Origin: Bemisia tabaci
Taxonomy: Eukaryota > Arthropoda > Insecta > Hemiptera > Aleyrodidae
Direction of reading: 5' to 3'
DNA: 64,000 bases
NCBI RefSeq assembly: GCF_918797505.1
Contig: NC_092794.1
Coordinates: forward strand, 2,356,001 to 2,420,000
Below, piece by piece: positions 1 to 64,000 of the stretch. Made by a program: the position numbers and the translations under genes. Every line of letters starts with the position of its first letter. Position 1 is the first letter of the stretch. The notes under the pieces are model-generated. The model was not told the DNA's origin and searched no databases. It worked only from the letters and a program-made list of their open reading frames with translations.

Positions 1-136
1 GGGAATGTGGAGTCGAAAACCTAATCGAAGTAACCGGAGAAAAATTACTCTTCTCCTGCAACGACGTGGGCATCACAACCTCGACGCATCCTATCAAGAT
101 TTGCATGATAAGGAAGTTGTAATCGTAATTTCACAC

Positions 137-378
137 AATCATTCACTGGAAAAAAAAGTTGCTTGGATCTAGAGTCCAGACTCTTAAAAACATTGACAAG
201 AAAAAATACTCTTGATTCAATCGGACTTTTTTCTTGGATCAAAAAGAAATCCGCCTAAATCAAGAGGCTCGGCTCTTCGATTCAAGGAAAAATCAGATTG
301 AATCAAGAGTATTTTTCTTGTCAATGTTATTAAGAGTCTGGACTCTAGATCCAAGCGACTTTTTTCCAGTGATTGTAT
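137..378. repeat. Foldback element, arms about 100 bp
   Basis: Arms 137-239 and 280-378 are inverted copies with few mismatches. The outer ends read CACTGG..CCAGTG next to A- and T-runs, and the 40-bp centre is unique. Open frames here are mirror images of each other across the palindrome. No target duplication is clear. Confidence 0.75.
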
Positions 379-902
379 ATAACAGCCTGAAAGTCAAATT
401 AGGATTGTCTAATACCTCGAAAAATAGTCACATTTTGAAAACCTAAACGTTTAACCTCTAAGTTTTTCACGTTTCCGATAAAATTTCTGTGTACATCAGG
501 TTGTGAAGTGGCCAAATTGATCAAGACGTATAATTTGTCTTAAATTTGAAGGCACAAAAAATTTCACATTTTCTTTACCGAGAAATTTTTAATATAGTCT
601 GTATTTTATGAAGTAACAAGCAATTTTGAGATGAACGTCTACTGTATGCTGAAGATTCGGTAAAAATCCAGTAAAATCTCAGAATTTTATCTAAAATCGA
701 CTATTCTCCTCGAAATTTGACAGAATACCTGATTTGACTACTACAGCTTTTTAATCTTATTTCGACTGTTGGTTATTATTATTATTTATTTATTTTTTTT
801 GAAAAACAAGATAATTTAATGACAAATATGCAGAGATTCGATAAGTCGCAATCGGAGGTATACATTATTTGACATGAGTGATCGCTAAACACAGACACGC
901 AG
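379..902. other. AT-rich sequence, nothing recognised
   Basis: Only short AT-rich frames and a TTA/TTT-rich run near 775-800. No gene, repeat pair or RNA seen. Confidence 0.5.
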
Positions 903-1066
903 CAGTGGAGTGGCGTGCTTTGCGATAGATCGAATGATCTGCCATTTAAATCTATTGAAAAGGATCGATTATCAAGGTGTTCGCAACGAACACCTTAATA
1001 ATCGATCTTTTACCACAGCTTCAAATGGAGACATATCGATAATCGATCATTCACGCCACGCCACTG
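903..1066. mobile_element. hAT-type MITE, family A, copy 1
   Basis: Terminal inverted repeats match CAGTGGCGTGGCGTGAAT with one or two changes, and an inner palindrome (GGTGTTCGCAACGAACACC, 973-995 region) lies at the centre. A second copy at 14912-15075 has a perfect 8-bp target duplication, which assigns the family to the hAT superfamily. The duplication here is degenerate (ACACGCAG versus AACGCAGT). Confidence 0.7.
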
Positions 1067-2389
1067 AACGCAGTACGATTGAGAGTGTGCTTTAGAAAGG
1101 TAAAATTTTCTATATCTGAAGCTGTGGGTGAAGTTATGACTAGCTCTTTGCCCCATGCCGCATCGTCGATATAAAACGTGCAGTGTTGCCGTTTTGACGT
1201 ATTTTCCCCCGATTTCCAACGCAGTGACTGGGGAAAATTCCTCCGTTTGGCAACATGGAGAAGGATCAATGCCAGAAGGGTTTGAGACTGCACTGCTGTA
1301 GCAGAATCAGAGATGAGACGGGGAACTGGGACGATGTTAACCTTTCATAGATCATCCCTACGAATAGCCGACTCAATTTGTCACTTGGAAAAACGCATAA
1401 CCAAGTAATGCATCTTACTTCACCTCTCGTTCCTTTAACTCCACCTCACTTCGCCCCACTCTTCGCTCCGTCGCATCCCAGTTTTTAAGTTTCTGTATTG
1501 GCATGAAACATCTGGTTTTGGTTAGGTTTTTACGTAGTGTTGCACATAATTTTTTTTAGAACGAAAATATTGAACAGAAAGAAACAATACTCCATGTTCC
1601 TCGTGAATGTCTGTATGATGTAACTTTCACTAAATATGACAGAAATTATATATTTGAGCAAGCCATTTTAAAGTGATTTTTTTTTTTATGTTTCCTGCGG
1701 AGAGCACAAAACTTTCGTCGTAAGGTTTTCGTATTCACAAAAAAGTTACACCCTTCCAACTAACCGAATAATTCCCCTGGCAAACAAATTTCTTCTCCTT
1801 GTTTTTTTCGCACAACATTTTAGCACATTTTCCACAGGTTTAACACTTGCGACAATAATTTTACACGACAAAGTATGGAGCAATACAGCTCATTATGATA
1901 CCAACATTTGACAATTTCTTATTCTTGCATTTATTAAAAAAAAAAAAAATTCAAATAATTTTTAATCCTATTTGTCAGTCCTTATTTTCTGAGACTAATG
2001 TATCCACGGCAATATGAACAGTATAGAGGATAAACTCTATGGTGCACTAGAGCACTAGAGAAAGGAGAAAAAATAAGTAAAGCAAAATTATCTCGAAGAT
2101 TCCTGAATTTCAGATCCAATGTTTTACGCCTTGAAAACTCATGATGGCGCTGGAAACTTTTCAAAGTATGAATGGCAGAATTTCAAAGTTTTTGAAACTT
2201 TCTACGAACGCCTAGAGGGATTGGCGACCCTAAATTTAGAAGAATTTTTTTCTTAAGAAAAATTCGAGAAATCCGGGAAATGAGCGAAGCAAACAGACGA
2301 AAAACGCAGTCAAATGAGTAGTGATAAACGTCAGGAGTCCTTAAAAATTCCTGATCTTTATCATACAATTTTCACCGGCAAGTTTCAAC
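1067..2389. other. No gene recognised
   Basis: Contains a pyrimidine-rich CTTCACCTC-like stretch (about 1418-1485) and an A-run at 1936-1948. Small frames on both strands show no recognisable domain. Confidence 0.45.
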
Positions 2390-3935
2390 ATGCCTCTGTA
2401 TAGAACCCAGATTTATGTAAGGGTGGGTGAAATCTCAAGATGTCACATCTAAAAAAGAGTCGAATCGGCGCCCACGGACGAGCTCTTCTATAAGAATCGA
2501 CGACTGTCACTTTTGCTGTACCTCCTGACAAATCAACAAAATAATAATATTTGTGGTGGTGTGTAAGACCCCAAAATATTGCAACTAGAAGTGGGTTCCC
2601 CTCCTCAGATTCCAAAATTTCAGTGAGGCTAAAGACCACGCATAATCATACCTCAGCAATGAGTTGCCTGTCCAGAGCCGGTAAAAGTCAATTAACAATT
2701 AACTTAAGGAGTGGAGGATGAAACCCAAAATATTGCACCTATAGATGGGTTCTCTCGAGAACCGAAGACAGTCATTCTTGTTATAACCCCTGGCAAATTA
2801 ATAAGATATAATTTACTCGATCGTGTCGGAGCCCCCAAAAAATCATCTAGTGAATCCTTCTTAGGAACAATAACGATCACTCGTGCCGCAAACCCTAAAT
2901 CAGCAAGTTAACCTATAAACTAGTGCATGAGACCCTAAAATGTTACACTTTGAACTGAATTACTGAGTTCTATCCAGATTCTAGAACGGTCAATCGTGTC
3001 CGAGACCTCAAAAAGTCACACTTAAAATTGAGTCCTTCCCCACCCCGTCGACGTTCATCCATGCTGTGATTCCTAGCAAATCATGAAGCAAGTTACGTTA
3101 AGTAATGGTGGGTGAAACCCCAAAATATTACTCCTAGAGAGAGTTCCTTCCAAAAGTAACGACTGCCATTCTTGTTATAAGTCCGGATAAATTAACATGT
3201 GAATCGATGTGGTGATGGTCCAGATCCCCAAAAATCACATTCACAGGATGATTAATAGTTATGAAAAACCAAAATTGGGGACTTTCGGGACTTTTAGGGG
3301 TGTTTTTTCAGGAAAATCGGGGACTTTTTTCCCGAAATAGTAAGAGAAAGGGAGCTAGTTAGAGAGTTAAAAGGTGTATTCTTTACGACTAATTTTACAA
3401 GTCATGTTGAACCAATGAAAACATACCGGAAACCAAGCAACACTTCAATTTTTTTATTCCTGGTTATACCACGCCGCCACGGTTGGCGGAAAAATTTGAA
3501 AATGTCGGTGTTAAGGACGATTTTTGTCATATTTTGGGGACCTGAACAAGAAAATTGGGGACTTTCGGGGATATCGAGGACACCCTTCCAAAATCGGGGA
3601 TAATCGGGGATATTGAGGACTTTTGGGGACCGGCAGACACTCTGATTATGAGTTTTCAGTGGTCACAGTCATTCTTAAAATACGAAAGATGGATGAACAC
3701 TGAAGTTTTCTTGTATTCAGCAGTATTTGTCAGTGAAAAAATTGAAGAATTCAGCATGGGGTGACTTGGTTCTTTCCTTGGACGGTAATATGGAAAGGAC
3801 AGCCAATCTTCACGCCAAATCGTGGGCTCATATCAATGTAGTAATGGTCCAGACCCCCAAAAATCACATTGGGAGGTGAATCCTCGTCAGAAACGAAAAG
3901 ATAACTGGTGCCGTGACCCCGGCGAATCAACAAGT
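2390..3935. repeat. Highly diverged tandem array with CCCCAAAATATTGCA blocks
   Basis: Blocks of the form GACCCCAAAATATT or CCCCAAAAATCACA recur near 2568, 2720, 2930, 3010, 3117, 3227 and 3857. Most are followed by an AGAGTGGGTTCC-like stretch and preceded by a TCACTCGTGTCGG-like stretch. A second block (CATTCTTGTTATAA) recurs at about 2771 and 3167. Read on the minus strand, the blocks repeatedly encode an I-F-x-G-L core, but no long frame survives. It is an old array, possibly from a once-coding repeat. Confidence 0.5.
3270..3645. repeat. GGGGACTTTCGGGG-rich remnant
   Basis: Repeated GGGGACTTTCGGG and CGGGGATATTGAGGAC units occur at 3275-3340 and 3536-3632. The segment ends in GCAGACACTCTG, which resembles the reverse complement of a CAGGGTGTCT-type transposon end such as the one at 35826. 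The left end is not visible, so I read it as a truncated element inside the older array. Confidence 0.4.
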
Positions 3936-3954
3936 TAATCTAGCGACACACCTG

Positions 3955-4375
3955 AGCCTGAGTGAGGCCGAATGCGTGCTCTGGAGTCTGCACTCACCTT
4001 GTCGATGGGCATGGAGGGGCATGCTCTGCAAAGGTTCCAAAACGTGCCGATCATGGGTGAAACTCGGGCGAGGGTGAGGGGGAGGGGGAGCGGGGCGGAA
4101 AGGGCGCCGGCCGGACGCGTGTGGCGTGCGGGTTGCGTGGGCGGAGAGGACAGGAGACGCGGACACTTCGCGAGGGCGGCGGCGAGCGGACTGAGGACTG
4201 CGCCGCGGCCGAGCGCCCAACTCGCGGCGGCGGCCGGGAGAAAACTCGGAAAACTCGGAGACACTGCACCGCCCGGTTGCCGGCTCGTGCCCGAAAACCC
4301 CGGCCGAAAAGGAATCCGCGCCGGGCTCCCTCCCTTCCGCCGCTATTCCCGTCTACAACCCTTACGGAGTCATGG
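3955..4375. other. GC-rich, CpG-dense island
   Basis: Abrupt rise in G+C with many CG dinucleotides (GCGGCGGCCGGG, GGACGCGTG), in contrast to the AT-rich surroundings. Frames are open on both strands because stop codons are rare in GC-rich DNA, so they are not evidence for a protein. It could be a promoter island or 5' exon of an unseen gene, or a GC-rich transposon interior. Confidence 0.4.
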
Positions 4376-4403
4376 TCTGTCATCCAGGGTTCCCACAGTG
4401 ATT

Positions 4404-4814
4404 CACTGAAAAAAAATCTCGGTGTATTTACTAGGAAAAGGGTAAAATTACCAAGCATTCGGGGTTCTATTTGATCCCAGCTTTTTCTTGGTAAAATTAC
4501 CATTTATGGAATTGGTAATTTTACGGAGAAACCTCGGTAAAATTATTGAACTTTCTCGGTAATTTTACTGGACCTTAATGCCAATATTTGTCATCGACTG
4601 TGGTAGAATTACCGAGATAAAATGGCAAAGTTACCGGGAATCGATTACCTATAAAAGTGGTATTCTTACCTGAAAAAAAAACCAGTAAAAATACCAGTTT
4701 TTAGGTAAGCTTACCAGTCTGTCTTGGTAAAATTACCGATAATTGGTAAAAAAAAGTGAGATGGTAAAGGTACCAACGGACCTTGATAAAAACACCGAGA
4801 ATTTTTTTTCAGTG
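4404..4814. mobile_element. MITE of GGTAAAATTACC modules, copy 1
   Basis: Ends are CACTGAAAAAAAATCTCGG and its inverse, CCGAGAATTTTTTTTCAGTG. The 411-bp body is packed with GGTAATTTTACC or GGTAAAATTACC palindromes and half-sites such as GGTAAGCTTACC. TT on each side (4402-4403, 4815-4816) is a candidate 2-bp target duplication. The copy at 23495-23907 is collinear but inverted. No coding capacity. Confidence 0.8.
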
Positions 4815-5370
4815 TTCGGTGTCTACGGATTTTCCGGAATTTCAAGGGATCTAAGGATTTTTTTGATGAGGTAAAGTAAGCAAAAATCGACTTTTTAATC
4901 TCAATTGTAGCTTCGACTATAGAAAATATTTATTCATCTATACTTTGCAGGCCTTATTGACAACACTTTTTTCCCCGTAGATAAGCCGGAACAGAAACGA
5001 TTGCGTCACTCGAAATACTCGACATTCAACAGTAAAAAAAAAATAATAATAATATTAATAATAAAAACTCGACTAATATTCTTTCATTTTATTGGCCTGT
5101 TTCAGCACTGCTTGGCACTACTTTCAGAGAGCGGCACTTTTTCGTTTATGAAAATCGGACTCCTCTCGAGTGCGAAAAGTTGCAACAAAGCGTTTTAGTC
5201 TCGAAAGGGTTTAACTTGGCTTTTACGCGTTACTGCTGTGAGCGTCCTTCATTTTTTGCCCTACGACGGTAAAGCTGCAAAAAAGCGAAACAACAAACGA
5301 CATAAACTTCACCTGGACGTATTTATGCTAAAAAATGCCGTATTTATGCCCCGCCAATTTCGTAGTTTTT
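4815..5370. other. No feature recognised
   Basis: AT-rich with an AATAATAAT-like run at 5041-5064. No repeat pair or coding signature seen. Confidence 0.45.
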
Positions 5371-5415
5371 AAACCGGGCTAGAATTTATAGTTCCAAATT
5401 GCAAAATGTAGTCCA
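5371..5415. repeat. Solo arm of the TTGGACTGCATTTTGC palindrome family
   Basis: Matches the right arm of the complete palindromes at 17432, 38144, 39395 and 44866 (CCGGGCTAGAATTTATAG, then TGCAAAATGTAGTCCA). The left arm is missing. Confidence 0.6.
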
Positions 5416-5430
5416 AATGATAGATCAATC

Positions 5431-5459
5431 TATGTATCGCAAAGCACGCCACGCCACTG
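5431..5459. repeat. Solo terminus of hAT MITE family A
   Basis: Reads GCACGCCACGCCACTG, the inverted-repeat end of the elements at 903 and 14912. The rest is absent. Confidence 0.55.
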
Positions 5460-5824
5460 CGATAGGAAATCTCCATAGGAAAAGTAATGGCACATATCCG
5501 GAACTTTTCGAGCAAACTGTATTGGTCGATGTCAATATTGCTAAGATTTTGTCTTACACTGTTTAGCTGGTAGAGAACCTTGCGCTCTAGGTATTCTAAG
5601 ATTCACCTGGGATTTTTTCCCATTCGTCCCGAAAAGTTTGGCTGAGAAATGAACGATGTAAGTGATTTTTAATGCTTCCAAAAAAAAAAGAATGAGTTGC
5701 ATGATCTTTGCGACATTGACATGGGTAGATGCTGTTAGGTCCGAGAGGCCCTTCTACGTCGCTTCTATAAAATTAGCCGAGAATAAAGGGTCTTTATCGT
5801 AAAGTGTAGTCCACTTATGGACTG

Positions 5825-6115
5825 CGGAGCGATTATTGAAATTGATAGACAAAGCTATGGACAAAAGAGACAAAAGAGATATGGAGGGATCCTATTGGTG
5901 GAAGCGGGAGCGAGTGGTTGCAACGGAAAAAGGAGGCAAGTAATAGACTAATTAACGCGAGGCAACCCACGCCAGACCCTGTACGGTTAGTCCATAATTT
6001 TTTCCCTTAGTCGATAGAGACCACTCATTTTGACCGATAGGATCGCTATATACTCCCTATATCTATATTTTCCTTGTCTGTCGCTTTGTCTATCAATTAC
6101 AACAATTAACCCGCC
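5825..6115. repeat. Palindromic repeat, GATAGACAAAGC family
   Basis: The left arm (5827-5900) reads ATTATTGAAATTGATAGAC, then ATATGGAGGGATCC. The right arm (6046-6115) is a diverged inverse. Single arms recur at 8253-8305 and 11598-11682. Confidence 0.5.
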
Positions 6116-6253
6116 GTCCCCTGCCTCGAATAGGTCGTACTCGTAGTGGTTTCTTGAACAACCCCTTTCCTCAGGAAGCTTCAAATGGTTTACATTGTGA
6201 TTGCGGAAAGTTTGAGGAGACCCTAAACGTACCATCATTATATGGGTAATTCT

Positions 6254-7057
6254 CAGGGCCGGATTAAGGTGGTGGCCACATGGGCCGTGGCCCATGGCGG
6301 CAAATTTTGCAATTTTTTAAATGTACGTGTAAAAAAAATCGGACTCAGAATTATCAATGAGAAAAGGAGACAAAATCTCTCTTTCCTAAGAGTATAGTAG
6401 TTTCTACTTTTGTCGTTTTTCGGTGATACAAGATCTTTAATTAGCATCTTTGATTAGTCGAGATAAGAGAGGAACTAAACACGCAATTTGGCCTGGAGCT
6501 TAGCGCAGAGAGGAATGATAACGAGGACTTGAGATGAAAAGGTCAAGCCCTCGGCGCGACGGTCGGCATGTAACACATATTAGCGCCTACAAGACTGCAT
6601 GAATACTTCACGCATTGCGTCAAACACAGTGCGGTCAGCAGCCGCGGTCGGCGTGAAACGCATAGCGCCTACAATGCTGCATGAATACTTCACGCATTGC
6701 GCCAAACGTATAGGGCCTACAAGACTGCAGGAATACTTCACGCATTGCGCCAAACACAGTGCGATCAGCGCGGCGCAGCGGCGGAAGTTAAAATTATTAT
6801 ACATTTATGTTTGTTCTTTATAATGTTTTGGTTCATTTCTTATAAATGGAGGAGCAGAGTTCCGTACAATTTTGCTAGTAGTGTTGACAGGGCTTTTGCA
6901 AAAAATGTATCCAACACGAGTAGATAAACGCGTCTTATGCACCCCTCCCCCTCCGGCACGTTCACTTTATGGTTTTTATTGATGTTTCAAAACGAATGAG
7001 AAGGGGGCGGCAAAATACAGGCGGCCCATGGGCGGCAAGTAGGTAAATCCAGCTCTG
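6254..7057. mobile_element. Non-autonomous hAT element with perfect 8-bp duplication
   Basis: Ends are CAGGGCCGGATTAAGG and (inverted) TACCTACTT..AATCCAGCTCTG, consistent with the hAT CAGGGCCGGATT type. GTAATTCT is directly duplicated on both sides (6246-6253 and 7058-7065), the 8-bp signature of hAT insertion. Subterminal GGCCCATGG-GGCGGC stretches also mirror each other. The interior has no transposase but carries a minisatellite (6583-6760). Confidence 0.85.
6583..6760 (+). repeat. Minisatellite inside the hAT element
   Basis: Three copies of a block with GCATGAATACTTCACGCATT start near 6583, 6666 and 6713. The last two are adjacent at about 47 bp spacing; the first is separated by a GTGCGGTCAGC stretch that recurs after the third. 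Confidence 0.75.
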
Positions 7058-7150
7058 GTAATTCTAGCGCATCTCGAGTAGAATTCCACGGATAAATTGC
7101 CCGCATATGAAATCTTGGCACATGGGGCCTCCGAAACAAAGGAGATGTTT

Positions 7151-7587
7151 AAGGTGATTCGTCAAGCTCAAGTGACGTGGTCGAACTGGCATGCGATATA
7201 TCGCATCGATTAGGTCAAAACTCTCGGCAGATTTTGAATTTTTAGCAACGGACGATAAGCCCCTACGCATGAGCCTAAAGAATCATTCTAGACCCAAAAA
7301 TCGGCAAAATTCAAAAAATGCAAGCAGAATAGTGTTCGGAAAAACCTACATTCGAGACAGAAATTGATAGCTGAATCGAATGCGAGATTTTTTCCAAACA
7401 CTATCCTGCCTTCATTTCTCTGAATTTTGCCGATTTTTGGTTTTAGAATGATTCTTTAGGCCCATACGCAGGGGCTACTGTCCTTTTTTTTTCGAAAAAT
7501 TCACAATCTGCCGCAATTTTTGACCTAATCGATGCGATATATCGCAAGCCAGTTCGACCATGTCACTTGAGCTTGACGAGTCACCTT
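7151..7587. mobile_element. Long palindromic element, AAGGTGATTC family
   Basis: Arms run AAGGTGATTCGTCAAGCTCA at the left and its inverse at 7562-7587, and pair across almost the full 437 bp (centre near 7370). Both arms contain GCGATATATCGC or a close variant. Related elements at 32897, 33388, 33569 and 51226 share the end and the GCGATAT motif. No coding capacity. Confidence 0.8.
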
Positions 7588-7588
7588 C

Positions 7589-7721
7589 AGGCCTGGATAC
7601 ACGCTCAAATTTCCGTCAATTTCCGATCAAAATGATGACAAAAATTTGATGGTAGATGGTGCGCACCAGTCACCAATAATTGATCGGAAATTGATAGAAA
7701 TTTGAGCGTGTATCCAGGCCT
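7589..7721. mobile_element. Short palindrome, AGGCCTGGATACACGCTCAA ends
   Basis: 133 bp with arms of about 42 bp that are near-perfect inverses (AGGCCTGGATACACGC outermost, TTTCCGATCAA inner). It abuts the preceding palindrome, so one may have inserted at the edge of the other. Confidence 0.75.
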
Positions 7722-7789
7722 TTAAGGAACCACAACGAATGCGGCTCAAAGTAGTTGAGTAAAGGGCCGCTAGGATCGCCCGAATCACT

Positions 7790-8100
7790 CGCTGGAGTCG
7801 GGTCTCTCACCCTCGGTATACCACGGTTTTTCGCCGATGTGACAACGCCGCGCCGGCGGCCCTGCAATCAATAAGGCAGCCAAGTGGGGAGCCCCGGGTT
7901 GTAGGGGCGCGGGCGGGGTGGAGGGTTCACCGCCCATCTGAATGAGCGCCTCCCCCCCTCCCACCCGCTCCGCCACCCCTAGCGCCCTCCCCGCGACGAC
8001 GCATTCCACCCCCAGAGCCGGGCTAGCTCCAGTCCCGTTGGCGCCCTTCCCCGAATAAGTTTCAATGGAGGGGGGGGGGGGGCTCTGGGGGTGGGTTAAC
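7790..8100. other. GC-rich segment with palindromic edge and G-run
   Basis: C-rich top strand (CCTCCCCCCCTCCCACCC) followed by an uninterrupted G-run (about 8071-8082). CCACCCCCAGAGCC (8009-8022) is the inverse of GGCTCTGGGGGTGG (8081-8094). No credible gene; probably a GC-rich transposon end. Confidence 0.4.
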
Positions 8101-8252
8101 GTTACGACCCTGATTACAAACAGCTGTTAATGGCCGGTCGTCTCTGTTTGCGTTACACCGATAAAGTGTGTCGATAGGGCGAGGGAAAGTGATTATGGCG
8201 TCGGAGCACAGGCTGAGAGCAAGTCGGCGCTTTCAGCATTCGAGCCTGTGGG

Positions 8253-8305
8253 CCGATTATTGAAATTGATAGACATAGGCGACAAAAGGGATATGGAAGG
8301 ATCAG
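8253..8305 (+). repeat. Single arm of the GATAGACAAAGC family
   Basis: Matches 5829-5900 (ATTATTGAAATTGATAGACA, then GATATGGAAGGATC). Truncated on both sides. Confidence 0.5.
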
Positions 8306-8537
8306 TGTTCGAAACTCAACTTTGAGTTTCAAGAGCCATGTGGCGCATCAAGCTCGATTTTTAGGGGCCATTGAAGATTTTTCAGGGGCCAAATTGACTT
8401 TTTGCCTATACATCACGGCGCATTTAGTGAAAAGTTAGACGGAAGGTGTGTTAGTTACAGAACCAGTACCTCTAACTTGAGGGGAATTTCACGCCCTTAC
8501 GTCAAAAGGGCGACGACGTATTGTGCGACGTAGGTTA

Positions 8538-8796
8538 CAGAGTTGCCACAGAATTGGGAAAATGAAATTCCTTGACATTACCTTAATTTCCCTGACAATT
8601 GTACACATGACAGGCGGTTAAGAAGACATGATTGCGAGAATAGTTTTCAGACAAAATTTGTTTGTTCAAAGCCTCAAAGAAAGCAAATTCAAGTGATGCA
8701 ACAAATTTTCCGTGACACTGTCGTAATTTTCCCGGACTTTTTAAAATTCCCTGACATTTCTCGGTTTTTTCGGTATTCCCTGACTGTGACAACCTG
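8538..8796. mobile_element. GTTGCCACAG / CTGTGGCAAC element, copy 1
   Basis: Ends AGTTGCCACAGAATTGGGAA and (inverted) CTGACTGTGACAACCT. Internal repeats of TTCCCTGACA occur on both sides of a segment with AGTTTTC-GACAAAATTTG. Sister copies at 14400-14669 and 54391-54696 share the same order. Resembles non-autonomous hAT elements with a CAGGGTTGCC end; superfamily by analogy only. Confidence 0.65.
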
Positions 8797-8978
8797 TAGA
8801 TATTCACGGGCTTTAATTTTAAATTTTACAGGGACTCTCGCGAATTAAAGAATGGAAAATTCTATAATCGGTAACCAGTAAACTACTGGCGACAACTTTT
8901 CTTGACTCCCTGCCGAGGAAACTACTTCCTCGACGCCTCACATTAAAGAGACACACGATTGCTCAAGGAAATGGGTCG

Positions 8979-9106
8979 ATTGGACGTATTTCTATCAAAC
9001 GGAACTATGTGCATTCACACATGAACCCTGAGACCCATAAGAGTATGTTCGTAACAGGGCTCACGTCATAATGCACATAGTTCCGTTTGATAGAAATACG
9101 TCCAAT
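8979..9106. mobile_element. Palindrome, TTGGACGTATTTCTATCAAA family, copy 1
   Basis: 128 bp, with arms of about 38 bp that are almost perfect inverses ending in ATTGGACGTATTTC, then AACGGAACTATGTGCAT inside. The central 50 bp is unique. Same family as 19524-19895 and 55632-55859. Confidence 0.75.
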
Positions 9107-9338
9107 TTGCCTCAAACGACGGGGGCAAACGCGCGCTCGTCGATCCTGCAACTGATAAATTGCCCGGAGCCGCGTCCAAAACCCCCTTTAAGTTATGCTC
9201 CAATGATCGCAGCAGGTTCCATTGGCAAAAAGTTGGTACTTAGGGTCTAATTTAAATTTTCCTCATACTTGTGGTTTCCGCGTCTTTTTTAGAATCGATT
9301 CATCGATTATTCACCGGCTCGGAATCATTGAATCCTCA

Positions 9339-9602
9339 CATATCGACGGTGTAAGTCGGCAATCACATAACTCGTTTGCGGTGTCTGAAAATCTCCGCCT
9401 CTTAGTTATTTTTTTACAGGAGAACAAATTGACATCATTCCTTGAAGTTTTTGCAGAATTTTCTTCGCATAGAGAAGAAAAATCGCTGCAGTTTTAAAGA
9501 ATAGCCGTTGAGTAGTTTTCCGTTTACAAAATAAAGTATGATAGGAAGTCTACGACGTCGCAAACCGAGTTATGTGATTGCCGACTTGCACCGTCGATAT
9601 AT
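9339..9602. mobile_element. Foldback with CGACGGTGTAAGTCGGCAAT arms
   Basis: Left arm 9339-9383 and right arm 9556-9602 are near-perfect inverses containing TCACATAACTCG and TTTGCG. The interior is AT-rich and non-coding. It directly abuts the next foldback at 9605. Confidence 0.7.
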
Positions 9603-9604
9603 TG

Positions 9605-10126
9605 CTGTGCTAAGGAAGAACGCCGTATGAACACTCGAGAGTTCCCAAATTGCCCCGGATAAAACATGTATTTTTGAGAGAGATTATACGTATTTTTTTT
9701 TTTGAAATTTGCAGACATTTTAGACAAAACTGCGAAGAAAATTGTCTGAAAAATTGAAGAAAAAAAATTCACAATTTTCCCAGTAAATTAGGTTTTTATT
9801 GAAGGAAAGAGGGTAATGTAAAAAGGGCCGAAAAATCGTGAAAATACTAATTTCGAAATTATGGAAACGGCCTAATCGTGGGATGTATTAGACTTTACAT
9901 GATGACGGGATAATGTGTCAACAACTTACCAACTTTGAGATACGTGCATTTATTGATAAACATATATGAGAGAACTCACCTGAAACAAGAGAACCAAAAA
10001 TTACACCATTAGAAAACAAGCAGAAAACGTTAGAATAAAGCTTTTAAAGTCATATTGGTAAATTAGCAAGAATTTTTTATGTGGCAACGTCTGAAGGTTC
10101 ATGCGGCGTTCTTCCTTAGCACGGCA
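9605..10126. mobile_element. Foldback family GCTAAGGAAGAACGCCGTAT, copy 1
   Basis: Left end TGCTAAGGAAGAACGCCGTA, right end its inverse (GCGGCGTTCTTCCTTAGCAC). Inner arms share ACGTCTGAAGGTTC-like sequence. Further copies are at 10258-10508, 13574-13985 and (partial) 44036-44229. Confidence 0.7.
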
Positions 10127-10257
10127 GTATACGATCCCTTCGACGAGAAACATCGAAAACAATACAAAATCAAAAAAAGAGGGTGGGAAATGTTCCTAAG
10201 AGGATCTTATTAATAATGAGATACCTTTGCGAAACGCTTAGTAAGCAGCCTGGTATG

Positions 10258-10508
10258 CTGATGTGCTAAGAAAAAACGCGTTATGAACATTCCAGAGTTG
10301 AAAAATTTCCTTCGAAAGTTTATTCTCAAGGAAAGCCATGAATATTTTTTCTTGAAATTTTCAGGGACTTTAGATGGAATTAAGAACAAAATTATCTTAA
10401 AAAATGGAAGGAAAATATTCATAAGTTATTGCCAGGAAATTCGTGTTTTATCAAAGGAAATTTGGCAACGCCTAAAAGTTCGTACGGTGTTCTTCCTTAG
10501 CACGGCAG
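10258..10508. mobile_element. Foldback family GCTAAGGAAGAACGCCGTAT, copy 2
   Basis: Compact 251-bp copy pairing along nearly its whole length: ATTTTTTCTTGAAATTTTCA at the left is mirrored by TGGAAGGAAAATATTC at the right, and the end is TTCTTCCTTAGCACGGCAG. The plus-strand frame here simply reads through the palindrome. Confidence 0.7.
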
Positions 10509-11160
10509 TATACTTTATTTTCTGTATGGAAAACAACTATACGTTATTCTATGAAAACGTCGATGATTTTTCTTTTCAGTGAGATATCCTGTGAAAATTT
10601 CAAACCGTGATGTTCGTTAGGTCTCTGCTTGAAAAAAAAGTGAAAAGAGCCTTTACTCATTCATCCTGCGCATCCGGTGCAAGACAGCAATAAACGCTAC
10701 GTGATTCACGCACGCGTTCATGCTCAAAAAGTCTGGCCACCCAAAAACGCAACCAGGTGTCCAGACTTTTTACCCAATTTTATTTGATCCAAATTTTTCA
10801 CCGTCCCTTTATAAAGTTAGTCCAATAGTTTTTTTGTGCGCAATGCTCTATGAAGCAATAGTTTACTTAGTCCAGTTTATAAGCAATGGTATAACTGCTG
10901 AGATTTTGCCGAATAATGGAATGTAACCCTTAGATGCCCAAGCCGGATCAAATTGACCCAAGGATCGCTGAGAACGCTACTTCGCAGGTTTTATGGGGCT
11001 GGTATATCCGAACTGAGATGTAGGTCTACAAATAAATCTTTAAAAAAGAATAAAACACCAAATTGAAAAAAAAAAGTACGAACTTAAAATATCAACACAA
11101 CTGAAGATAAGAGAGACGTTTTTGGGTCTGGTTATTACAAGTTTTTTCCCGAATCAGAGA
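10509..11160. other. No feature recognised
   Basis: AT-rich. A GTCTGGCCACCC / CCAGACTTTTTACCC pair near 10731-10772 is a weak inverted match. No gene seen. Confidence 0.4.
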
Positions 11161-11690
11161 GACAATTCATTGGCAGCATAGAGCGAGCGGAGCGTCGCGA
11201 GCTCACGTCTCGCGCCGTAGCGCCTTCTATTTTGGAGATGCAACACGGACATCCATCAAGCACGAATAGTTGTATCCCTGCGCCGTCGTCAACGCGCAAC
11301 CTTTCCCTTGCTCTGTTCCGCGCGTTGTGTTGGTTCCGTCTGTCTTACTTGTAGTGGTGCTTCAAGGGCTACGTTAGCAAAACAGCCGAGGATAGGAGAT
11401 ATGTAATCGGACCTTTTTTTTACATTTTCTCTCGAATCCAAGCGATACCTCATCGACGGCATAAAGCGGAACATTGCGAGTTCACGCATCGCGCCTTCAA
11501 TTTTTCAGATACAACACGGACATCGATCGAGTTACCGTAGATCGATACCGTTAGTTAGTCTACTACCTACGTCCTTTGTCCATTGCAACCACCCGCTTCC
11601 ACCAATAGGATCCCTCCATATCCTTTTTGTCTTCTTTGTCTATTGCTTTGTCTATCAATTTCAATAATCAGCCCGCAGGACGTTGTTGTT
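11161..11690. repeat. Diverged direct duplication around ACACGGACATCCATC
   Basis: Two blocks (11178-11280 and 11459-11550) share GCATA-AGCG-GAGC, CGCGCC-TTC-TTTT and CAACACGGACATC. A third copy (TCACGGACATCCATCGAGTA) lies at 12395-12485, past the hAT insertion. The minus frame across 11289-11489 shows no domain. Confidence 0.5.
11598..11682 (-). repeat. Single arm of the GATAGACAAAGC family
   Basis: Inverse of 5829-5902: CCACCAATAGGATCCCTCCA, then TTGTCTATCAATTTCAATAA. One arm only. Confidence 0.55.
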
Positions 11691-11695
11691 GTCTT

Positions 11696-12348
11696 CAGGC
11701 CCGCCACAAGGGGGGGGGGGGGGGATACTGGGTCCTTGGTACCGGGGCCCGTGACGCAGGTGACAAACCACTACGAATTCATGTGTAACCCTTGTCTCGT
11801 AGGGATAAGTGAAAAAATTACCCTAAAAATTCCGCAAAAGGTGAATAAAGTTTCAAAAACACGCTAGGGCACTATAAAATTTGTCTTACTTTTTTAGAGA
11901 TTTTCAAGATTTTGAGTATATGTAGAATGATATTTTTAGTAACTGTGTTTCATTTTCTTCCGTTGTCGGATGCTAAGAGGCTCCTTTCTGGGCATCCTCG
12001 ACTTCAATGGCTTAACTCCCTTGCCATAGACGTACGAAAGGGGAGTCCAGGGGGCCCGGCTCCCCATAGAATTGAAAATTATCATCTGCCCCCTTAAAAA
12101 AAAATTTATAGATGTTTTGACTGCAACAATTCGAAAGTTTTTGGTGCTGAAAGTAAACAAAAAGGCGTAATTATTCTGCAGAAATTGATGGAAAATCTCC
12201 ATCATAAGAGCTTCATAATGCGTCCAAATAGATTTAAAATTTCAAAAATTTCCCGGGGGAGGCCCCCCGGACCCCCCCCCCCCCCCTGTGCTAGGGGCCC
12301 GGGCCAGAAAATTGGTACCAGGGCCCGAGATGGGATGTGGCGGGCCTG
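11696..12348. mobile_element. Non-autonomous hAT element with G-runs and 8-bp duplication
   Basis: Ends CAGGCCCGCCACA and its inverse TGTGGCGGGCCTG. GTTGTCTT is duplicated exactly on both sides (11688-11695 and 12349-12356). Behind the left end is a G-run (11711-11724) and before the right end a C-run (12272-12286). Subterminal GGTACC-GGGCCC also mirrors. No transposase. A diverged relative of its interior is at 22640-22860. Confidence 0.85.
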
Positions 12349-12915
12349 GTTGTCTTCAGGCGGCCCAAACCAGTCGCAACCGACGCGGCGCGCGCGAAAG
12401 AGCTGTGCTATGTGCGGCAGAATGCTGGCGCGCCTTCACTTTCTCGTATATGCGTCACGGACATCCATCGAGTAGGAATAATTGCATCAGCGACTAAAAC
12501 CGCGCGGCCGTTACTATCATGAGAGTGGAGTAGAAAGCTTGTTGCATTATGACAAGTCTGCAAAAACGAGTAACTGCAAGAAACGCGCATTTCAGTTGCC
12601 GACGCTTGGGACTTCCCGTTCTGATCTATTTTCAGAGTAGGGCTATACACACCTTTTGATAAAAACGTCATATATTTCTTTCTCGTGCGTTTCTCTTCAA
12701 TTAAACAGCAGCAGAGATGGATCGTATTTCAACCAGCGTGATTTCAGTGTTGTAAAAATGTTGGTTCCTCATAATTATCTGAAAAAGCTCCCAGAATAGC
12801 AAATAATTTTTTCTTCCCACCATGTAGAATGCGATAGACACAGCTTACTGTCTACTAAAACAGGTTGGCAAAAAATCAGTACCTCTCCAGTACATCCCCA
12901 AGATATTCAGTTAAT

Positions 12916-13233
12916 GGAGAATTTGCATGCAAATGTTTTATTGCTTCATCTGAGAGTGCTTAAAGACTGATTTCACAGTACTTTTTATAATTTTTTTTCT
13001 GATATGTGAAATGGTATAAAAATAGATTTAAAAATGAAAAAATGCACCGCGTAGTGACGTCATCTGGCGGCATTTTCCATTTAAACACATGCATTTTAGC
13101 AGATTAGATCATTTTGCCATATCTTCTCCAATAATTATTCAATTCATGAACCAAGGGTATCCTCGTGATCAGTTCACTCAGTGGTTTCCACTTAAACGCG
13201 AGATTCATCAAATTCAGACACCTGCAAATTCTC
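12916..13233. mobile_element. GGAGAATTTGCA palindromic element, copy 1
   Basis: Starts GGAGAATTTGCA, ends TGCAAATTCTC. The inner part (CCATTTAAACACA, TTTTAGCAGATTAGATCATT) is shared with the copy at 48142-48495, as are AAGTCATC or GTCATCTGGCGGCA. The arms have diverged between the ends. Confidence 0.55.
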
Positions 13234-13573
13234 TATTCTTTATAACTCCAGCTATGACGTTTGGCTTGTTCCCCTTAGAAAAAATGAAATAAAAGCAGAA
13301 ATTTTGAAACAGCGCGACGGAGATCCGTGCTGTGGGACGTTGGGCACAGAAATTTGATTTCGATAGACGGACGACAACCCTGGAAGATGATGAAAAGCGG
13401 ACTCGGAGGCTTGGGATGGGGAAGGAGCGCGGGTGCGGCGCCGCAGTGGCAGTGCTTAAACCGCAGAGTGGGTTACCTGATGAGGAAGTGAACCGGAAAG
13501 GGATGGCTACCAGATGAAGAAGGAGAAGGGCTCAGTTCATGAGATCACGCGAGAAATCTATCCTAGACGAATG
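13234..13573. other. Purine-rich stretch, nothing recognised
   Basis: G/A-rich (GGGATGGGGAAGGAGCGCGG). The short plus frame at 13332-13517 is lysine- and arginine-rich with no domain. Confidence 0.4.
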
Positions 13574-13985
13574 CTCCCGTCCTAAGGAACAACGCCGTAT
13601 GAACCTTCAGGCGTTGCCAAGTTCCCTTTGATAAAACACGAATTTCCCGGTATACTTATGAATATTTTCCTTCCATTTTTCCAGATAATTTTGTCGGCAA
13701 TTCCACCTAAAGTCCCTGAAAATTTCAAGGATATATATATCATGCGATGAGCCTAATATTGCCACCAAAATTCTGAAACTCTTCACCTCTCTTAATCTAA
13801 AAATCTAAATTTTCGTTTATACTCCTATATATTTTCAAAATTACCTGTAAAGACGTTAATAGCCTGAGTCGCTGAATGTCTCAAAATTATAATAACTAAC
13901 TAACTATCCTTAAAAATAAACATTTTATTGATGGAAATTTGGCAACTCTCGAATGTTCATACGGCGTTCTTCCTTAGCGCGGCAG
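13574..13985. mobile_element. Foldback family GCTAAGGAAGAACGCCGTAT, copy 3, with nested insert
   Basis: Left end TCCTAAGGAACAACGCCGTA, right end GGCGTTCTTCCTTAGCGCGG. The arms resemble copy 2, but the middle is interrupted by a segment (about 13725-13910) that includes the retroposon-like fragment listed next. Confidence 0.65.
13800..13906 (+). repeat. Retroposon-like fragment ending in (AACT)n
   Basis: About 107 bp, almost identical (inverted) to 36017-36127. It ends ATTATAATAACTAACTAACT, a simple tail typical of short or long non-LTR retroelement 3' ends. The two hosts are unrelated DNA elements, so it moved on its own. Confidence 0.5.
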
Positions 13986-14399
13986 AACTAAAGGGGTGGG
14001 AAAGAGCAAGGGGGAGTACTCTGCCGAGTGCGGAGTTTTCTCCAAAAGGAGACGATCTAAAGCTCATTGAAAGTTTGTCGCCGAATATAGCGAAAGGAAT
14101 TTTGCAAAATCTCCTGAGCCTGCTGCGGAGATGGAATCGAGGAGAAAATTAGTGGGGTGAAGTTGGAGGCAATATATTTTAGGGACCCTTCACTAACAAT
14201 CAAAGCAATTTAATTCATGAGATCCGAGGGTTCTTGAACCGAAATATTAATGCCTTCTTGAAATCTGTCTTACTTCTTTGAAATTATCGACTCTCGAAGA
14301 TATAATTAAACACTTTCCGCGGTCTCTGAAAAATCTGTGTTGATCCCGGATTTCAAGATATTTTCCGCATTCAGTGGGTTGCACAGCGAATGATAATAC
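13986..14399. other. No feature recognised
   Basis: Short plus frame around 13928-14152 is partly foldback end. Nothing else seen. Confidence 0.4.
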
Positions 14400-14669
14400 C
14401 AGGGTTGCCACAGAATTTAGAAAATGAAATTCCCTGACATTTCCCTGATTTCCCTGACACATTTTGGCGAAATTTCCTGGCAATTAAAGATATGACGGAT
14501 GATTAAGAGGCCATAATTGAAAATAGTTTTCTGGCAAAATTTGTTGTTCGAAAGCTCAAATCCATTCTAGAGAGCAAATGGAGGTGATTTAACAAATTTT
14601 TTCTGACATTTTCGTCTTTTCCGTCATTTTCCCTGACATTTCTCGGTTTTCCCTGACTGTGGTAACCCT
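14400..14669. mobile_element. GTTGCCACAG element, copy 2
   Basis: Best preserved of the family: CAGGGTTGCCACAGAATTTA at the left, CTGACTGTGGTAACCCT at the right, with TTCCCTGACATTTCCCTGA tandem units just inside both ends. No coding capacity. Confidence 0.7.
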
Positions 14670-14911
14670 ATAAAACTTATTTAAGTGCGTTACGGCCTAT
14701 TTTGCAACTTTTTTGTTGTTACTTTTGTTTCAAAGCGCAGCTGCGAGACCTTGCCGATGGATTTATCCATAAAAAGCTCTTCGCCCATAAAAAAAATTTC
14801 TGGACGCGACCAGCCAACGGAGCCGGAGCCCTGCGCAGGGCCGGAAGATAACGGTTTCCCGATATTCAGATGCATTTTCATCCATTGTTGCCGGTTTTCA
14901 TATCACACCCA

Positions 14912-15075
14912 CAGTGGCGTGGCGTGAATAATCGATTATCGATATCTCGCCATTTGAAACTATGGTAAAGAATCGATTACTAAGGTGTTCGCTGCGAACA
15001 CCCTGATAATCGATCTTTTTTCATGGGTTTAAATGCCATAACAATCGATATATCGCAATTCACGCCACGCCACTG
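14912..15075. mobile_element. hAT MITE family A, copy 2, perfect 8-bp duplication
   Basis: CAGTGGCGTGGCGTGAATAA at the left is mirrored at the right. CACACCCA is duplicated exactly on both sides (14904-14911 and 15076-15083). The centre contains GGTGTTCGCTGCGAACACC. Same length (164 bp) as copy 1. Confidence 0.9.
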
Positions 15076-15403
15076 CACACCCAATTTGCCCACCCTGCAA
15101 AGCTGTATTTCCACAGAAAACTGTATTCAACGGGACCTCTCGGCCGTACCCACTGTGTTAAAACCACGTATCTGCATAGGATCTCCGTTAGAAATAAGCG
15201 TTTCTAGCCTGCGAGTCGACTGTAGAATCGTTATCAAAAATGAACTTGATCGATGAAGTCCTATCTTGGCAATGATATGAATCCATCAAGGTTGACAGAT
15301 AATGCAATTAGATACGGCAATTTTGCATCGGTTTAAATGCAGTGGCGATTTTTGGAAGAGATATTTTGGATGCTCCGTAGCCCGTCACAACTATCTCTAG
15401 CTT

Positions 15404-15505
15404 TCCCATAAAAGCATATATCTGCATAGGGAAACCAATGGTATGTATGTCGTTTCTAAAACGGGCCAGAAATAGTGGTTCCTTATTGCAAAATCTAATC
15501 CAAAT
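15404..15505. repeat. Diverged half of the TTGGACTGCATTTTGC family
   Basis: Contains CATAGGGAAACCAATGGTA, ACGGGCCAGAAATAGTGG and TTGCAAAATCTAATCCAA, corresponding to the right half of the full palindromes. The left arm is missing. Confidence 0.5.
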
Positions 15506-15534
15506 AATAAGCAATTTAAACAGCGGGTAACAAG

Positions 15535-15724
15535 GTTTTTTTACACAAGTAACACGAAACCGTTTCGGCTGAAAACTCAGCCGAAGAAAGTTAGCGTTTC
15601 TCTCGTTTTGAAACGGCCAAGCACCAAGATTTTAGATTTTTAAATTTTTTACTGGTTTTTATCCAACAGGTGAGGTAGGCTGAGTTTTCAGCCGCAACGT
15701 TTTGGTGTTATTTGTGTGAGAAAA
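15535..15724. mobile_element. Palindrome with GGCTGAAAACTCAGCC arms
   Basis: TTTTTACACAAGTAACACGA at the left and an inverse (GTTATTTGTGTGAGAAAA) at the right. GGCTGAAAACTCAGCC and GGCTGAGTTTTCAGCC are themselves palindromic and occupy equivalent positions. About 190 bp, non-coding. Confidence 0.65.
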
Positions 15725-15967
15725 GCGTCGTTACTCGCAGTTGAAATTTTTTATTATTTTATTTTTGGAACACAGGTAACACTGCTTTTACTCCAATTGA
15801 AAGTATGTAAAACAATCGATTCCAGCTAAGTTGGCCTATCTCAACTAGAATCGATATTTTCAATGGATTTAAATAGAGTAAAATCAGTGTTGCCGAGCAG
15901 AAAACGACGCCAAAAGGAATTGTCTAGCAACAATGCCAACAAAAAGCGGCATTGAGGGAGGGAGATT

Positions 15968-16387
15968 TCATGCTAGGACAGTATACGTCGTATTCAACAA
16001 CCCATTGAGACTGGATATGATTGGAACTTCTCCAAATAAGATGAACACAGACATGGAACTCATTAGGTTGCCGGAAATGAAAAAAATCGGATTTCGCTTC
16101 CATGGAGGTGGATCCTCAGCTTTGGCGCGATGCATTCTGGGTAGAATCTTTATCCTTTTCAAATTGTAATCATTAGGTGGATTACACATGATTGGGAAAA
16201 TAAAAGTTTTAGTTGCTGGATCGATCATTAAAGAATACCCGTTCCCAAAATCTTGAAGAAATTCAGCGATCGGTTGAGGATTTAAAGCAATACTCCTTGA
16301 CTTTATTCTAAGATTTTGGGGGACCGTATTCGGCACGGACATTCTTTTAAGATAGATCAAGTGACCGAAATTTACATTTTTTTCCAA
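15968..16387 (-). CDS. Unrecognised 139-codon open frame
   Basis: One of the longest uninterrupted frames in the window. It opens at a TTG; the first in-frame ATG is internal. The product is basic to neutral, with a hydrophobic stretch near its end (FILFGEVPII). I recognise no domain, signal peptide or splice structure. An opposite-strand frame overlaps it. It may be an exon of an unknown gene or chance; there is no second copy in the window to test conservation. Confidence 0.2.
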   Translation of the reverse strand: MEKNVNFGHLIYLKRMSVPNTVPQNLRIKSRSIALNPQPIAEFLQDFGNGYSLMIDPATKTFIFPIMCNPPNDYNLKRIKILPRMHRAKAEDPPPWKRNPIFFISGNLMSSMSVFILFGEVPIISSLNGLLNTTYTVLA

Positions 16388-17431
16388 AATATGATACCTA
16401 ATGGTTAAAAATTGGTATGTATCTGACGTAGGTGATTTGCCAAATCGGGCATTTTATCAAATGCCTAGGCAGATGGTCAAATTTTGACAGTTTACGACAT
16501 TTTGTGAATTTGAGGCAAAGAGGTCACAAGTTTTCAATATTTTGACGTGAATAATTCATCAAGTCTACTAACTTTTCTTGTTTCTTCTTCTTCTTCTTCA
16601 AATGCTCCGCATATATCTAAATGTTGAAACTTTAGAAATTCTGGATTTTATGATGCGCTGAAAATGTCAGGATAAATCTTCGCTCAGAAGTTAAAAATCG
16701 TTTAAGATACTATAATGTATGATGCACGTGTTTCCAGAGAATTCTTCCTTACAGAAGTAATGCATTATTTTTTCTAAAATAAAGCGAAGAATCAGAATAT
16801 CAATCCAAGTAAGAATATTTGCTTAAGCATTTCACAAAATGCCTGCATAATTTTAACATTTGCCTGTGACATATCGATTACACCCGGAATGCATTGCGTT
16901 AAAGTTGAGGATTGATCATGCAAAATCAGATACCAAGAATAGTTTGCTAAAAAATTCTACACATTTAGCATTCACTTTACAGCTTAGCAAAAACTGAAAT
17001 CACTGCGCCTGGGCATTTTGGCCGCAGGTTATGCTCTGGAAAAATTTATTTCGGAGGCTCTATAATAAAGTTAGAGCTAGTAAGACAAATTCTCTCACTT
17101 ACGAAATTGGTATTCCTGTCCGGAAAGAACATTAAAAGCAAGAAAACACTATTCCACGCAGCACGATTTCTTCCCGAGAGAAAACAATATTACACGCGAC
17201 GAACTTGAGGAATGCGCTCGCACTGATCACAACAAAACTTTTCGAGTCGGACTTGAGAGTCCACATGGTCGTTGACCAGTGACCACTATCCTATCGGCAA
17301 AATCAGGATGAACCTTGTAAGATAAGTCAGAAAGAGATAAAATAGCTCGTTCTTCGATCCTCATTCCGCGCTACTATGATGAGGCCACATTTTGCGATGT
17401 TAAGGAACTGCAATTTCTGGCTTAGAACACT
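16388..17431. other. No gene recognised
   Basis: AT-rich. Contains a short TTCTTC microsatellite (16581-16600) and small palindromes such as GGGCATTTTATCAAATGCC (16447-16465). Confidence 0.4.
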
Positions 17432-17570
17432 TGGACTGCATTTTGCAATTTGAAACTATAAATTCTAACCCGGTTCAAAAACAACGTATGTGCCATTAGT
17501 TTCCCTATGCACATAAATGTTTTTCCAGAAGAGCCAGAAATTACAGTTCCAAATTGCAAAATGCAGTCCA
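17432..17570. mobile_element. TTGGACTGCATTTTGC palindrome, copy 1
   Basis: 139-bp palindrome: TGGACTGCATTTTGCAATTT at the left, its inverse ending GCAGTCCA at the right, with GTGCCATTAGTTTCCCTATG in the loop region. Same arrangement at 38144, 39395 and 44866. A diverged extra arm follows at about 17585-17665. Confidence 0.8.
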
Positions 17571-17741
17571 CTTATGTGCATAGGAAAACTAATCGTATAT
17601 GGATTGCCTCTAAAATGAGCCAGAATCTGTGGCTAAGAGGTTATACATTGGAAAATGTAGTCTAATTCCCATCTAAAAACACGACATTCAGGGTTTTTTA
17701 AACCACCCGTGCGAGCCTTTTTTCTCGGTCATCTTAGGTTA

Positions 17742-17806
17742 GATGAAATCAGAGACTGCGGGAACGAATACGGAATCTACCCCAAGGCATCCAAATTCCG
17801 TGACTC
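17742..17806. repeat. 65-bp near-identical segment, copy 1
   Basis: 63 of 65 positions match 54764-54828 in direct orientation. It includes GGGAACGAATACGGAATCTA and CAAGGCATCCAAATTCCG. The flanks are unrelated beyond this segment. Confidence 0.75.
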
Positions 17807-17819
17807 AAAAACTTCTTGA

Positions 17820-18372
17820 ATGGACCACTAGACAAAGTACGAATTTCAGCATTCTGATACACGTTTCTCAACCAAAATTTCACGTAGAACACGATAGGCA
17901 CAACGAAAATTACCAAAATCAACTCCTGACGAAGATATTTAATGATGTTTGATGCGTGAATTCAAACCACCCGCTCATGAAAACTCAATGCTCTACGTGA
18001 TTCACATCGCGCGCTAAATGTTTATCATGACAGTCTCTGTGATATAAAAATCTGGCAACCTCAATCTTGACGCTTTGGCTCAGCTATAGCAAATTGCTGA
18101 TAGTTTGAACAACACATGGTGGGAAATGAACATTGCTCGATTGAGAAGCTTGCTGAAACCTTTGTAGTGCGCGATTTGACTCACGTAGAGCTTTGAGTTT
18201 CTTGTGAGCGGGCAGTTCAAATTCCTCGTAATCAGTGCAAAATAAAAACGTTAATATCTTCATTAGAAGTTGATTTCGGTAATTTTCGTAGTATGAATCG
18301 TGTTCCACGTGAAATTCTGGTTAAGAAACATGTATCAGATTGCTTAAATTCGTACCTTGTCTAGTGGTCCAT
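17820..18372. mobile_element. Palindrome TGGACCACTAGACAA, copy 1
   Basis: Arms of about 200 bp or more: ATGGACCACTAGACAAAGTA at the left is mirrored by TACCTTGTCTAGTGGTCCAT at the right, followed inwards by CATTCTGATACACGTTTCTC and its inverse. Centre near 18095. A diverged copy is at 55881-56337 and a left arm only at 61511. Confidence 0.8.
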
Positions 18373-18704
18373 TAGACATCATTTGCAGTATTGGTTAAAA
18401 ATTTCATGTCCGACCTCTCTGATTGACTCGATCCACTGTGCGGCGGTTCGGTGGTGCACACCATGGTCCTCTCACCTTAGAGTCATCAATTTGTGATACA
18501 CACATTTTTCAAAGGTTGCTCACCATAAAACACCGATGAACCCAGGGCGGAAGAGACCATGGTATGCACTACCGCCATAAATGACGTCATACATCTTGTT
18601 TATCGATAAGCGATATTTCCGTTAAGAGTGGACAAAAAAACTTGGCGTTTAAACGGATCTATTACTATGGTATAAGCTCCGAGACCTCCTAAAATTGCTT
18701 AATG

Positions 18705-19020
18705 GTAACGCATAGTTCCAGCGTTCTACGGGGACAATTTTCATGATTTTTGCGGCTGTCTACGGGAGATTGTCCCTACATGAGCCCGCTCTATTCAGAT
18801 CTTGAAAATATGACCCAGGTTTTTTACATTACGAGGTAAAGTTGCGAATTCTTCCATTTAACACCAATGTAAATTTTTATTTTTTGTCACAGTTCGTTTG
18901 AGCATTCTACAGGGCCGATTTCCACGACACGTTTTCGTGACAATCGACAGATGACAGTCCCTAGATGAGCCAGCTGTAATCACATTTTGGAAATAGGACC
19001 CAGGTTTTTTTAAATAAGAG
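18705..19020 (+). repeat. Two-copy diverged tandem repeat
   Basis: 18705-18840 and 18885-19020 align with a period near 182 bp (GTTCTACGGGGACAATTTTC versus GCATTCTACAGGGCCGATTT; both end GACCCAGGTTTTTT). Origin unknown. Confidence 0.5.
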
Positions 19021-19454
19021 AGGGACCAAAGTGTTTCGAAAGGGGGACAAAATTTGAAATTCCGGCCAGTCAAAAATGGCGGGAATTTCAAACTTAGAGG
19101 AAAATTAAACGGAGCAGAACAATTTGAATCTTGGTCTGTTGATGGGGTGAGGTAAGTGAATCGAAGATATGCTCCTTTGCTACATACTGTCCAAAAGCGA
19201 CGAAATGCTCCGTTCCGTTTTCTCCGATTTGTTCCAGTCTTGGCGTAAAGTTTGAGATAAATGTCGATTTTAAAATTCGATTCTTATTGGTACAATCGTT
19301 CCCGGCCAGGGAGAATGATTGGACCAATGAGAGTCGGGTATTAAAATCTTTTCATTTTTTTTGTCGTTCTCGTGTCAAAGCGCCTAAAGAACGCGAAGCG
19401 CCCTCTGGGGGTTGGGCCGCTTAGCGACCAGGGGGCGTAGCCTCCTGGTAATAT

Positions 19455-19523
19455 TATGCTACTTATTCATAAGCTTAAACCATCGAACCACGATTCCGTG
19501 ACTAGCGCGACGAACTGACCCAT
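19455..19523 (-). pseudogene. Fragment of the TESYFDG family
   Basis: The inverse strand aligns with 29466-29580 and 21500-21560 over the GGGTCAGTT.. GAATCGTGGTTCGATGG region. Abutted by a palindrome on its right, so truncated. Confidence 0.45.
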
Positions 19524-19895
19524 AATTGGACGTATCTATCCTACAAGGAACTATCTGCAAGTGGAAAGACGGGGTGCATGTGCTCGTGGAAGCTGGATAA
19601 GAAACAATATGGTCAGTGGATACAGTTCCTTTTGAGAAAATGGAAAAGCTGGATTTTCAATTGAATGAAAAGGAAATGAGCGCTAACTCGTGAGCCGTGG
19701 GCAAGTCATAAGAGCCTTGTGGACAGGGCTCATGAGTTAAAGACCGCCTCCCCGATCGTCGTTTCTCTCATCGTTATGCCGCTGACGTCACTGGCGCTTT
19801 AAAATCCCCATTCATTTTTATGGCCCGACCACTAACGAGCACACCCCATCTTTCCACTTGCACAAAGTTCCATTTGGCATAAACACGTCCAATTG
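19524..19895. mobile_element. Palindrome, TTGGACGTAT family, copy 2
   Basis: AATTGGACGTATCTATCCTA at the left and ATAAACACGTCCAATT at the right. Inner arms include CAAGTGGAAAGACGGGGTG, mirrored as CACCCCATCTTTCCACTTG. The 240-bp middle is unique. Confidence 0.7.
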
Positions 19896-19950
19896 GGAAA
19901 ATCATTTGTTCCTACTGGAATTATTCCATTAAAAATTTAAATTAGAAAAT

Positions 19951-20103
19951 ATGGCGTACTGGTGGGTGATCAGTAATTGTGCCAATCCAGAAAATCAAAA
20001 TAACGTACCTTATGAGAAGCTCGCAGCTGTCAATCCTGAAACAGAAGATGGAACGAGAATTATTATTATGCTTTGCAATGAAATGGAGGAGAGAACGATT
20101 GAA
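19951..20103 (+). CDS. Probable first coding exon of an unidentified gene
   Basis: An ATG opens a 51-codon frame beginning MAYWWVISNCANPEN and continuing through VPYEKLAAVNPETEDGTRI to MEERTIE. It runs straight into GTGAGT at 20104, a strong splice donor, with stop codon TAA just after if unspliced. The composition (no low complexity, balanced residues) differs from the surrounding junk frames. I do not recognise the protein. The next exon was not found: 20110-20500 has no acceptor with a matching frame that I could defend. No promoter element was identified. Confidence 0.5.
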
Positions 20104-20514
20104 GTGAGTTAAGTGACACAGACACTAAAAACGCTTGCGCAGTAATCTGTCGCAGGTATTCTTGAAAATTACGTCAAACCTTGAAAAGCGAGTTCAAAGT
20201 TGCCTATTATGAGCTTCCACTGAACTTCGCCGAACAAGCTAAGTTGGCCGGTGGCATCCAAAACATCTTTGCCGCCGCGATTTCTTTCTCGACTGTGCAA
20301 CCCTTCTGCCGCGATTGCAGTCGGTGCAGCCGTCATCATTGCACGGCTACACGAACCATGGATTGCGTGCGAGAGAGGAATCGCCTCGTGAAAAAGAGAT
20401 CGCAGAGGTAACGGATATTTTCGGTCGCCATCTTGCCATTCTCGGCGATGCGCGTTGAAATGGGAGCTCAGAGTCGTCATTGAACTTGTTTCGCACTCCA
20501 GTTGTTATGAAACG
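20104..20514. other. Downstream of the exon, no second exon found
   Basis: Moderately GC-rich (GCCGCGATTTCTTTCTC, CGGCGATGCGCGTTG). Overlapping frames on both strands show no domain. It could hold intron or untranslated sequence of the 19951 gene. Confidence 0.35.
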
Positions 20515-20627
20515 AAAGAATTCATGTACCAAATTTGACGAAGAAATTCTACGCAATAAAGGCGTGGTTTTTTTAGAGGAAGAATATCGCATTCCATACT
20601 GATATCGAAACTACACTCGAATGCTTT
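20515..20627. repeat. Internal fragment of the AAGGTGATTC palindrome family
   Basis: Matches 33140-33175 and the middle of 51226-51488 (CATGTACCAAATTTGACGAA, AATATCGCATTC). Ends and terminal motif are missing. Confidence 0.55.
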
Positions 20628-20628
20628 T

Positions 20629-20735
20629 CCATGGCGCTTAGTTCCGTTTGACAGAATGCGCTATCCGGCATTCTAATTTCCTCAAAAAGAACTCATATTG
20701 GCGCTTAGTTCCGTTTGACAGAAATACGCCCAGTT
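20629..20735. repeat. Fragment of the TTGGACGTAT palindrome family
   Basis: Two GGCGCTTAGTTCCGTTTGAC units about 70 bp apart. The whole segment is the inverse of 55634-55738, differing at few positions. Confidence 0.6.
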
Positions 20736-20875
20736 GCGCTAGATAGAATCGTATTTTGATGGCATAAGCTCATTTTATCAGTATAATGGACAAGTGTGCC
20801 CAATCGCCAATTTTTTTTTATTTTCAGTATTAACAGAAATATCGCTCATCAAATAACATGGTGTATAACATCAGC
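20736..20875 (+). pseudogene. Fragment of the TESYFDG family
   Basis: AGAATCGTATTTTGATGG, then ATGGACAAGTGTGCCCAATC align with the minus strand of 29466-29560. The frame is broken by a T-run (20810-20825). Truncated by the MITE at 20876. Confidence 0.5.
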
Positions 20876-21244
20876 CACACGGAGAAAAAAACTTCGTGCG
20901 TGGGAGCCGAAGTTTAGGCGATATGGATCTCTGAAGTTTTCGGATTGAGCATCTGAACTTTTTAGGTCCAGCTGCTGAGGTTTGGATCACACACCTGAAA
21001 CTTCAGTTCTTACATCTGAAGTACCTCGGTTTTCACATCCGAAAAACTTTGGTTCTCACATCCGAAAAACTTCGGTTCTCAAATCTGAAGTACTTCAGAT
21101 GTAAGAAATGAAGTTTCAGATATGTGAGCCGAACCTCGACAGCTAGACCTAAAGTGTTCAGATGCTCAATCCAAAAACTTCAGAGATCCATATGACCTAA
21201 ACTTCGGGTTCCACGCAAGAGGTTTTTTTCTCATTGCACCGTGG
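20876..21244. mobile_element. MITE with nested CTTCGG/CCGAAG hairpins, copy 1
   Basis: Ends CACGGAGAAAAAAACTTCGT and an inverse with an insertion. Whole-length pairing: GATCTCTGAAGTTTTCGGAT at the left, ATCCAAAAACTTCAGAGATC at the right. The middle holds several copies of CACATCCGAAAAACTT. A compact copy is at 34556-34816. Confidence 0.75.
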
Positions 21245-21400
21245 AACCGCACACAGTCTTAAAAGATTATAGAATCTAAATAGATTGCGAGGGAAAAAAA
21301 GACAGTAACCAGTCAAAGTTAATATAAATATCACTGCTTGATGAAATTAAGGGGAAAGAAACCATGATATGCAGCAACACGGTATAAGACGTCATACACC

Positions 21401-21874
21401 TTATTTTCCGATGGGCAATATCTCCGTTAATATGAACGTATTAATAATGTGTTCGAAAAGATCTGAACGTAGTTTACTTTTTGCTAACAAGCTTAAACTA
21501 TCAACATACGAATCTGTGACTAAGGCAACTGACTCATTTGTATCATACGGTAGGCGCGGAAAGGCGTTACTGATGAAACAAAAATGCATAATCAATGTTA
21601 CGACGGTCGTCGAAGAAGTAGGTGAAGTTTCAGATTTAATATCATCCAAACGATTATTTGCGTGGAGATAGTCGGTGAAAAACCCGATTATCCTTAAAAT
21701 TATCATCATTCGTAACTTTTCATCCTCCGCGAACACTCTTCCCCTCCACTCGAACTGCGGAGTAAGTACGTGATGTGGTATCGTTCGAAAATGAAGGAAA
21801 TTTTTGGCGTTCCATTTCTCATAATTTTCTGACTTTTTATATTTTAGGGGGAGGGGGGAGGTGAACGTATGCAC
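21401..21874 (-). pseudogene. Longest surviving frame of an unidentified coding-like family
   Basis: An uninterrupted frame of 157 codons opening at GTG. The segment IILRIIGFFTDYLHANNR followed by STTVVTLIMHFCFISNAF is matched at protein level by the inverted copy at 24003-24330 (STTVVTMLMHFC). LVTDSYVDS aligns with RWTESYFDG of the 29254-30222 copy. Conservation of the frame between diverged copies suggests real protein descent. I recognise no domain; transposon gene or multicopy host gene are both possible. No intact start or end can be fixed. Confidence 0.4.
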
Positions 21875-21893
21875 AATGCCACTACAACGTTAA

Positions 21894-22435
21894 ATTGGTC
21901 TGTTGCAAGCAAGAGATACAGCCAATTAAACACACTTTTTAAGAGAAAATTCGCTCGAAAATCACCCTGGGCACATCAAAAAAGTCTGAAACCCACTTTT
22001 TAGCGCGTAATTTGCGTGGTTTGTAACACGTTTTTTCAAATTTATTGCGTATGCGGGCAGTTTTTCTCGGTGGCTGGCAGTCAGGTGTGCCCGAGGAGAG
22101 ACCTCCTTGCGGAAGATTTTGATTGATTCAAAGCTATTCTTTTGCAAAATAAAGAAGAAAAAAGTAAACAAACGCTTGAAAACAAAAAATAGAGAAAGTT
22201 AGTTCATCGTTTGTGTACTTTGAGTCGTTCTTTCTTACTTCTCTGCCTGTGCCAACTTGGTCGACGGCGACTGAGAAAAACTGCCCGCAGACGCGGGAAA
22301 CTTGAAAAAGCGTGTTACAAACTACGTACACGCAGATTTCAGACTTTTTTGATGTGCCCAACTTGATTTTCGAGTGACTTTACCTTTACAACGAGTATTC
22401 AGTCGGCTGTATCTCTTGCGCGCAAGCGACCCAAT
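21894..22435. mobile_element. Long palindrome, CTTGCTTGCAACAGACC-type ends
   Basis: ATTGGTCTGTTGCAAGCAAG, then AGATACAGCC at the left; the inverse (GGCTGTATCTCTTGCG.. GCGACCCAAT) at the right. Inner arms CACATCAAAAAAGTCTGAAA and CGGGCAGTTTTTCTC mirror near 22270-22370. 542 bp, non-coding. Confidence 0.75.
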
Positions 22436-22460
22436 CTGAAATCAAGCGCGGAATTACTGG

Positions 22461-22568
22461 TACAGCGGCGTTGGTATGTGATGTGGTATCACGCCGCTTT
22501 GAAGGAAACTCCTCCTTTCGGACTCCGCGGAGTAGGTACGTGATGTGGTATCACGCGGAAATGAGGGG
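22461..22568 (+). repeat. Left arm of a 108-bp near-perfect inverted repeat
   Basis: Inverse of 23261-23368 with one mismatch in 108 bp. It contains two copies of the 17-nt motif CGTGATGTGGTATCACG (22477-22493 with one change, and 22539-22555), plus ACTCCGCGGAGT. Confidence 0.9.
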
Positions 22569-23260
22569 AAATATTGGCGTTCCACTTGTGTTGTAAAAAC
22601 ACCGTGTTCATTCTGTTAATGTTTTCATCATGGAGACCTCCAAATCCGCCCGAATAGGGTTAAAATTTCAATTATTTTCTTGATGTGTTGAATGCGACAG
22701 TTCGAAAGTACCGCATGCCAAAAGTAAAAGATAAACGTAATTATTCGGCAGAAATTGATTGATACGCCACGAAACCCGTTCCAACAGAGTTAAAACTTCT
22801 AAAAATTATCGAGAGAGACCTCCCGGTAGTAAGGGGGCCCTCGCTTCCTCCCCGCTCCAAGCAAAATGACGCAGGTACGCATCTGAAATCTGGCATCAGT
22901 GTGTGGTGTGATCATGTGGCAGTGAAGGTGCGAATCCTCTCAACCCTCGGTCCTCGGTTTCCTCTGTGGGACAGGAGGCCTGAATCGAAAATTCGCCATT
23001 TTTGATTGTCTAGCGTGCTACTCACTGTCGTATCATCCCCCAAAAAAATCATATCTGATGGAGTACAAATCTAATAGGAGATAGAATAAAGTCCTTTGGA
23101 TGGATGGAATTAACATCAAAGTATTCGCAATTTTAGTCGATGTCCAACTTCTCCTAATGGCTCGTTCAAGCAATCAACGTAGTCGTTCGAATTAGATCTC
23201 CTCTCTCTAGAAAATTGAGAATACTTCGCCTACTATTAGTAATATCTTCGAATACTATTT
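22569..23260. other. Spacer between the 108-bp arms
   Basis: 692 bp. 22700-22860 resembles the interior of the hAT element at 12120-12290 (CGTAATTATTCGGCAGAAAT, and a GAGACCTCCCGG stretch), so part of the spacer is a decayed hAT relative. No open frame of note. Confidence 0.5.
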
Positions 23261-23368
23261 CCCCTCATTTTCGCGTGATACCACATCACGTACCTACTCC
23301 GCGGAGTCCGAAAGGAGGAGTTTCCTTCAAAGCGGCGTGATACCACATCACATACCAACGCCGCTGTA
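23261..23368 (-). repeat. Right arm of the 108-bp inverted repeat
   Basis: Carries CGTGATACCACATCACG at 23274-23290 and a one-base variant at 23336-23352. Further single copies lie outside the arms at 21768, 23464 and 24005. Confidence 0.9.
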
Positions 23369-23494
23369 TTTCAGAGTTTAACAATGTGAGCGTTATGTGT
23401 ACCTACATTCATAACTTCAGTTATTTGAGGCAAGTGAAAAGCTAAGATTTTCCTTCAAACCCGTGTGATACCACATCACATACAAACGCTGCTA

Positions 23495-23907
23495 CACTGA
23501 AAAAAAATTCTCGGCGTTTTTACCACGGTCCGTTGGTACCTTTACCATCTCACTTTTTTACCAATTATTGGTAATTTTACCAAGACAGACTGGTAAGCTT
23601 ACCTAAAAACCGGTATTTTTACTGTTTTTTCCAGGTAAGAATACCACTTTTATTGGTAATCAATTCCCGATAATTTTGCCATTTTATCTCGGTAATTCTA
23701 CCACAGTCAATAAAAAATATTGGCGTTTTTACCAAGGTCCAGTAAAATTAACGAGAAAGTTAAATAATTTTACCGAGATTCCTCAGTAAAATTACCAATT
23801 CCATAAATGGTAATTTTACCAAGAAAAAATTGGGATCAAATAGAACCCTGAATTCTTGGTAATTTTACCCTTTTCTTAGTAAACACACCGAGATTTTTTT
23901 TTCAGAG
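23495..23907. mobile_element. MITE of GGTAAAATTACC modules, copy 2 (inverted)
   Basis: Collinear with 4404-4814 in reverse. Starts CACTGAAAAAAAATTCTCGG, ends CGAGATTTTTTTTTCAGAG. TA on both sides (23493-23494 and 23908-23909) fits a 2-bp duplication. Inserted next to a copy of the 17-nt palindromic motif. Confidence 0.8.
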
Positions 23908-24002
23908 TATTCCAATAATTACGCACTTGATTTCAGAATTTAACGTTGTGAGCATAGTGCATACATTCATAAAATAAATGTCAGTAATGTGTCCTTCATT
24001 TT

Positions 24003-24330
24003 CGCGTGATACCACATCACGTACCTACTGCGGAGTCCGAGAAGAGGAGTGATCACGGAGTTAGGTTAGGTTAGGTTTTAACACAAAAGTTACGAATGAC
24101 AATAATTTTAAGGAAAATTGTGCTTTCCACCGACCGTTGGCATGCAAGTAATTGTTGCATCTTGAACTTTACTTTATCGACGACCGTCGTGACAATGCTT
24201 ATGCATTTTTGTTCCGTCAGTGACGTCCCTCCGCGCCTATCGTATCATGCGGAGTATAGTCACAGAATCGCATGTTGACTTATACCTACATAAGCAAAAA
24301 CCGCGGAAGATCTTTTCAAAGTGATAAGAG
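24003..24330 (+). pseudogene. Inverted copy of the 21401-21874 family
   Basis: Aligns with the inverse of about 21430-21790: AAAAGTTACGAATGA, TTTTAAGGAAAAT, GACGACCGTCGTGACAATG, ATGCATTTTTGTTCC. It holds a (TTAGG)3 tract at 24061-24076 absent from the other copy. The plus-strand frame 24096-24278 preserves STTVVTMLMHFC. Confidence 0.45.
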
Positions 24331-24424
24331 AGCGAGAGACACAATAGCCCGAATGCAGACAACAATAAGAACACACTAAAATACAAAACAAATGGGTATA
24401 CAAGGCTAGAGGACACATAAACAA

Positions 24425-24465
24425 CCAGGACGTTTCGGGCCAATTACATGCCCATTCTCAACTGG
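24425..24465 (-). ncRNA. Hammerhead-ribozyme-like motif, copy 1
   Basis: Read on the minus strand, 41 nt: stem I CCAG pairs with CTGG at the end; core TTGAGAA; stem II GGGC pairs with GCCC around a 9-nt loop; then GAAACGTC. GAAA plus a two-base ACGT stem III and C17 match the minimal hammerheads known from Penelope-like elements, whose self-complementary ACGT makes them act as dimers. Deviations from CTGATGA: C3 is T and G8 is A, which keeps the known 3-8 tertiary base pair possible, and one extra T precedes stem II. Activity is untested. Confidence 0.5.
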
Positions 24466-24620
24466 AATAAAAGTTGTAAAAATTTAAACAAGAAAATGAG
24501 CATGCAACTGACCGAGGTCGGAATCAGTGCAAACTAAAAAACAGAGCAAAGGTGGATATAGGGGCACTATCAGCTCCTTGATAATAGGCCAACCTCTATA
24601 CTATACCCACCAAGGAGTGT

Positions 24621-25130
24621 TTATAGAGGCTCTTCTCTACCACAGAAAGACTGATGATAGGATGCGCTCAATCCATCTATGTCAGCCCTAAAGTTGCATA
24701 GTTCACCTCTATTCTTGACGATGTTTATCATCTCCAACACACCTCTGGCAAAGTCCCGGGACTCGACAGCTAAAATTTTGGGCGAATCAAAATCAAAATG
24801 GTGCCCCAATTCATCCTCATGTTGGTGTAGAGCTGTATTTTCCTGTCAGTTGTACATATGACCGTACAGCCGTTTCCTCAAGAGTTGGGAAGTTTGCCCA
24901 ACGTAACTCAAATTACAATCTTTACAGTTGATTTTGTAAACAACACCAGCTTGTTGTCCAACAGGGCGTTTGGCTTTCAGCTGAGATGTTAAAAATTTGA
25001 GCGTGTTGTAATTGGAGTGTACAACCCTAAAATTGAAACTCATGAGGATCGAGGCTAGATTTTCCGATAAAAGTGGGACGTACGGTAGAGAAATTATTTT
25101 TGACACATCAACATTTTTTTCTTTACTCAA
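24621..25130 (-). pseudogene. GIY-YIG endonuclease remnant of the Penelope-like element, copy 1
   Basis: Encodes SKEKNVDVSKIISLPYVPLL, then VVYKINCKDCNLSYVGQT (the GIY and YIG positions read VVY and YVG), the conserved arginine in LLRKRLYGH, and after an in-frame TGA (24846-24848) the tail with HEDELGHHFDFD, expected to hold the late acidic and histidine residues. Copy 2 has CGA where this copy has TGA, so this is a point stop. The family nicks target DNA for retrotransposition. Dead as it stands: no reverse transcriptase and a stop. Confidence 0.75.
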
Positions 25131-25157
25131 AGTTGGATTTTGAGATGCAGTTTTATT

Positions 25158-26155
25158 AACGAGCTATATCCCTACAATCCCTGACCTGGATTTAATCCAT
25201 AGGGAAGCATAAAAATATGGAGAAAGGAGACGATTTTTGAGGGCCTAATCAAAATCAAAAGGCTAAAATCAAGGAAAACGAGAAGGAAAAGACCCTCCGT
25301 TTTTGAAATTGGCAGGAAATTCTGTGGAAAAGAAGAATGTGGAAAGTCTGTGGGATCTCGAAAACGTGAAAGCTTAGAAGATTCAGCATCCCTGCAATCA
25401 CACTATCGGCATCTGAAGGTATGGCTGTTGTTCCGCATCATAGTGTTAAAGGGCAACGTTGACATTTAACCCTTTGTTGCATGAGCTGATCGTTGATTTT
25501 GGAGAAAATCTACATTGTGCAGTATTTTTTGACACTAGAGTCGGTTGGAATCGATTTTTGTGGTTTTTTCCAAGTGAGGAGATCAGACATTGTATAATGT
25601 TCCCCAAAAATGATTTCTTACTTTGATTCAATTTAATACTCCAGCATAGAAATAAAGCTGAAAACCATTTGTTGCTTTCATGCAACGCTATGCAATAAAG
25701 GGTTAACTGATTGAAAACCAATGAACATTTTTGACTCCGCACGCTAGAACTGCGATTTCTTGACACTGTCACCAGAAACGGCATGAGATTCTTTTTTATA
25801 CGATCCTCGCATCAAAAATTAAGAAACTCTGAGCCAGACAGCCCCTCCCCCCCCCCCCCAAGCGATCGGCCGTCCAAGCGCTGCCTAACGCAAGCCAAAC
25901 GCTAAGTTTTTCTTCCTTCCAAAATTCGTTAATTTAAAGACTGACTGGTCCAAATTTCGATTTTTGTAGACGTAGGTAGGTATAACGTTTTTTTTTTTTA
26001 AAAAAATGTAATTTTTTCTGAACTTTATAACTTTAAAAACTGGTTATTTTTTCAATACAACCGTTATTATTTCTGATCTACCAGTGATTAATAGTACTTA
26101 AAACAATACCGATTTGTTTCAACACCATTTTTCATTAAATTATGCATTTAAACAA
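25158..26155. other. No gene recognised; weak palindrome
   Basis: TTAACCCTTTGTTGCA (25467-25482) pairs with TGCAATAAAGGGTTAA (25689-25704), framing a 112-codon minus frame that I read as incidental. A C-run lies at 25844-25859 and a T-run at 25989-26000. Confidence 0.4.
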
Positions 26156-26303
26156 TAGACGGAGGGGGGGGGGGGGTCTGGCCAGCCTTGCGTGATTATT
26201 AGGGGGGCGGGGGTCCAGACTAGCCTTACGAGTTCCTTACGGGGGGGGGGGGGGGTGTCTAAAAATCGGAATAAATGCCTTACGTAATTTGTGGACGGCC
26301 CCT
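26156..26303. mobile_element. Poly-G MITE, ACGTAATTTGTGGACGGCCCC end
   Basis: The right end reads TTACGTAATTTGTGGACGGC, then CCCT. The body is dominated by G-runs (26164-26176, 26241-26255) separated by TCTGGCCAGCCTTGCG and TCCAGACTAGCCTTACG, a duplicated unit. The left end is unclear. Similar architecture to 47027-47408. Confidence 0.5.
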
Positions 26304-27083
26304 GAACAGCTATAAAAGTTACTAACAAATAGGTACAGCATGGAAGAGTTCCCTCTTGACATCGCAAAAATTCATAATTAAAACAAGGACACACAATAGG
26401 TGGGTAGATAGTCCTTTTCCATACAGCCGGAGAGCTGTTGTACTCGAAGCCACCTATCTATCATCCGCTGACGCGAGGGAGAGGGAAGGGGGAGGGGACT
26501 TGCACCGATCCTGAGGATCATGAATTTCGTACGTAACAGAAAGATGGGAAAGAGAGGGGAGTGGAGGGTGGCGGGAGCGGAGGGCGAAGACAGAACGTGC
26601 CTAAACCAGAGTAAAGCGAGAAGTTCCTCGACTCATTCCGAGAAAACAAATTTGGAGAAGAAAGGGTGAGGGAGCACCTAAGAATTGGATTGATAATGAA
26701 GCGATCGGTAGCATATCAAAGGGGAAAACCGAAGTGTCGAAAAATCAGAGTGAGAGAATCAGAATGAAACGAGCTGAAATCGCTCGCTCGGGCTCCGAAT
26801 CCCGAGAAAAGGGTTCCTTATCTACCTGCTAGACCGCCAGCAGACTGCCAGACATCCGGTGGGGTGTCTCGCCCGCCGTGTCGTCGCCAATTCGTTCGGA
26901 TTCCTAGTAAAACCAACCGAAAACATTTCGATGCCGCTGACCCTTCCATTCGAATCTGGCGGGAATCTAACTTTCAGCATAGCGAAAAGAGTGTTTGCCA
27001 TGCTCAAAAATATTCGACTCAGGTCTTTTGGAATACCTACAAGAAAACCAACCAAAACGCTTACGTCTTAGTTTCTGAGAACA
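26304..27083. other. Purine-rich sequence, nothing firm
   Basis: GAGGGAGAGGGAAGGGGGAG and related runs over 26470-26650. Overlapping frames at 26822-27166 on both strands have no domain. A short GGTGGGTAGATAG / CACCTATCTATC inverted match lies at 26399-26462. Confidence 0.35.
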
Positions 27084-27200
27084 GGATTGCCACAGAATTT
27101 GGCAAATGTACTCGTACTTCCCTGAAATTTTCTGGCAAAGGACGATTTCAGAAACGGTTGAGATGACAATGAATTTGAAATAGTTTTCATGCAACACTTT
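27084..27200. repeat. Decayed GTTGCCACAG element
   Basis: ATTGCCACAGAATTTGGCAA, TTCCCTGAAATTTTC and ATAGTTTTCATGCAA match the left half of 14400-14669. The right end is not seen. Confidence 0.5.
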
Positions 27201-27288
27201 TTGCCACTGGAAATGTCGAACGAACTTAATTTTAGAATTTCACCCGAACGTTTGAAAGAAACCTTTCTTCTTGGAAAACAACATTTGT

Positions 27289-27537
27289 ACCGCGTTAAAC
27301 AGAAAGGAACCAAGCCACATCAGCTATTGCCAAATTTAATCGGCTAATTAAAGTTTTTACATAAGAACAGCTGTGCGGATTTTTGTGCAAATTTCAGTGA
27401 ATTTTCGCCATAGTACGAAGCAAATTCCTTAACATTTTCAAAGGGATCCGCACAAACGTTTTCTAGTAAAAAATTAAATTGCCCAGTTAAAATTGGCAAT
27501 AGCTGATGTGGCTTGGTTCCTTTCTATTAAACGCGGT
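27289..27537. mobile_element. MITE with ACCGCGTTAAACAGAAAGGA arms
   Basis: The left arm (27289-27335) continues ACCAAGCCACATCAGCTATT; the right arm (27493-27537) is a near-perfect inverse. Flanking ACATTTGT / CCATTTGT (27281-27288, 27538-27545) is a 7-of-8 target duplication, pointing to an 8-bp duplicator. GTGCGGAT / ATCCGCAC mirrors in the centre. Confidence 0.8.
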
Positions 27538-28051
27538 CCATTTGTACCTCGAAAAAGCTAACTTAGTAGTAACTTCAGAAAAAACTTGGAAATTTTTGAA
27601 CTAGGAAAATTATTCAAAAATTTTTCGTGAAATTATCCTCACACCAAGTATGATAAGTTAATGAATTGCGCAAAAGTACCTAGAGCAATAAAGTACTCCA
27701 AAATATTGTCACATTTATATGATACATATTACCTAATGAATTTTGAGACCTTAAATGACGACTACCTACTTCAGCTGTCTCTCAACGTCGCGTCACCTGA
27801 AATTTCGATTGGAAAGTGGAGAAGAGACACACATCAGGAAGAGAAGAAAAGAAGTCTCAACTTTTCTTACAGTTGATGGGAAGAAATTTATCAGCAACAA
27901 AAAGTTATGACTAAAAAAATCCTGACAAAAAGTGATCAATTTGAAGAAGGGCACATTTTCATTGTTTTGGAAATTTTTGGAAAAAGTTTATTAGTTCAAA
28001 ACTGTTATCTTCTCCATCTCATTGACAGCATTTTTCGCTTAGTTTTACACA
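27538..28051. other. AT-rich, nothing recognised
   Basis: Short plus frames (27661-27876, 27907-28134) lack known domains. The second runs into the retroelement fragment. Confidence 0.4.
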
Positions 28052-28082
28052 AAGCTAATAAAACTGCATCTCAAAATCCAAC

Positions 28083-28594
28083 TTTGAGTAAAGAAAAAAA
28101 TGTTGATGTGTCAAAAATAATTTCTCTACCGTAAGTCCCACTTTAATCGGAAAATCTAGCCTCGATCCTTGTGAGTTTCAATTTTAGGGTTGTACACTCC
28201 AATTACAACAAGCTCAAATTTTTAACATCTCAGCTGAAAGCCAAACGCCCTGTTGAACAACAAGCTGGTATTGTTTACAGAATCAACTGTAAAGATTGTA
28301 ATTTGAGTTACGTTGGGCAAACTTCCCAACTCTTGAGGAAACGGCTGTACGGTCATATGTACAACCGACAGGAAACCAACATATGTACACCAACATGAGG
28401 ATGAATTGGGGCACCATTTTGATTTTGATTCGCCCAAAATTTTAGCTGTCGAGTCCCGAGACTTTGCCAGAGGTGAGTTGGAGATGATAAGCATCGTCAA
28501 GAATAGAGGTGAACTATGCAACTTTAGGGCTGACATAGATGGATTGAGCGCATCCTATTATCAGTTTTTCTGTGGTAGAGAAGAGCCTCTATAA
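28083..28594 (+). pseudogene. GIY-YIG endonuclease remnant, copy 2
   Basis: Same domain order as copy 1: KEKNVDVSKIISLP, stop codon TAA at 28132 where copy 1 has TAC, a second TAA shortly after, then IVYRINCKDCNLSYVGQT, the arginine in RKRLYGHMYN, and a one-base length change near 28370-28385 that shifts the tail (GHHFDFDSPKILAVE) into another frame. More decayed than copy 1. Confidence 0.75.
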
Positions 28595-28756
28595 ACACTC
28601 CTTGGTGGGTATAGTATAGAGGTTGGCCTATTATCAAGGAGCTGATAGTGCCTCTCTGCCCATCTTTGCTCTGTTTTTCAGTTTGCACTGATTCCGACCT
28701 CGGTCAGTTGCATGCTCATTTTCTTGTTTAAATTTTTAAATTTTTTAGCTTCTATT

Positions 28757-29238
28757 CCAGTTGAGAATGGGCATGTAATTGGCCATAGGCGGTTCTACAG
28801 GGGTGCCAGTGGGTGCCTGGCACCCCAAAATCAAAAATTAAGTATGGTTATTGGAACCGTGAAATTATTGCTTTTAAAGATTCTGTATTCGCTCACTCTG
28901 AGAAAAAATCCCAGCAATAAATTGAAAATGTTTTAAACAGAATTAAAATTGATAGCCGTTTTTCACAAAGATTCCACTGTTTTTTTGTGGTAAGATTGTA
29001 GTTTTGATGGAAAGTTTTGCTAAAAATTTACAATATTGAATTTACAGGTATTTAAGTAGAGAGGAAGGAGAGAAAAAGAGAAAGGAGGGTAGGGTAGGGA
29101 TAAAACTTGAGGGCCGAAACTTAGGCCTCCCCTGAGCGACCGTCCCCTTTGGAGCCGGTGTCCGACATTTTCCACTTCTGGGCACCCCCAAGAATGAAGG
29201 TCTAGAACCGCGTATGTAATTGGCCCGAAACGTCCTGG
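28757..29238 (+). ncRNA. Hammerhead-like motif, copy 2, split by an insertion
   Basis: The 5' half (28757-28783) has CCAG, TTGAGAA, GGGC and the loop. The 3' half (29225-29238, after the duplicated TAATTGGC) has CCGAAACGTC and CTGG. Ignoring the insert, the sequence equals copy 1, including both core changes, so those are shared by the family and not private mutations. Confidence 0.45.
28784..29216. mobile_element. Non-autonomous hAT element inserted in the retroelement
   Basis: Ends CATAGGCGGTTCTACAG and (inverted) CATACGCGGTTCTAGACC. TAATTGGC is duplicated exactly on both sides (28776-28783, 29217-29224). Subterminal GGGTGCCAG..GGGTGCC and GGGCACCCCC also mirror. The interior is AT-rich with AGAGAGGAAGGAGAGA runs and no transposase. 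Confidence 0.85.
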
Positions 29239-29465
29239 TTGTTTATGTGTCTTCTAGCCTTGTATACTCATTGGTTTTTTGTATTTTAGTGTGTTTTTAT
29301 TGTTGATATTTTCAAACATCATGTCTCTACGTCCATTATTAATTAACGGAGGTATTGCCCATGGTAAAATACGATGTATGACGTCATACACCGCGTTACT
29401 TTTAAGACTGTATGCACTTCCGCGGTGGATGATGTTATGATCTGTCAATACTGAACGTAAAAAAT

Positions 29466-29580
29466 TGGCGATTGGACACACTTTGTCCATTTGATTAATG
29501 AAAAAAGAGCTTACACCATCAAAATACGATTCTGTCCAGCGCAACTGACCCATGTATCCTGCAACAATTGTTAACTGCCG
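29466..29580. repeat. 115-bp segment identical to 30081-30195
   Basis: The last 115 bases before the N-run and the first 115 after it are the same in every base, in direct orientation, each ending TTAACTGCCG. This looks like an unmerged contig overlap. Confidence 0.9.
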
Positions 29581-30080
29581 NNNNNNNNNNNNNNNNNNNN
29601 NNNNNNNNNNNNNNNNNNNNNNNNNNNNNNNNNNNNNNNNNNNNNNNNNNNNNNNNNNNNNNNNNNNNNNNNNNNNNNNNNNNNNNNNNNNNNNNNNNNN
29701 NNNNNNNNNNNNNNNNNNNNNNNNNNNNNNNNNNNNNNNNNNNNNNNNNNNNNNNNNNNNNNNNNNNNNNNNNNNNNNNNNNNNNNNNNNNNNNNNNNNN
29801 NNNNNNNNNNNNNNNNNNNNNNNNNNNNNNNNNNNNNNNNNNNNNNNNNNNNNNNNNNNNNNNNNNNNNNNNNNNNNNNNNNNNNNNNNNNNNNNNNNNN
29901 NNNNNNNNNNNNNNNNNNNNNNNNNNNNNNNNNNNNNNNNNNNNNNNNNNNNNNNNNNNNNNNNNNNNNNNNNNNNNNNNNNNNNNNNNNNNNNNNNNNN
30001 NNNNNNNNNNNNNNNNNNNNNNNNNNNNNNNNNNNNNNNNNNNNNNNNNNNNNNNNNNNNNNNNNNNNNNNNNNNNNNNN
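29581..30080. other. Assembly gap, 500 N
   Basis: Exactly 500 N, a round number typical of a placeholder. All frames crossing it are artefacts. Confidence 0.98.
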
Positions 30081-30195
30081 TGGCGATTGGACACACTTTG
30101 TCCATTTGATTAATGAAAAAAGAGCTTACACCATCAAAATACGATTCTGTCCAGCGCAACTGACCCATGTATCCTGCAACAATTGTTAACTGCCG
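30081..30195. repeat. Second copy of the gap-flanking 115-bp segment
   Basis: See 29466-29580. Sequence continues uniquely after 30195 (AGGGATAGTGG), whereas the left copy continues uniquely before 29466. Confidence 0.9.
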
Positions 30196-30222
30196 AGGGA
30201 TAGTGGATAAATTTAATGACAA

Positions 30223-31395
30223 GAAAGGATGAACTGTTAGATACGTACCAGAGGAGAGTTATCCAATTGCCCGACGCCAAGCTGTAAGCACTCACGACAC
30301 CACACAGTCACTGGAATCGCACTGCGCACTAACATAATTGACCACGAAAAGGTCGTTAGGATAGAAATAGTTTAAAAAAATTACAGATTCACCAGGAGAT
30401 GAATCATGTGTGCTTAAACTTACTTCAATTCTGCTCAAATAAGGCGTTTACAATAATACATGACATAAAAACAAGATATGAAAATAAAATGATGATAATG
30501 ATAATAAAAGGCGTGTCTTGAAACCAGAATTGATACAAAAAAGGGATAATTTGCTTGTGGATAATCAAAAACCGAAAAAGGGGAAGAAACCAGGCATACT
30601 TAATGCATGTTCTTCAAACTCCAATATATTGAAGTCCAGAAGCTGGTGCAATAATTTCCAATTATTATTTTGGTTCTTATGGATTTATTTGCTTTAGAAG
30701 TCTCAAAAAATTAACGCATGCTTCGTTTTTGTATACCTGATAAAACATAAATTGACTAAAAACGTTAAACCAGTAGCGTGTATGCAAGCAATTAGTTGCG
30801 TCAGCGCTTATAATTCATCGTTCGGCTGGGGAACATAATAGAGTTGAGTTTTACGATTTTACTTCAGTAACAAACTCGTGAGAGTTTGATTACGAGGCGA
30901 AAATCTGTGAGTACACAAGGGAAAACCTACCAACAATATTGGCTGCCAAGTCCGTTGTTTGGACTTCAAATTTACTGGGTCAACGAATACTGAGAATTCG
31001 ACAATTATTTCAAGGAATACTACAAAAAGCTATACTTTTTCTTCGGGGGAAGAAGAAAAAGAGTTGAGAGGGAACCCGGTTTCATCGGGACACGATGAAA
31101 AATGCCTTCACTGAGGCCTAATTTCTTAAATCTAAAATTCAAGGACTTAAAGGCGGAAGTTGATCTTCGTCCACAGAGTGTGTTAGTTCAGTGGACAGCA
31201 ATTTGTACACATTTCGACCGGAAAAAATAATTTCCAAGTTCCGCAGCGAAAATCACTGAATTTACAATGTTGGGCGAATTACCCTGACTTTCCCAGGTTT
31301 TCAACGACTTATCAAGAACTATTCACCCTGAGATCTACATCTTTTTCAGGGCTGCCTACACTCACGTTTTGCGAATTCCTCACTCATCCGCTACG
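30223..31395. other. No feature recognised
   Basis: AT-rich. A short GATGATAATGATAATAA run is at 30491-30507. No palindrome or gene-like frame seen. Confidence 0.4.
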
Positions 31396-31765
31396 CACGT
31401 TATAAATTTTGCTCACTTGCTACTCACCGTTCTCCATTTTTCTCACTATTCAATGTTCTCGATCTAATTCACTTATCGCTCACCGCGTTTCTTGGTTTTA
31501 CTCTATTTTCACTCATTGCGTCTCGATTTCACTACTCATTTTACTCATTATGTCTCGATTTTACAACTCTTTTTACTCCTTATGTCCCGATTTCACGACT
31601 CTTTTTACTCATTGTGTCTCGATTTTACTACCTTTGTTATCTCTGTTCTCGATTTTACTCCCACTTGATTTTACTCACTCTTTCCTCGCCGTTCCTCGAT
31701 TTTACTCACATTTCACTCACAATTTCTCCATTTTACTCACTCGTTACTCACAAATCACACAAGAA
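31396..31765 (+). repeat. Degenerate minisatellite, TTTTACTCATTGTGTCTCGA
   Basis: Units of about 32-36 bp (TTTACTCATTATGTCTCGAT, ACTCCTTATGTCCCGATTTC and variants) repeat roughly ten times over 31400-31760 on a C/T-rich strand. The plus frame through it (31409-31807) is repeat-encoded and not a gene. Confidence 0.7.
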
Positions 31766-32190
31766 ATGTATTATTTTAGGATCGATCATCACTTCATCGA
31801 TCGCTAATCACACCGCGGGACACTATGATGGAGCATCACTCTTTGATTTATTCACAGCTCAAGGGAATTCTCACACACTACTAAAATGACACCCATTTTA
31901 CTCACCGATGCTTAAATTACGCAAGAGTTGGCAGCCCTGATTTGTTTACTAACTAAGAAGAATTGGATATTCATAACTCACAACAAAAACGACAGTTTCC
32001 TTGACAATTAGTCGTTACGCAGAGAAAAATAATTGTTGTGTTAAGGAACAAATATTCCTACTCTTAAAAATTCTGCTGCTGATTTTCCTTCGTCTGCTAC
32101 TGACTGCTAAAACTTCTTCCTCTCCTAGTATTACTGTCGTTGTTTTTATTTTTGATTGGCTTGATTTCCCAAATCAAGGGAATTTTACAG

Positions 32191-32315
32191 CTGCTGTAAC
32201 TGCTATTGCTGCTTTAAATGGTATTGCTGCTTTGACTGCTATTGCTGCTTCGACTGCTCTTGCTGCTTTAACTACTATCGCTGCTTTAACTGCTATTGTT
32301 TCTGCTGTTTCTGCT
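32191..32315 (+). repeat. 18-bp minisatellite (GCTGCTTTAACTGCTATT)n
   Basis: About seven imperfect units. The plus frame 32001-32408 (TTG start) reads it as AALTAI-type hexapeptides, flanked by leucine-rich ends. I see no reason to call this a gene. Confidence 0.7.
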
Positions 32316-32408
32316 CCTTCTTGTGCTTCTTTTATTGGTCCTTTGGACTCCTTTTTTCCTCTGATTCTTTTTCTTCTACTCCTTTTTTCGAGTATGAGTA
32401 TTAAATAA

Positions 32409-32784
32409 CATGAGGATTTTACTAAGACTAGTGTAAAGAGGACATGATTTGGGGGGAGGGGTGCAAATATTCAAGCCCCACACTTTCTTCGCCTTATCTG
32501 CGATCTTCCGAGAAGCAGGGTGATAGCGTTGTCTGGCCTTACTGCATGTTATCTTCGCATGTATTTCCATCATTATTATGGGCCTGCCTTTCCGTAAAAA
32601 ATGTGAGTTTGATGTGCAGATAGATTTGTGCCGGTGAAAACACAGACACATCAATCAAGCGAAACTGGCAAGGAGGTCATTCGCAGAATAGAGCATGTTG
32701 CGTAGCTGTAGTCCCACGGCTATGGCTGAAATTCGACGATCATCGTACACGGCTAGAAAGGTGGCGAGCTGCATTAACTAAAAA
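32409..32784. other. No feature recognised
   Basis: A minus frame at 32376-32654 has no domain. No repeat pair found. Confidence 0.4.
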
Positions 32785-33275
32785 TATGTTCTTTTCTTAT
32801 CTTAGCTTAAGTGTTGTAACTATTTAAAAAAAAATTATTTTTGAATTACATAATTAATTAAATTAAGTTCTTGCATGTGATAGCAATTTGCGATTTAAGG
32901 TGATTCGATGGACGCCATTTTTGTGTCAGAGCGACATGCGATATATCGCATCGATTTTTTCCGAATTTTAAGGTCGCACTTCTGTTGTTCATGTGACTGA
33001 ATAGTCCATGTTCCAAATTTGACAAAGAAATTCAACGTATTAAAGGCAGGGTTTTTTCAAAGGAAAAATATCGCATTCGAGTGCAGTTTCGTGATCGGTA
33101 TCGAATGCGATATTTTTCCTCTAAGAAACCCTGCCATCATTACGTTGAATTTCTTTGTCAAATTTGGTACATGAATTCTTCAGTCTCGTGCCAACAGAAG
33201 TGCGAGCTTAAAATTCGAAAAAAATGACAAGTCGCTGAAATTATGGAACGAATTGATGCGATATATCGAAATGTA
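32785..33275. mobile_element. AAGGTGATTC palindrome plus flank, shared with 51226-51610
   Basis: The palindrome proper starts at 32897 (AAGGTGATTCGATGGACGCC), has GCGATATATCGC near 32939 and a centre near 33090 (AATATCGCATTCGA..TCGAATGCGATATT). The 110 bp before it (TTATCTTAGCTTAAGTG) is also repeated, inverted, at 51489-51610, so a longer unit was duplicated after the palindrome formed. Confidence 0.75.
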
Positions 33276-33387
33276 GAAACTCCCGAAGAATACGCTGATT
33301 AAATTTATTATCGACTTTCTTAAGAAGACTTTAATTTTTAAACTATATTATATTATTTAAGCTTATATTATTTAAGCTGACTTCATT

Positions 33388-33483
33388 AAGGTGATTCGAT
33401 GGACGCCATATCTTGTGTCAGAACGACATACGATAAATCGCATGTCGTTCTGACACAAAATATAACCTCCATCAAATCACCTT
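33388..33483. mobile_element. 96-bp AAGGTGATTC palindrome
   Basis: Minimal version: AAGGTGATTCGATGGACGCC at the left, inverse ending AAATCACCTT at the right, with only a short centre around CGATAAATCGC. Near-perfect hairpin. Confidence 0.8.
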
Positions 33484-33568
33484 GAGATCAAGAGTGAGGT
33501 AATGCGAGGGATAAAACCATCATACGTCCTACTTCTACCTTGAACTTCCTAATCTCAAATTATCCCGT

Positions 33569-33981
33569 AAGTTGATTCCTCCCAGGAAATGAACAAGCAT
33601 CGATCTGTCGAACAAATGTTGCTGTAATACGAGTTTTGCTTTTCACTCTTAACAAAAAAAAAGTGCTAAAACAGTGTAGAAGCATACTGAAGCAGTCTGT
33701 TGGTGAAAAGTCTCTTCCCAAAACCCCTAAATTAATGCCAAATGAGACTAAACGCGAAATATCGCATTTTATTTAACCAATAGAATGCGATATTTTGCGG
33801 TCAGTCTCATTTGGCTTTAATTTAGGGGTTCTGGGAAGAGACTTTTCACCAAAGGACTGCTGATGTATACCTCTACACTGTTTCAGCACTTTTTTTGCTT
33901 ATAGAGAAAAGCAAGACTCGTATTACAACAAAATTTGTTCGACAGATCGATGTTTGTATGCTTCCTGGGTGGAATCACCTT
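33569..33981. mobile_element. AAGGTGATTC-type palindrome with CGATCTGTCG arms
   Basis: Left AAGTTGATTCCTCCCAGGAA, right its inverse TTCCTGGGTGGAATCACCTT. Inner arms CATCGATCTGTCGAACAAAT and GAAAAGTCTCTTCCCA mirror through to a centre near 33780, where GCGAAATATCGCATT appears. Confidence 0.8.
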
Positions 33982-34555
33982 AACCCAAACCCTAGTCCTA
34001 ACCTAACCCCTCGTCCCAACCGAAACCCTCTCCCCCCTCCTAGTCTTGGCCCACCTAAACTCATAAAGCCCGCCTTACCAAGTCAGTCAACTGACGCCTA
34101 GCCCGTTTCGGCTAACCCCGAGGTAAATGAAACGTAGGTATGCTCTTCCTGACTCTCTCAGTCAGAAGTGGACTTTCGGCTCCCGCCGCTAGAGCTGTGG
34201 CGCAAAATTAGAATTTCAACAACTTTTTAAGGTTATTGACATTCAAATTTCACGGCTCAGCTCTAGTCGTGGGAGTAGAAAGCATACTTCTGACTGAGAG
34301 TCAGGAAGAGCATATCTACGATTCGTTTACCGCTGCCATACCCAACCCAACACACAATCACACATTAAAACTAGACCTAACTTCTAAAATAAACTATGCC
34401 CACACCAATCCCCCCTTTCCCCTCTAACCCATCCCTTAATCCCAACCCAAACCCCCCACACCATACCCCTAACCCCCGCCCGCCCTAGCCTGCCCTAAGC
34501 ATATCAATCCCGCATAGCTAACCTGACCTTACCTTACATAGCACAGCACACCACA
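33982..34555. other. A/C-rich, G-poor strand-asymmetric stretch
   Basis: The top strand is almost G-free over 33982-34050 and 34340-34480 (CCTAACCTAACCCC, AACCCAAACCCCCCACACC). It is telomere-like in composition but degenerate, and split by a palindrome at 34122-34331. Confidence 0.5.
34122..34331. mobile_element. Palindrome with GCTCTTCCTGACTCTC arms
   Basis: GGTAAATGAAACGTAGGTAT at the left is mirrored by ATATCTACGATTCGTTTACC at the right; inner CTGACTCTCTCAGTCAGAAG also mirrors. 210 bp, non-coding. Confidence 0.75.
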
Positions 34556-34816
34556 CACGGAGAAAACAATTTCGAGCGTGGGACCCGAAGTTGAGGTCAT
34601 ATACATCTCTGAAGTTTTCGGATCACGCATCCGAAAACTTGGGGTCCAGCTGCCAAAGTTCGGGTCAGACATCTGAAGTACTTCGGTATGTACCGGACTA
34701 CTTCAGATGTGTGACTCGAACCCTTCGGCATCGGTTTTCGGATGCGTGATCCGAAAACTTCAGAGATCCATATGACCTCAACTTCGGGTATCACGCACGA
34801 AGTTTCTTTCTCCGTG
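34556..34816. mobile_element. MITE with CTTCGG hairpins, copy 2
   Basis: CACGGAGAAAACAATTTCG at the left, CTTTCTCCGTG at the right, CA on both sides. GTTTTCGGATCACGCATCCG and its inverse sit inside. Compact version of 20876-21244. Confidence 0.8.
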
Positions 34817-34869
34817 CATCACACTACACCACACCATAACACAACACAACACAACCAAATGAGCCACGG

Positions 34870-35540
34870 TAAAAAAAACTCGTTTTTTACCGCAGCTGTA
34901 ACTCGGGAGCCAATCCCAAGGTCACTGACCAAGGGTACAAAGGGCACCCTACGGTGCCCGCTACCATCCACCGGGGCAGACGTGCGGCCGGGGCGGTGTC
35001 TGCAGATCGCTCCTCTAGTGCCTCCAGACGGTAAGACGTCCGCCGACCGGATGGACGACCGCGCGCCGGGCGCTCCGACGAGTGCTCGGTCGGACGACAG
35101 AGCCTCCAGCACAACTTCACTCTCGGACCGAGGCCAAGGCCTCAGCCTGAGAGTGAAGTCGATACGGAGGCGCTGTCATCACGGTAGAGCAGTCGACGGA
35201 GCGTCCAGCGGGTGTCCACCCGCTCGTCGGACGTCCGACCGCATCCGCCGACCGGATGGACGACCGCGCGCCGGGCGCTCCGACGAGTGCTCGGTCGGAC
35301 GACAGAGCCTCCAACTCAACTTCACTTTCAGACCGAGGCTAAAGGCCTCAGCCAGAAGTGAAGCTGATACGGAGGCGCTGTCATCACGGTAGAGCAGTCG
35401 ACGGAGCGTCCAGCGGGTGTCCACCCGATCGTCGGACGTCGGACCGTAAGGGGGCACTATGACCGGAACTGACGGCGGTCGTCGTCGTTGTGCGTCACGG
35501 CCGTAAAATGCACGTCGCGGCTGAAACGGAACTTCCGGGA
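34870..35540. other. GC-rich island containing a tandem hairpin array
   Basis: High G+C over about 670 bp, with frames open on both strands as expected from composition. Holds the array listed next and a CACCCTACGGTGCCC hairpin near 34945. No protein family is recognisable. Confidence 0.5.
35041..35448 (+). repeat. Two-copy 205-bp tandem repeat whose unit is a hairpin
   Basis: Units at 35041 and 35246 (CGCCGACCGGATGGACGACC) are nearly identical. Within each, ACTTCACTCTCGGACCGAGG pairs with a downstream inverse (CTGAGAGTGAAGT), and GCCTCCAG..GGAGGC closes the stem. The second unit has small changes on both stem strands. Confidence 0.8.
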
Positions 35541-35550
35541 CCTCTTTAGG

Positions 35551-35681
35551 CTCGGGTCAAACTTACAGTATGGAGCCCGGTTTCCAGGATCAAATTGAGC
35601 CCATCAAAATTGATCATCAGTGGAATTGTGGGCTCAATTTGATCCTAGAAACGGAGCTCCACACAGTGAGTTTGACCCGAG
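35551..35681. mobile_element. Palindrome with CTCGGGTCAAAC ends
   Basis: CTCGGGTCAAAC..GTTTGACCCGAG, with inner arms GGATCAAATTGAGCCC and GGGCTCAATTTGATCC. 131 bp. Confidence 0.8.
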
Positions 35682-35692
35682 GACATAGGCCT

Positions 35693-35769
35693 ATTGCACA
35701 AGTCCCAAATGGGAACCGACCCGATGAGTCTAGCTCATCGTCTCGGTTCCCATTTGGTAAGTGTGCAAT
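35693..35769. mobile_element. 77-bp palindrome with ATTGCACA ends
   Basis: ATTGCACAAGTCCCAAATGG, then GAACCGA pair with TCGGTTCCCATTTGG and GTGTGCAAT. The central GATGAG/CTCATC stem closes almost without a loop. Confidence 0.8.
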
Positions 35770-35825
35770 CAGCTCTTTTAACCTCTGCACCCTCCCTCTA
35801 AAAGGCACTTACCCTCGAGATTTTC

Positions 35826-36281
35826 CAGGGTGTCTAACAATGTTTTTAAGAAAAAAAAATCCCTGACATTTCCCTGACAAAAAGAAAAAATATTTCTAAT
35901 TTTTCGATACGGTTGAACTGATTAGATGTAAGTAAGGTTTTCCTGTTTTAGGATTATAATGCAATGAATAGAGCAAAATATACGGGGCCTGTTAAAGCTA
36001 ATTAAGCTTCAACCTGATAGTTAGTTAGTTAGTTAGTTATTATAATTTTAAGACATTCAGCGACTCAGGCTATTAACGTCTTTACAGATAATTTTGAAAA
36101 TAGGAGTATAAACGAAAATTTAGATTTTGTCTCCGTGGTAACAGAGTTCTATATACATACGCATTGTAACGCTATAAGCCCGTGTGAATAAAGTCATATC
36201 CACAGAATTATTATGATTAAAATCGCTTGCAAAATGAAAATCCCTGACATTTCCCGGTTTTCCCGGTCGTTAGACACCCTG
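35826..36281. mobile_element. CAGGGTGTCTAAC element with nested retroposon fragment
   Basis: Ends CAGGGTGTCTAACA and (inverted) CAGGGTGTCTAACG, with subterminal ATCCCTGACATTTCCC at both sides. TTTTC flanks each end, possibly the remains of a longer duplication. The interior carries the (AACT)n-tailed fragment. Confidence 0.65.
36017..36127 (-). repeat. Retroposon-like fragment, inverted copy
   Basis: Near-identical to 13800-13906 on the opposite strand; (AGTT)n at its left edge corresponds to the (AACT)n tail. Confidence 0.5.
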
Positions 36282-37380
36282 TTTTCTAAAAGTTGACGCT
36301 CAAGAGCTGAAGTAGGTACATTTGAATTTTTACTTTTTCTTTCAAATTACCTACTCAAAAATTAACTTTCAATTATGACTTAACTCATAAGTATTTAAAT
36401 TGAGAAGGTGTGAGCTGCCAAAGTTGCTAAGGCACCTCTTTAAAATAAATATCTACTACTACTATTACTACTACTGCATAAGATGTAAATGGAGAAAAAG
36501 AAGAAGAGTCAATAGTGATGTCATACGTCGTAGTGTCAGGCATGCAAGTTCGCAATACGCCAGTCAAATGTGTGTTTTTGCTTCTGTTTATACTGTTTTG
36601 TACGAAGAGGTGCGGATCAGAAGTGCACAATTCTTTTAGATGCATTAGTTAAGGAAATTGCTTAAAATCTGTTTATTAGAAAAAAATAAGAGGAGAGAAA
36701 AAAAAACCGAAACATTTTTAAAATAGCATGACTACTTGCAAAAATTAAGTTAAAAATTTAAATAAACGTAAATGCAGATATTCTTAAAACGATCACTCAG
36801 ATAGCTCAAGCAAAAATTTGCGTTAATGTTTTCAGCGGGAGATTCAATGATAATTTTATCCATTTAACAAATCAATATAGACATTTCTGAACGATTTTAT
36901 TCTGGAATTACAATTCAAGTGGAAAGAGGATAATTACGATTTGTGCAAAAAACTATGACAAAAATAAACTCGAAACGAAACATTGACTGAGAGATCAGCA
37001 TCATAGCTACTTGAACTTTTGAATTGACATGATGTGTTATCAGTAGTATGAGAGAGAGAGAGAGAGGAGTACTGAGAATGTTTGGACCCCCTTCCCCCAA
37101 CAGAAAGAATTATAAACTTTCCTCTTCCTATGAGAAATGTCTGTCTACTCCACCGGGTATGAAATAAAAACTACCACATGAAAACTCAAGTGAGGTTTTT
37201 AAAAACTCTCTGCAACGGAGCTACAGAAAATAGCTTATTTTCCCATTTTTTGGTTACTGATCTGACACATGGGGACCCGAAAAAAAAAGAGAAGCGAGAA
37301 AGTTGAGATTCAGACGGAGAATTGCTAATCAGACGTCACGCACAACCGGATGACCTACCCAAAAAAATAATTATAAAAGC
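36282..37380. other. No gene recognised; microsatellites
   Basis: (CTA)n-like run at 36450-36475 and (GA)n at 37050-37063. AT-rich otherwise. Confidence 0.4.
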
Positions 37381-37586
37381 GACGCCTTCTGATCATCAGA
37401 ACGCGCAACCACTAGCGACTTGCTTTATACGCTGAGAGAGGAAGTGCATCCTTTGATCAAGGAAAAATGAAAAAATTAGATCGATAAAAAGCCGCGATAA
37501 CGGTAGATGGTTCTAAAAATACTGTTGTAAACGAGACAACTGAATGGTGAAGAGGTCATCCTACCGACTAATGTTTAGGACAAAAA

Positions 37587-37868
37587 ATGCCCTCGATTCC
37601 AAAAGCAAGTAACAACAACTGCCCTGATAAGGCTACTGAGAGATGGGACTGCTCGAGAGCTGATGCGAATCCTACCAAGAAAAGACGCGAGAAAAATAGG
37701 ACAAAGATTCGGAGGAAGTACAATGACTGTCACCAGAAGAAAAAGTTGGGCTTTTGCATTTTAAATAAAGCTCAGGGCAATAATGGGCCAGAGCAACCTA
37801 GTGATTGCAAGTTGAAGTTTCTGCAATCCAGAATAAACATCCCTCACCTACCCCACCGATACGAATAG
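37587..37868 (+). CDS. Unrecognised basic 93-codon frame
   Basis: ATG-initiated, rich in lysine and arginine in the middle (KKRREKNRTKIRRK), with five cysteines. It lies 1 kb upstream of a possible terminal exon at 38670 on the same strand, and preceding sequence (37381-37460) is less AT-rich than average. No domain is recognised, and I cannot link the two by splice sites. Could be chance. Confidence 0.2.
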   Translation: MPSIPKASNNNCPDKATERWDCSRADANPTKKRREKNRTKIRRKYNDCHQKKKLGFCILNKAQGNNGPEQPSDCKLKFLQSRINIPHLPHRYE

Positions 37869-38143
37869 CAAAAAACCCTTCTGATAAAAAATGTTTTTAT
37901 CTCTGAATCCCACGTTTTTTGAGTACATAGAGAGGGATGCTACATTGTACAACTACAGCACTCCGATGTCAGTCAGGATCCAAACACAACACGAGCAGTT
38001 ACGCATAATAACAAGCTTTAGTAAATCCGTAAGCAATCAAATAAATACCGGTTCTAGTTGGTGTAGAAGTAAATGGAGGGAAATACAATATAAAATTTTA
38101 TAATTCTTCGAAAATTATTCATGGATGCATGCTATAATATAAG

Positions 38144-38282
38144 TGGACTACATTTTGCAATTTGGAACTATAAATTCTGACCCTGTTTAAAAGCAACGTA
38201 TGTGCCATTAGTTTCCCTATGCACATAAGTGTTTTTTCAGCTGAGCCAGAATTAATAGTTCCAAATTGCAAAATGCAGTCCA
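38144..38282. mobile_element. TTGGACTGCATTTTGC palindrome, copy 2
   Basis: TGGACTACATTTTGCAATTT at the left, its inverse ending GCAGTCCA at the right. Same loop (GTGCCATTAGTTTCCCTATG) as copy 1. Confidence 0.8.
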
Positions 38283-38420
38283 AATATGCCCCATTTAAAG
38301 TGAGTCAGCTCTTGAGATCACTGCTAATTTTATATGTTTTACGTCTTTAAAGCTTTCCGGTTTTTAAGACTTCTTGCGATTCAGTGGTTAGCTTTTGCGC
38401 ATTCTTACGTTACAAGTTCA

Positions 38421-38490
38421 ATTACTCTTACTGACTGTTTCGTCTCTGCCCGCACACAGTGCGGCGATTTCGGCCAGACAATAAGAGCAA
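38421..38490. repeat. Hairpin with conserved 41-nt core, copy 1
   Basis: Core 38435-38475 is identical to 39290-39330. It contains the hairpin CCGCAC-ACA-GTGCGG. The flanking stem (CTCTTACTGACTG against CAGACAATAAGAG) pairs with two mismatches. Confidence 0.7.
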
Positions 38491-38669
38491 CAACCGCCAT
38501 TAGAAGTACAGATTTTTGCACGTTTCACAAGATTAGAAAAAATAAAAATAAGCAGTTTTCGCATGAGCTGATGCAGTTATGATGCATGAATACAAAAATA
38601 CTCACACGCTCAATATATTCTGTTTATATTCTTGGTTTTTTTCTTTTTTTTGTTATTGTTTTTTTTAAG

Positions 38670-38835
38670 CGCTAACATTGATGGTTCCGAGAGCCTGCAA
38701 GACTCAGACGCCACAATCCTCAAGGAGGGTGTCTCAATGTGCCAGAAATGCGAAATCAATTTAGAAGAAAATAACTATTCTTATCTAATCTATGTTGATG
38801 GTGAATGCCCTAATGACATTTACTTACCTGAGTAA
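38670..38835 (+). CDS. Possible terminal coding exon
   Basis: A long pyrimidine tract ends TTTTTTTTAAG at 38669, followed by a frame reading NIDGSESLQDSDATILKEG, then CQKCEINLEENN and YVDGECPNDIYLPE before TAA. The acidic, cysteine-containing composition looks unlike junk frames. AATAAA follows at 38892-38897, suitably placed for polyadenylation. I do not recognise the family. If the upstream T-run were coding, it would give an implausible phenylalanine/leucine run, so I prefer the splice acceptor reading (phase 2). Confidence 0.35.
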
Positions 38836-39274
38836 ATATAATTAAAACACTTATACTGTGGCCCAAATACTAGTGACTAACAGGATTATAGAATAAAGCT
38901 GGGTCCACACTATCCTACGGGGAAATCAAGGCAAATCAGCAGTAAAACCTTTATCACATTTTCATCCTTTTATCGGGGATTTCATTCATTAAAATATTAA
39001 GTTAATTTCAAAATTTAATTTTGACGTTATTATTTAACTTTTAATTTTTCTAAATGAGAAAATTTGAGCTTTTTAAACTAACCATATAAAGATATTGGAA
39101 AATAAACATATACATTGATTCGTATACATTGCTAAATAGTATTTCTAAGCATCTACCTGAGCTGATAACTCTCCCGCCTTCTTCTTGCACTGATACACAT
39201 AAGAGTTCTTTTGGTGACTTTCGTGCTAGTTTTTTTAATTTTTGGCCTTGATTTCCCCGCAGGATATCTTACCT

Positions 39275-39346
39275 AATTACTCTCATTGGCTGTTTCGTCT
39301 CTGCCCGCACACAGTGCGGCGATTTCGGCCTGCCAATGAGAATAAT
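39275..39346. repeat. Hairpin with conserved 41-nt core, copy 2
   Basis: Same core as copy 1. The flanking stem is CTCATTGGC / GCCAATGAG, perfectly paired. One T-A pair in copy 1 is C-G here, with both strands changed. Confidence 0.7.
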
Positions 39347-39394
39347 ACCTAAACTTATACATTTTATATCTAAAGACGAGACGATTTGTATAAT

Positions 39395-39533
39395 TGGACT
39401 GCATTTTGCAATTTGGAACTATGAATTCTGAATCATTTGAAAAAACGCTTATGTACATAGGTAAACTAATGGCACATACGTTGTTTTTAAAGTGGGCCGG
39501 AATTTATAGTTCCTAATTGCAAAATGCAGTCCA
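39395..39533. mobile_element. TTGGACTGCATTTTGC palindrome, copy 3
   Basis: TGGACTGCATTTTGCAATTT at the left, inverse GCAAAATGCAGTCCA at the right, bounded by AAT/ATT. Confidence 0.8.
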
Positions 39534-39647
39534 ATTTAAAACATGTCATTATTCAATGAGAAAACGCACTTGGCAGCATCACAGACACACTGAGGGTCTT
39601 CCAAAAGGGTAAGTAAATGCAATGGCAAAGGTGAGGGTAAGTAAATG

Positions 39648-39812
39648 CAGTGGCAAGTGTGAATTATCGACTATCGAAATTCACCCATTTGAGGCTATGG
39701 TTATAAGTATCGATTATTGAAGGGTTCGCAACACTCTTAATCGATACTTTTCACGGGTTTAAATAGCATATTAATCGATTCATCACAATGAACAACTCGC
39801 TATTTGCCACTG
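39648..39812. mobile_element. hAT MITE family A, copy 3 (diverged)
   Basis: 165 bp, CAGTGGCAAGTGTGAATTAT at the left and GCCACTG at the right, with AGGGTTCGCAACACTCTTAA centrally. No exact duplication remains. A short direct duplication (GTAAGTAAATGCA) precedes it. Confidence 0.6.
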
Positions 39813-40894
39813 CAGGGTGAATGGTGCGGCTGACGTAAATGCCTCACCCCCTAAAACTTAATCCCTGTAGTAAAATGACAAGCGAGGTTTTTGAAATACC
39901 GATTTGTAGAAGTCCAGATGGAAGAAAAAAGTCCGATGTGTTAGCAACGATAGTGATGATGAATTTCTCAACAAAAATCATTCCTTCGCATGCACTTAAC
40001 TTAAAAATTGTACTTACAAAATTCTGTAGTACAGACAAACATACTAGAACCGGTGAAAGAAGAGTGGAGACAAAAGTCACATCAGTCTGAATGCACCAAT
40101 CATCAGTTGGCCCATTGGTTAGCATGTACACATCTGTATTGAATGGTGCAATTTTAGGATGTGACTTTTGTCTCTTCTCTTTTTTCCCCAGTTCTACCTT
40201 ACAGTAGTTCTCTAATGCTTTACAGATACTGCCGACCTACTTGCAGAAATGAGCCGATCAACCGGGATTTTAAAAGAAAAAAAAAATGAGAATTCAAGCC
40301 GAGAGATTGGAGCATTTTCAGACTTGAATGCTTCGTTGCAAACTGCTTCTACCTGAGAGAATTTGAGGTGACAGAATACGATTTTTGAAGGTATGAATCA
40401 AAGCACTACGCGACGTACTTTCTCTTCAAAATTTCACGAAAGTAAACAGATCACTCAATGGAAAGTCCGGAAATCAAACCTTAAACTACATAAATAAAAC
40501 AATTAAATTGGTTGAATGGCAAGAATTAAAATTACGCCTTTTTTATAAACTAATTTTCATTTGATCTATGTTAGAAGCACTTGTTATTTTTTCGTTCAAG
40601 AATTGATATTCGAACTTTCCGTTGTGCGAATAATTTCCTGCGTACGATTTTGAAGAGGGCACATGTCTGGCGGTCGTGTCTTAAGAATCATTGAGAGGCT
40701 ATAATAAGTGGTTGTTTGGACGCCTTGAGTGATTTTTTATTATGTTTTCTCCTTTGGTTGACATTAAATTGTTAGCAACGGGAAATATTAAAATGCTTTC
40801 TCGACGTATTTAAAGGATAGAAATACACCCACGATCTTTCGGCTCTTCACTGCAGACTTCATTACAAAGAGATAAACCTAAAATGTTTGACATT
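39813..40894. other. Mostly featureless; one short palindrome
   Basis: Apart from the hairpin at 40057-40183 nothing is recognised. Frames at 39839-40131 on both strands overlap the palindrome and lack domains. Confidence 0.4.
40057..40183. repeat. Palindrome with GAGACAAAAGTCACATC arms
   Basis: GGAGACAAAAGTCACATC (40067-40083 region) is mirrored by GATGTGACTTTTGTCTC (40159-40175). ATGCACC / GGTGCA continue the pairing inward. Confidence 0.65.
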
Positions 40895-41100
40895 TATTTT
40901 ATTTTTTTTTTTGTTTTTTATGTTTTTTTGTTTTTTATGTTTTTTTGTTTTTTTGTTTTTTTTGTTTTTTTTTTGTTTTTTTGTTTTTTTGTTTTTTTTT
41001 GTTTTTTTTTTTGTTTTTTTTTGTTTTTTTGTTTTTTTTGTTTTTTTTTTGTTTTTTTTTGTTTTTTTTGTTTTTTTTTTGTTTTTTTTTTTTTTTCTTT
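40895..41100 (+). repeat. T-rich tract with spaced single G
   Basis: About 200 bp of T-runs of 6-10 bases separated by single G (sometimes ATG). All long frames through it (phenylalanine-rich on plus, lysine-rich on minus) are products of the repeat. Confidence 0.9.
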
Positions 41101-41980
41101 CATTTCTTTTATTTTTGGTTTTTTCTTGCTTTCTTTGTTTTTTTCCATACCTATTTGAGTTTTTCTCTCATTAATCATGTTTTTTTTTATCTTCTTCTTT
41201 TCAGCTTCTTTGTACACAATAAGCATACAATTTCAAATGATAAATCTAGAACAAAACTTCCGCATCGTATAATAGACTCGAAAGTAATTCGATGTTCTAA
41301 TTTGCCAGTTCAGCATCAGCGAATGACTTTCGTGCAAAAATACGATACGGAAGTTTTTAACAATGCTTTTCCCTCAAAGGTCTTATGCAATTCATTTGGT
41401 TGAAGGAATTTGCTCCGGCATATTCACTTCACTTATTGGGTTCCACGCCGTGTTCATCCGCACCACTAACCATCCAAATCTTCTGCAGAGGTCATCTTCT
41501 TCTCCTTCTCCCATCTTGAGTGTACTACTCGGGTATTTTTCTTGATCCATCGTTGAAATTTGTTGGAGCAAAGTTACAGTCCCGGTTAAGAATAACTAGC
41601 GCATTTGAGTAAAGGTGCTTCTAATAGAGATAAATTTTTACGGGCTCTAAAAGCTCTCCACTCCTGCCGTCGGATCCATCGACGAATTCTTGGGCTTTCT
41701 ATATCAGCGTGACATTTGATAAACTCACCGAATCGGTGGCTCCGCAGCAAATATTTTTCAAGTGAAACGCTCACAATGACATGTAATCCACGGCGAAGAA
41801 CGCCGGCCTTGCTCAAATGACGAATTAAAGGTCCATGGACGTTGAAAAGTATTGGTCGATCCGCAATTTCTCCATGTGACTAATTTGTGGAGTCGCTAAA
41901 ATTGTAGACATAGGTAAGCGAGCAGATGTTATTTGTCTGAAAAAATAGGGTTCGCCGTGATTCCAACTCATCGTGCTACG
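41101..41980. other. No gene recognised
   Basis: A minus frame at 41586-41816 (SHRFGEFIKCHADIESPRIR) has balanced composition but no known domain. It is the only item of note. Confidence 0.35.
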
Positions 41981-42516
41981 TTGATTTGATCAGCGGTCCA
42001 TGCGTAACCAGCCGTTACTAAAGCCCATGTTGGAGCTACGCTACGAGGGCTCTTTGCAGTCCACTTGCTTGTTCCTTAAAAGAAAAGGAAAAGGCCGCAA
42101 CCCTCAGCTTGCCTGTGAAAAACAGAAAAAGGCCACAATTCTAAGTCAGCTTGCCTGCTGACAGGGAGAGGCTGCTTCAATTAAGGGACCAGCATGCCTG
42201 TCAACAGGGAGAGGCTGGCTTAGCGTATTATGCCGATAAATTTCTGTCGTTCTGTGTTGATTTGATCAATGTTCCATGCGTCACCAGCCGTTGCTGCAGC
42301 CCATGTTAGGACAATGTTTACGAGGGCTCTTTGCAGTTCACTTGCTTGTTCCTTCAAAGGAAAAAATAAAGGCCACAACACTTTGCTTGCCTGTTAAAAA
42401 CAGAAAGTGGGCACAATTCTAAACCAGCTTGCCTGTTGACAGGGAGAGGCTGCTTCAATTAAGGGACCAGCATGCCTGTCAACGGGAAGAGGCTGGCTTA
42501 GTGCTAGCGACAATCT
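41981..42516 (+). repeat. Tandem duplication, period about 278 bp
   Basis: Units start GTTGATTTGATCAGCGGTCC (41981) and GTTGATTTGATCAATGTTCC (42259). They share CGAGGGCTCTTTGCAGT, CACTTGCTTGTTCC, and GGGAGAGGCTGCTTCAATTA. A shorter repeat (GCTTGCCTG-TGACAGGGAGAGGCTG) recurs within each unit. A start fragment reappears at about 42775. Confidence 0.8.
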
Positions 42517-43191
42517 GTCGTCTGTGATGTGATGTTCGTGATGGTTTCAGGACGATTCTGTCTGCAACGGCGCTTCTTGAAATCGCAAGGAGGAAAGAAA
42601 ACAGGATCATGTTCATGGACGTTGACGGATGTTGGAGGATGCGCGGAGCATTTTTTCCGAGCGATGAAATTGTGGTATCGGTGAAACTGCGGCAGCAATG
42701 AAATTTTTGTCGAAAGTCAGCGAGCTGACGTTCGATTCCAGAAAAAATCAGGCTTGATTTCGATTTATTGTGCTGTATTGATTTGATCAATGGTTCGTGC
42801 GACATTGAACGTTACTACAGCTCAGACGGCTGAAATCTCGGCCTAAAAAGACTAAAATTCGTGGATAAGTTATATTTTTCAGCGCATAGAGTTGAAAATT
42901 GCTAAATTTCAATTTTCAAATTACCGTACGCAGGGCAGCAATCCGACCGTAAGTATTCCAAGATTTTTTATTACGGACGTTGCTTCTGTTGCCGAGAGAG
43001 GAAAACAAAATGAGATTAGCAATCTTGCAAATCTTGATTGCGACTCCAGTATAATCAGGCATCGAGAACGAAATCTCTGCGTCGTAGGTGGTTCAGCGAA
43101 TATTGAATATTGCATCATGTATCAGAGATAAGGACTGCGACGAAGGTAGGTCACCAGACTTGAGTGCATCTAGAAATGCGCGATCAACAAT

Positions 43192-43554
43192 TTGATGAAA
43201 TCAGAAACCTCTCGAGATGAAGTTCGGGGCCTGTCTCGCCTCCTTTCCGGATTCCGTGATTTTGAACAGTCACGAGAAAAATCAACGAAGTTAAATCAGC
43301 ATGAACCGTTTCACGAATGTCCGTTTCATGGACGTCAACAATGCACCATCAAACGCCAAGATGCGCCAGCTGCCTCACCAACGAGGTTACGTCAGCATGG
43401 ACCGTTTGGAGCGCCTGCAAAGTCTTACGAATACTTCAAGCATTGCATCATCGAACGCAAGGATGCGCCGATTGCTTACATGGCGCTTACCGTCGATCAA
43501 CGCCATTTCCGGCGAGGGCTGCTATCTCATCAGGATATTTTCACCAACTCGTGA
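43192..43554 (+). CDS. Unrecognised 120-codon frame with internal repeat
   Basis: TTG at 43192 is followed by ATG at 43195. The product contains two related segments: QHEPFHECPFHG..IKRQDAPAAS and QHGPFGAPAKSYEYFKHC, then IERKDAPIAYMA. The shared nucleotide unit is about 110 bp. The +1 frame also stays open across the same repeat, so the true frame is uncertain. No domain recognised. Confidence 0.25.
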   Translation: MMKSETSRDEVRGLSRLLSGFRDFEQSREKSTKLNQHEPFHECPFHGRQQCTIKRQDAPAASPTRLRQHGPFGAPAKSYEYFKHCIIERKDAPIAYMALTVDQRHFRRGLLSHQDIFTNS

Positions 43555-44035
43555 ATTTTTCGCCTCCTCAATGATTTACCGCGGCTGTTTGACTTTGACT
43601 TGAAAAGAATTTTACTTGATAAGGGGAAATTCCAGCCAACTAGAAATCAGAATATATCCTTGTAGTTTTCACATGAATTTTGTATGAAACGTAAGTCGTG
43701 AGTGTGAGGATGAATGTGATTTGAGGACCATTCGTTCTAAGAGTTCGAAAACGGAAAATATCTTCTTCGGGATACATTCATTGACCAAATCGAATCCAGT
43801 TGCCTTCTTTGAATAAAAATTCAACTAATGGTTGGAACGAAATCCGGATGAAACTCCCGTGAGCACACGTCAAGAGATGGGAAAAGGGCTGGAAACGTTG
43901 CGACGATAGGGATGTTTGGCATGAAACCCACGGACCGAGAAAAAACGACACTTATTTAAATTCAATTTACAACACTGCCATAGTAAGGAAAATAGCCGCA
44001 TGACCATCCAAACGTCACCACTCTTTCCCCTATTA
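43555..44035. other. No feature recognised
   Basis: AT-rich, no repeat pair seen. Confidence 0.4.
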
Positions 44036-44229
44036 AACATTCATTTTCAGGAAACGTTATCAATATTTTTCTTTGAAATTTTCAAAAACAGTAGATTAAG
44101 TTGCGAATGAAATTTCCTGAGGATTGAGGAAGAAAAATATCCACAAGTTTCCTTGAAAACTGGTACTGTATCGGAGGAGATTTGGCGACGTCCGAAGGCT
44201 CATACGACGTATTCTTTAGCAAGGCAGAA
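44036..44229. repeat. Foldback family GCTAAGGAAGAACGCCGTAT, partial copy 4
   Basis: The right end GGCGACGTCCGAAGGCTCAT, then ACGACGTATTCTTTAGCAAG matches copy 2. Left portion ATTTTTCTTTGAAATTTTCA also matches, but the left terminus is lost. Confidence 0.55.
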
Positions 44230-44298
44230 CAATGAAGCTGCAGACAGCCCCTGCAGGCTATAGGCATTTATACATTTCAAAGTCACAAGTACACGAGA

Positions 44299-44430
44299 TT
44301 TGAACTTGATTTTGGAAACACGAACTAGGTACTATTTCTGGCTTATTTCAAAGACAACGTACGTCGTGCCATTAGTTCCCTTAGTTAGATAGGTGCTTTA
44401 ACAAAAGATTTAGAGTTATTGGTACTAAGT
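44299..44430. repeat. Decayed TTGGACTGCATTTTGC family member
   Basis: ACAACGTACGTCGTGCCATTAG, AGTTCCC and TTTAGAGTTATTGGTA correspond to the loop and right arm, much changed. Confidence 0.4.
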
Positions 44431-44645
44431 AACTGCAGTCAAAAATAATAAACATAAATAAGGCCGACGTTTCCTTCCAAAATTAATTTTAGCAGTTTTT
44501 TCAAGCGCGCGGTAGAAACATCTCAAGTGTTGTTTGAGCTAAAACGCTATGGTTGTCTTGAAAACGATCAAAATCGCTTACTGTATTGTTTGTCAGAGGG
44601 CATCTTTGATTTGTGGCTTATGCTGCTGTACTTGCTTGTTTTTTT

Positions 44646-44646
<1 letters not shown>

Positions 44647-44678
<32 letters not shown>
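44647..44678 (+). repeat. Poly-T run
   Basis: 32 consecutive T. The lysine-rich minus frame across it is an artefact. Confidence 0.9.
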
Positions 44679-44680
<2 letters not shown>

Positions 44681-44865
44681 CATAAAATGTAGAGTTACAG
44701 AGAGAGCCGGAAAGACATGTTTTCTTTCCGGGAAAAAACTGATTTTTCTTAAATAATACAGGAAGCAATTTTGGTCATTATATGACTAATACCATACCCA
44801 TAGCTCAGTCTGAACTCGAAACATTTCTTACATAAATTACGTCTTAAAAATGATCAAATTTTAAT

Positions 44866-45004
44866 TGGACTGCATTTTGCAATTTGGAGCTATAAATTCT
44901 GGCTCATCTGAAAAAACAATTATGAGCATTGGGAAACTAATGGCACGCACGTTGTTTTTAAACCGGGCCGGAATTTATGGCTCCTAATTGCAAAATGTAG
45001 TCCA
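44866..45004. mobile_element. TTGGACTGCATTTTGC palindrome, copy 4
   Basis: TGGACTGCATTTTGCAATTT at the left, GCAAAATGTAGTCCA at the right, flanked by AATT-like sequence. Loop retains GGGAAACTAATGGCACGCAC. Confidence 0.8.
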
Positions 45005-47026
45005 ATTTAGGTATGTACTGTGCTATGCTGCGACTACTTTTGACCAAATTTCGGCAAATCTTGATTCATGGGTATTATAAATCAAAAGTAAAATTTGAAA
45101 AAAAAGGCCAGCTATTTGACAAAAAAAATTAAATTAAATAAAACCCTTAAACATTGAAGATAGGAAAAATCAGCTTACAATTATAAACACAGTTATCAAC
45201 CTTTCCTGAATTCGCGAAAAAATGAACGTACAACATGCGCTACTTAGTGTACAACATTAACGCATCAAGTAGAGGAAATAAAACTTTTCGCAAGTTCTCA
45301 TTGATTATTCAGTTAAAATCATATATTATAAACATTCCACACACATTTTAAAATTATAAACACATTTAGTTTCAGTAATACTACAGTCGAGAGAAATTCA
45401 TCATCACCATACGAAACATGTTTGAACGTTTCCATTTTCATTACTTGCCTGCCATCTACTCAACATTTTCAGAGAAAGTAGTAAATACAGCTGCGATGTT
45501 AGCATTATTCGCGAAAAACTTAACGAGGAAGATTAGGCGTCTAAGTCACTGTCATGTCAGGCCTGCCATGATCAGCGCAAGACTTAAAAAAATTGAGAGT
45601 CTATTCGTGCTCAATGTCAGTTACATTACGATTACCAACAACGGTAATGTTACACAATTATATGATTAGAATAATTTTCTTGCAGACTGAGTTTCGAGAA
45701 TTTTTGACACAGAGGCGTCAATTTACGGAAAGAGTTGCTCGCACCGAGAGGATCCTGACAAACATTAGAGTTTCTATACATGGGTGGGAGTGGGAACATT
45801 TTGCGGGGGGGGGGGGGGGAAACACCTCGTCAGGGAAAGTAAGGGGACATTAAAAAACACCCCGTGAAGAAGGATTGGTGGGACCACTCCGCAGTTCTAA
45901 AGAGGAGCTGAGAGGATTGCTCAAACCTTAAAAGGGATACGGGGGGCCTCCCCCGCAAGATTTTGAAAAATAGAGTCGTCTCAGGAGCAATTCTGAGCTG
46001 TTCTTACTATGTCAAATTACACTGCACCTGATAATATAAGTTCCGCTCATGCTTTTACGACTTCTAGGAAACGGAAACGCCTTCCGAATTGAGAACGAGG
46101 AGAACAGGGAGCGAGTGACTCAGATCTAAAAGTCGAGAAAACTAACGATATTAACGAAAAAACACAAAACTCTACCCTCTGTCAAATCGACAGCCAATCT
46201 ATGGTTGCTTCGATTCCCAAGCTTAAAAGTCATGTTCAAAATTAAGGATGTCTAGTGTTCTTCCTTGAAGAACTTGATCCATATAAAATTTACTCTAAAA
46301 TAATTACTCTCGCCAATTAAGTTCAAACTTCATGTTAAACTAAGTGAGTTCCAAACACAAGAAACCTCGCAAATTGTCTAGTTTCACGATGCAATTTTGT
46401 AGAACTAAGTTTGAAATAAAATTCCTGCTTCACGTTAAATGATCGAAAGAACAAAAGCGCCGACGCCGATGACACGAAGTACTTCATAATAACCTAGAAA
46501 ACTTTGAGCGTGTGAAGACGCGTGACCAAAAGTTAAAGGCAGCTGAAACCAAAGGCGGCTAGCAAGTCAAAAAATCACCAAGGAATGTCCCTGTTTATAA
46601 AACAAGATAAGAGGGGGAAAATGCTGATTTTCCTAAATTTTTAACTCATTTTTCCTTGATAAAAGGATGGACTTAGCCATTTTACTAATATTTCCATCCC
46701 AAATCATGAATTGGGTTGAGGCAATAACACGACAGTTGATCGAAATCAGAACCATCCAAGTGATCAAAGATAGAAGCTTTTATCTTCTCTTTGTTTTAAA
46801 AAACAATATGAAACGTTCCGATCCCTTCTCCATAGGCGACCTTGAATGATACTACTTCGGGTTTTTTTCCAGCTTCTTTGAGCTTCATGATGTTTAAGTT
46901 CAATTTTTTTAAGTTTGACAATATTCCGCTTCTCTCATTGAAATCCGGGGCGTGAACGTCCATTTAGCACCAGGGCGCAAATCGGTGTGATACAACTATT
47001 CCTTCGTAACGAATTTTACAGTCTTA
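45005..47026. other. No gene recognised; one G-run segment
   Basis: 45805-45818 is a G-run beside GAAACACCTCGTCAGGG and AAAAAACACCCCGTG, probably a transposon remnant. The frame at 45418-45669 has no domain. The rest is AT-rich. Confidence 0.35.
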
Positions 47027-47408
47027 AGGAGCGTTCATAATTTCGTAAAACTCTAGTGGGGGGGGGGGGGGGATGAGCTTGCGTTACGCTGTGTTACAAG
47101 GGGGAGGAGGGTCAGTGCCAGCGTTACGTAACCCTCTCTGTTGGGTAAAAACACAGAAAATCCGAATTTTATCATTCTTAATTCTTCATGGTTATTTGTC
47201 ACACTATCTTTACAAAGAATTCAGTAATCCAGCTACATATTCAACAGTCTCCCACAATTTCTAGGATATTAAAGGGGAGGGAAGTCTGATAAGAATTACG
47301 TAATGATTGAGGGGGTCCGTGGTTGCTTTAAAAAGCATTACAGGGGGAGGGGAGGGGGCGGGTCTTAAATGCCGGAAAAGTTCGTTACGTGACTTATGAA
47401 CGTCCCCT
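47027..47408. mobile_element. Poly-G MITE, AGGAGCGTTCATAATTTCGT ends
   Basis: Left AGGAGCGTTCATAATTTCGT, right GTTACGTGACTTATGAACGT, then CCCCT. G-rich stretches sit inside both ends (47058-47072 and GGGGGAGGGGAGGGGGCGGG at about 47343). Flanks and middle are AT-rich. Non-coding. Confidence 0.65.
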
Positions 47409-48141
47409 ATACTACGACTCAAGATCATTGGTTGAAAAGTTTCAAGTGAGCTATGATCTCTCAAATCAATTTAAACTGATTAATTGAGTTAATTTTTTTT
47501 TAAAAAAAGAAAGGCATTCCACATTTAAAGTTGGAAATCTGTTACCTACATGAGCGATTAACTTTACCTATTCTTACTAAAATAAATTGTTCATGTAAAT
47601 TTCTCTATCGCGTTGTTATATTAGCAAAATTTAAAATGACGAAATCAAACTTATCGATATATTGATCTGAACTAGCAGGTACACGTGTTCAGGAAATATG
47701 CGTGGTGCTAAGAGACTCTTCGATGGACAGTACAAGAAGCAAAAAAACATGAACTGAAAGTCTAAAAAGGTCGTCATCGGACAAGATCCAGAAAAATGGC
47801 GAACCCAATAAATTGTCTTGAACTTTAATCTATGATAATAAATTTCTTGAAGAGGGTGGCGGACGACTCAAAAGTTCGAAAAACTTAAAAATTCTCGAGA
47901 ATGAAAAAAATTGTGACGATTTGGAGGAGCGATATTTCAGTCACCTAATTCATTCTCGACGACTTGTTACATGGATATCACGAGAGTATGCGGCTTAAAA
48001 GATGGGTTGCATTTAAAAAACTATGACATTCATTTTTAATTAAACCGCTCCTTGAAGGGACCAATATTTCCAGGAAATAAAGTAGTGCCGGGAACGGAAA
48101 GTAAGTAGAAGGAAAATTCTAGCAAACGTTTCTGGGAACGT
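47409..48141. other. No feature recognised
   Basis: AT-rich. No palindrome or frame of interest. Confidence 0.4.
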
Positions 48142-48495
48142 CCACAGTAGCCTGGAGAATTTGCACGAAAACATTTTATCGCTTTAACTGAGAGAATGCT
48201 TATTATGAGCCGGGCTCATAGCATTTTTTAAAAAAAAATGTATTGTATGGGAAGTTGTTGAAAACAAGTTTTAAAAAGTGAAACAATGTAACGCTTTGAG
48301 AAGTCATCAGGAGGCAATTCCCATTTAAACACAATGATTTTAGCAGATTGGGCCATTCGATTATCATATCTCTTCCAACAACTCTTCAAATTAAAATACA
48401 AAGGTACTCTCGTTCTCAGTTCGGTCAGTATAGTTTTATCTTGCACATGAGATTTATCAAATTTTCGATATCTGCAAATTCTCCACTACAGGTGG
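48142..48495. mobile_element. GGAGAATTTGCA palindromic element, copy 2
   Basis: CCACAGTAGCCTGGAGAATT at the left, ATTCTCCACTACAGGTGG at the right. It shares CCATTTAAACACA and TTTTAGCAGATTGGGCCATT with 12916-13233. Confidence 0.6.
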
Positions 48496-48532
48496 TGTGA
48501 TAAAAGGAGGTAGAGTCTCAGAGTAAGAAGGA

Positions 48533-48933
48533 CAGGGCCGCCAAAACACAAAATGGGCCCGGGACAAATTGAAGTGACGGGCCACTTGGGGGGATTCCCC
48601 CAATAAATTTTTGAAATTGAGGGTAAAATAAATGCAATTTTGAACTTTCTCAATGTAAATTATTTCAAACCATTTCCATAGCGCTGATTGCCGAACGTGC
48701 CTAACAAGAATTAAGAGAATAGATGGATCAGAAGGGCTCGTAAAACTGCGAGTCAGGTCCTCAAACTTGGTCAATACGTAAAAATTGTTCTTATACTCAA
48801 AAGGTCCCGGGACGGATGAACCTAATGCTCCCGTCCCTCACAAATTTTAAAGCCACTGGAACCACTTTGACCCCGGGCCCTAATATTAGAGACCCGTTTA
48901 CCTTCCCCCCTGCCCCCCTTCTGGGCGGCCCTG
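48533..48933. mobile_element. Non-autonomous hAT-like element, CAGGGCCGCC ends
   Basis: CAGGGCCGCCAAAACACAAA at the left; GGGCGGCCCTG at the right, with GGGCCCGGG / CCCGGGCCC inside. Flanks AGTAAGAA and AGTAAGGG give an imperfect 8-bp duplication, offset by three bases at the left. Confidence 0.6.
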
Positions 48934-49077
48934 AGTAAGGGTACATAAAGTAATAGTAGTATTCGCAGAAGTAGTAGTAGTAATGGTAATAGTAGTAGTA
49001 GTAAAAAAAATTGTGCATAATTATGTAAAAATCAATCTCCGAATAAGGAGAAAAATTCAATGAGAGGTTTTAAAAAC

Positions 49078-50084
49078 GATTTTTTCGAGGGCTGCATCCG
49101 ACTTGGAACCTATTTGAACCGATTATTTTCTAAATCACGTAAGCGCCAACCTCTATTTTAGTGGTAGAGGGGTTGTTTTTTCTTTGTTTTCTCTGACGTA
49201 ATCAATAAAGTCAGATTTCAAAATAGCCTTCTACAGGAACACTCATTGTTTGGAATTCGAAAATTGTCAACAAAGCGAAATAAAACGGGTTTTCTTGTTT
49301 TTCTTGCATTCGCAATGTTGGCGCTTGCGTGATTTGGAAAGTAATTGGTTCATTGCCTCCCGCGTTCAAAAGTAGAAGATTCAAGAGGCTGCAAACGTAC
49401 GTCTACCGAGTGACGCACGTAAATTTTCGAATTATTTCACGTCGGGGCGATAGTGAGTCGTCGCTTGTTTTCCTTAGGACACAATTGAGGACACCGCACC
49501 AAGAACAGCCTGTAGGCGTATAGGTCGTTATTACGCCCATCTGCTTTTCGGATTCTACGTACCCTGGACTATGCTGTGGTATCGATAGAATATAGAAAGG
49601 TAACGGCTCGAGGTCGAAAAACCTTTTTTTTTCCGAGTTAAGTCAGGCCTCTGGATCGATGGGTGCAAGAATGACCTATAAACGGGCCTATAAGGTGCTA
49701 GTTACCCCTTTCTTTACTCACTATCGATATTCTTTCATTTTGCGTTAATCATGCGTGATTAAAATGATTTATACTTCATATTGCCACCAAAATGACTGTT
49801 GGGCGTAATAATGGCCTATAAACCGCTTTTTAAATTAAATACATTAGAGTGTAAACCCAAAATGTTTCGCAAAATCTACCCGGCATCCTTCAATAGAAGG
49901 GTTAGGTCACCCAAAAACACCAAAACAGGGTACCTGCATAGAAAAGTCTGCGCAGTACATCAAAAACAAAACTTTAAATGCGTTTTTCTCAAAACGCGGT
50001 TTCCAGTCATAGGCTGTTCTTGGTGCGGTGTCCTCAATTGTGACATTTTTAACTACGGGACGCAAGTCGGATGCAGATTTTTCA
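49078..50084. mobile_element. 1-kb nested foldback
   Basis: Outer arms GGGCTGCATCCGACTTG (49089) and CAAGTCGGATGCAGATTTTT (50063). Middle arms 49480-49511 and 50011-50042 are 32-bp perfect inverses containing GAGGACACCGCACCAAGAAC. Inner arms GTATAGGTCGTTATTACGCC and GGGCGTAATAATGGCCTATA (49800). The spacing is asymmetric, so 49826-50010 looks inserted. The frames at 49799-50152 are not convincing. Confidence 0.7.
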
Positions 50085-50476
50085 TAAAAGTAAAATTTGG
50101 TGCCTTAGTAAAGGGTGAGAGGTGCATTCGGCCCCAGAAAAGTTCCGTTTGACCCGCGTTCCGTTCCGGCTCTCCCGGAACGGAACCCGGGCCTTTTCGC
50201 CGAAACGTGCAAATCACGGCAATGGCACACAACGTAACGGCCACAGGCCAGCGCCGGCGGGAGTTCGATCCGCTGACTGCCTCTCGACGGCAGGTCTGCC
50301 AAGAGTGGATGATAGACAAGGAAAATGGCCTCCCAGATCACCATCATAAAGAGCGCTCGTTGCATCAACAGGTTAAGACCGCACTCCCATCAAAATGAGG
50401 TCATCGCTGACCACACAATGATGGGAGTTTCTGATCGTAACCTGATGGTGCGACGAGAGCCAGGTGAAGCCTCGCG
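50085..50476. other. GC-richer stretch with a strong hairpin and a B-box-like site
   Basis: GTTCCGTTCCGG / CCGGAACGGAAC (50158-50186) is a perfect hairpin. GAGTTCGATCC at 50260-50270 matches the Pol III B-box consensus, but no A-box or tRNA fold was convincing. No gene. Confidence 0.3.
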
Positions 50477-51124
50477 GTTTGTCAGACCGTCAGATGGGCA
50501 GTATAGGTCGAACGATCTCTCGAAAGCTTTTTCCGGGGAAAAAGCGATCAACAAATCGTTCGACCGACTGCCCACCCGACCGTCAAACAAACCACACGCT
50601 CTCACCGTTTGTTTGACCGTCAGATGGGCAGTATAGGTCGAACGATCTCTCGAAAGCCTTTTCCGGGGAAAAAGCGATCGACAAATCGTTCGACCGACTG
50701 CCCACCCGACCGTCAAACAAACCACACGCACTCACCGTTTGTTTGGCCGTCAGATGGACAGTATAGGTCGAACGATCCCTCGAAAGCTTTTTCCGGGGAA
50801 AAAGCGATCGACAAATCGTTCGACCGACTGCCCACCCGAACGCCCAAAAAACCACACGCACTCACCGTTTGTTAGACCATCAGATGGGCAATAGATCGAA
50901 CGATCTCTCGAAAGCTTTTTCCGGGGAAAAAACGATCGAAAATTCGTTTGACCGACTGCCCGCCCGATAGTCAAACAAACCACATGCACTCACTGTTTGT
51001 CAGACCTTCAGATGAACAGTATAGGTCGTACGATCTCGCGAAAGCTTTCTCCGGGGAAAAAGCGATCGACAAATCGTTCGACCGACTGCTCAACCGACCG
51101 GCCGACAAACCACGTGCCCCGTCA
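50477..51124 (+). repeat. Five-copy tandem array of 130-bp hairpin units
   Basis: Units start at about 50477, 50607, 50737, 50867 and 50995 (spacing 130, 130, 130, 128). Each unit is itself an inverted repeat: GTTTGTTTGACCGTCAGATG, then GGTCGAACGATC at the left, GATCG-CAAATCGTTCGACC, then ACCGTCAAACAAAC at the right, with the centre TTTTCCGGGGAAAA. Units are joined by CACACGCACTCACC. Units 2 and 3 are nearly identical; 4 and 5 are more diverged. Frames on both strands are read through the repeat and are not genes. Confidence 0.95.
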
Positions 51125-51225
51125 CTCTCAGTCCCGGTTTCCCACCACCCCACCCCCCAACAACACATGACAACATCCTCGCGGATTTTATTTAATTTTT
51201 TAATTCAAATTTAACTTAAGAAAGT

Positions 51226-51610
51226 CGTGATTTTTTCTCAGAGGAAAAATATCGTATTCGATAGGGATATCGGAACTGCACTCGAATGCGATATTTTTCC
51301 TCTAATAATACCACGTCTTTATTGAGTTGAATTTCTTTGTCAAAGGCACAGGAATTCTTCAGTCCCATGACAACTAAAGTGCTGTCTTAAAATTCGAAAA
51401 AATAACAAGTAGCTGAAATTATGGAACGAATCTATGCGATATATCGCACGTCGCTCTGACACAAAAATGGCGTCCGTCGAATCACCTTAAATCGCTATCA
51501 CATGCAAGAACTTAATTAAATTACCTAATTATGTAATTCAAAGATAATTTTTTTTTTTTTTTAAAAATAGTTGCAACACTTAAGCTAAGATAAGAAAATA
51601 AAAGAACATG
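51226..51610. mobile_element. AAGGTGATTC palindrome, right part, plus shared flank
   Basis: Inverse of about 32785-33120: TGTGTCAGAGCGACG and GCGATATATCGC near 51435, the end AATCACCTT at 51480-51488, and then the flank ATGCAAGAACTTAATTAAAT through 51610. The left arm is lost at about 51226. Confidence 0.75.
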
Positions 51611-53279
51611 AAAGGAAAGAAACTAAGTCAAGAACGATTTCATTTTGTGAGGTGCAAATTGCTATTAGTGAGGAAAGTGATATAGGAACCCCCCCCCCCC
51701 CTTCATCTATCCTTCTTTTTCTCTCTCCAATCTCACCTGATGAGCCTAGTCGACGAAAGAGGACACTCAAAAAATAAGATTTAAAATTGAAAAACAGGTA
51801 AGTAATAATAAGTAAAAAACCTAAGGTTAAGCTCTACCAATGCTTATAGAAACCATCTCAAGATTTTTCCTGTCTTCATAGGTATGCGATGAGATGAGAA
51901 AATAAATAAGTGCGGATACTAGCTGTAAAGCTACTTTCAGCTAGGCAGATTATCTGAGGAGAATATGTACCTACGATATTAATTCTCTTACATGAAAGTA
52001 CCTAGAAAATCTACTTTGGAACTTCCCAGATTAAAGACTCCGACTCCTACACTCCTACAGGCATATGAGGTGGCAAAAGAGAGGGGAGGAAGGTCGGAAA
52101 TTAAGAATCGGGAGCATGTGAGAATTATCAGACTCCAGCCTCAGAAAATGCTGTTGCTGACCAAGATTATGCTGTAGTAAAACTTATCTGGTCCCCCAAT
52201 CAAGTCAGGAACAATATAGGCTAAACAAATTTTTTTAGAGTGAACTATTTATCAAGAAAATTCCATGGACCACAGAGCGTTGAAAGGGAGGAGATTGTTG
52301 TATAGGTATGATAGACCTGAGTGCCTATTATGGAAAAATGATTATAACAGTTAATCGATGACAAGTCCGAAAATTGGAGGCATCATGTTCTTTAGAGTGG
52401 AATCATTTCCGTTAATAAATTTAAAAAGAGGATTGAAAACCTGAAAATTTTCCACTTGTAAAATTATAGTGTTAACAGACTTCGACTCGAAGCAGTTTAA
52501 TCAGAAGTCTGGAACACTCTCATTCTCGCGAATACTCAGTTCGTTCAATGGAGCTGGAATTTTCGACTAATTTCAGATCGGAACGATACTCTGTTGAGCT
52601 TATGAATATGAGTATAAAGAGGTGCTAAAGTAAGACCAGAAATTTCGAAAAATAGATCTCTGCAGATACCTAATTCGTTGAATTGCGTTTAACTCTAACA
52701 CCTAAAAATGATTATCTCAGTAATTACGATGTCTGCACGTGCAAGACACTTTCACAGGCCTAGAAAAATGGGATAACAACAATTGCTTAAGATAGAAGTA
52801 CCTAGCTAAGGAACATGACATCAAAATTCACCTAAGTATGTACTTGGTCTTGGCATTTATAGAAGGATAAGAACTATGAACATGAAGCACAATAGAAGTA
52901 AAAAAGACAGGGAGGAAATGGATAGGTGAAGGAAGACTAGAAAGAGGTGAGTAAACTATGAGTAACACACAATTTTGCAATCATGACACCAAATCTGAGC
53001 AGAATCTAAGTAAGTTATGGGCTAATATAATTCTGACCTGAATCCAGACCAACGCCAAGAAATGCACACATCAGAGGAAGTTATGACCAGATACCAGACT
53101 CCTTCGAATGGATGGAACAATTATTAATCGTGGTAGGTAGATTGAGAACGCACACTCCAAACGCTAAGCCGACACTAGGTATGTCTAGGAAACACCGCAA
53201 CGCACACATAGAAATACGCAGACACGAGGGGCAAACATCACTCCCGAGTTCCCCCCCCCCCCCCTCAACAGCACTGAAC
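51611..53279. other. No gene recognised
   Basis: C-runs at 51690-51700 and 53250-53264. AT-rich, unstructured sequence otherwise; short frames lack domains. Confidence 0.4.
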
Positions 53280-53330
53280 AATGAAGAAAATCCCGCGCGA
53301 ACATGCTCATAGAAAAATGGATAGGTTCAC

Positions 53331-53880
53331 ATGAACACACCGGAAAATGAAGAAAATCCCGCGCGAAATGGAAAAATGGAGAGGTTCACAAAGGCACACC
53401 GAAACACTGAAAACTATACGAAAGTCGATGGAAATTTTGGAAAAATCGAGTATCAACTGCCCAAAATACAGTTCATTCAAACGCCGGGCACGAATTACCA
53501 AAAGTTTCGAGAAAAAGAGAAACTCTCAATGGCGGCCATCACACAATTCAATGACAAATTAATCGCCCCGATCGTTTTCATGTACATTGCCGAGGGGTTT
53601 TCGCGAAATACAAGCGGTACCAAGCCACGCATGGCAAGAATAAATGACGAAAACAGCGAAACGATATGAAACTTCGAAAGTTGATGGTGATTTTGGGCAT
53701 CAGTTGCCTTCAGTCAATTCACCCAAATACCGCGCACAAGTTAGTAACTTTCGAGAAAATGAGGGACTCGATTCGAGCGACGAATTACTGCACACGATTG
53801 TTTCCACGTACACCGAAAAGTTTTCGCGAAACCAACTAGGTAAAGAACGAGAAACGATTGTAATAGTTCACAAGTCTTAG
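53331..53880 (+). pseudogene. Coding-like tandem protein repeat with frameshift
   Basis: Two frames (53331-53669 and 53644-53880), offset by one base, encode related modules about 255 bp apart. Module 1: TKVDGNFGKIEYQLP, YQKFREKEKL, then IVFMYIAEGFSRNTSG. Module 2: SKVDGDFGHQLP, VSNFRENEGL, then IVSTYTEKFSRNQLG. Conserved positions are K-VDG-FG, QLP, FRE-E, IV, Y, FSRN, G. The preceding 65 bp (GAAAATCCCGCGCGAA) is also duplicated (53282, 53347). I do not recognise the module. The shift between modules suggests decay, unless an unseen short intron restores the frame. Confidence 0.4.
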
Positions 53881-53911
53881 AGGCCTTTCATAAAAGGAAA
53901 ATTACTTGCAG

Positions 53912-54122
53912 CCATGTGGAATTCACTACGACCGGACGCGAGACAAACGACCAACTCGAGCGACTGCTGACCGAAAAGTGCCGAAAACGGAAAACGAAAG
54001 TGACGAATCTGCACAACATGATCGGCGTGGAGTGGGGACGCGGGGTTGGCTTCTGTCAATCAACACTGATTGTGATTGGCGCGCGGAAGGGTGTCTACAG
54101 GTGCATGTTATTTCCAAGCTGA
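53912..54122 (+). CDS. Possible downstream exon of the 53.3-kb locus
   Basis: ATTACTTGCAG at 53901-53911 is a plausible acceptor. The following frame reads VEFTTTGRETNDQLERLLT, EKCRKRKTKVTNLHNMIG, then VEWGRGVGFCQSTLIVIGA before TGA, with GC-richer third positions than the flanks. No domain recognised; the opposite strand is also open in part. Linked to the tandem modules only by proximity and strand. Confidence 0.3.
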
Positions 54123-54152
54123 CGCCATCAGCGCACTGTTCCTCTCGATTTG

Positions 54153-54335
54153 CATAGAGAAAAAAAAGGAGGTGTTTGCATTTCGGGCATCTTGGAATAT
54201 TTTGATGACTTGATGACGTAGGTGGGTACAGCTGGGTACAGGGACGTCCCCTTCACACTGTACCCACCTACGTCATCAAGTCATCAAAAAATTCCAAGAT
54301 GCCCGAAATGCAAACACCTCCTTTTTTTCTCTATG
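54153..54335. mobile_element. Young MITE with 78-bp arms and 9-bp duplication
   Basis: CATAGAG..CTCTATG with arms 54153-54230 and 54259-54335 that are near-perfect inverses (GGAGGTGTTTGCATTTCGGG, GATGACGTAGGTGGGTACA) around a 28-bp centre. CTCGATTTG is duplicated exactly (54144-54152, 54336-54344). Long arms plus a 9-bp duplication are the Mutator-like pattern. Confidence 0.85.
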
Positions 54336-54390
54336 CTCGATTTGACATTTTCTATTCTCGCTCCCTCGCTTATTCCTCATTGCTTAAGAC

Positions 54391-54696
54391 ATGGTTGTCA
54401 CAGAATTTAGAAAATAAAATGCCCTGACATTTCCCTGATTTCCCTGACACATTTCCCCTAAATTCCATGAAAATTGAAGATGTCTCGGATGGTTAAGAAG
54501 GCATAATTGAAAATAGTTTTCTGGCAAAATTTCTTGTTCGAAAGCTCAAATCCATTCTAGAAAACAAATGAAGGTGATCTAACACATTTTCCCTGACGGT
54601 TTCGTCATTTTCGTCATTTTCCCTCACATTTCCCGGTTTCCCCTTACTTTATAAAATTCCTTAACACTTCCCGGTTTTCCATGACTGTGGCAACTT
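54391..54696. mobile_element. GTTGCCACAG element, copy 3
   Basis: ATGGTTGTCACAGAATTTAG at the left, GACTGTGGCAACTTT at the right, with TGCCCTGACATTTCCCTGA units inside. It shares ATAGTTTTCTGGCAAAATTT and AAAGCTCAAATCCATTCTAG with copy 2. Confidence 0.7.
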
Positions 54697-54763
54697 TGCA
54701 TAGAGTATGTACTCTATGCAACTTTGTTGAGAGGAACTGATCGGATGGATCTTGAACTGATCA

Positions 54764-54828
54764 GATGAAATCGAAGACTGCGGGAACGAATACGGAATCT
54801 ACCCCAAGGCATCCAAATTCCGTGACTC
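54764..54828. repeat. 65-bp near-identical segment, copy 2
   Basis: Direct copy of 17742-17806 with two changed bases. It follows a short TATGCAACTTTG duplication near the end of the preceding element. Confidence 0.75.
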
Positions 54829-55631
54829 CAAAGCCCCCCGCATCCCTCGGGAGATAAACGGGGGGTTGTGAGTTTATAAGTTGAGGTTCTCGTCAAATTT
54901 TTGAAATCACTCCATCAAATTCAGAAAATAAGGAAACTTTCATCCACAATTGATATCAAACAATCCAAATTAGGACCGCTCCTCTTCGGAATATTGACCC
55001 CTGAAGGTGGGGGACAAGGCCCCCCTCCTCCCCCAAAATTCAATATATCTAAATTGGTATGGAAGCTCAGGAGGAATATTTCCTCCTGGGTAATCGATCA
55101 TCAGAAATCTGTCAGGAATCGTTTAAAAGGGGGGGGGGGGGGGTATCAACAGTCAGTGGCACGAGGCCTGAGCCTAAAAGTGTCTAAGTAGGCTAATAAT
55201 TCGGTTAGTGTCTTGATCTATGCATCGTATACTACACTGATTGTGAGTTAGTTATTGCGCCTTGATGCAACTTTTCGTGTTCCACGAATGCACGTGTTGC
55301 ATGTTCAAAAATTGAATGCATTTCCGCATTTCTCACCTCTTCAGAAATGCATGGAAGTTGTCATTAGTTGTAGCACTTGCATAGTAGAGTACCTATGTAG
55401 ATAAATTATTGCTCTCTCAACCTTTTTGCTCAAAAAATGTGCCGCTCTCTGATTGGTTAGTGATTGTCACGCTTTCATGGATTTTCAAATTCTAATTCTT
55501 GAAATAAATTCTGAACAAACTCTAATGGTTAGTTTTGGGAAAAACACTTGCATCAGTTCACAAAAACAAGCAATTATTGCATTTTCTTCAGAGTTGTTTG
55601 TAAGAGGAGCAAAACTTCATTCCGTGTGCAA
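54829..55631. other. No gene recognised; G-run
   Basis: GTGGGGGACAAGGCCCCCC at 55007-55025 and a G-run at 55129-55142 suggest a decayed GC-ended transposon. The rest is AT-rich. Confidence 0.4.
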
Positions 55632-55859
55632 AATTGGACGTATTTCTATCAAACAGAACTAAGCGCCAATTTGAGTTCCTTTTGAGGAATTTAGAATCCC
55701 GGATAGCGCGTTCTGTCAAACGGACCTAAACGCCATGGAAAAGCATTGCGAGTATAGGACGGAATAAGCCGGACGCTCGATTCTGCCGCCAATCCAAGCC
55801 CCCTTCTACCTTCCTCACCCTATGGCGCTTAGGTCCGTTTGATAGAAATACGTCCAATT
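55632..55859. mobile_element. Palindrome, TTGGACGTAT family, copy 3
   Basis: AATTGGACGTATTTCTATCA at the left, TGATAGAAATACGTCCAATT at the right. A third internal TTCTGTCAAACGGACCTAAA unit lies near 55710, as in 20629-20735. Confidence 0.75.
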
Positions 55860-55880
55860 CAGGAATCCCTGAGGTAGCAA

Positions 55881-56337
55881 TGGACCACTCGACAAATTGC
55901 AAATTTCAGCATTATGATCCAAGATTCCTCATCGAAATTTCGCTTAGGACTCGATTTTTATGACGGAACACTAAAATATTAACGTTTTCCCATGCATAAA
56001 TTCAAACTTCCCCTCACAGAAAATACAATTATCTACTTGAAATAAATCACACATTGAACGTTAAAGTGACAGTCCTTGTTGTAGGAATATATTACGACCA
56101 TAGTATCAGTAATTCGGCCCAGCTATTGCACGTTGTTCACACTTTGAACGCAATAAAGCAGGAAAATCAAATTTTTCGTGACCAATGCTAAAAACAACGA
56201 AATTGTCTTGATTTGGAGCTAATATTAATATACATAAACGTTTTTTTTTCGTTGCTTTCATCGCAGTCTACAAGAAGTTTTGAAGAGGAAACAAAAATCT
56301 GAATGCTTGAATTCGTACCTTGTCTAATAGTCTATTG
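55881..56337. mobile_element. Palindrome TGGACCACTAGACAA, copy 2 (diverged)
   Basis: TGGACCACTCGACAAATTGC at the left, GTACCTTGTCTAATAGTCTA at the right. ATTAACGTTTTCCC / AAACGTTTT mark the inner arms. Weaker pairing than 17820-18372. Confidence 0.6.
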
Positions 56338-59300
56338 TTGCGCAACAACTGCATCATGCTCCAGAGAAAGTTTTAGTGTTTATTCCAAACACAATGCTTC
56401 AAGACGCTGTTTTCAGTTGCAACCTTGAACGTTGCTTTCTCCTTGGGCTACACAGAATTGAGTAAGAGAAGAGGAAAAAAGCGCAACGATCCCATGCCTC
56501 AAACAAGAGACATCTGTATTCAGAATGTTTCAGACTGACTTGTTATGAAAAAAAGAGGCACACATGTGAGTGTAGGTGGGCACATGCTTTACTTGAAATG
56601 TGTAAGAAACTGATTGTTACAGCAGGACGTATGGAATAATAAAATCAATTCACAAAAACTGGAATGAATCTTCAAAGTTTCTTTATTTATTCATTTTTTT
56701 TTCTAAATTTGATTTTGTTACAATAATATTAATTATTGTTGTCACCACACTAAAATAACAGGACAATTGGTCTTCATGGATACATTTTTGAAAACTTAAT
56801 TGAAATTTGGTGTAAATAATACTTTACATGAGTACTGATGAAGGTACAGGCCGTTTACAGCAACAGCGTTAGTATAAAATTAGAATTTCTCTGCAAAAAT
56901 GACGAGGATATTTGCAGTAGAGGTATTGGTAAGGCTAATTACGTACATATTACATAAAGATCAACTTTTTGAACAACTGTATAAAAAAGAAAATCCATTT
57001 CTCGGTAACAAAGAAAAAAGAAAGATAACAAATACGTAAAATCTATAAATAATCTAAATTGATAAAAATTTATTGTGATTTGATATAAATTCTTCTTGTG
57101 CACAAAGTCCAGGCACTAAAAAATACATTTAAAGTGTAGGCAACAAATTTCAGGATACTGTATCATTTGAAACGAACAGAAATATCTGTATTGAATTTCA
57201 TTATTCTGCAAGATGAATCAAACAGAGCAGGAAAGAACCATTCAAAATCAAATGATTTGGTCGGGTGAAGAGATGGCGCATTCATTTTCACTCCTTAAAA
57301 ATTAATGATAGAAATTTATGTAAGGATGCGAAATACAAGCATGAAAACTATTTCATGTGAAACTAAACAAACCTCTAGACTTGGTTTTTTCAATTATGGT
57401 TCTTTCCGGCTGGCTTGATTACAAACGCATTGCACGATAAATCACAAAGGCTAAATACTGGGAGCAAAAGAGGAGGAATAATAAATTACTTTCATGAATA
57501 TTTTAATAACATGTTCATATTTGATGGTCTACAAATATTAGAATCAGAATTATATTTCAACACTTTTGATAACTTCATCACTTGTCTCTTACCTTGAGAT
57601 CATTTTCAAAGCCAAAAAATCAGAAAATTTTGTTCAGATTTTAACTCAAGCGAAGACCTCAAACCTCAAGGATTCTCTCTGATCTTCCAATGGTTAAAAC
57701 TCTCCTAAAATATTAAAAAGATTCTGATGTAAGTTCAATTTGACGTAATTAACACAGATGCTTCCTTGATACAAAAAGAGTCATACACATTTCCTGATAG
57801 AGTGGGCCAATTCTTCAAAAAACATACAACTGTTCGAAAGTTTTCAAACGAGAAAAAATTGTTCACACTATGTAGTTACAATTTAAAATGAAGACAATGA
57901 CACATTACGGACACAAAAAGACCAAGTGGCCGGTCGTTTACACTTGCACTAAAATAATGTGCTTTCAGCGCTTGCATCATCAGGAGTTTACAAGGTGTGA
58001 AAGCTCACATGATTATCAAAACCGAGAGAGGTCAACTCTATTGTATATTGTCAGAGAAATAAAGGAAACAATATTTTTTCGGCAGAGGTTTCCCTTTATC
58101 CTACGTTTCTAGTAGATATTTAGAATTTTGGGGGGAAAGTATATTTTAATATGTCATAATGACAAGAATTCACAATCCTCATAAAAAAAAAGCAGTGCTA
58201 GAACTCAAGCAAAAATACAACCCCATATTGTCATACAGTCTAAACCTCCTTAAATTCATTGTCTGACAAGAGTGATTTTGGACGTTACAACTCATTATCA
58301 GCAGGGCTCCAGCTTGATTAAAATTTCCTCAAGCATAACTTCAGTTATTTTCAAAGCTTGGAAAATTTCAAACTTAACTTGAAGGAAAGTGGAGGAAAGA
58401 AACCCTCAAAAAACTCAGCTCCAAAAAAAAAAAAAAAAAATACAGAAGTTACACGTCCCTAAAAAAATGGCTTTTCAACCAATGGCACATAGGTGTGTAT
58501 GCGCCAATTTAAAGACAGCGTGGGTTGATTTTATTTTCATTAACTCACTTGAACTACTCAAGAAATGGTAAATGAAACAAGACTACACAAATCTCTCATA
58601 AAATCCAGATGATCCCTGACAACTAAGCACACAGTTTATGCATGTTTACAGAATATTTTTGATGAGATTCAATCTCTAGCAGGGGTTTTCTTTTCCTTCT
58701 GTAATTTATTCACTCAATCAAGATCAAGTGGTTTTTTGACAAGGCACCTTGAGATACATTACAGACACAAAAACAAAGATGCTAGATAGGGTGCTGGAAT
58801 TCTTACACATACAACTCAGGGAAATATTATTTCTTATGCACTATAAATCTTTAATTCCTTTCCGTGAGATTGATAATTGGACTTTGACAAAATAGGTCAG
58901 TTTGATTCTATGAAGGGCTTTCTTCATAAGACAAACGATTAAGCATATAATTAGATGACACTGGGAACTTTGATGGCATCACCATTTTTCTTTTGATAAA
59001 AGTTCTGAAAAAATTTTGACTTGATATCGTTTTAAATTCAAGTTGACTAAATGTGCAGGCACATGGCCGTACTCCTGCAACATATTTGCTGATCTCAGTG
59101 GTAAATTAGAGAAAATATTTGCAGACAAACTGAAGTAGTGAATCCTTTCGTTTGATTAGAATTTCTAATAGAAAGTATTATTATAAATATGGACATAATA
59201 CATTAAAGGCACAGCTCTTGCCTCATTTGCACAGGATACATGAAAACAGCAAAAGCAGTTGACTTGCTTAAAGGATTGGCGCCCATCGGTTACGACTGTT

Positions 59301-59454
59301 AATGGTCTTAGCTTCTAAAGAGCCTTCAAACCTTTGAAAAAAGTACATACAAAGTGAATTCCCAAAGAATTTATGTATGCACTATTACAATGCCTGCACT
59401 GTTTTTTAGTTAACTATAAGTTAAAAATTAAATTTGAACGTGAAAAAGGTGTTG
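56338..59454. other. AT-rich, no gene seen
   Basis: Over 3 kb with no repeat family from this window and no domain-bearing frame. A-run at 58423-58440. Plausibly intron or 3' flank of the minus-strand kinase gene, but no exon was identified. Confidence 0.4.
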
Positions 59455-59529
59455 TGGGCGATTCTACCGACTAAAGCAGATTAGCGGGTTACCGGCTTAT
59501 CCGGGAACCGAGTTATTGAGGTTTCACTG
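59455..59529 (-). repeat. Solo pogo/Tigger-like terminus
   Basis: On the minus strand it reads CAGTGAAACCTCAATAACTC, then GGTTCCCGGATAAGCCGG, ending before TA (59530-59531). This end and a TA target are typical of the pogo branch of Tc1/mariner. The opposite end was not found nearby. Confidence 0.5.
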
Positions 59530-61510
59530 TAATAAAAGTTGTCTGCACAAGATTTATGCAAGTGTAAGCTGACCAGCCAAAAGAGAACAATATTGGTGAC
59601 AAAAACTATCAAACAAATTCGTAAACTAAATTACGACTTGACAAAAAATTGATAAGTATCACACTGTTTCGATTTTGCTTTAAAGAAAAATTAATAAAAA
59701 ATTGATAGAAAACAAAGAAAAAAGTTAAAACACACTACACAAATTGGCTACTGTACATTTAAAAGTATCAGTTCGATAACAAAAACAATAAGAATCAGTG
59801 CTTAGAATTAAAACTAAGTTCACTCCTCACACCCAACTCACAACTATTTATCTTCACCAAAATATCAATAGATATGAAGGATTGGCAGATTTTTTATCAT
59901 TTTTGGAAGTACATGGAAGTACTTGCAGTACTAGGAGACAAGGAATGGCAATCTCTGATAATGGATCCTGGGTCTAAGTTAGAATTGAGCACCACAGTAA
60001 GCAATATCCCATTAAAAATTTAGTGAATCTCAAAAAAGACATCAAGAAGTTCCAAATACAACTCTTAGATAAAAAAAAGTAGCATTTTCTATGAGTGTTA
60101 ATTCAAATTTTTTACTTTTAATAAACGCAGAGTCTACTTACGGCAGTAAATGAACATTAGAATGCTGGGTGAAACGTAGCAATAGAATTGTACAATAACC
60201 GAGAGGACTCCATCATAGTTTCCAGAACCCCCCTTAAAATTGTGCTTTTGGGACAATAGCAAGAACTGTAGCAAAAATCGCTTCGCGAAGAATAAGTTAC
60301 TGGGCTTTTGAATAATGTGAATTTATTTTGACCTAATTCTATTTTTCTTTCTGTTCGGTTACAATTCAGGGGTCCATGGATAACCTTCTTTGGGAGGAAA
60401 AGTGGGGAGCACATTTTCACACAGGGACCAAACTTTTAAAATTCTAAGGGTTGAAGCCATACACCACTAGATTCATTGACAAGACCGAAGGGGCACTTTC
60501 ACATAATCCATGAGATACAAATTATACACAACAAGGACAAATTCTGCCATTCTGACATAACAAAAACGTTAAAAGTACTTTTTTATTTCGCAATATTGTG
60601 TTCTGTGATGAAATTACTACTTGGGGAAAATTCAAAGTCAATTCAGAATTCAGAGTTTCTGGATGCGGTGGTAGATGACAGGTACTAAGTAAAACTATGG
60701 CAGAAAAAGGGGGAAAAATATTGATTTACTCTTTACTTAAAACATCTGCAGGTCTATCGGTTTAGTGCTTTCACTCTTTACCACAGGTTTCAGAGCCATA
60801 TTAGTGTCCAACTAAAATTAAGATTGTCAAAACAGACTTTACGGTAAGGTTAAACTTTAATTCAGACACACAAACAATTTTTGAATCAAACTGAGCCAAA
60901 AAAATACTGCCTTAAGCCATGAGACCTTTCTTTTGATTCTTGTAAAAGAACGGAATAAATTTCCGAGGTCCTCGAATCTTGAACACTTCATCCAAAAAGC
61001 TGGACTGCAGCCTACTGATTCTTGCGTGTAGCAGAGATTTCCCACGCCTGGTACAAAGAGTGACTATCATCGGTGAGCTAGTGCTCTTTTCATTATAAAA
61101 GATACAAATCAGAGGAAAATCTGTCCTGAAGCGAATGAAAGAGAGAACCAACAAATGCACAAGCAATTACCGTTTTTTTTAAGACAATTGGAAAGACTCA
61201 TTGATATTACTTCAGGATCCTGGTACCTCTTGATACCTCTTGGAACCAGAGAGGGGAGTCCCTTTGGGTACCTCTTGGTAAACCTCTCTTGGGATTTGAT
61301 CCTTTCAAACTTATTCCAGGCAGTGAAAATATTGATGCAGCTGAAATCAAAAGTTGAAAATAGTTAACTATAACTTATATTGTTAGAATGACTGATAAAT
61401 TTTCCTTCCAGTAGTAGATTAAACAGAAGGTTTGAATTTTCATAGATTTTATACTCTCTCTCTTTGCTTCCTTAAAAAACGCAGACTGGAACTAAAACAC
61501 ACACAAAAAA
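59530..61510. other. AT-rich, no gene seen
   Basis: An open minus frame at 60912-61166 follows a TTCGCTTCAG acceptor-like site but does not fit the kinase exon phase. Nothing else of note. Confidence 0.35.
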
Positions 61511-61690
61511 ATTGAATGGACCACTAGACAGGGTGCGCGTTAAAGTACCAGAAGGTATGTTTTTGCGTCAAAATTTCTCACAGAACAAATTGATCATGTT
61601 GAAAAGTAGAAAATCAACTTTTAATGGAGAAATTAGCATTAATAGTTTACATTAAACTCACTTGATCAAAACTTCTCACTTCTAGAGAAC
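61511..61690 (+). repeat. Left arm of the TGGACCACTAGACAA family
   Basis: ATTGAATGGACCACTAGACA, then CAAAATTTCTCACAGAAC and AGAAAATCAACTTTTAATGG. No right arm found. Confidence 0.55.
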
Positions 61691-62316
61691 CAATAGCAAC
61701 AAAACTCAAGCACGCTACTGAAAACAAACTTATTGTTCGGAGAATTTATAGAGTCGAGTTCCGTTAAAACCTCCCTCCTCTGATTCACGGTATTTCTTAA
61801 TTTTTCAAAACAGAATTTAGCAGTGCAAGGGAATTATCTCATATTGCAACACACATTGCAATTTGGAGCCTTAAATATGGTCGGTAAAAATTTTAAATAG
61901 TTTTTTCTCAACACCATTGCAGTAATACTTCGATGTGACGACCTTCAGTATAAAAGTTTTTGCCAGTTATGTCGAAAGCTTGGTCCACAAGGACACACTA
62001 AATTGTAGAGTCAAAATGGTTCCGCAATTTCAAGGTAATCAGTTTCAATTGACAATATGGTTATCAAGTTTTGTGCAAAACGGGCTCTACCAAAGTTTAT
62101 CTTTGTATCCCAGCTGCTGCAAAATTACCAGAGAGACGTATGGACGTGCCTGAGTTTGGTGTTTTTCAGCAGAATATTTATAAAATTGGATATTTTTATA
62201 GCTAATTACATCAACTAACTAACCCGCCTTTTCTTTACTTATAAAACAGATTAAGAAACAGTAAGCTGAAAAATGACTGCTCATATTCCTGATGGGTTGT
62301 GTACCATCACTAGAGA

Positions 62317-62954
62317 ACCCTGCACACTCCTTATGAGGAAGTGCACCACGATCGATTTTTAATTTTTTTACTGCATTCAATTCATCTCAAGATACTGATC
62401 AAAAGTGATCATTGCGTCGTTTTTCTGCGATGCACCGTTTTCGCACAATACGCCCGGAACGCATCAATTATTTGGCGATAAAGAGTCACAAAGAACAAGA
62501 ACAGGTCTGATGTAAATAAGGAAAAACGTAGCGAGAGTCTGACTTCTTATCTATTCCTGCCTACTCTGGGGCTATCTTCCTCTCGCTCTCGTCCGTTTGA
62601 CGTTCACTGTTTTTCTCCAACTTTCCTGTTCTTATGCTCCTCACAAATCTGATTTGGATGGTCAAGCAAAAAGGCGTGCAGAATCCGAGATAAGACTTCC
62701 CCTCGGTGCTGGAGTTCCCCTAATTCCCTTGTTGACAAACAGCTGACCGTTCTCTCAAGTGCTGAAATGAGAAATCTTTCTGACACTTTATTGCTGAATA
62801 ATTGAAGCCTTCTGGGCGTATCGTGCGAAAATAGTGCATCGTAGAAAGTTTGCGCATTGATGACTTTCGATCAGCATCTTGAGATGAATTGAATGCTATA
62901 AAAAAAATTAAAAATCGACCGTGGTGCACTTCCCCATAAGGAGTGTACAGGGTC
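62317..62954. mobile_element. Large palindrome with CCTGCACACTCCTTATGAGG ends
   Basis: Arms of about 190 bp (62317-62510 and 62775-62954): AAGTGCACCACGATCGATTT, CAATTCATCTCAAGAT and TGCGATGCACCGTTTTCGCA are all mirrored. A second stem (ACAAGAACAGGTCTGA / CCTGTTCTTATGC) lies within. Non-coding; may sit in an intron of the kinase gene. Confidence 0.75.
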
Positions 62955-63258
62955 CTTTGCTGGCATGACCTTTCAACATCTCTGCCTGCATTTTTTTCCT
63001 CTTTTTTCTTAAAGATGAACTTTAAATAATTATAATTTTGGCCAATCCGCTGACCGTTGTTTTATCAAGGTTTTACCGTACAAAGAATTGCAAAGATCCA
63101 TCTGTCATAAAATCCAGGTTGGTTCAAAATTTTTTGCGCCAAATTAATTGTAAAACACTCCTCTAAGAAATGATGTCAATACCTAAATTTCGAGGTTTTC
63201 TCGTTACATTTTTTCTAGGTAAGGTCAGAAATGAAAAAGTAATTAACAAAATACTCAC
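62955..63258. other. Probable intron of the kinase gene
   Basis: Lies directly 3' (minus strand) of a coding exon with a GTGAGT donor. No exon or repeat recognised. Confidence 0.5.
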
Positions 63259-63349
63259 TATTAGGAAGCTTATGAACTTCAGGTCCTAAAGAATTAAAGA
63301 ATCGGTCTTTCATCGCTTCTTTGGCTGATATTCTATTCTTAGCTTCATA
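63259..63349 (-). CDS. Internal exon of a PCTAIRE-group cyclin-dependent kinase (CDK16/17/18 type)
   Basis: 91 bp between a TTTTGTTTCAG acceptor and a GTGAGT donor. It enters at codon boundary phase 0 (YEAK) and leaves after one base of the next codon. It encodes YEAKNRISAKEAMKDRFF, then NSLGPEVHKLPN. NRISA-EAMK--FF-SLG--(I/V)HKLP is the end of the kinase C-lobe, in the style of CDK16 and CDK17. These serine/threonine kinases are cyclin Y partners acting in neuronal and membrane-traffic functions. The conserved arginine of NRISA, which braces the C-lobe, is present. CDK14 (PFTAIRE) is less similar here. Other exons were not found. Confidence 0.85.
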
Positions 63350-64000
63350 CTGAAACAAAAAATAATAAGAGATTGATTTTTCAATAGAGTTCATATTCAG
63401 GATTAATAAATTGTTGTTACTGCACCACTTACGCAATAAGGAGCTACTAGAAGTGCAATGCTGTTTCAATTGATGGTAAAACTATTCTTGACTAACGTTC
63501 TAGTTAAATTCCTAGGGAAATAAAGTTTGGACAAATCAAGTTTGAAGTTTTTTACAAATTGAGTTTTTTATAAATTACCCATTTTTTAGACTAATTTCGA
63601 CTAGTTCAGCGAAACAGTTCAGTGTTTGAAATTAGATGTAAAAACCTCAATGGAAATTGAGTTTACGACTTTTAACCAATTAAACGCTGTTTTTTCAAAA
63701 CCCCAGAAAAAATTGTTGAAGTATGTGCAGAAATTTGTTGTGAGTGCTGCAAATCAAAATTCCAATAATGGCTTGATAAGACTAAAATCTATGGTATAAA
63801 CCTTGGAAAAAATTGTTTAACTATGTATCAAACATATCCTTGTGAGCGCTGCAGCATCAAAATTTCAAAACTTCCAAAACTTGATTGATATCCTTTCAGC
63901 AAGACGCAATTCAATTAATACATTGAATTTGAAGCAGGACACAAATGATAATGGGCCTGTTGCAAACTTTTACTAGAGCAAAAATAAGTTGTTTCTTTTC
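63350..64000. other. Probable intron upstream of the kinase exon
   Basis: AT-rich with no exon-like frame. The polypyrimidine tract of the 63349 acceptor sits at its left edge. Confidence 0.5.

Follow-up and report, generated by a model that had tools for sequence, protein, structure and literature searches.

A probable minimal hammerhead ribozyme with a U3-A8 core in a truncated Penelope-like element of Bemisia tabaci

A 41-nt motif on the minus strand of a 64,000-nucleotide stretch of Bemisia tabaci DNA (the window, meaning the whole stretch that was analysed) is probably a minimal type I hammerhead of a Penelope-like element (PLE) with a tolerated U3-A8 core, lying within the 3' pseudo-LTR of a copy truncated at its 5' end and cutting as a dimer, with the PLE protein, or both. 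In the core of the source element, U3-A8 would have stood in place of the tertiary C3-G8 pair. We infer that, in a tandem transcript, two of these motifs could pair via the self-complementary ACGU of GAAACGUC to give a stem III, that the PLE protein may help cleavage, as an addition or alternative to the dimer, and that a cut 3' of GUC would process the RNA into units. A U3-A8 core together with an extra U in a PLE family, of the type found in the Anolis carolinensis PLE (Poseidon; PAc), would offer a natural experiment on the 3-8 tertiary pair of a minimal, protein-assisted ribozyme.

On the minus strand, positions 24465..24425 read CCAG-TTGAGAA-T-GGGC-ATGTAATTG-GCCC-GAAACGTC-CTGG, in which a stem I strand, a CUGANGA-like core, a stem II hairpin, GAAA, a UH cut site and the second stem I strand follow one another in hammerhead order (Table 1). 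The letters are as described in the first-pass annotation, whose proposal of a minimal hammerhead layout is also supported: stems I and II have 4 bp each and are both fully paired, and the motif by itself lacks a stem III. The self-complementary ACGU, which lies in the 24429..24436 region within GAAACGTC/GAAACGUC, could provide stem III in a dimer. The strict consensus letters C3 and G8 are absent from the motif, and the 3-8 pair is present as U-A (C-G in PAc), in line with the earlier suggestion that this pair had been kept. Core position 7, a variable position, is G both in the window motif and in PAc.

Table 1. Coordinates of the ribozyme, of the two element copies and of associated features in the window
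Feature	Position	Strand	Basis
Stem I, 5' strand CCAG	24462..24465	-	Read from sequence
Core TTGAGAA, positions 3-9, with U3/A8 instead of C3/G8	24455..24461	-	Sequence, PAc comparison
Extra U between A9 and stem II; makes AUG with A9 and G10.1	24454..24454	-	Same in PAc
Stem-loop II, GGGC-ATGTAATTG-GCCC	24437..24453	-	Sequence
3' core GAAACGTC; predicted cut after last C	24429..24436	-	Cut site predicted from the family
Stem I, 3' strand CTGG	24425..24428	-	Sequence
Element tail after the ribozyme; end point common to both copies	24360..24424	-	Two-copy alignment
Copy A: degraded C-terminal part of PLE ORF, GIY-YIG endonuclease, one in-frame TGA	24624..25160	-	tblastn of P0001
Hairpin in 3' repeat, identical in both copies; 3' arm holds GTCAGT	24504..24530 (copy B, 28685-28711)	- (copy B, +)	Fold, alignment
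Possible 51-nt mini-intron GTCAGT...TTTTATTCCAG; 3' splice site = stem I strand	24462..24512	-	Inferred from sequence
Possible mini-intron, copy B counterpart, 58 nt	28703-28760	+	Inferred from sequence
Copy B: PLE ORF fragment, GIY-YIG domain, frameshift near 28374, in-frame stops	27976..28591	+	tblastn
Copy B ribozyme, 5' part CCAGTTGAGAATGGGCATGTAATTGGCC	28757..28784	+	Sequence
429-bp insertion splitting copy B ribozyme, flanked by 12-bp duplication ATGTAATTGGCC	28785..29213	+	Copy alignment
Copy B ribozyme, 3' part: second duplication copy, then GAAACGTC-CTGG	29214..29238	+	Sequence

The full motif was searched for as a 4-bp stem I, a 7-nt core with a C-G or U-A 3-8 pair, zero or one extra nucleotide, a 4-bp stem II and GAAACGTC. 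It occurs once in the 64-kb window and in none of 300 first-order Markov simulations of the window, and relaxing the 3' strand leaves these counts unchanged (1 in the window, 0 in 300 simulations). As a second control, 242 other loci were picked by spacing patterns of the core plus CGAAACGTC, comprising 240 from viral contigs and 2 from genome contigs, the latter two coming from a stricter pattern with stem I fixed; at these loci, at least 3 bp in both stems were found in 0 of the 237 spacings of core and GAAACGTC. Since the motif is unique in the window and was recovered in neither the 300 simulations nor the 237 spacings, it is not attributable to chance. A chance resemblance, for which an ordinary folding energy and the absence of an Rfam hammerhead match (see below) would speak, is already effectively refuted by the simulation and locus controls, and the PLE context of the motif stands against it as well.

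The other core-pattern matches were rejected. The variant and canonical core patterns each gave at least 120 matches in the viral-contig scans, which were taken as chance, none of the 237 spacings having both stems. With stem I fixed, the stricter pattern had no match in the viral contigs, and its two matches in genome contigs (bacterial MAGs) carry GTGA where the core has C/T-TGA and were also taken as chance. Within the window, another GAAACGTC is found at 44466-44473 (minus strand), with TTGAAAA ending 24 nt before it; with 1 bp in stem I and, at both offsets, 0 bp in stem II, this is no hammerhead.

The assignment of the surrounding DNA to a PLE, which the first-pass annotation had also made, is borne out by a GIY-YIG domain and by a relative with reverse transcriptase (RT) motifs read by eye. 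Over 179 aa, the copy A frame shares 96% identity with P0001 (tblastn), and P0001 carries GIY-YIG (PF01541, E 3e-5, above the cut-off), so that the C-terminal GIY-YIG endonuclease of a PLE is recognized through a protein 96% identical to the window frame. The ribozyme begins 159 nt past the last coding base of this frame, a position that would fall within the 3' pseudo-LTR of a PLE copy lacking its 5' part. In a longer relative, P0005, the GIY-YIG part is joined to SLDVVSMYTNI, QGLAMGGS and YVDD, which we take, by eye, to be RT motifs; the Pfam scan of P0005 listed only GIY-YIG and no RT family. RT plus GIY-YIG is given as the make-up of canonical Penelope-like elements (PMC11167929). The RT is absent from both truncated window copies, and none was seen for the window among the protein relatives of the endonuclease part, in translations of 26200-28100 or by Pfam on nine ORFs (0 families).

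Searching the PDB by sequence with the endonuclease alignment gave 0 matches, and a bacterial-code scan gave 0 tRNA genes. Protein and alignment scans for the endonuclease matched 9 and 32 stretches in viral contigs and 29 in genome contigs, among which no relative was confirmed. The protein hits include one from the wasp Diachasma alloeum, with 36% identity to P0003. Eight of the ten listed protein relatives (P0003-P0010) bear the precomputed Pfam label PF26215.1, which our own Pfam scans did not list. Near copy A there is another dispersed repeat, an inverted pair at 23494-23901 and 4409-4815 (~410 nt, 91% identity).

The second copy of the element, copy B, spans about 27976-29305 on the plus strand. 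With the insertion left out, it is 96% identical to copy A over 799 aligned positions (32 substitutions and 10 gap columns), while BLASTN gave 95% over 729. Copy B carries CCAGTTGAGAATGGGC at 28757-28772 (plus strand), and its ribozyme letters are identical to those of copy A but split, leaving an intact ribozyme in copy A only. The earlier statement that the core changes are common to both copies is therefore correct for the letters, but the copy B ribozyme is cut by the insertion at 28785-29213. Each copy has one 3' repeat and a truncated 5' end, and the copies lie on opposite strands; no same-strand tandem partner of the ribozyme was seen in the window. Both copies are coding-dead.

The two copies differ in their flanks and 5' ends, the copy B frame extending further upstream, and share the same 3' end (24360 and 29305). 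On these alignments, the simplest reading would be two separate insertions from a source already having the U3-A8 core. The 41-nt identity of the ribozymes is by itself no evidence of constraint, because 1.6 changes would be expected and zero differences are not significant (P 0.19). The common 3' end past the ribozyme would fit an internal start of reverse transcription, as demonstrated for PAc (PMC11167929).

The insertion at 28785-29213 has short imperfect inverted ends (CATAGGCGGTTCTA / TAGAACCGCGTATG, 93% complementary) and is perhaps a small non-autonomous DNA transposon, for which a 12-bp duplication is long. Outside copy B, 115 bp are identical at 29466-29580 and 30081-30195, flanking a 500-N gap (29581-30080), and look like an assembly overlap left unmerged.

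In the minimum-energy fold of the motif, stems I and II both form and the extra U makes a U-G wobble with the catalytic G12 (-10.3 kcal/mol, versus -9.5 kcal/mol without this pair). The folding energy is ordinary, both for the 41 nt (z -0.86, with 33 of 200 shuffles as stable) and for a 66-nt segment that includes flanking sequence (z +0.21, 118 of 200). When two 41-nt copies were cofolded, a different duplex was obtained at -25.4 kcal/mol, compared with -19.9 kcal/mol for the hammerhead dimer with an ACGU stem III; the energy model, which is blind to tertiary contacts and protein, does not favour an easy dimer. In scans run without a PLE-hammerhead positive control, the Rfam hammerhead models had no match in the window, nor on a 131-nt slice at E values up to 10. 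All 30 matches listed in the Rfam scan of the window fall below the gathering scores and were taken as chance, as was potC at 24442-24509 (E 0.067, below its gathering score); 25 of the 30 are microRNA models, several of them on inverted repeats. The long inverted repeats at 161-355 and 33715-33839, which attract sub-threshold microRNA models, are perhaps palindromic transposon remnants.

That the predicted folds do not single out a hammerhead would also suit a decayed PLE hammerhead, whose source lineage was already inactive and whose positions 3 and 8 underwent two transitions that left them paired by coincidence. The truncated, coding-dead state of both copies and the interruption of copy B point the same way, and both substitutions, C-to-T and G-to-A, are of a type that occurs often. 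However, all other conserved core bases are intact, both 4-bp stems are fully paired and the motif is common to two apparently separate insertions; moreover, two random substitutions among 11 conserved core bases, the number of conserved positions in the hammerhead core, would leave a Watson-Crick 3-8 pair in only ~0.6% of cases. We consider decay rather unlikely, even with the observation in its favour that PAc insertion in vitro is independent of ribozyme cleavage (PMC11167929).

In the 3' repeat upstream of the ribozyme, the stretch 24490-24545 is unusually stable when folded (z -3.19, a stability reached by 0 of 200 shuffles), and the hairpin within it could be a binding or priming element. 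The 3' arm of this hairpin would supply the donor of the possible mini-intron listed in Table 1. The criteria for this intron were chosen post hoc, and are matched by 15 of 4860 simulated CCAG sites, the donor part alone being matched by 122 of 4860. According to a review, spliceosomal introns occur in PLE terminal repeats (PMC11722881); the printed PAc RNA, inspected by eye, has no CAG at the corresponding place. If CCAG served both as the 5' strand of stem I and as the acceptor of an intron of 51-58 nt in the pseudo-LTR, with a core that tolerates U3-A8, splicing and self-cleavage would be mutually exclusive in this PLE: spliced RNA would lose stem I and serve as mRNA, and unspliced RNA would keep the ribozyme and be cut into genomic units. 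We regard this proposal as improbable. In the literature covered, no title dealt with a PLE hammerhead that overlaps a splice site, and since key primary papers fall outside that coverage, such a case may be published.

The stretch might instead be kept for a different role, such as protein binding, an AUG or a splice acceptor, with its likeness to a hammerhead an ancestral residue. The CCAG follows a pyrimidine-rich stretch and resembles a 3' splice site, PLE terminal repeats are said to hold introns (PMC11722881), and the AUG formed at A9-U-G opens the ORF in PAc (PMC11167929). In copy A and copy B alike, however, a stop codon follows the third codon of the AUG frame (ATG GGC ATG TAA), and neither the compensated stems nor GAAACGUC would be called for by such a role. 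We regard this explanation as very improbable.

The preferred reading, a minimal type I PLE hammerhead with a tolerated U3-A8 core, can be compared with the PAc ribozyme, whose RNA contains CCU-CUGAGGA-U-GCCU-loop-GGGC-GAAACGUC-AGG (letters as printed in PMC11167929). Core positions 4-7 and 9, the extra U, GAAACGUC, the GUC cut site and the presence of two short stems are the same in both, and the sole conserved-core difference is the 3-8 pair. In an alignment with this one relative, made by hand and anchored on the cores (MAFFT placed the gaps otherwise), four of the eight stem pairs (I-1, I-2, II-2 and II-3) are changed on both sides and paired in both RNAs. The pairs I-3 and II-1 do not differ, II-4 pairs C with G in the window motif but U with G in PAc, and I-4 is paired here but not in PAc, stem I having 4 bp in the window motif and 3 bp in PAc. 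Only the two copies in the window and one published relative bear on covariation. Because the program used for the window motif, run unconstrained on the PAc 41-mer, forms stem II and pairs the core CUGA instead of stem I, the comparison of stem I with PAc rests on the hammerhead model.

The distance from the AUG to the cut site is 26 nt in PAc and 24 nt, to the predicted cut, in the window motif. The extra U had been called unusual in the first-pass annotation, a view that is not supported: the same U is present in the printed letters of the PAc hammerhead, where it is part of the start codon AUG (PMC11167929), so that a PLE hammerhead with assay data has it too. In PAc, cleavage is abolished by either single mutation, C3G or G8C, and partly regained in the double mutant, and no cleavage is seen without the PLE protein (PMC11167929).

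The U3-A8 change has a precedent among other hammerheads. C3-G8 covaries to U3-A8 in several natural hammerheads, and ribozymes with covarying nucleotides at 3 and 8 were proven active in vitro (Perreault et al. 2011, PMC3088659). The central idea of the first-pass annotation, a natural covariant 3-8 core, was accordingly right in kind but not new, this covariation being already in print. The text of section 8 of that paper names neither the carriers of the change nor PLEs, and the legend of its Figure S7 includes, among inactive hammerhead-like RNAs, several with more than one deviation in the core (PMC3088659). A search that demands C3 and G8 would overlook U3-A8 members. The picture of hammerhead function is unchanged by this motif. 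A viroid hammerhead, reportedly described by de la Pena and Flores in 2001, is said to have an extra catalytic-core nucleotide between A9 and stem II; it resembles the window motif in having an extra core nucleotide, but comes from a viroid. With the minimal PLE hammerheads of Cervera and de la Pena (2014) and of Lunse, Weinberg and Breaker (2017), as summarized in a review (PMC7761336), the window motif would have in common a pseudo-LTR location, a minimal type I form and a possible dimeric action.
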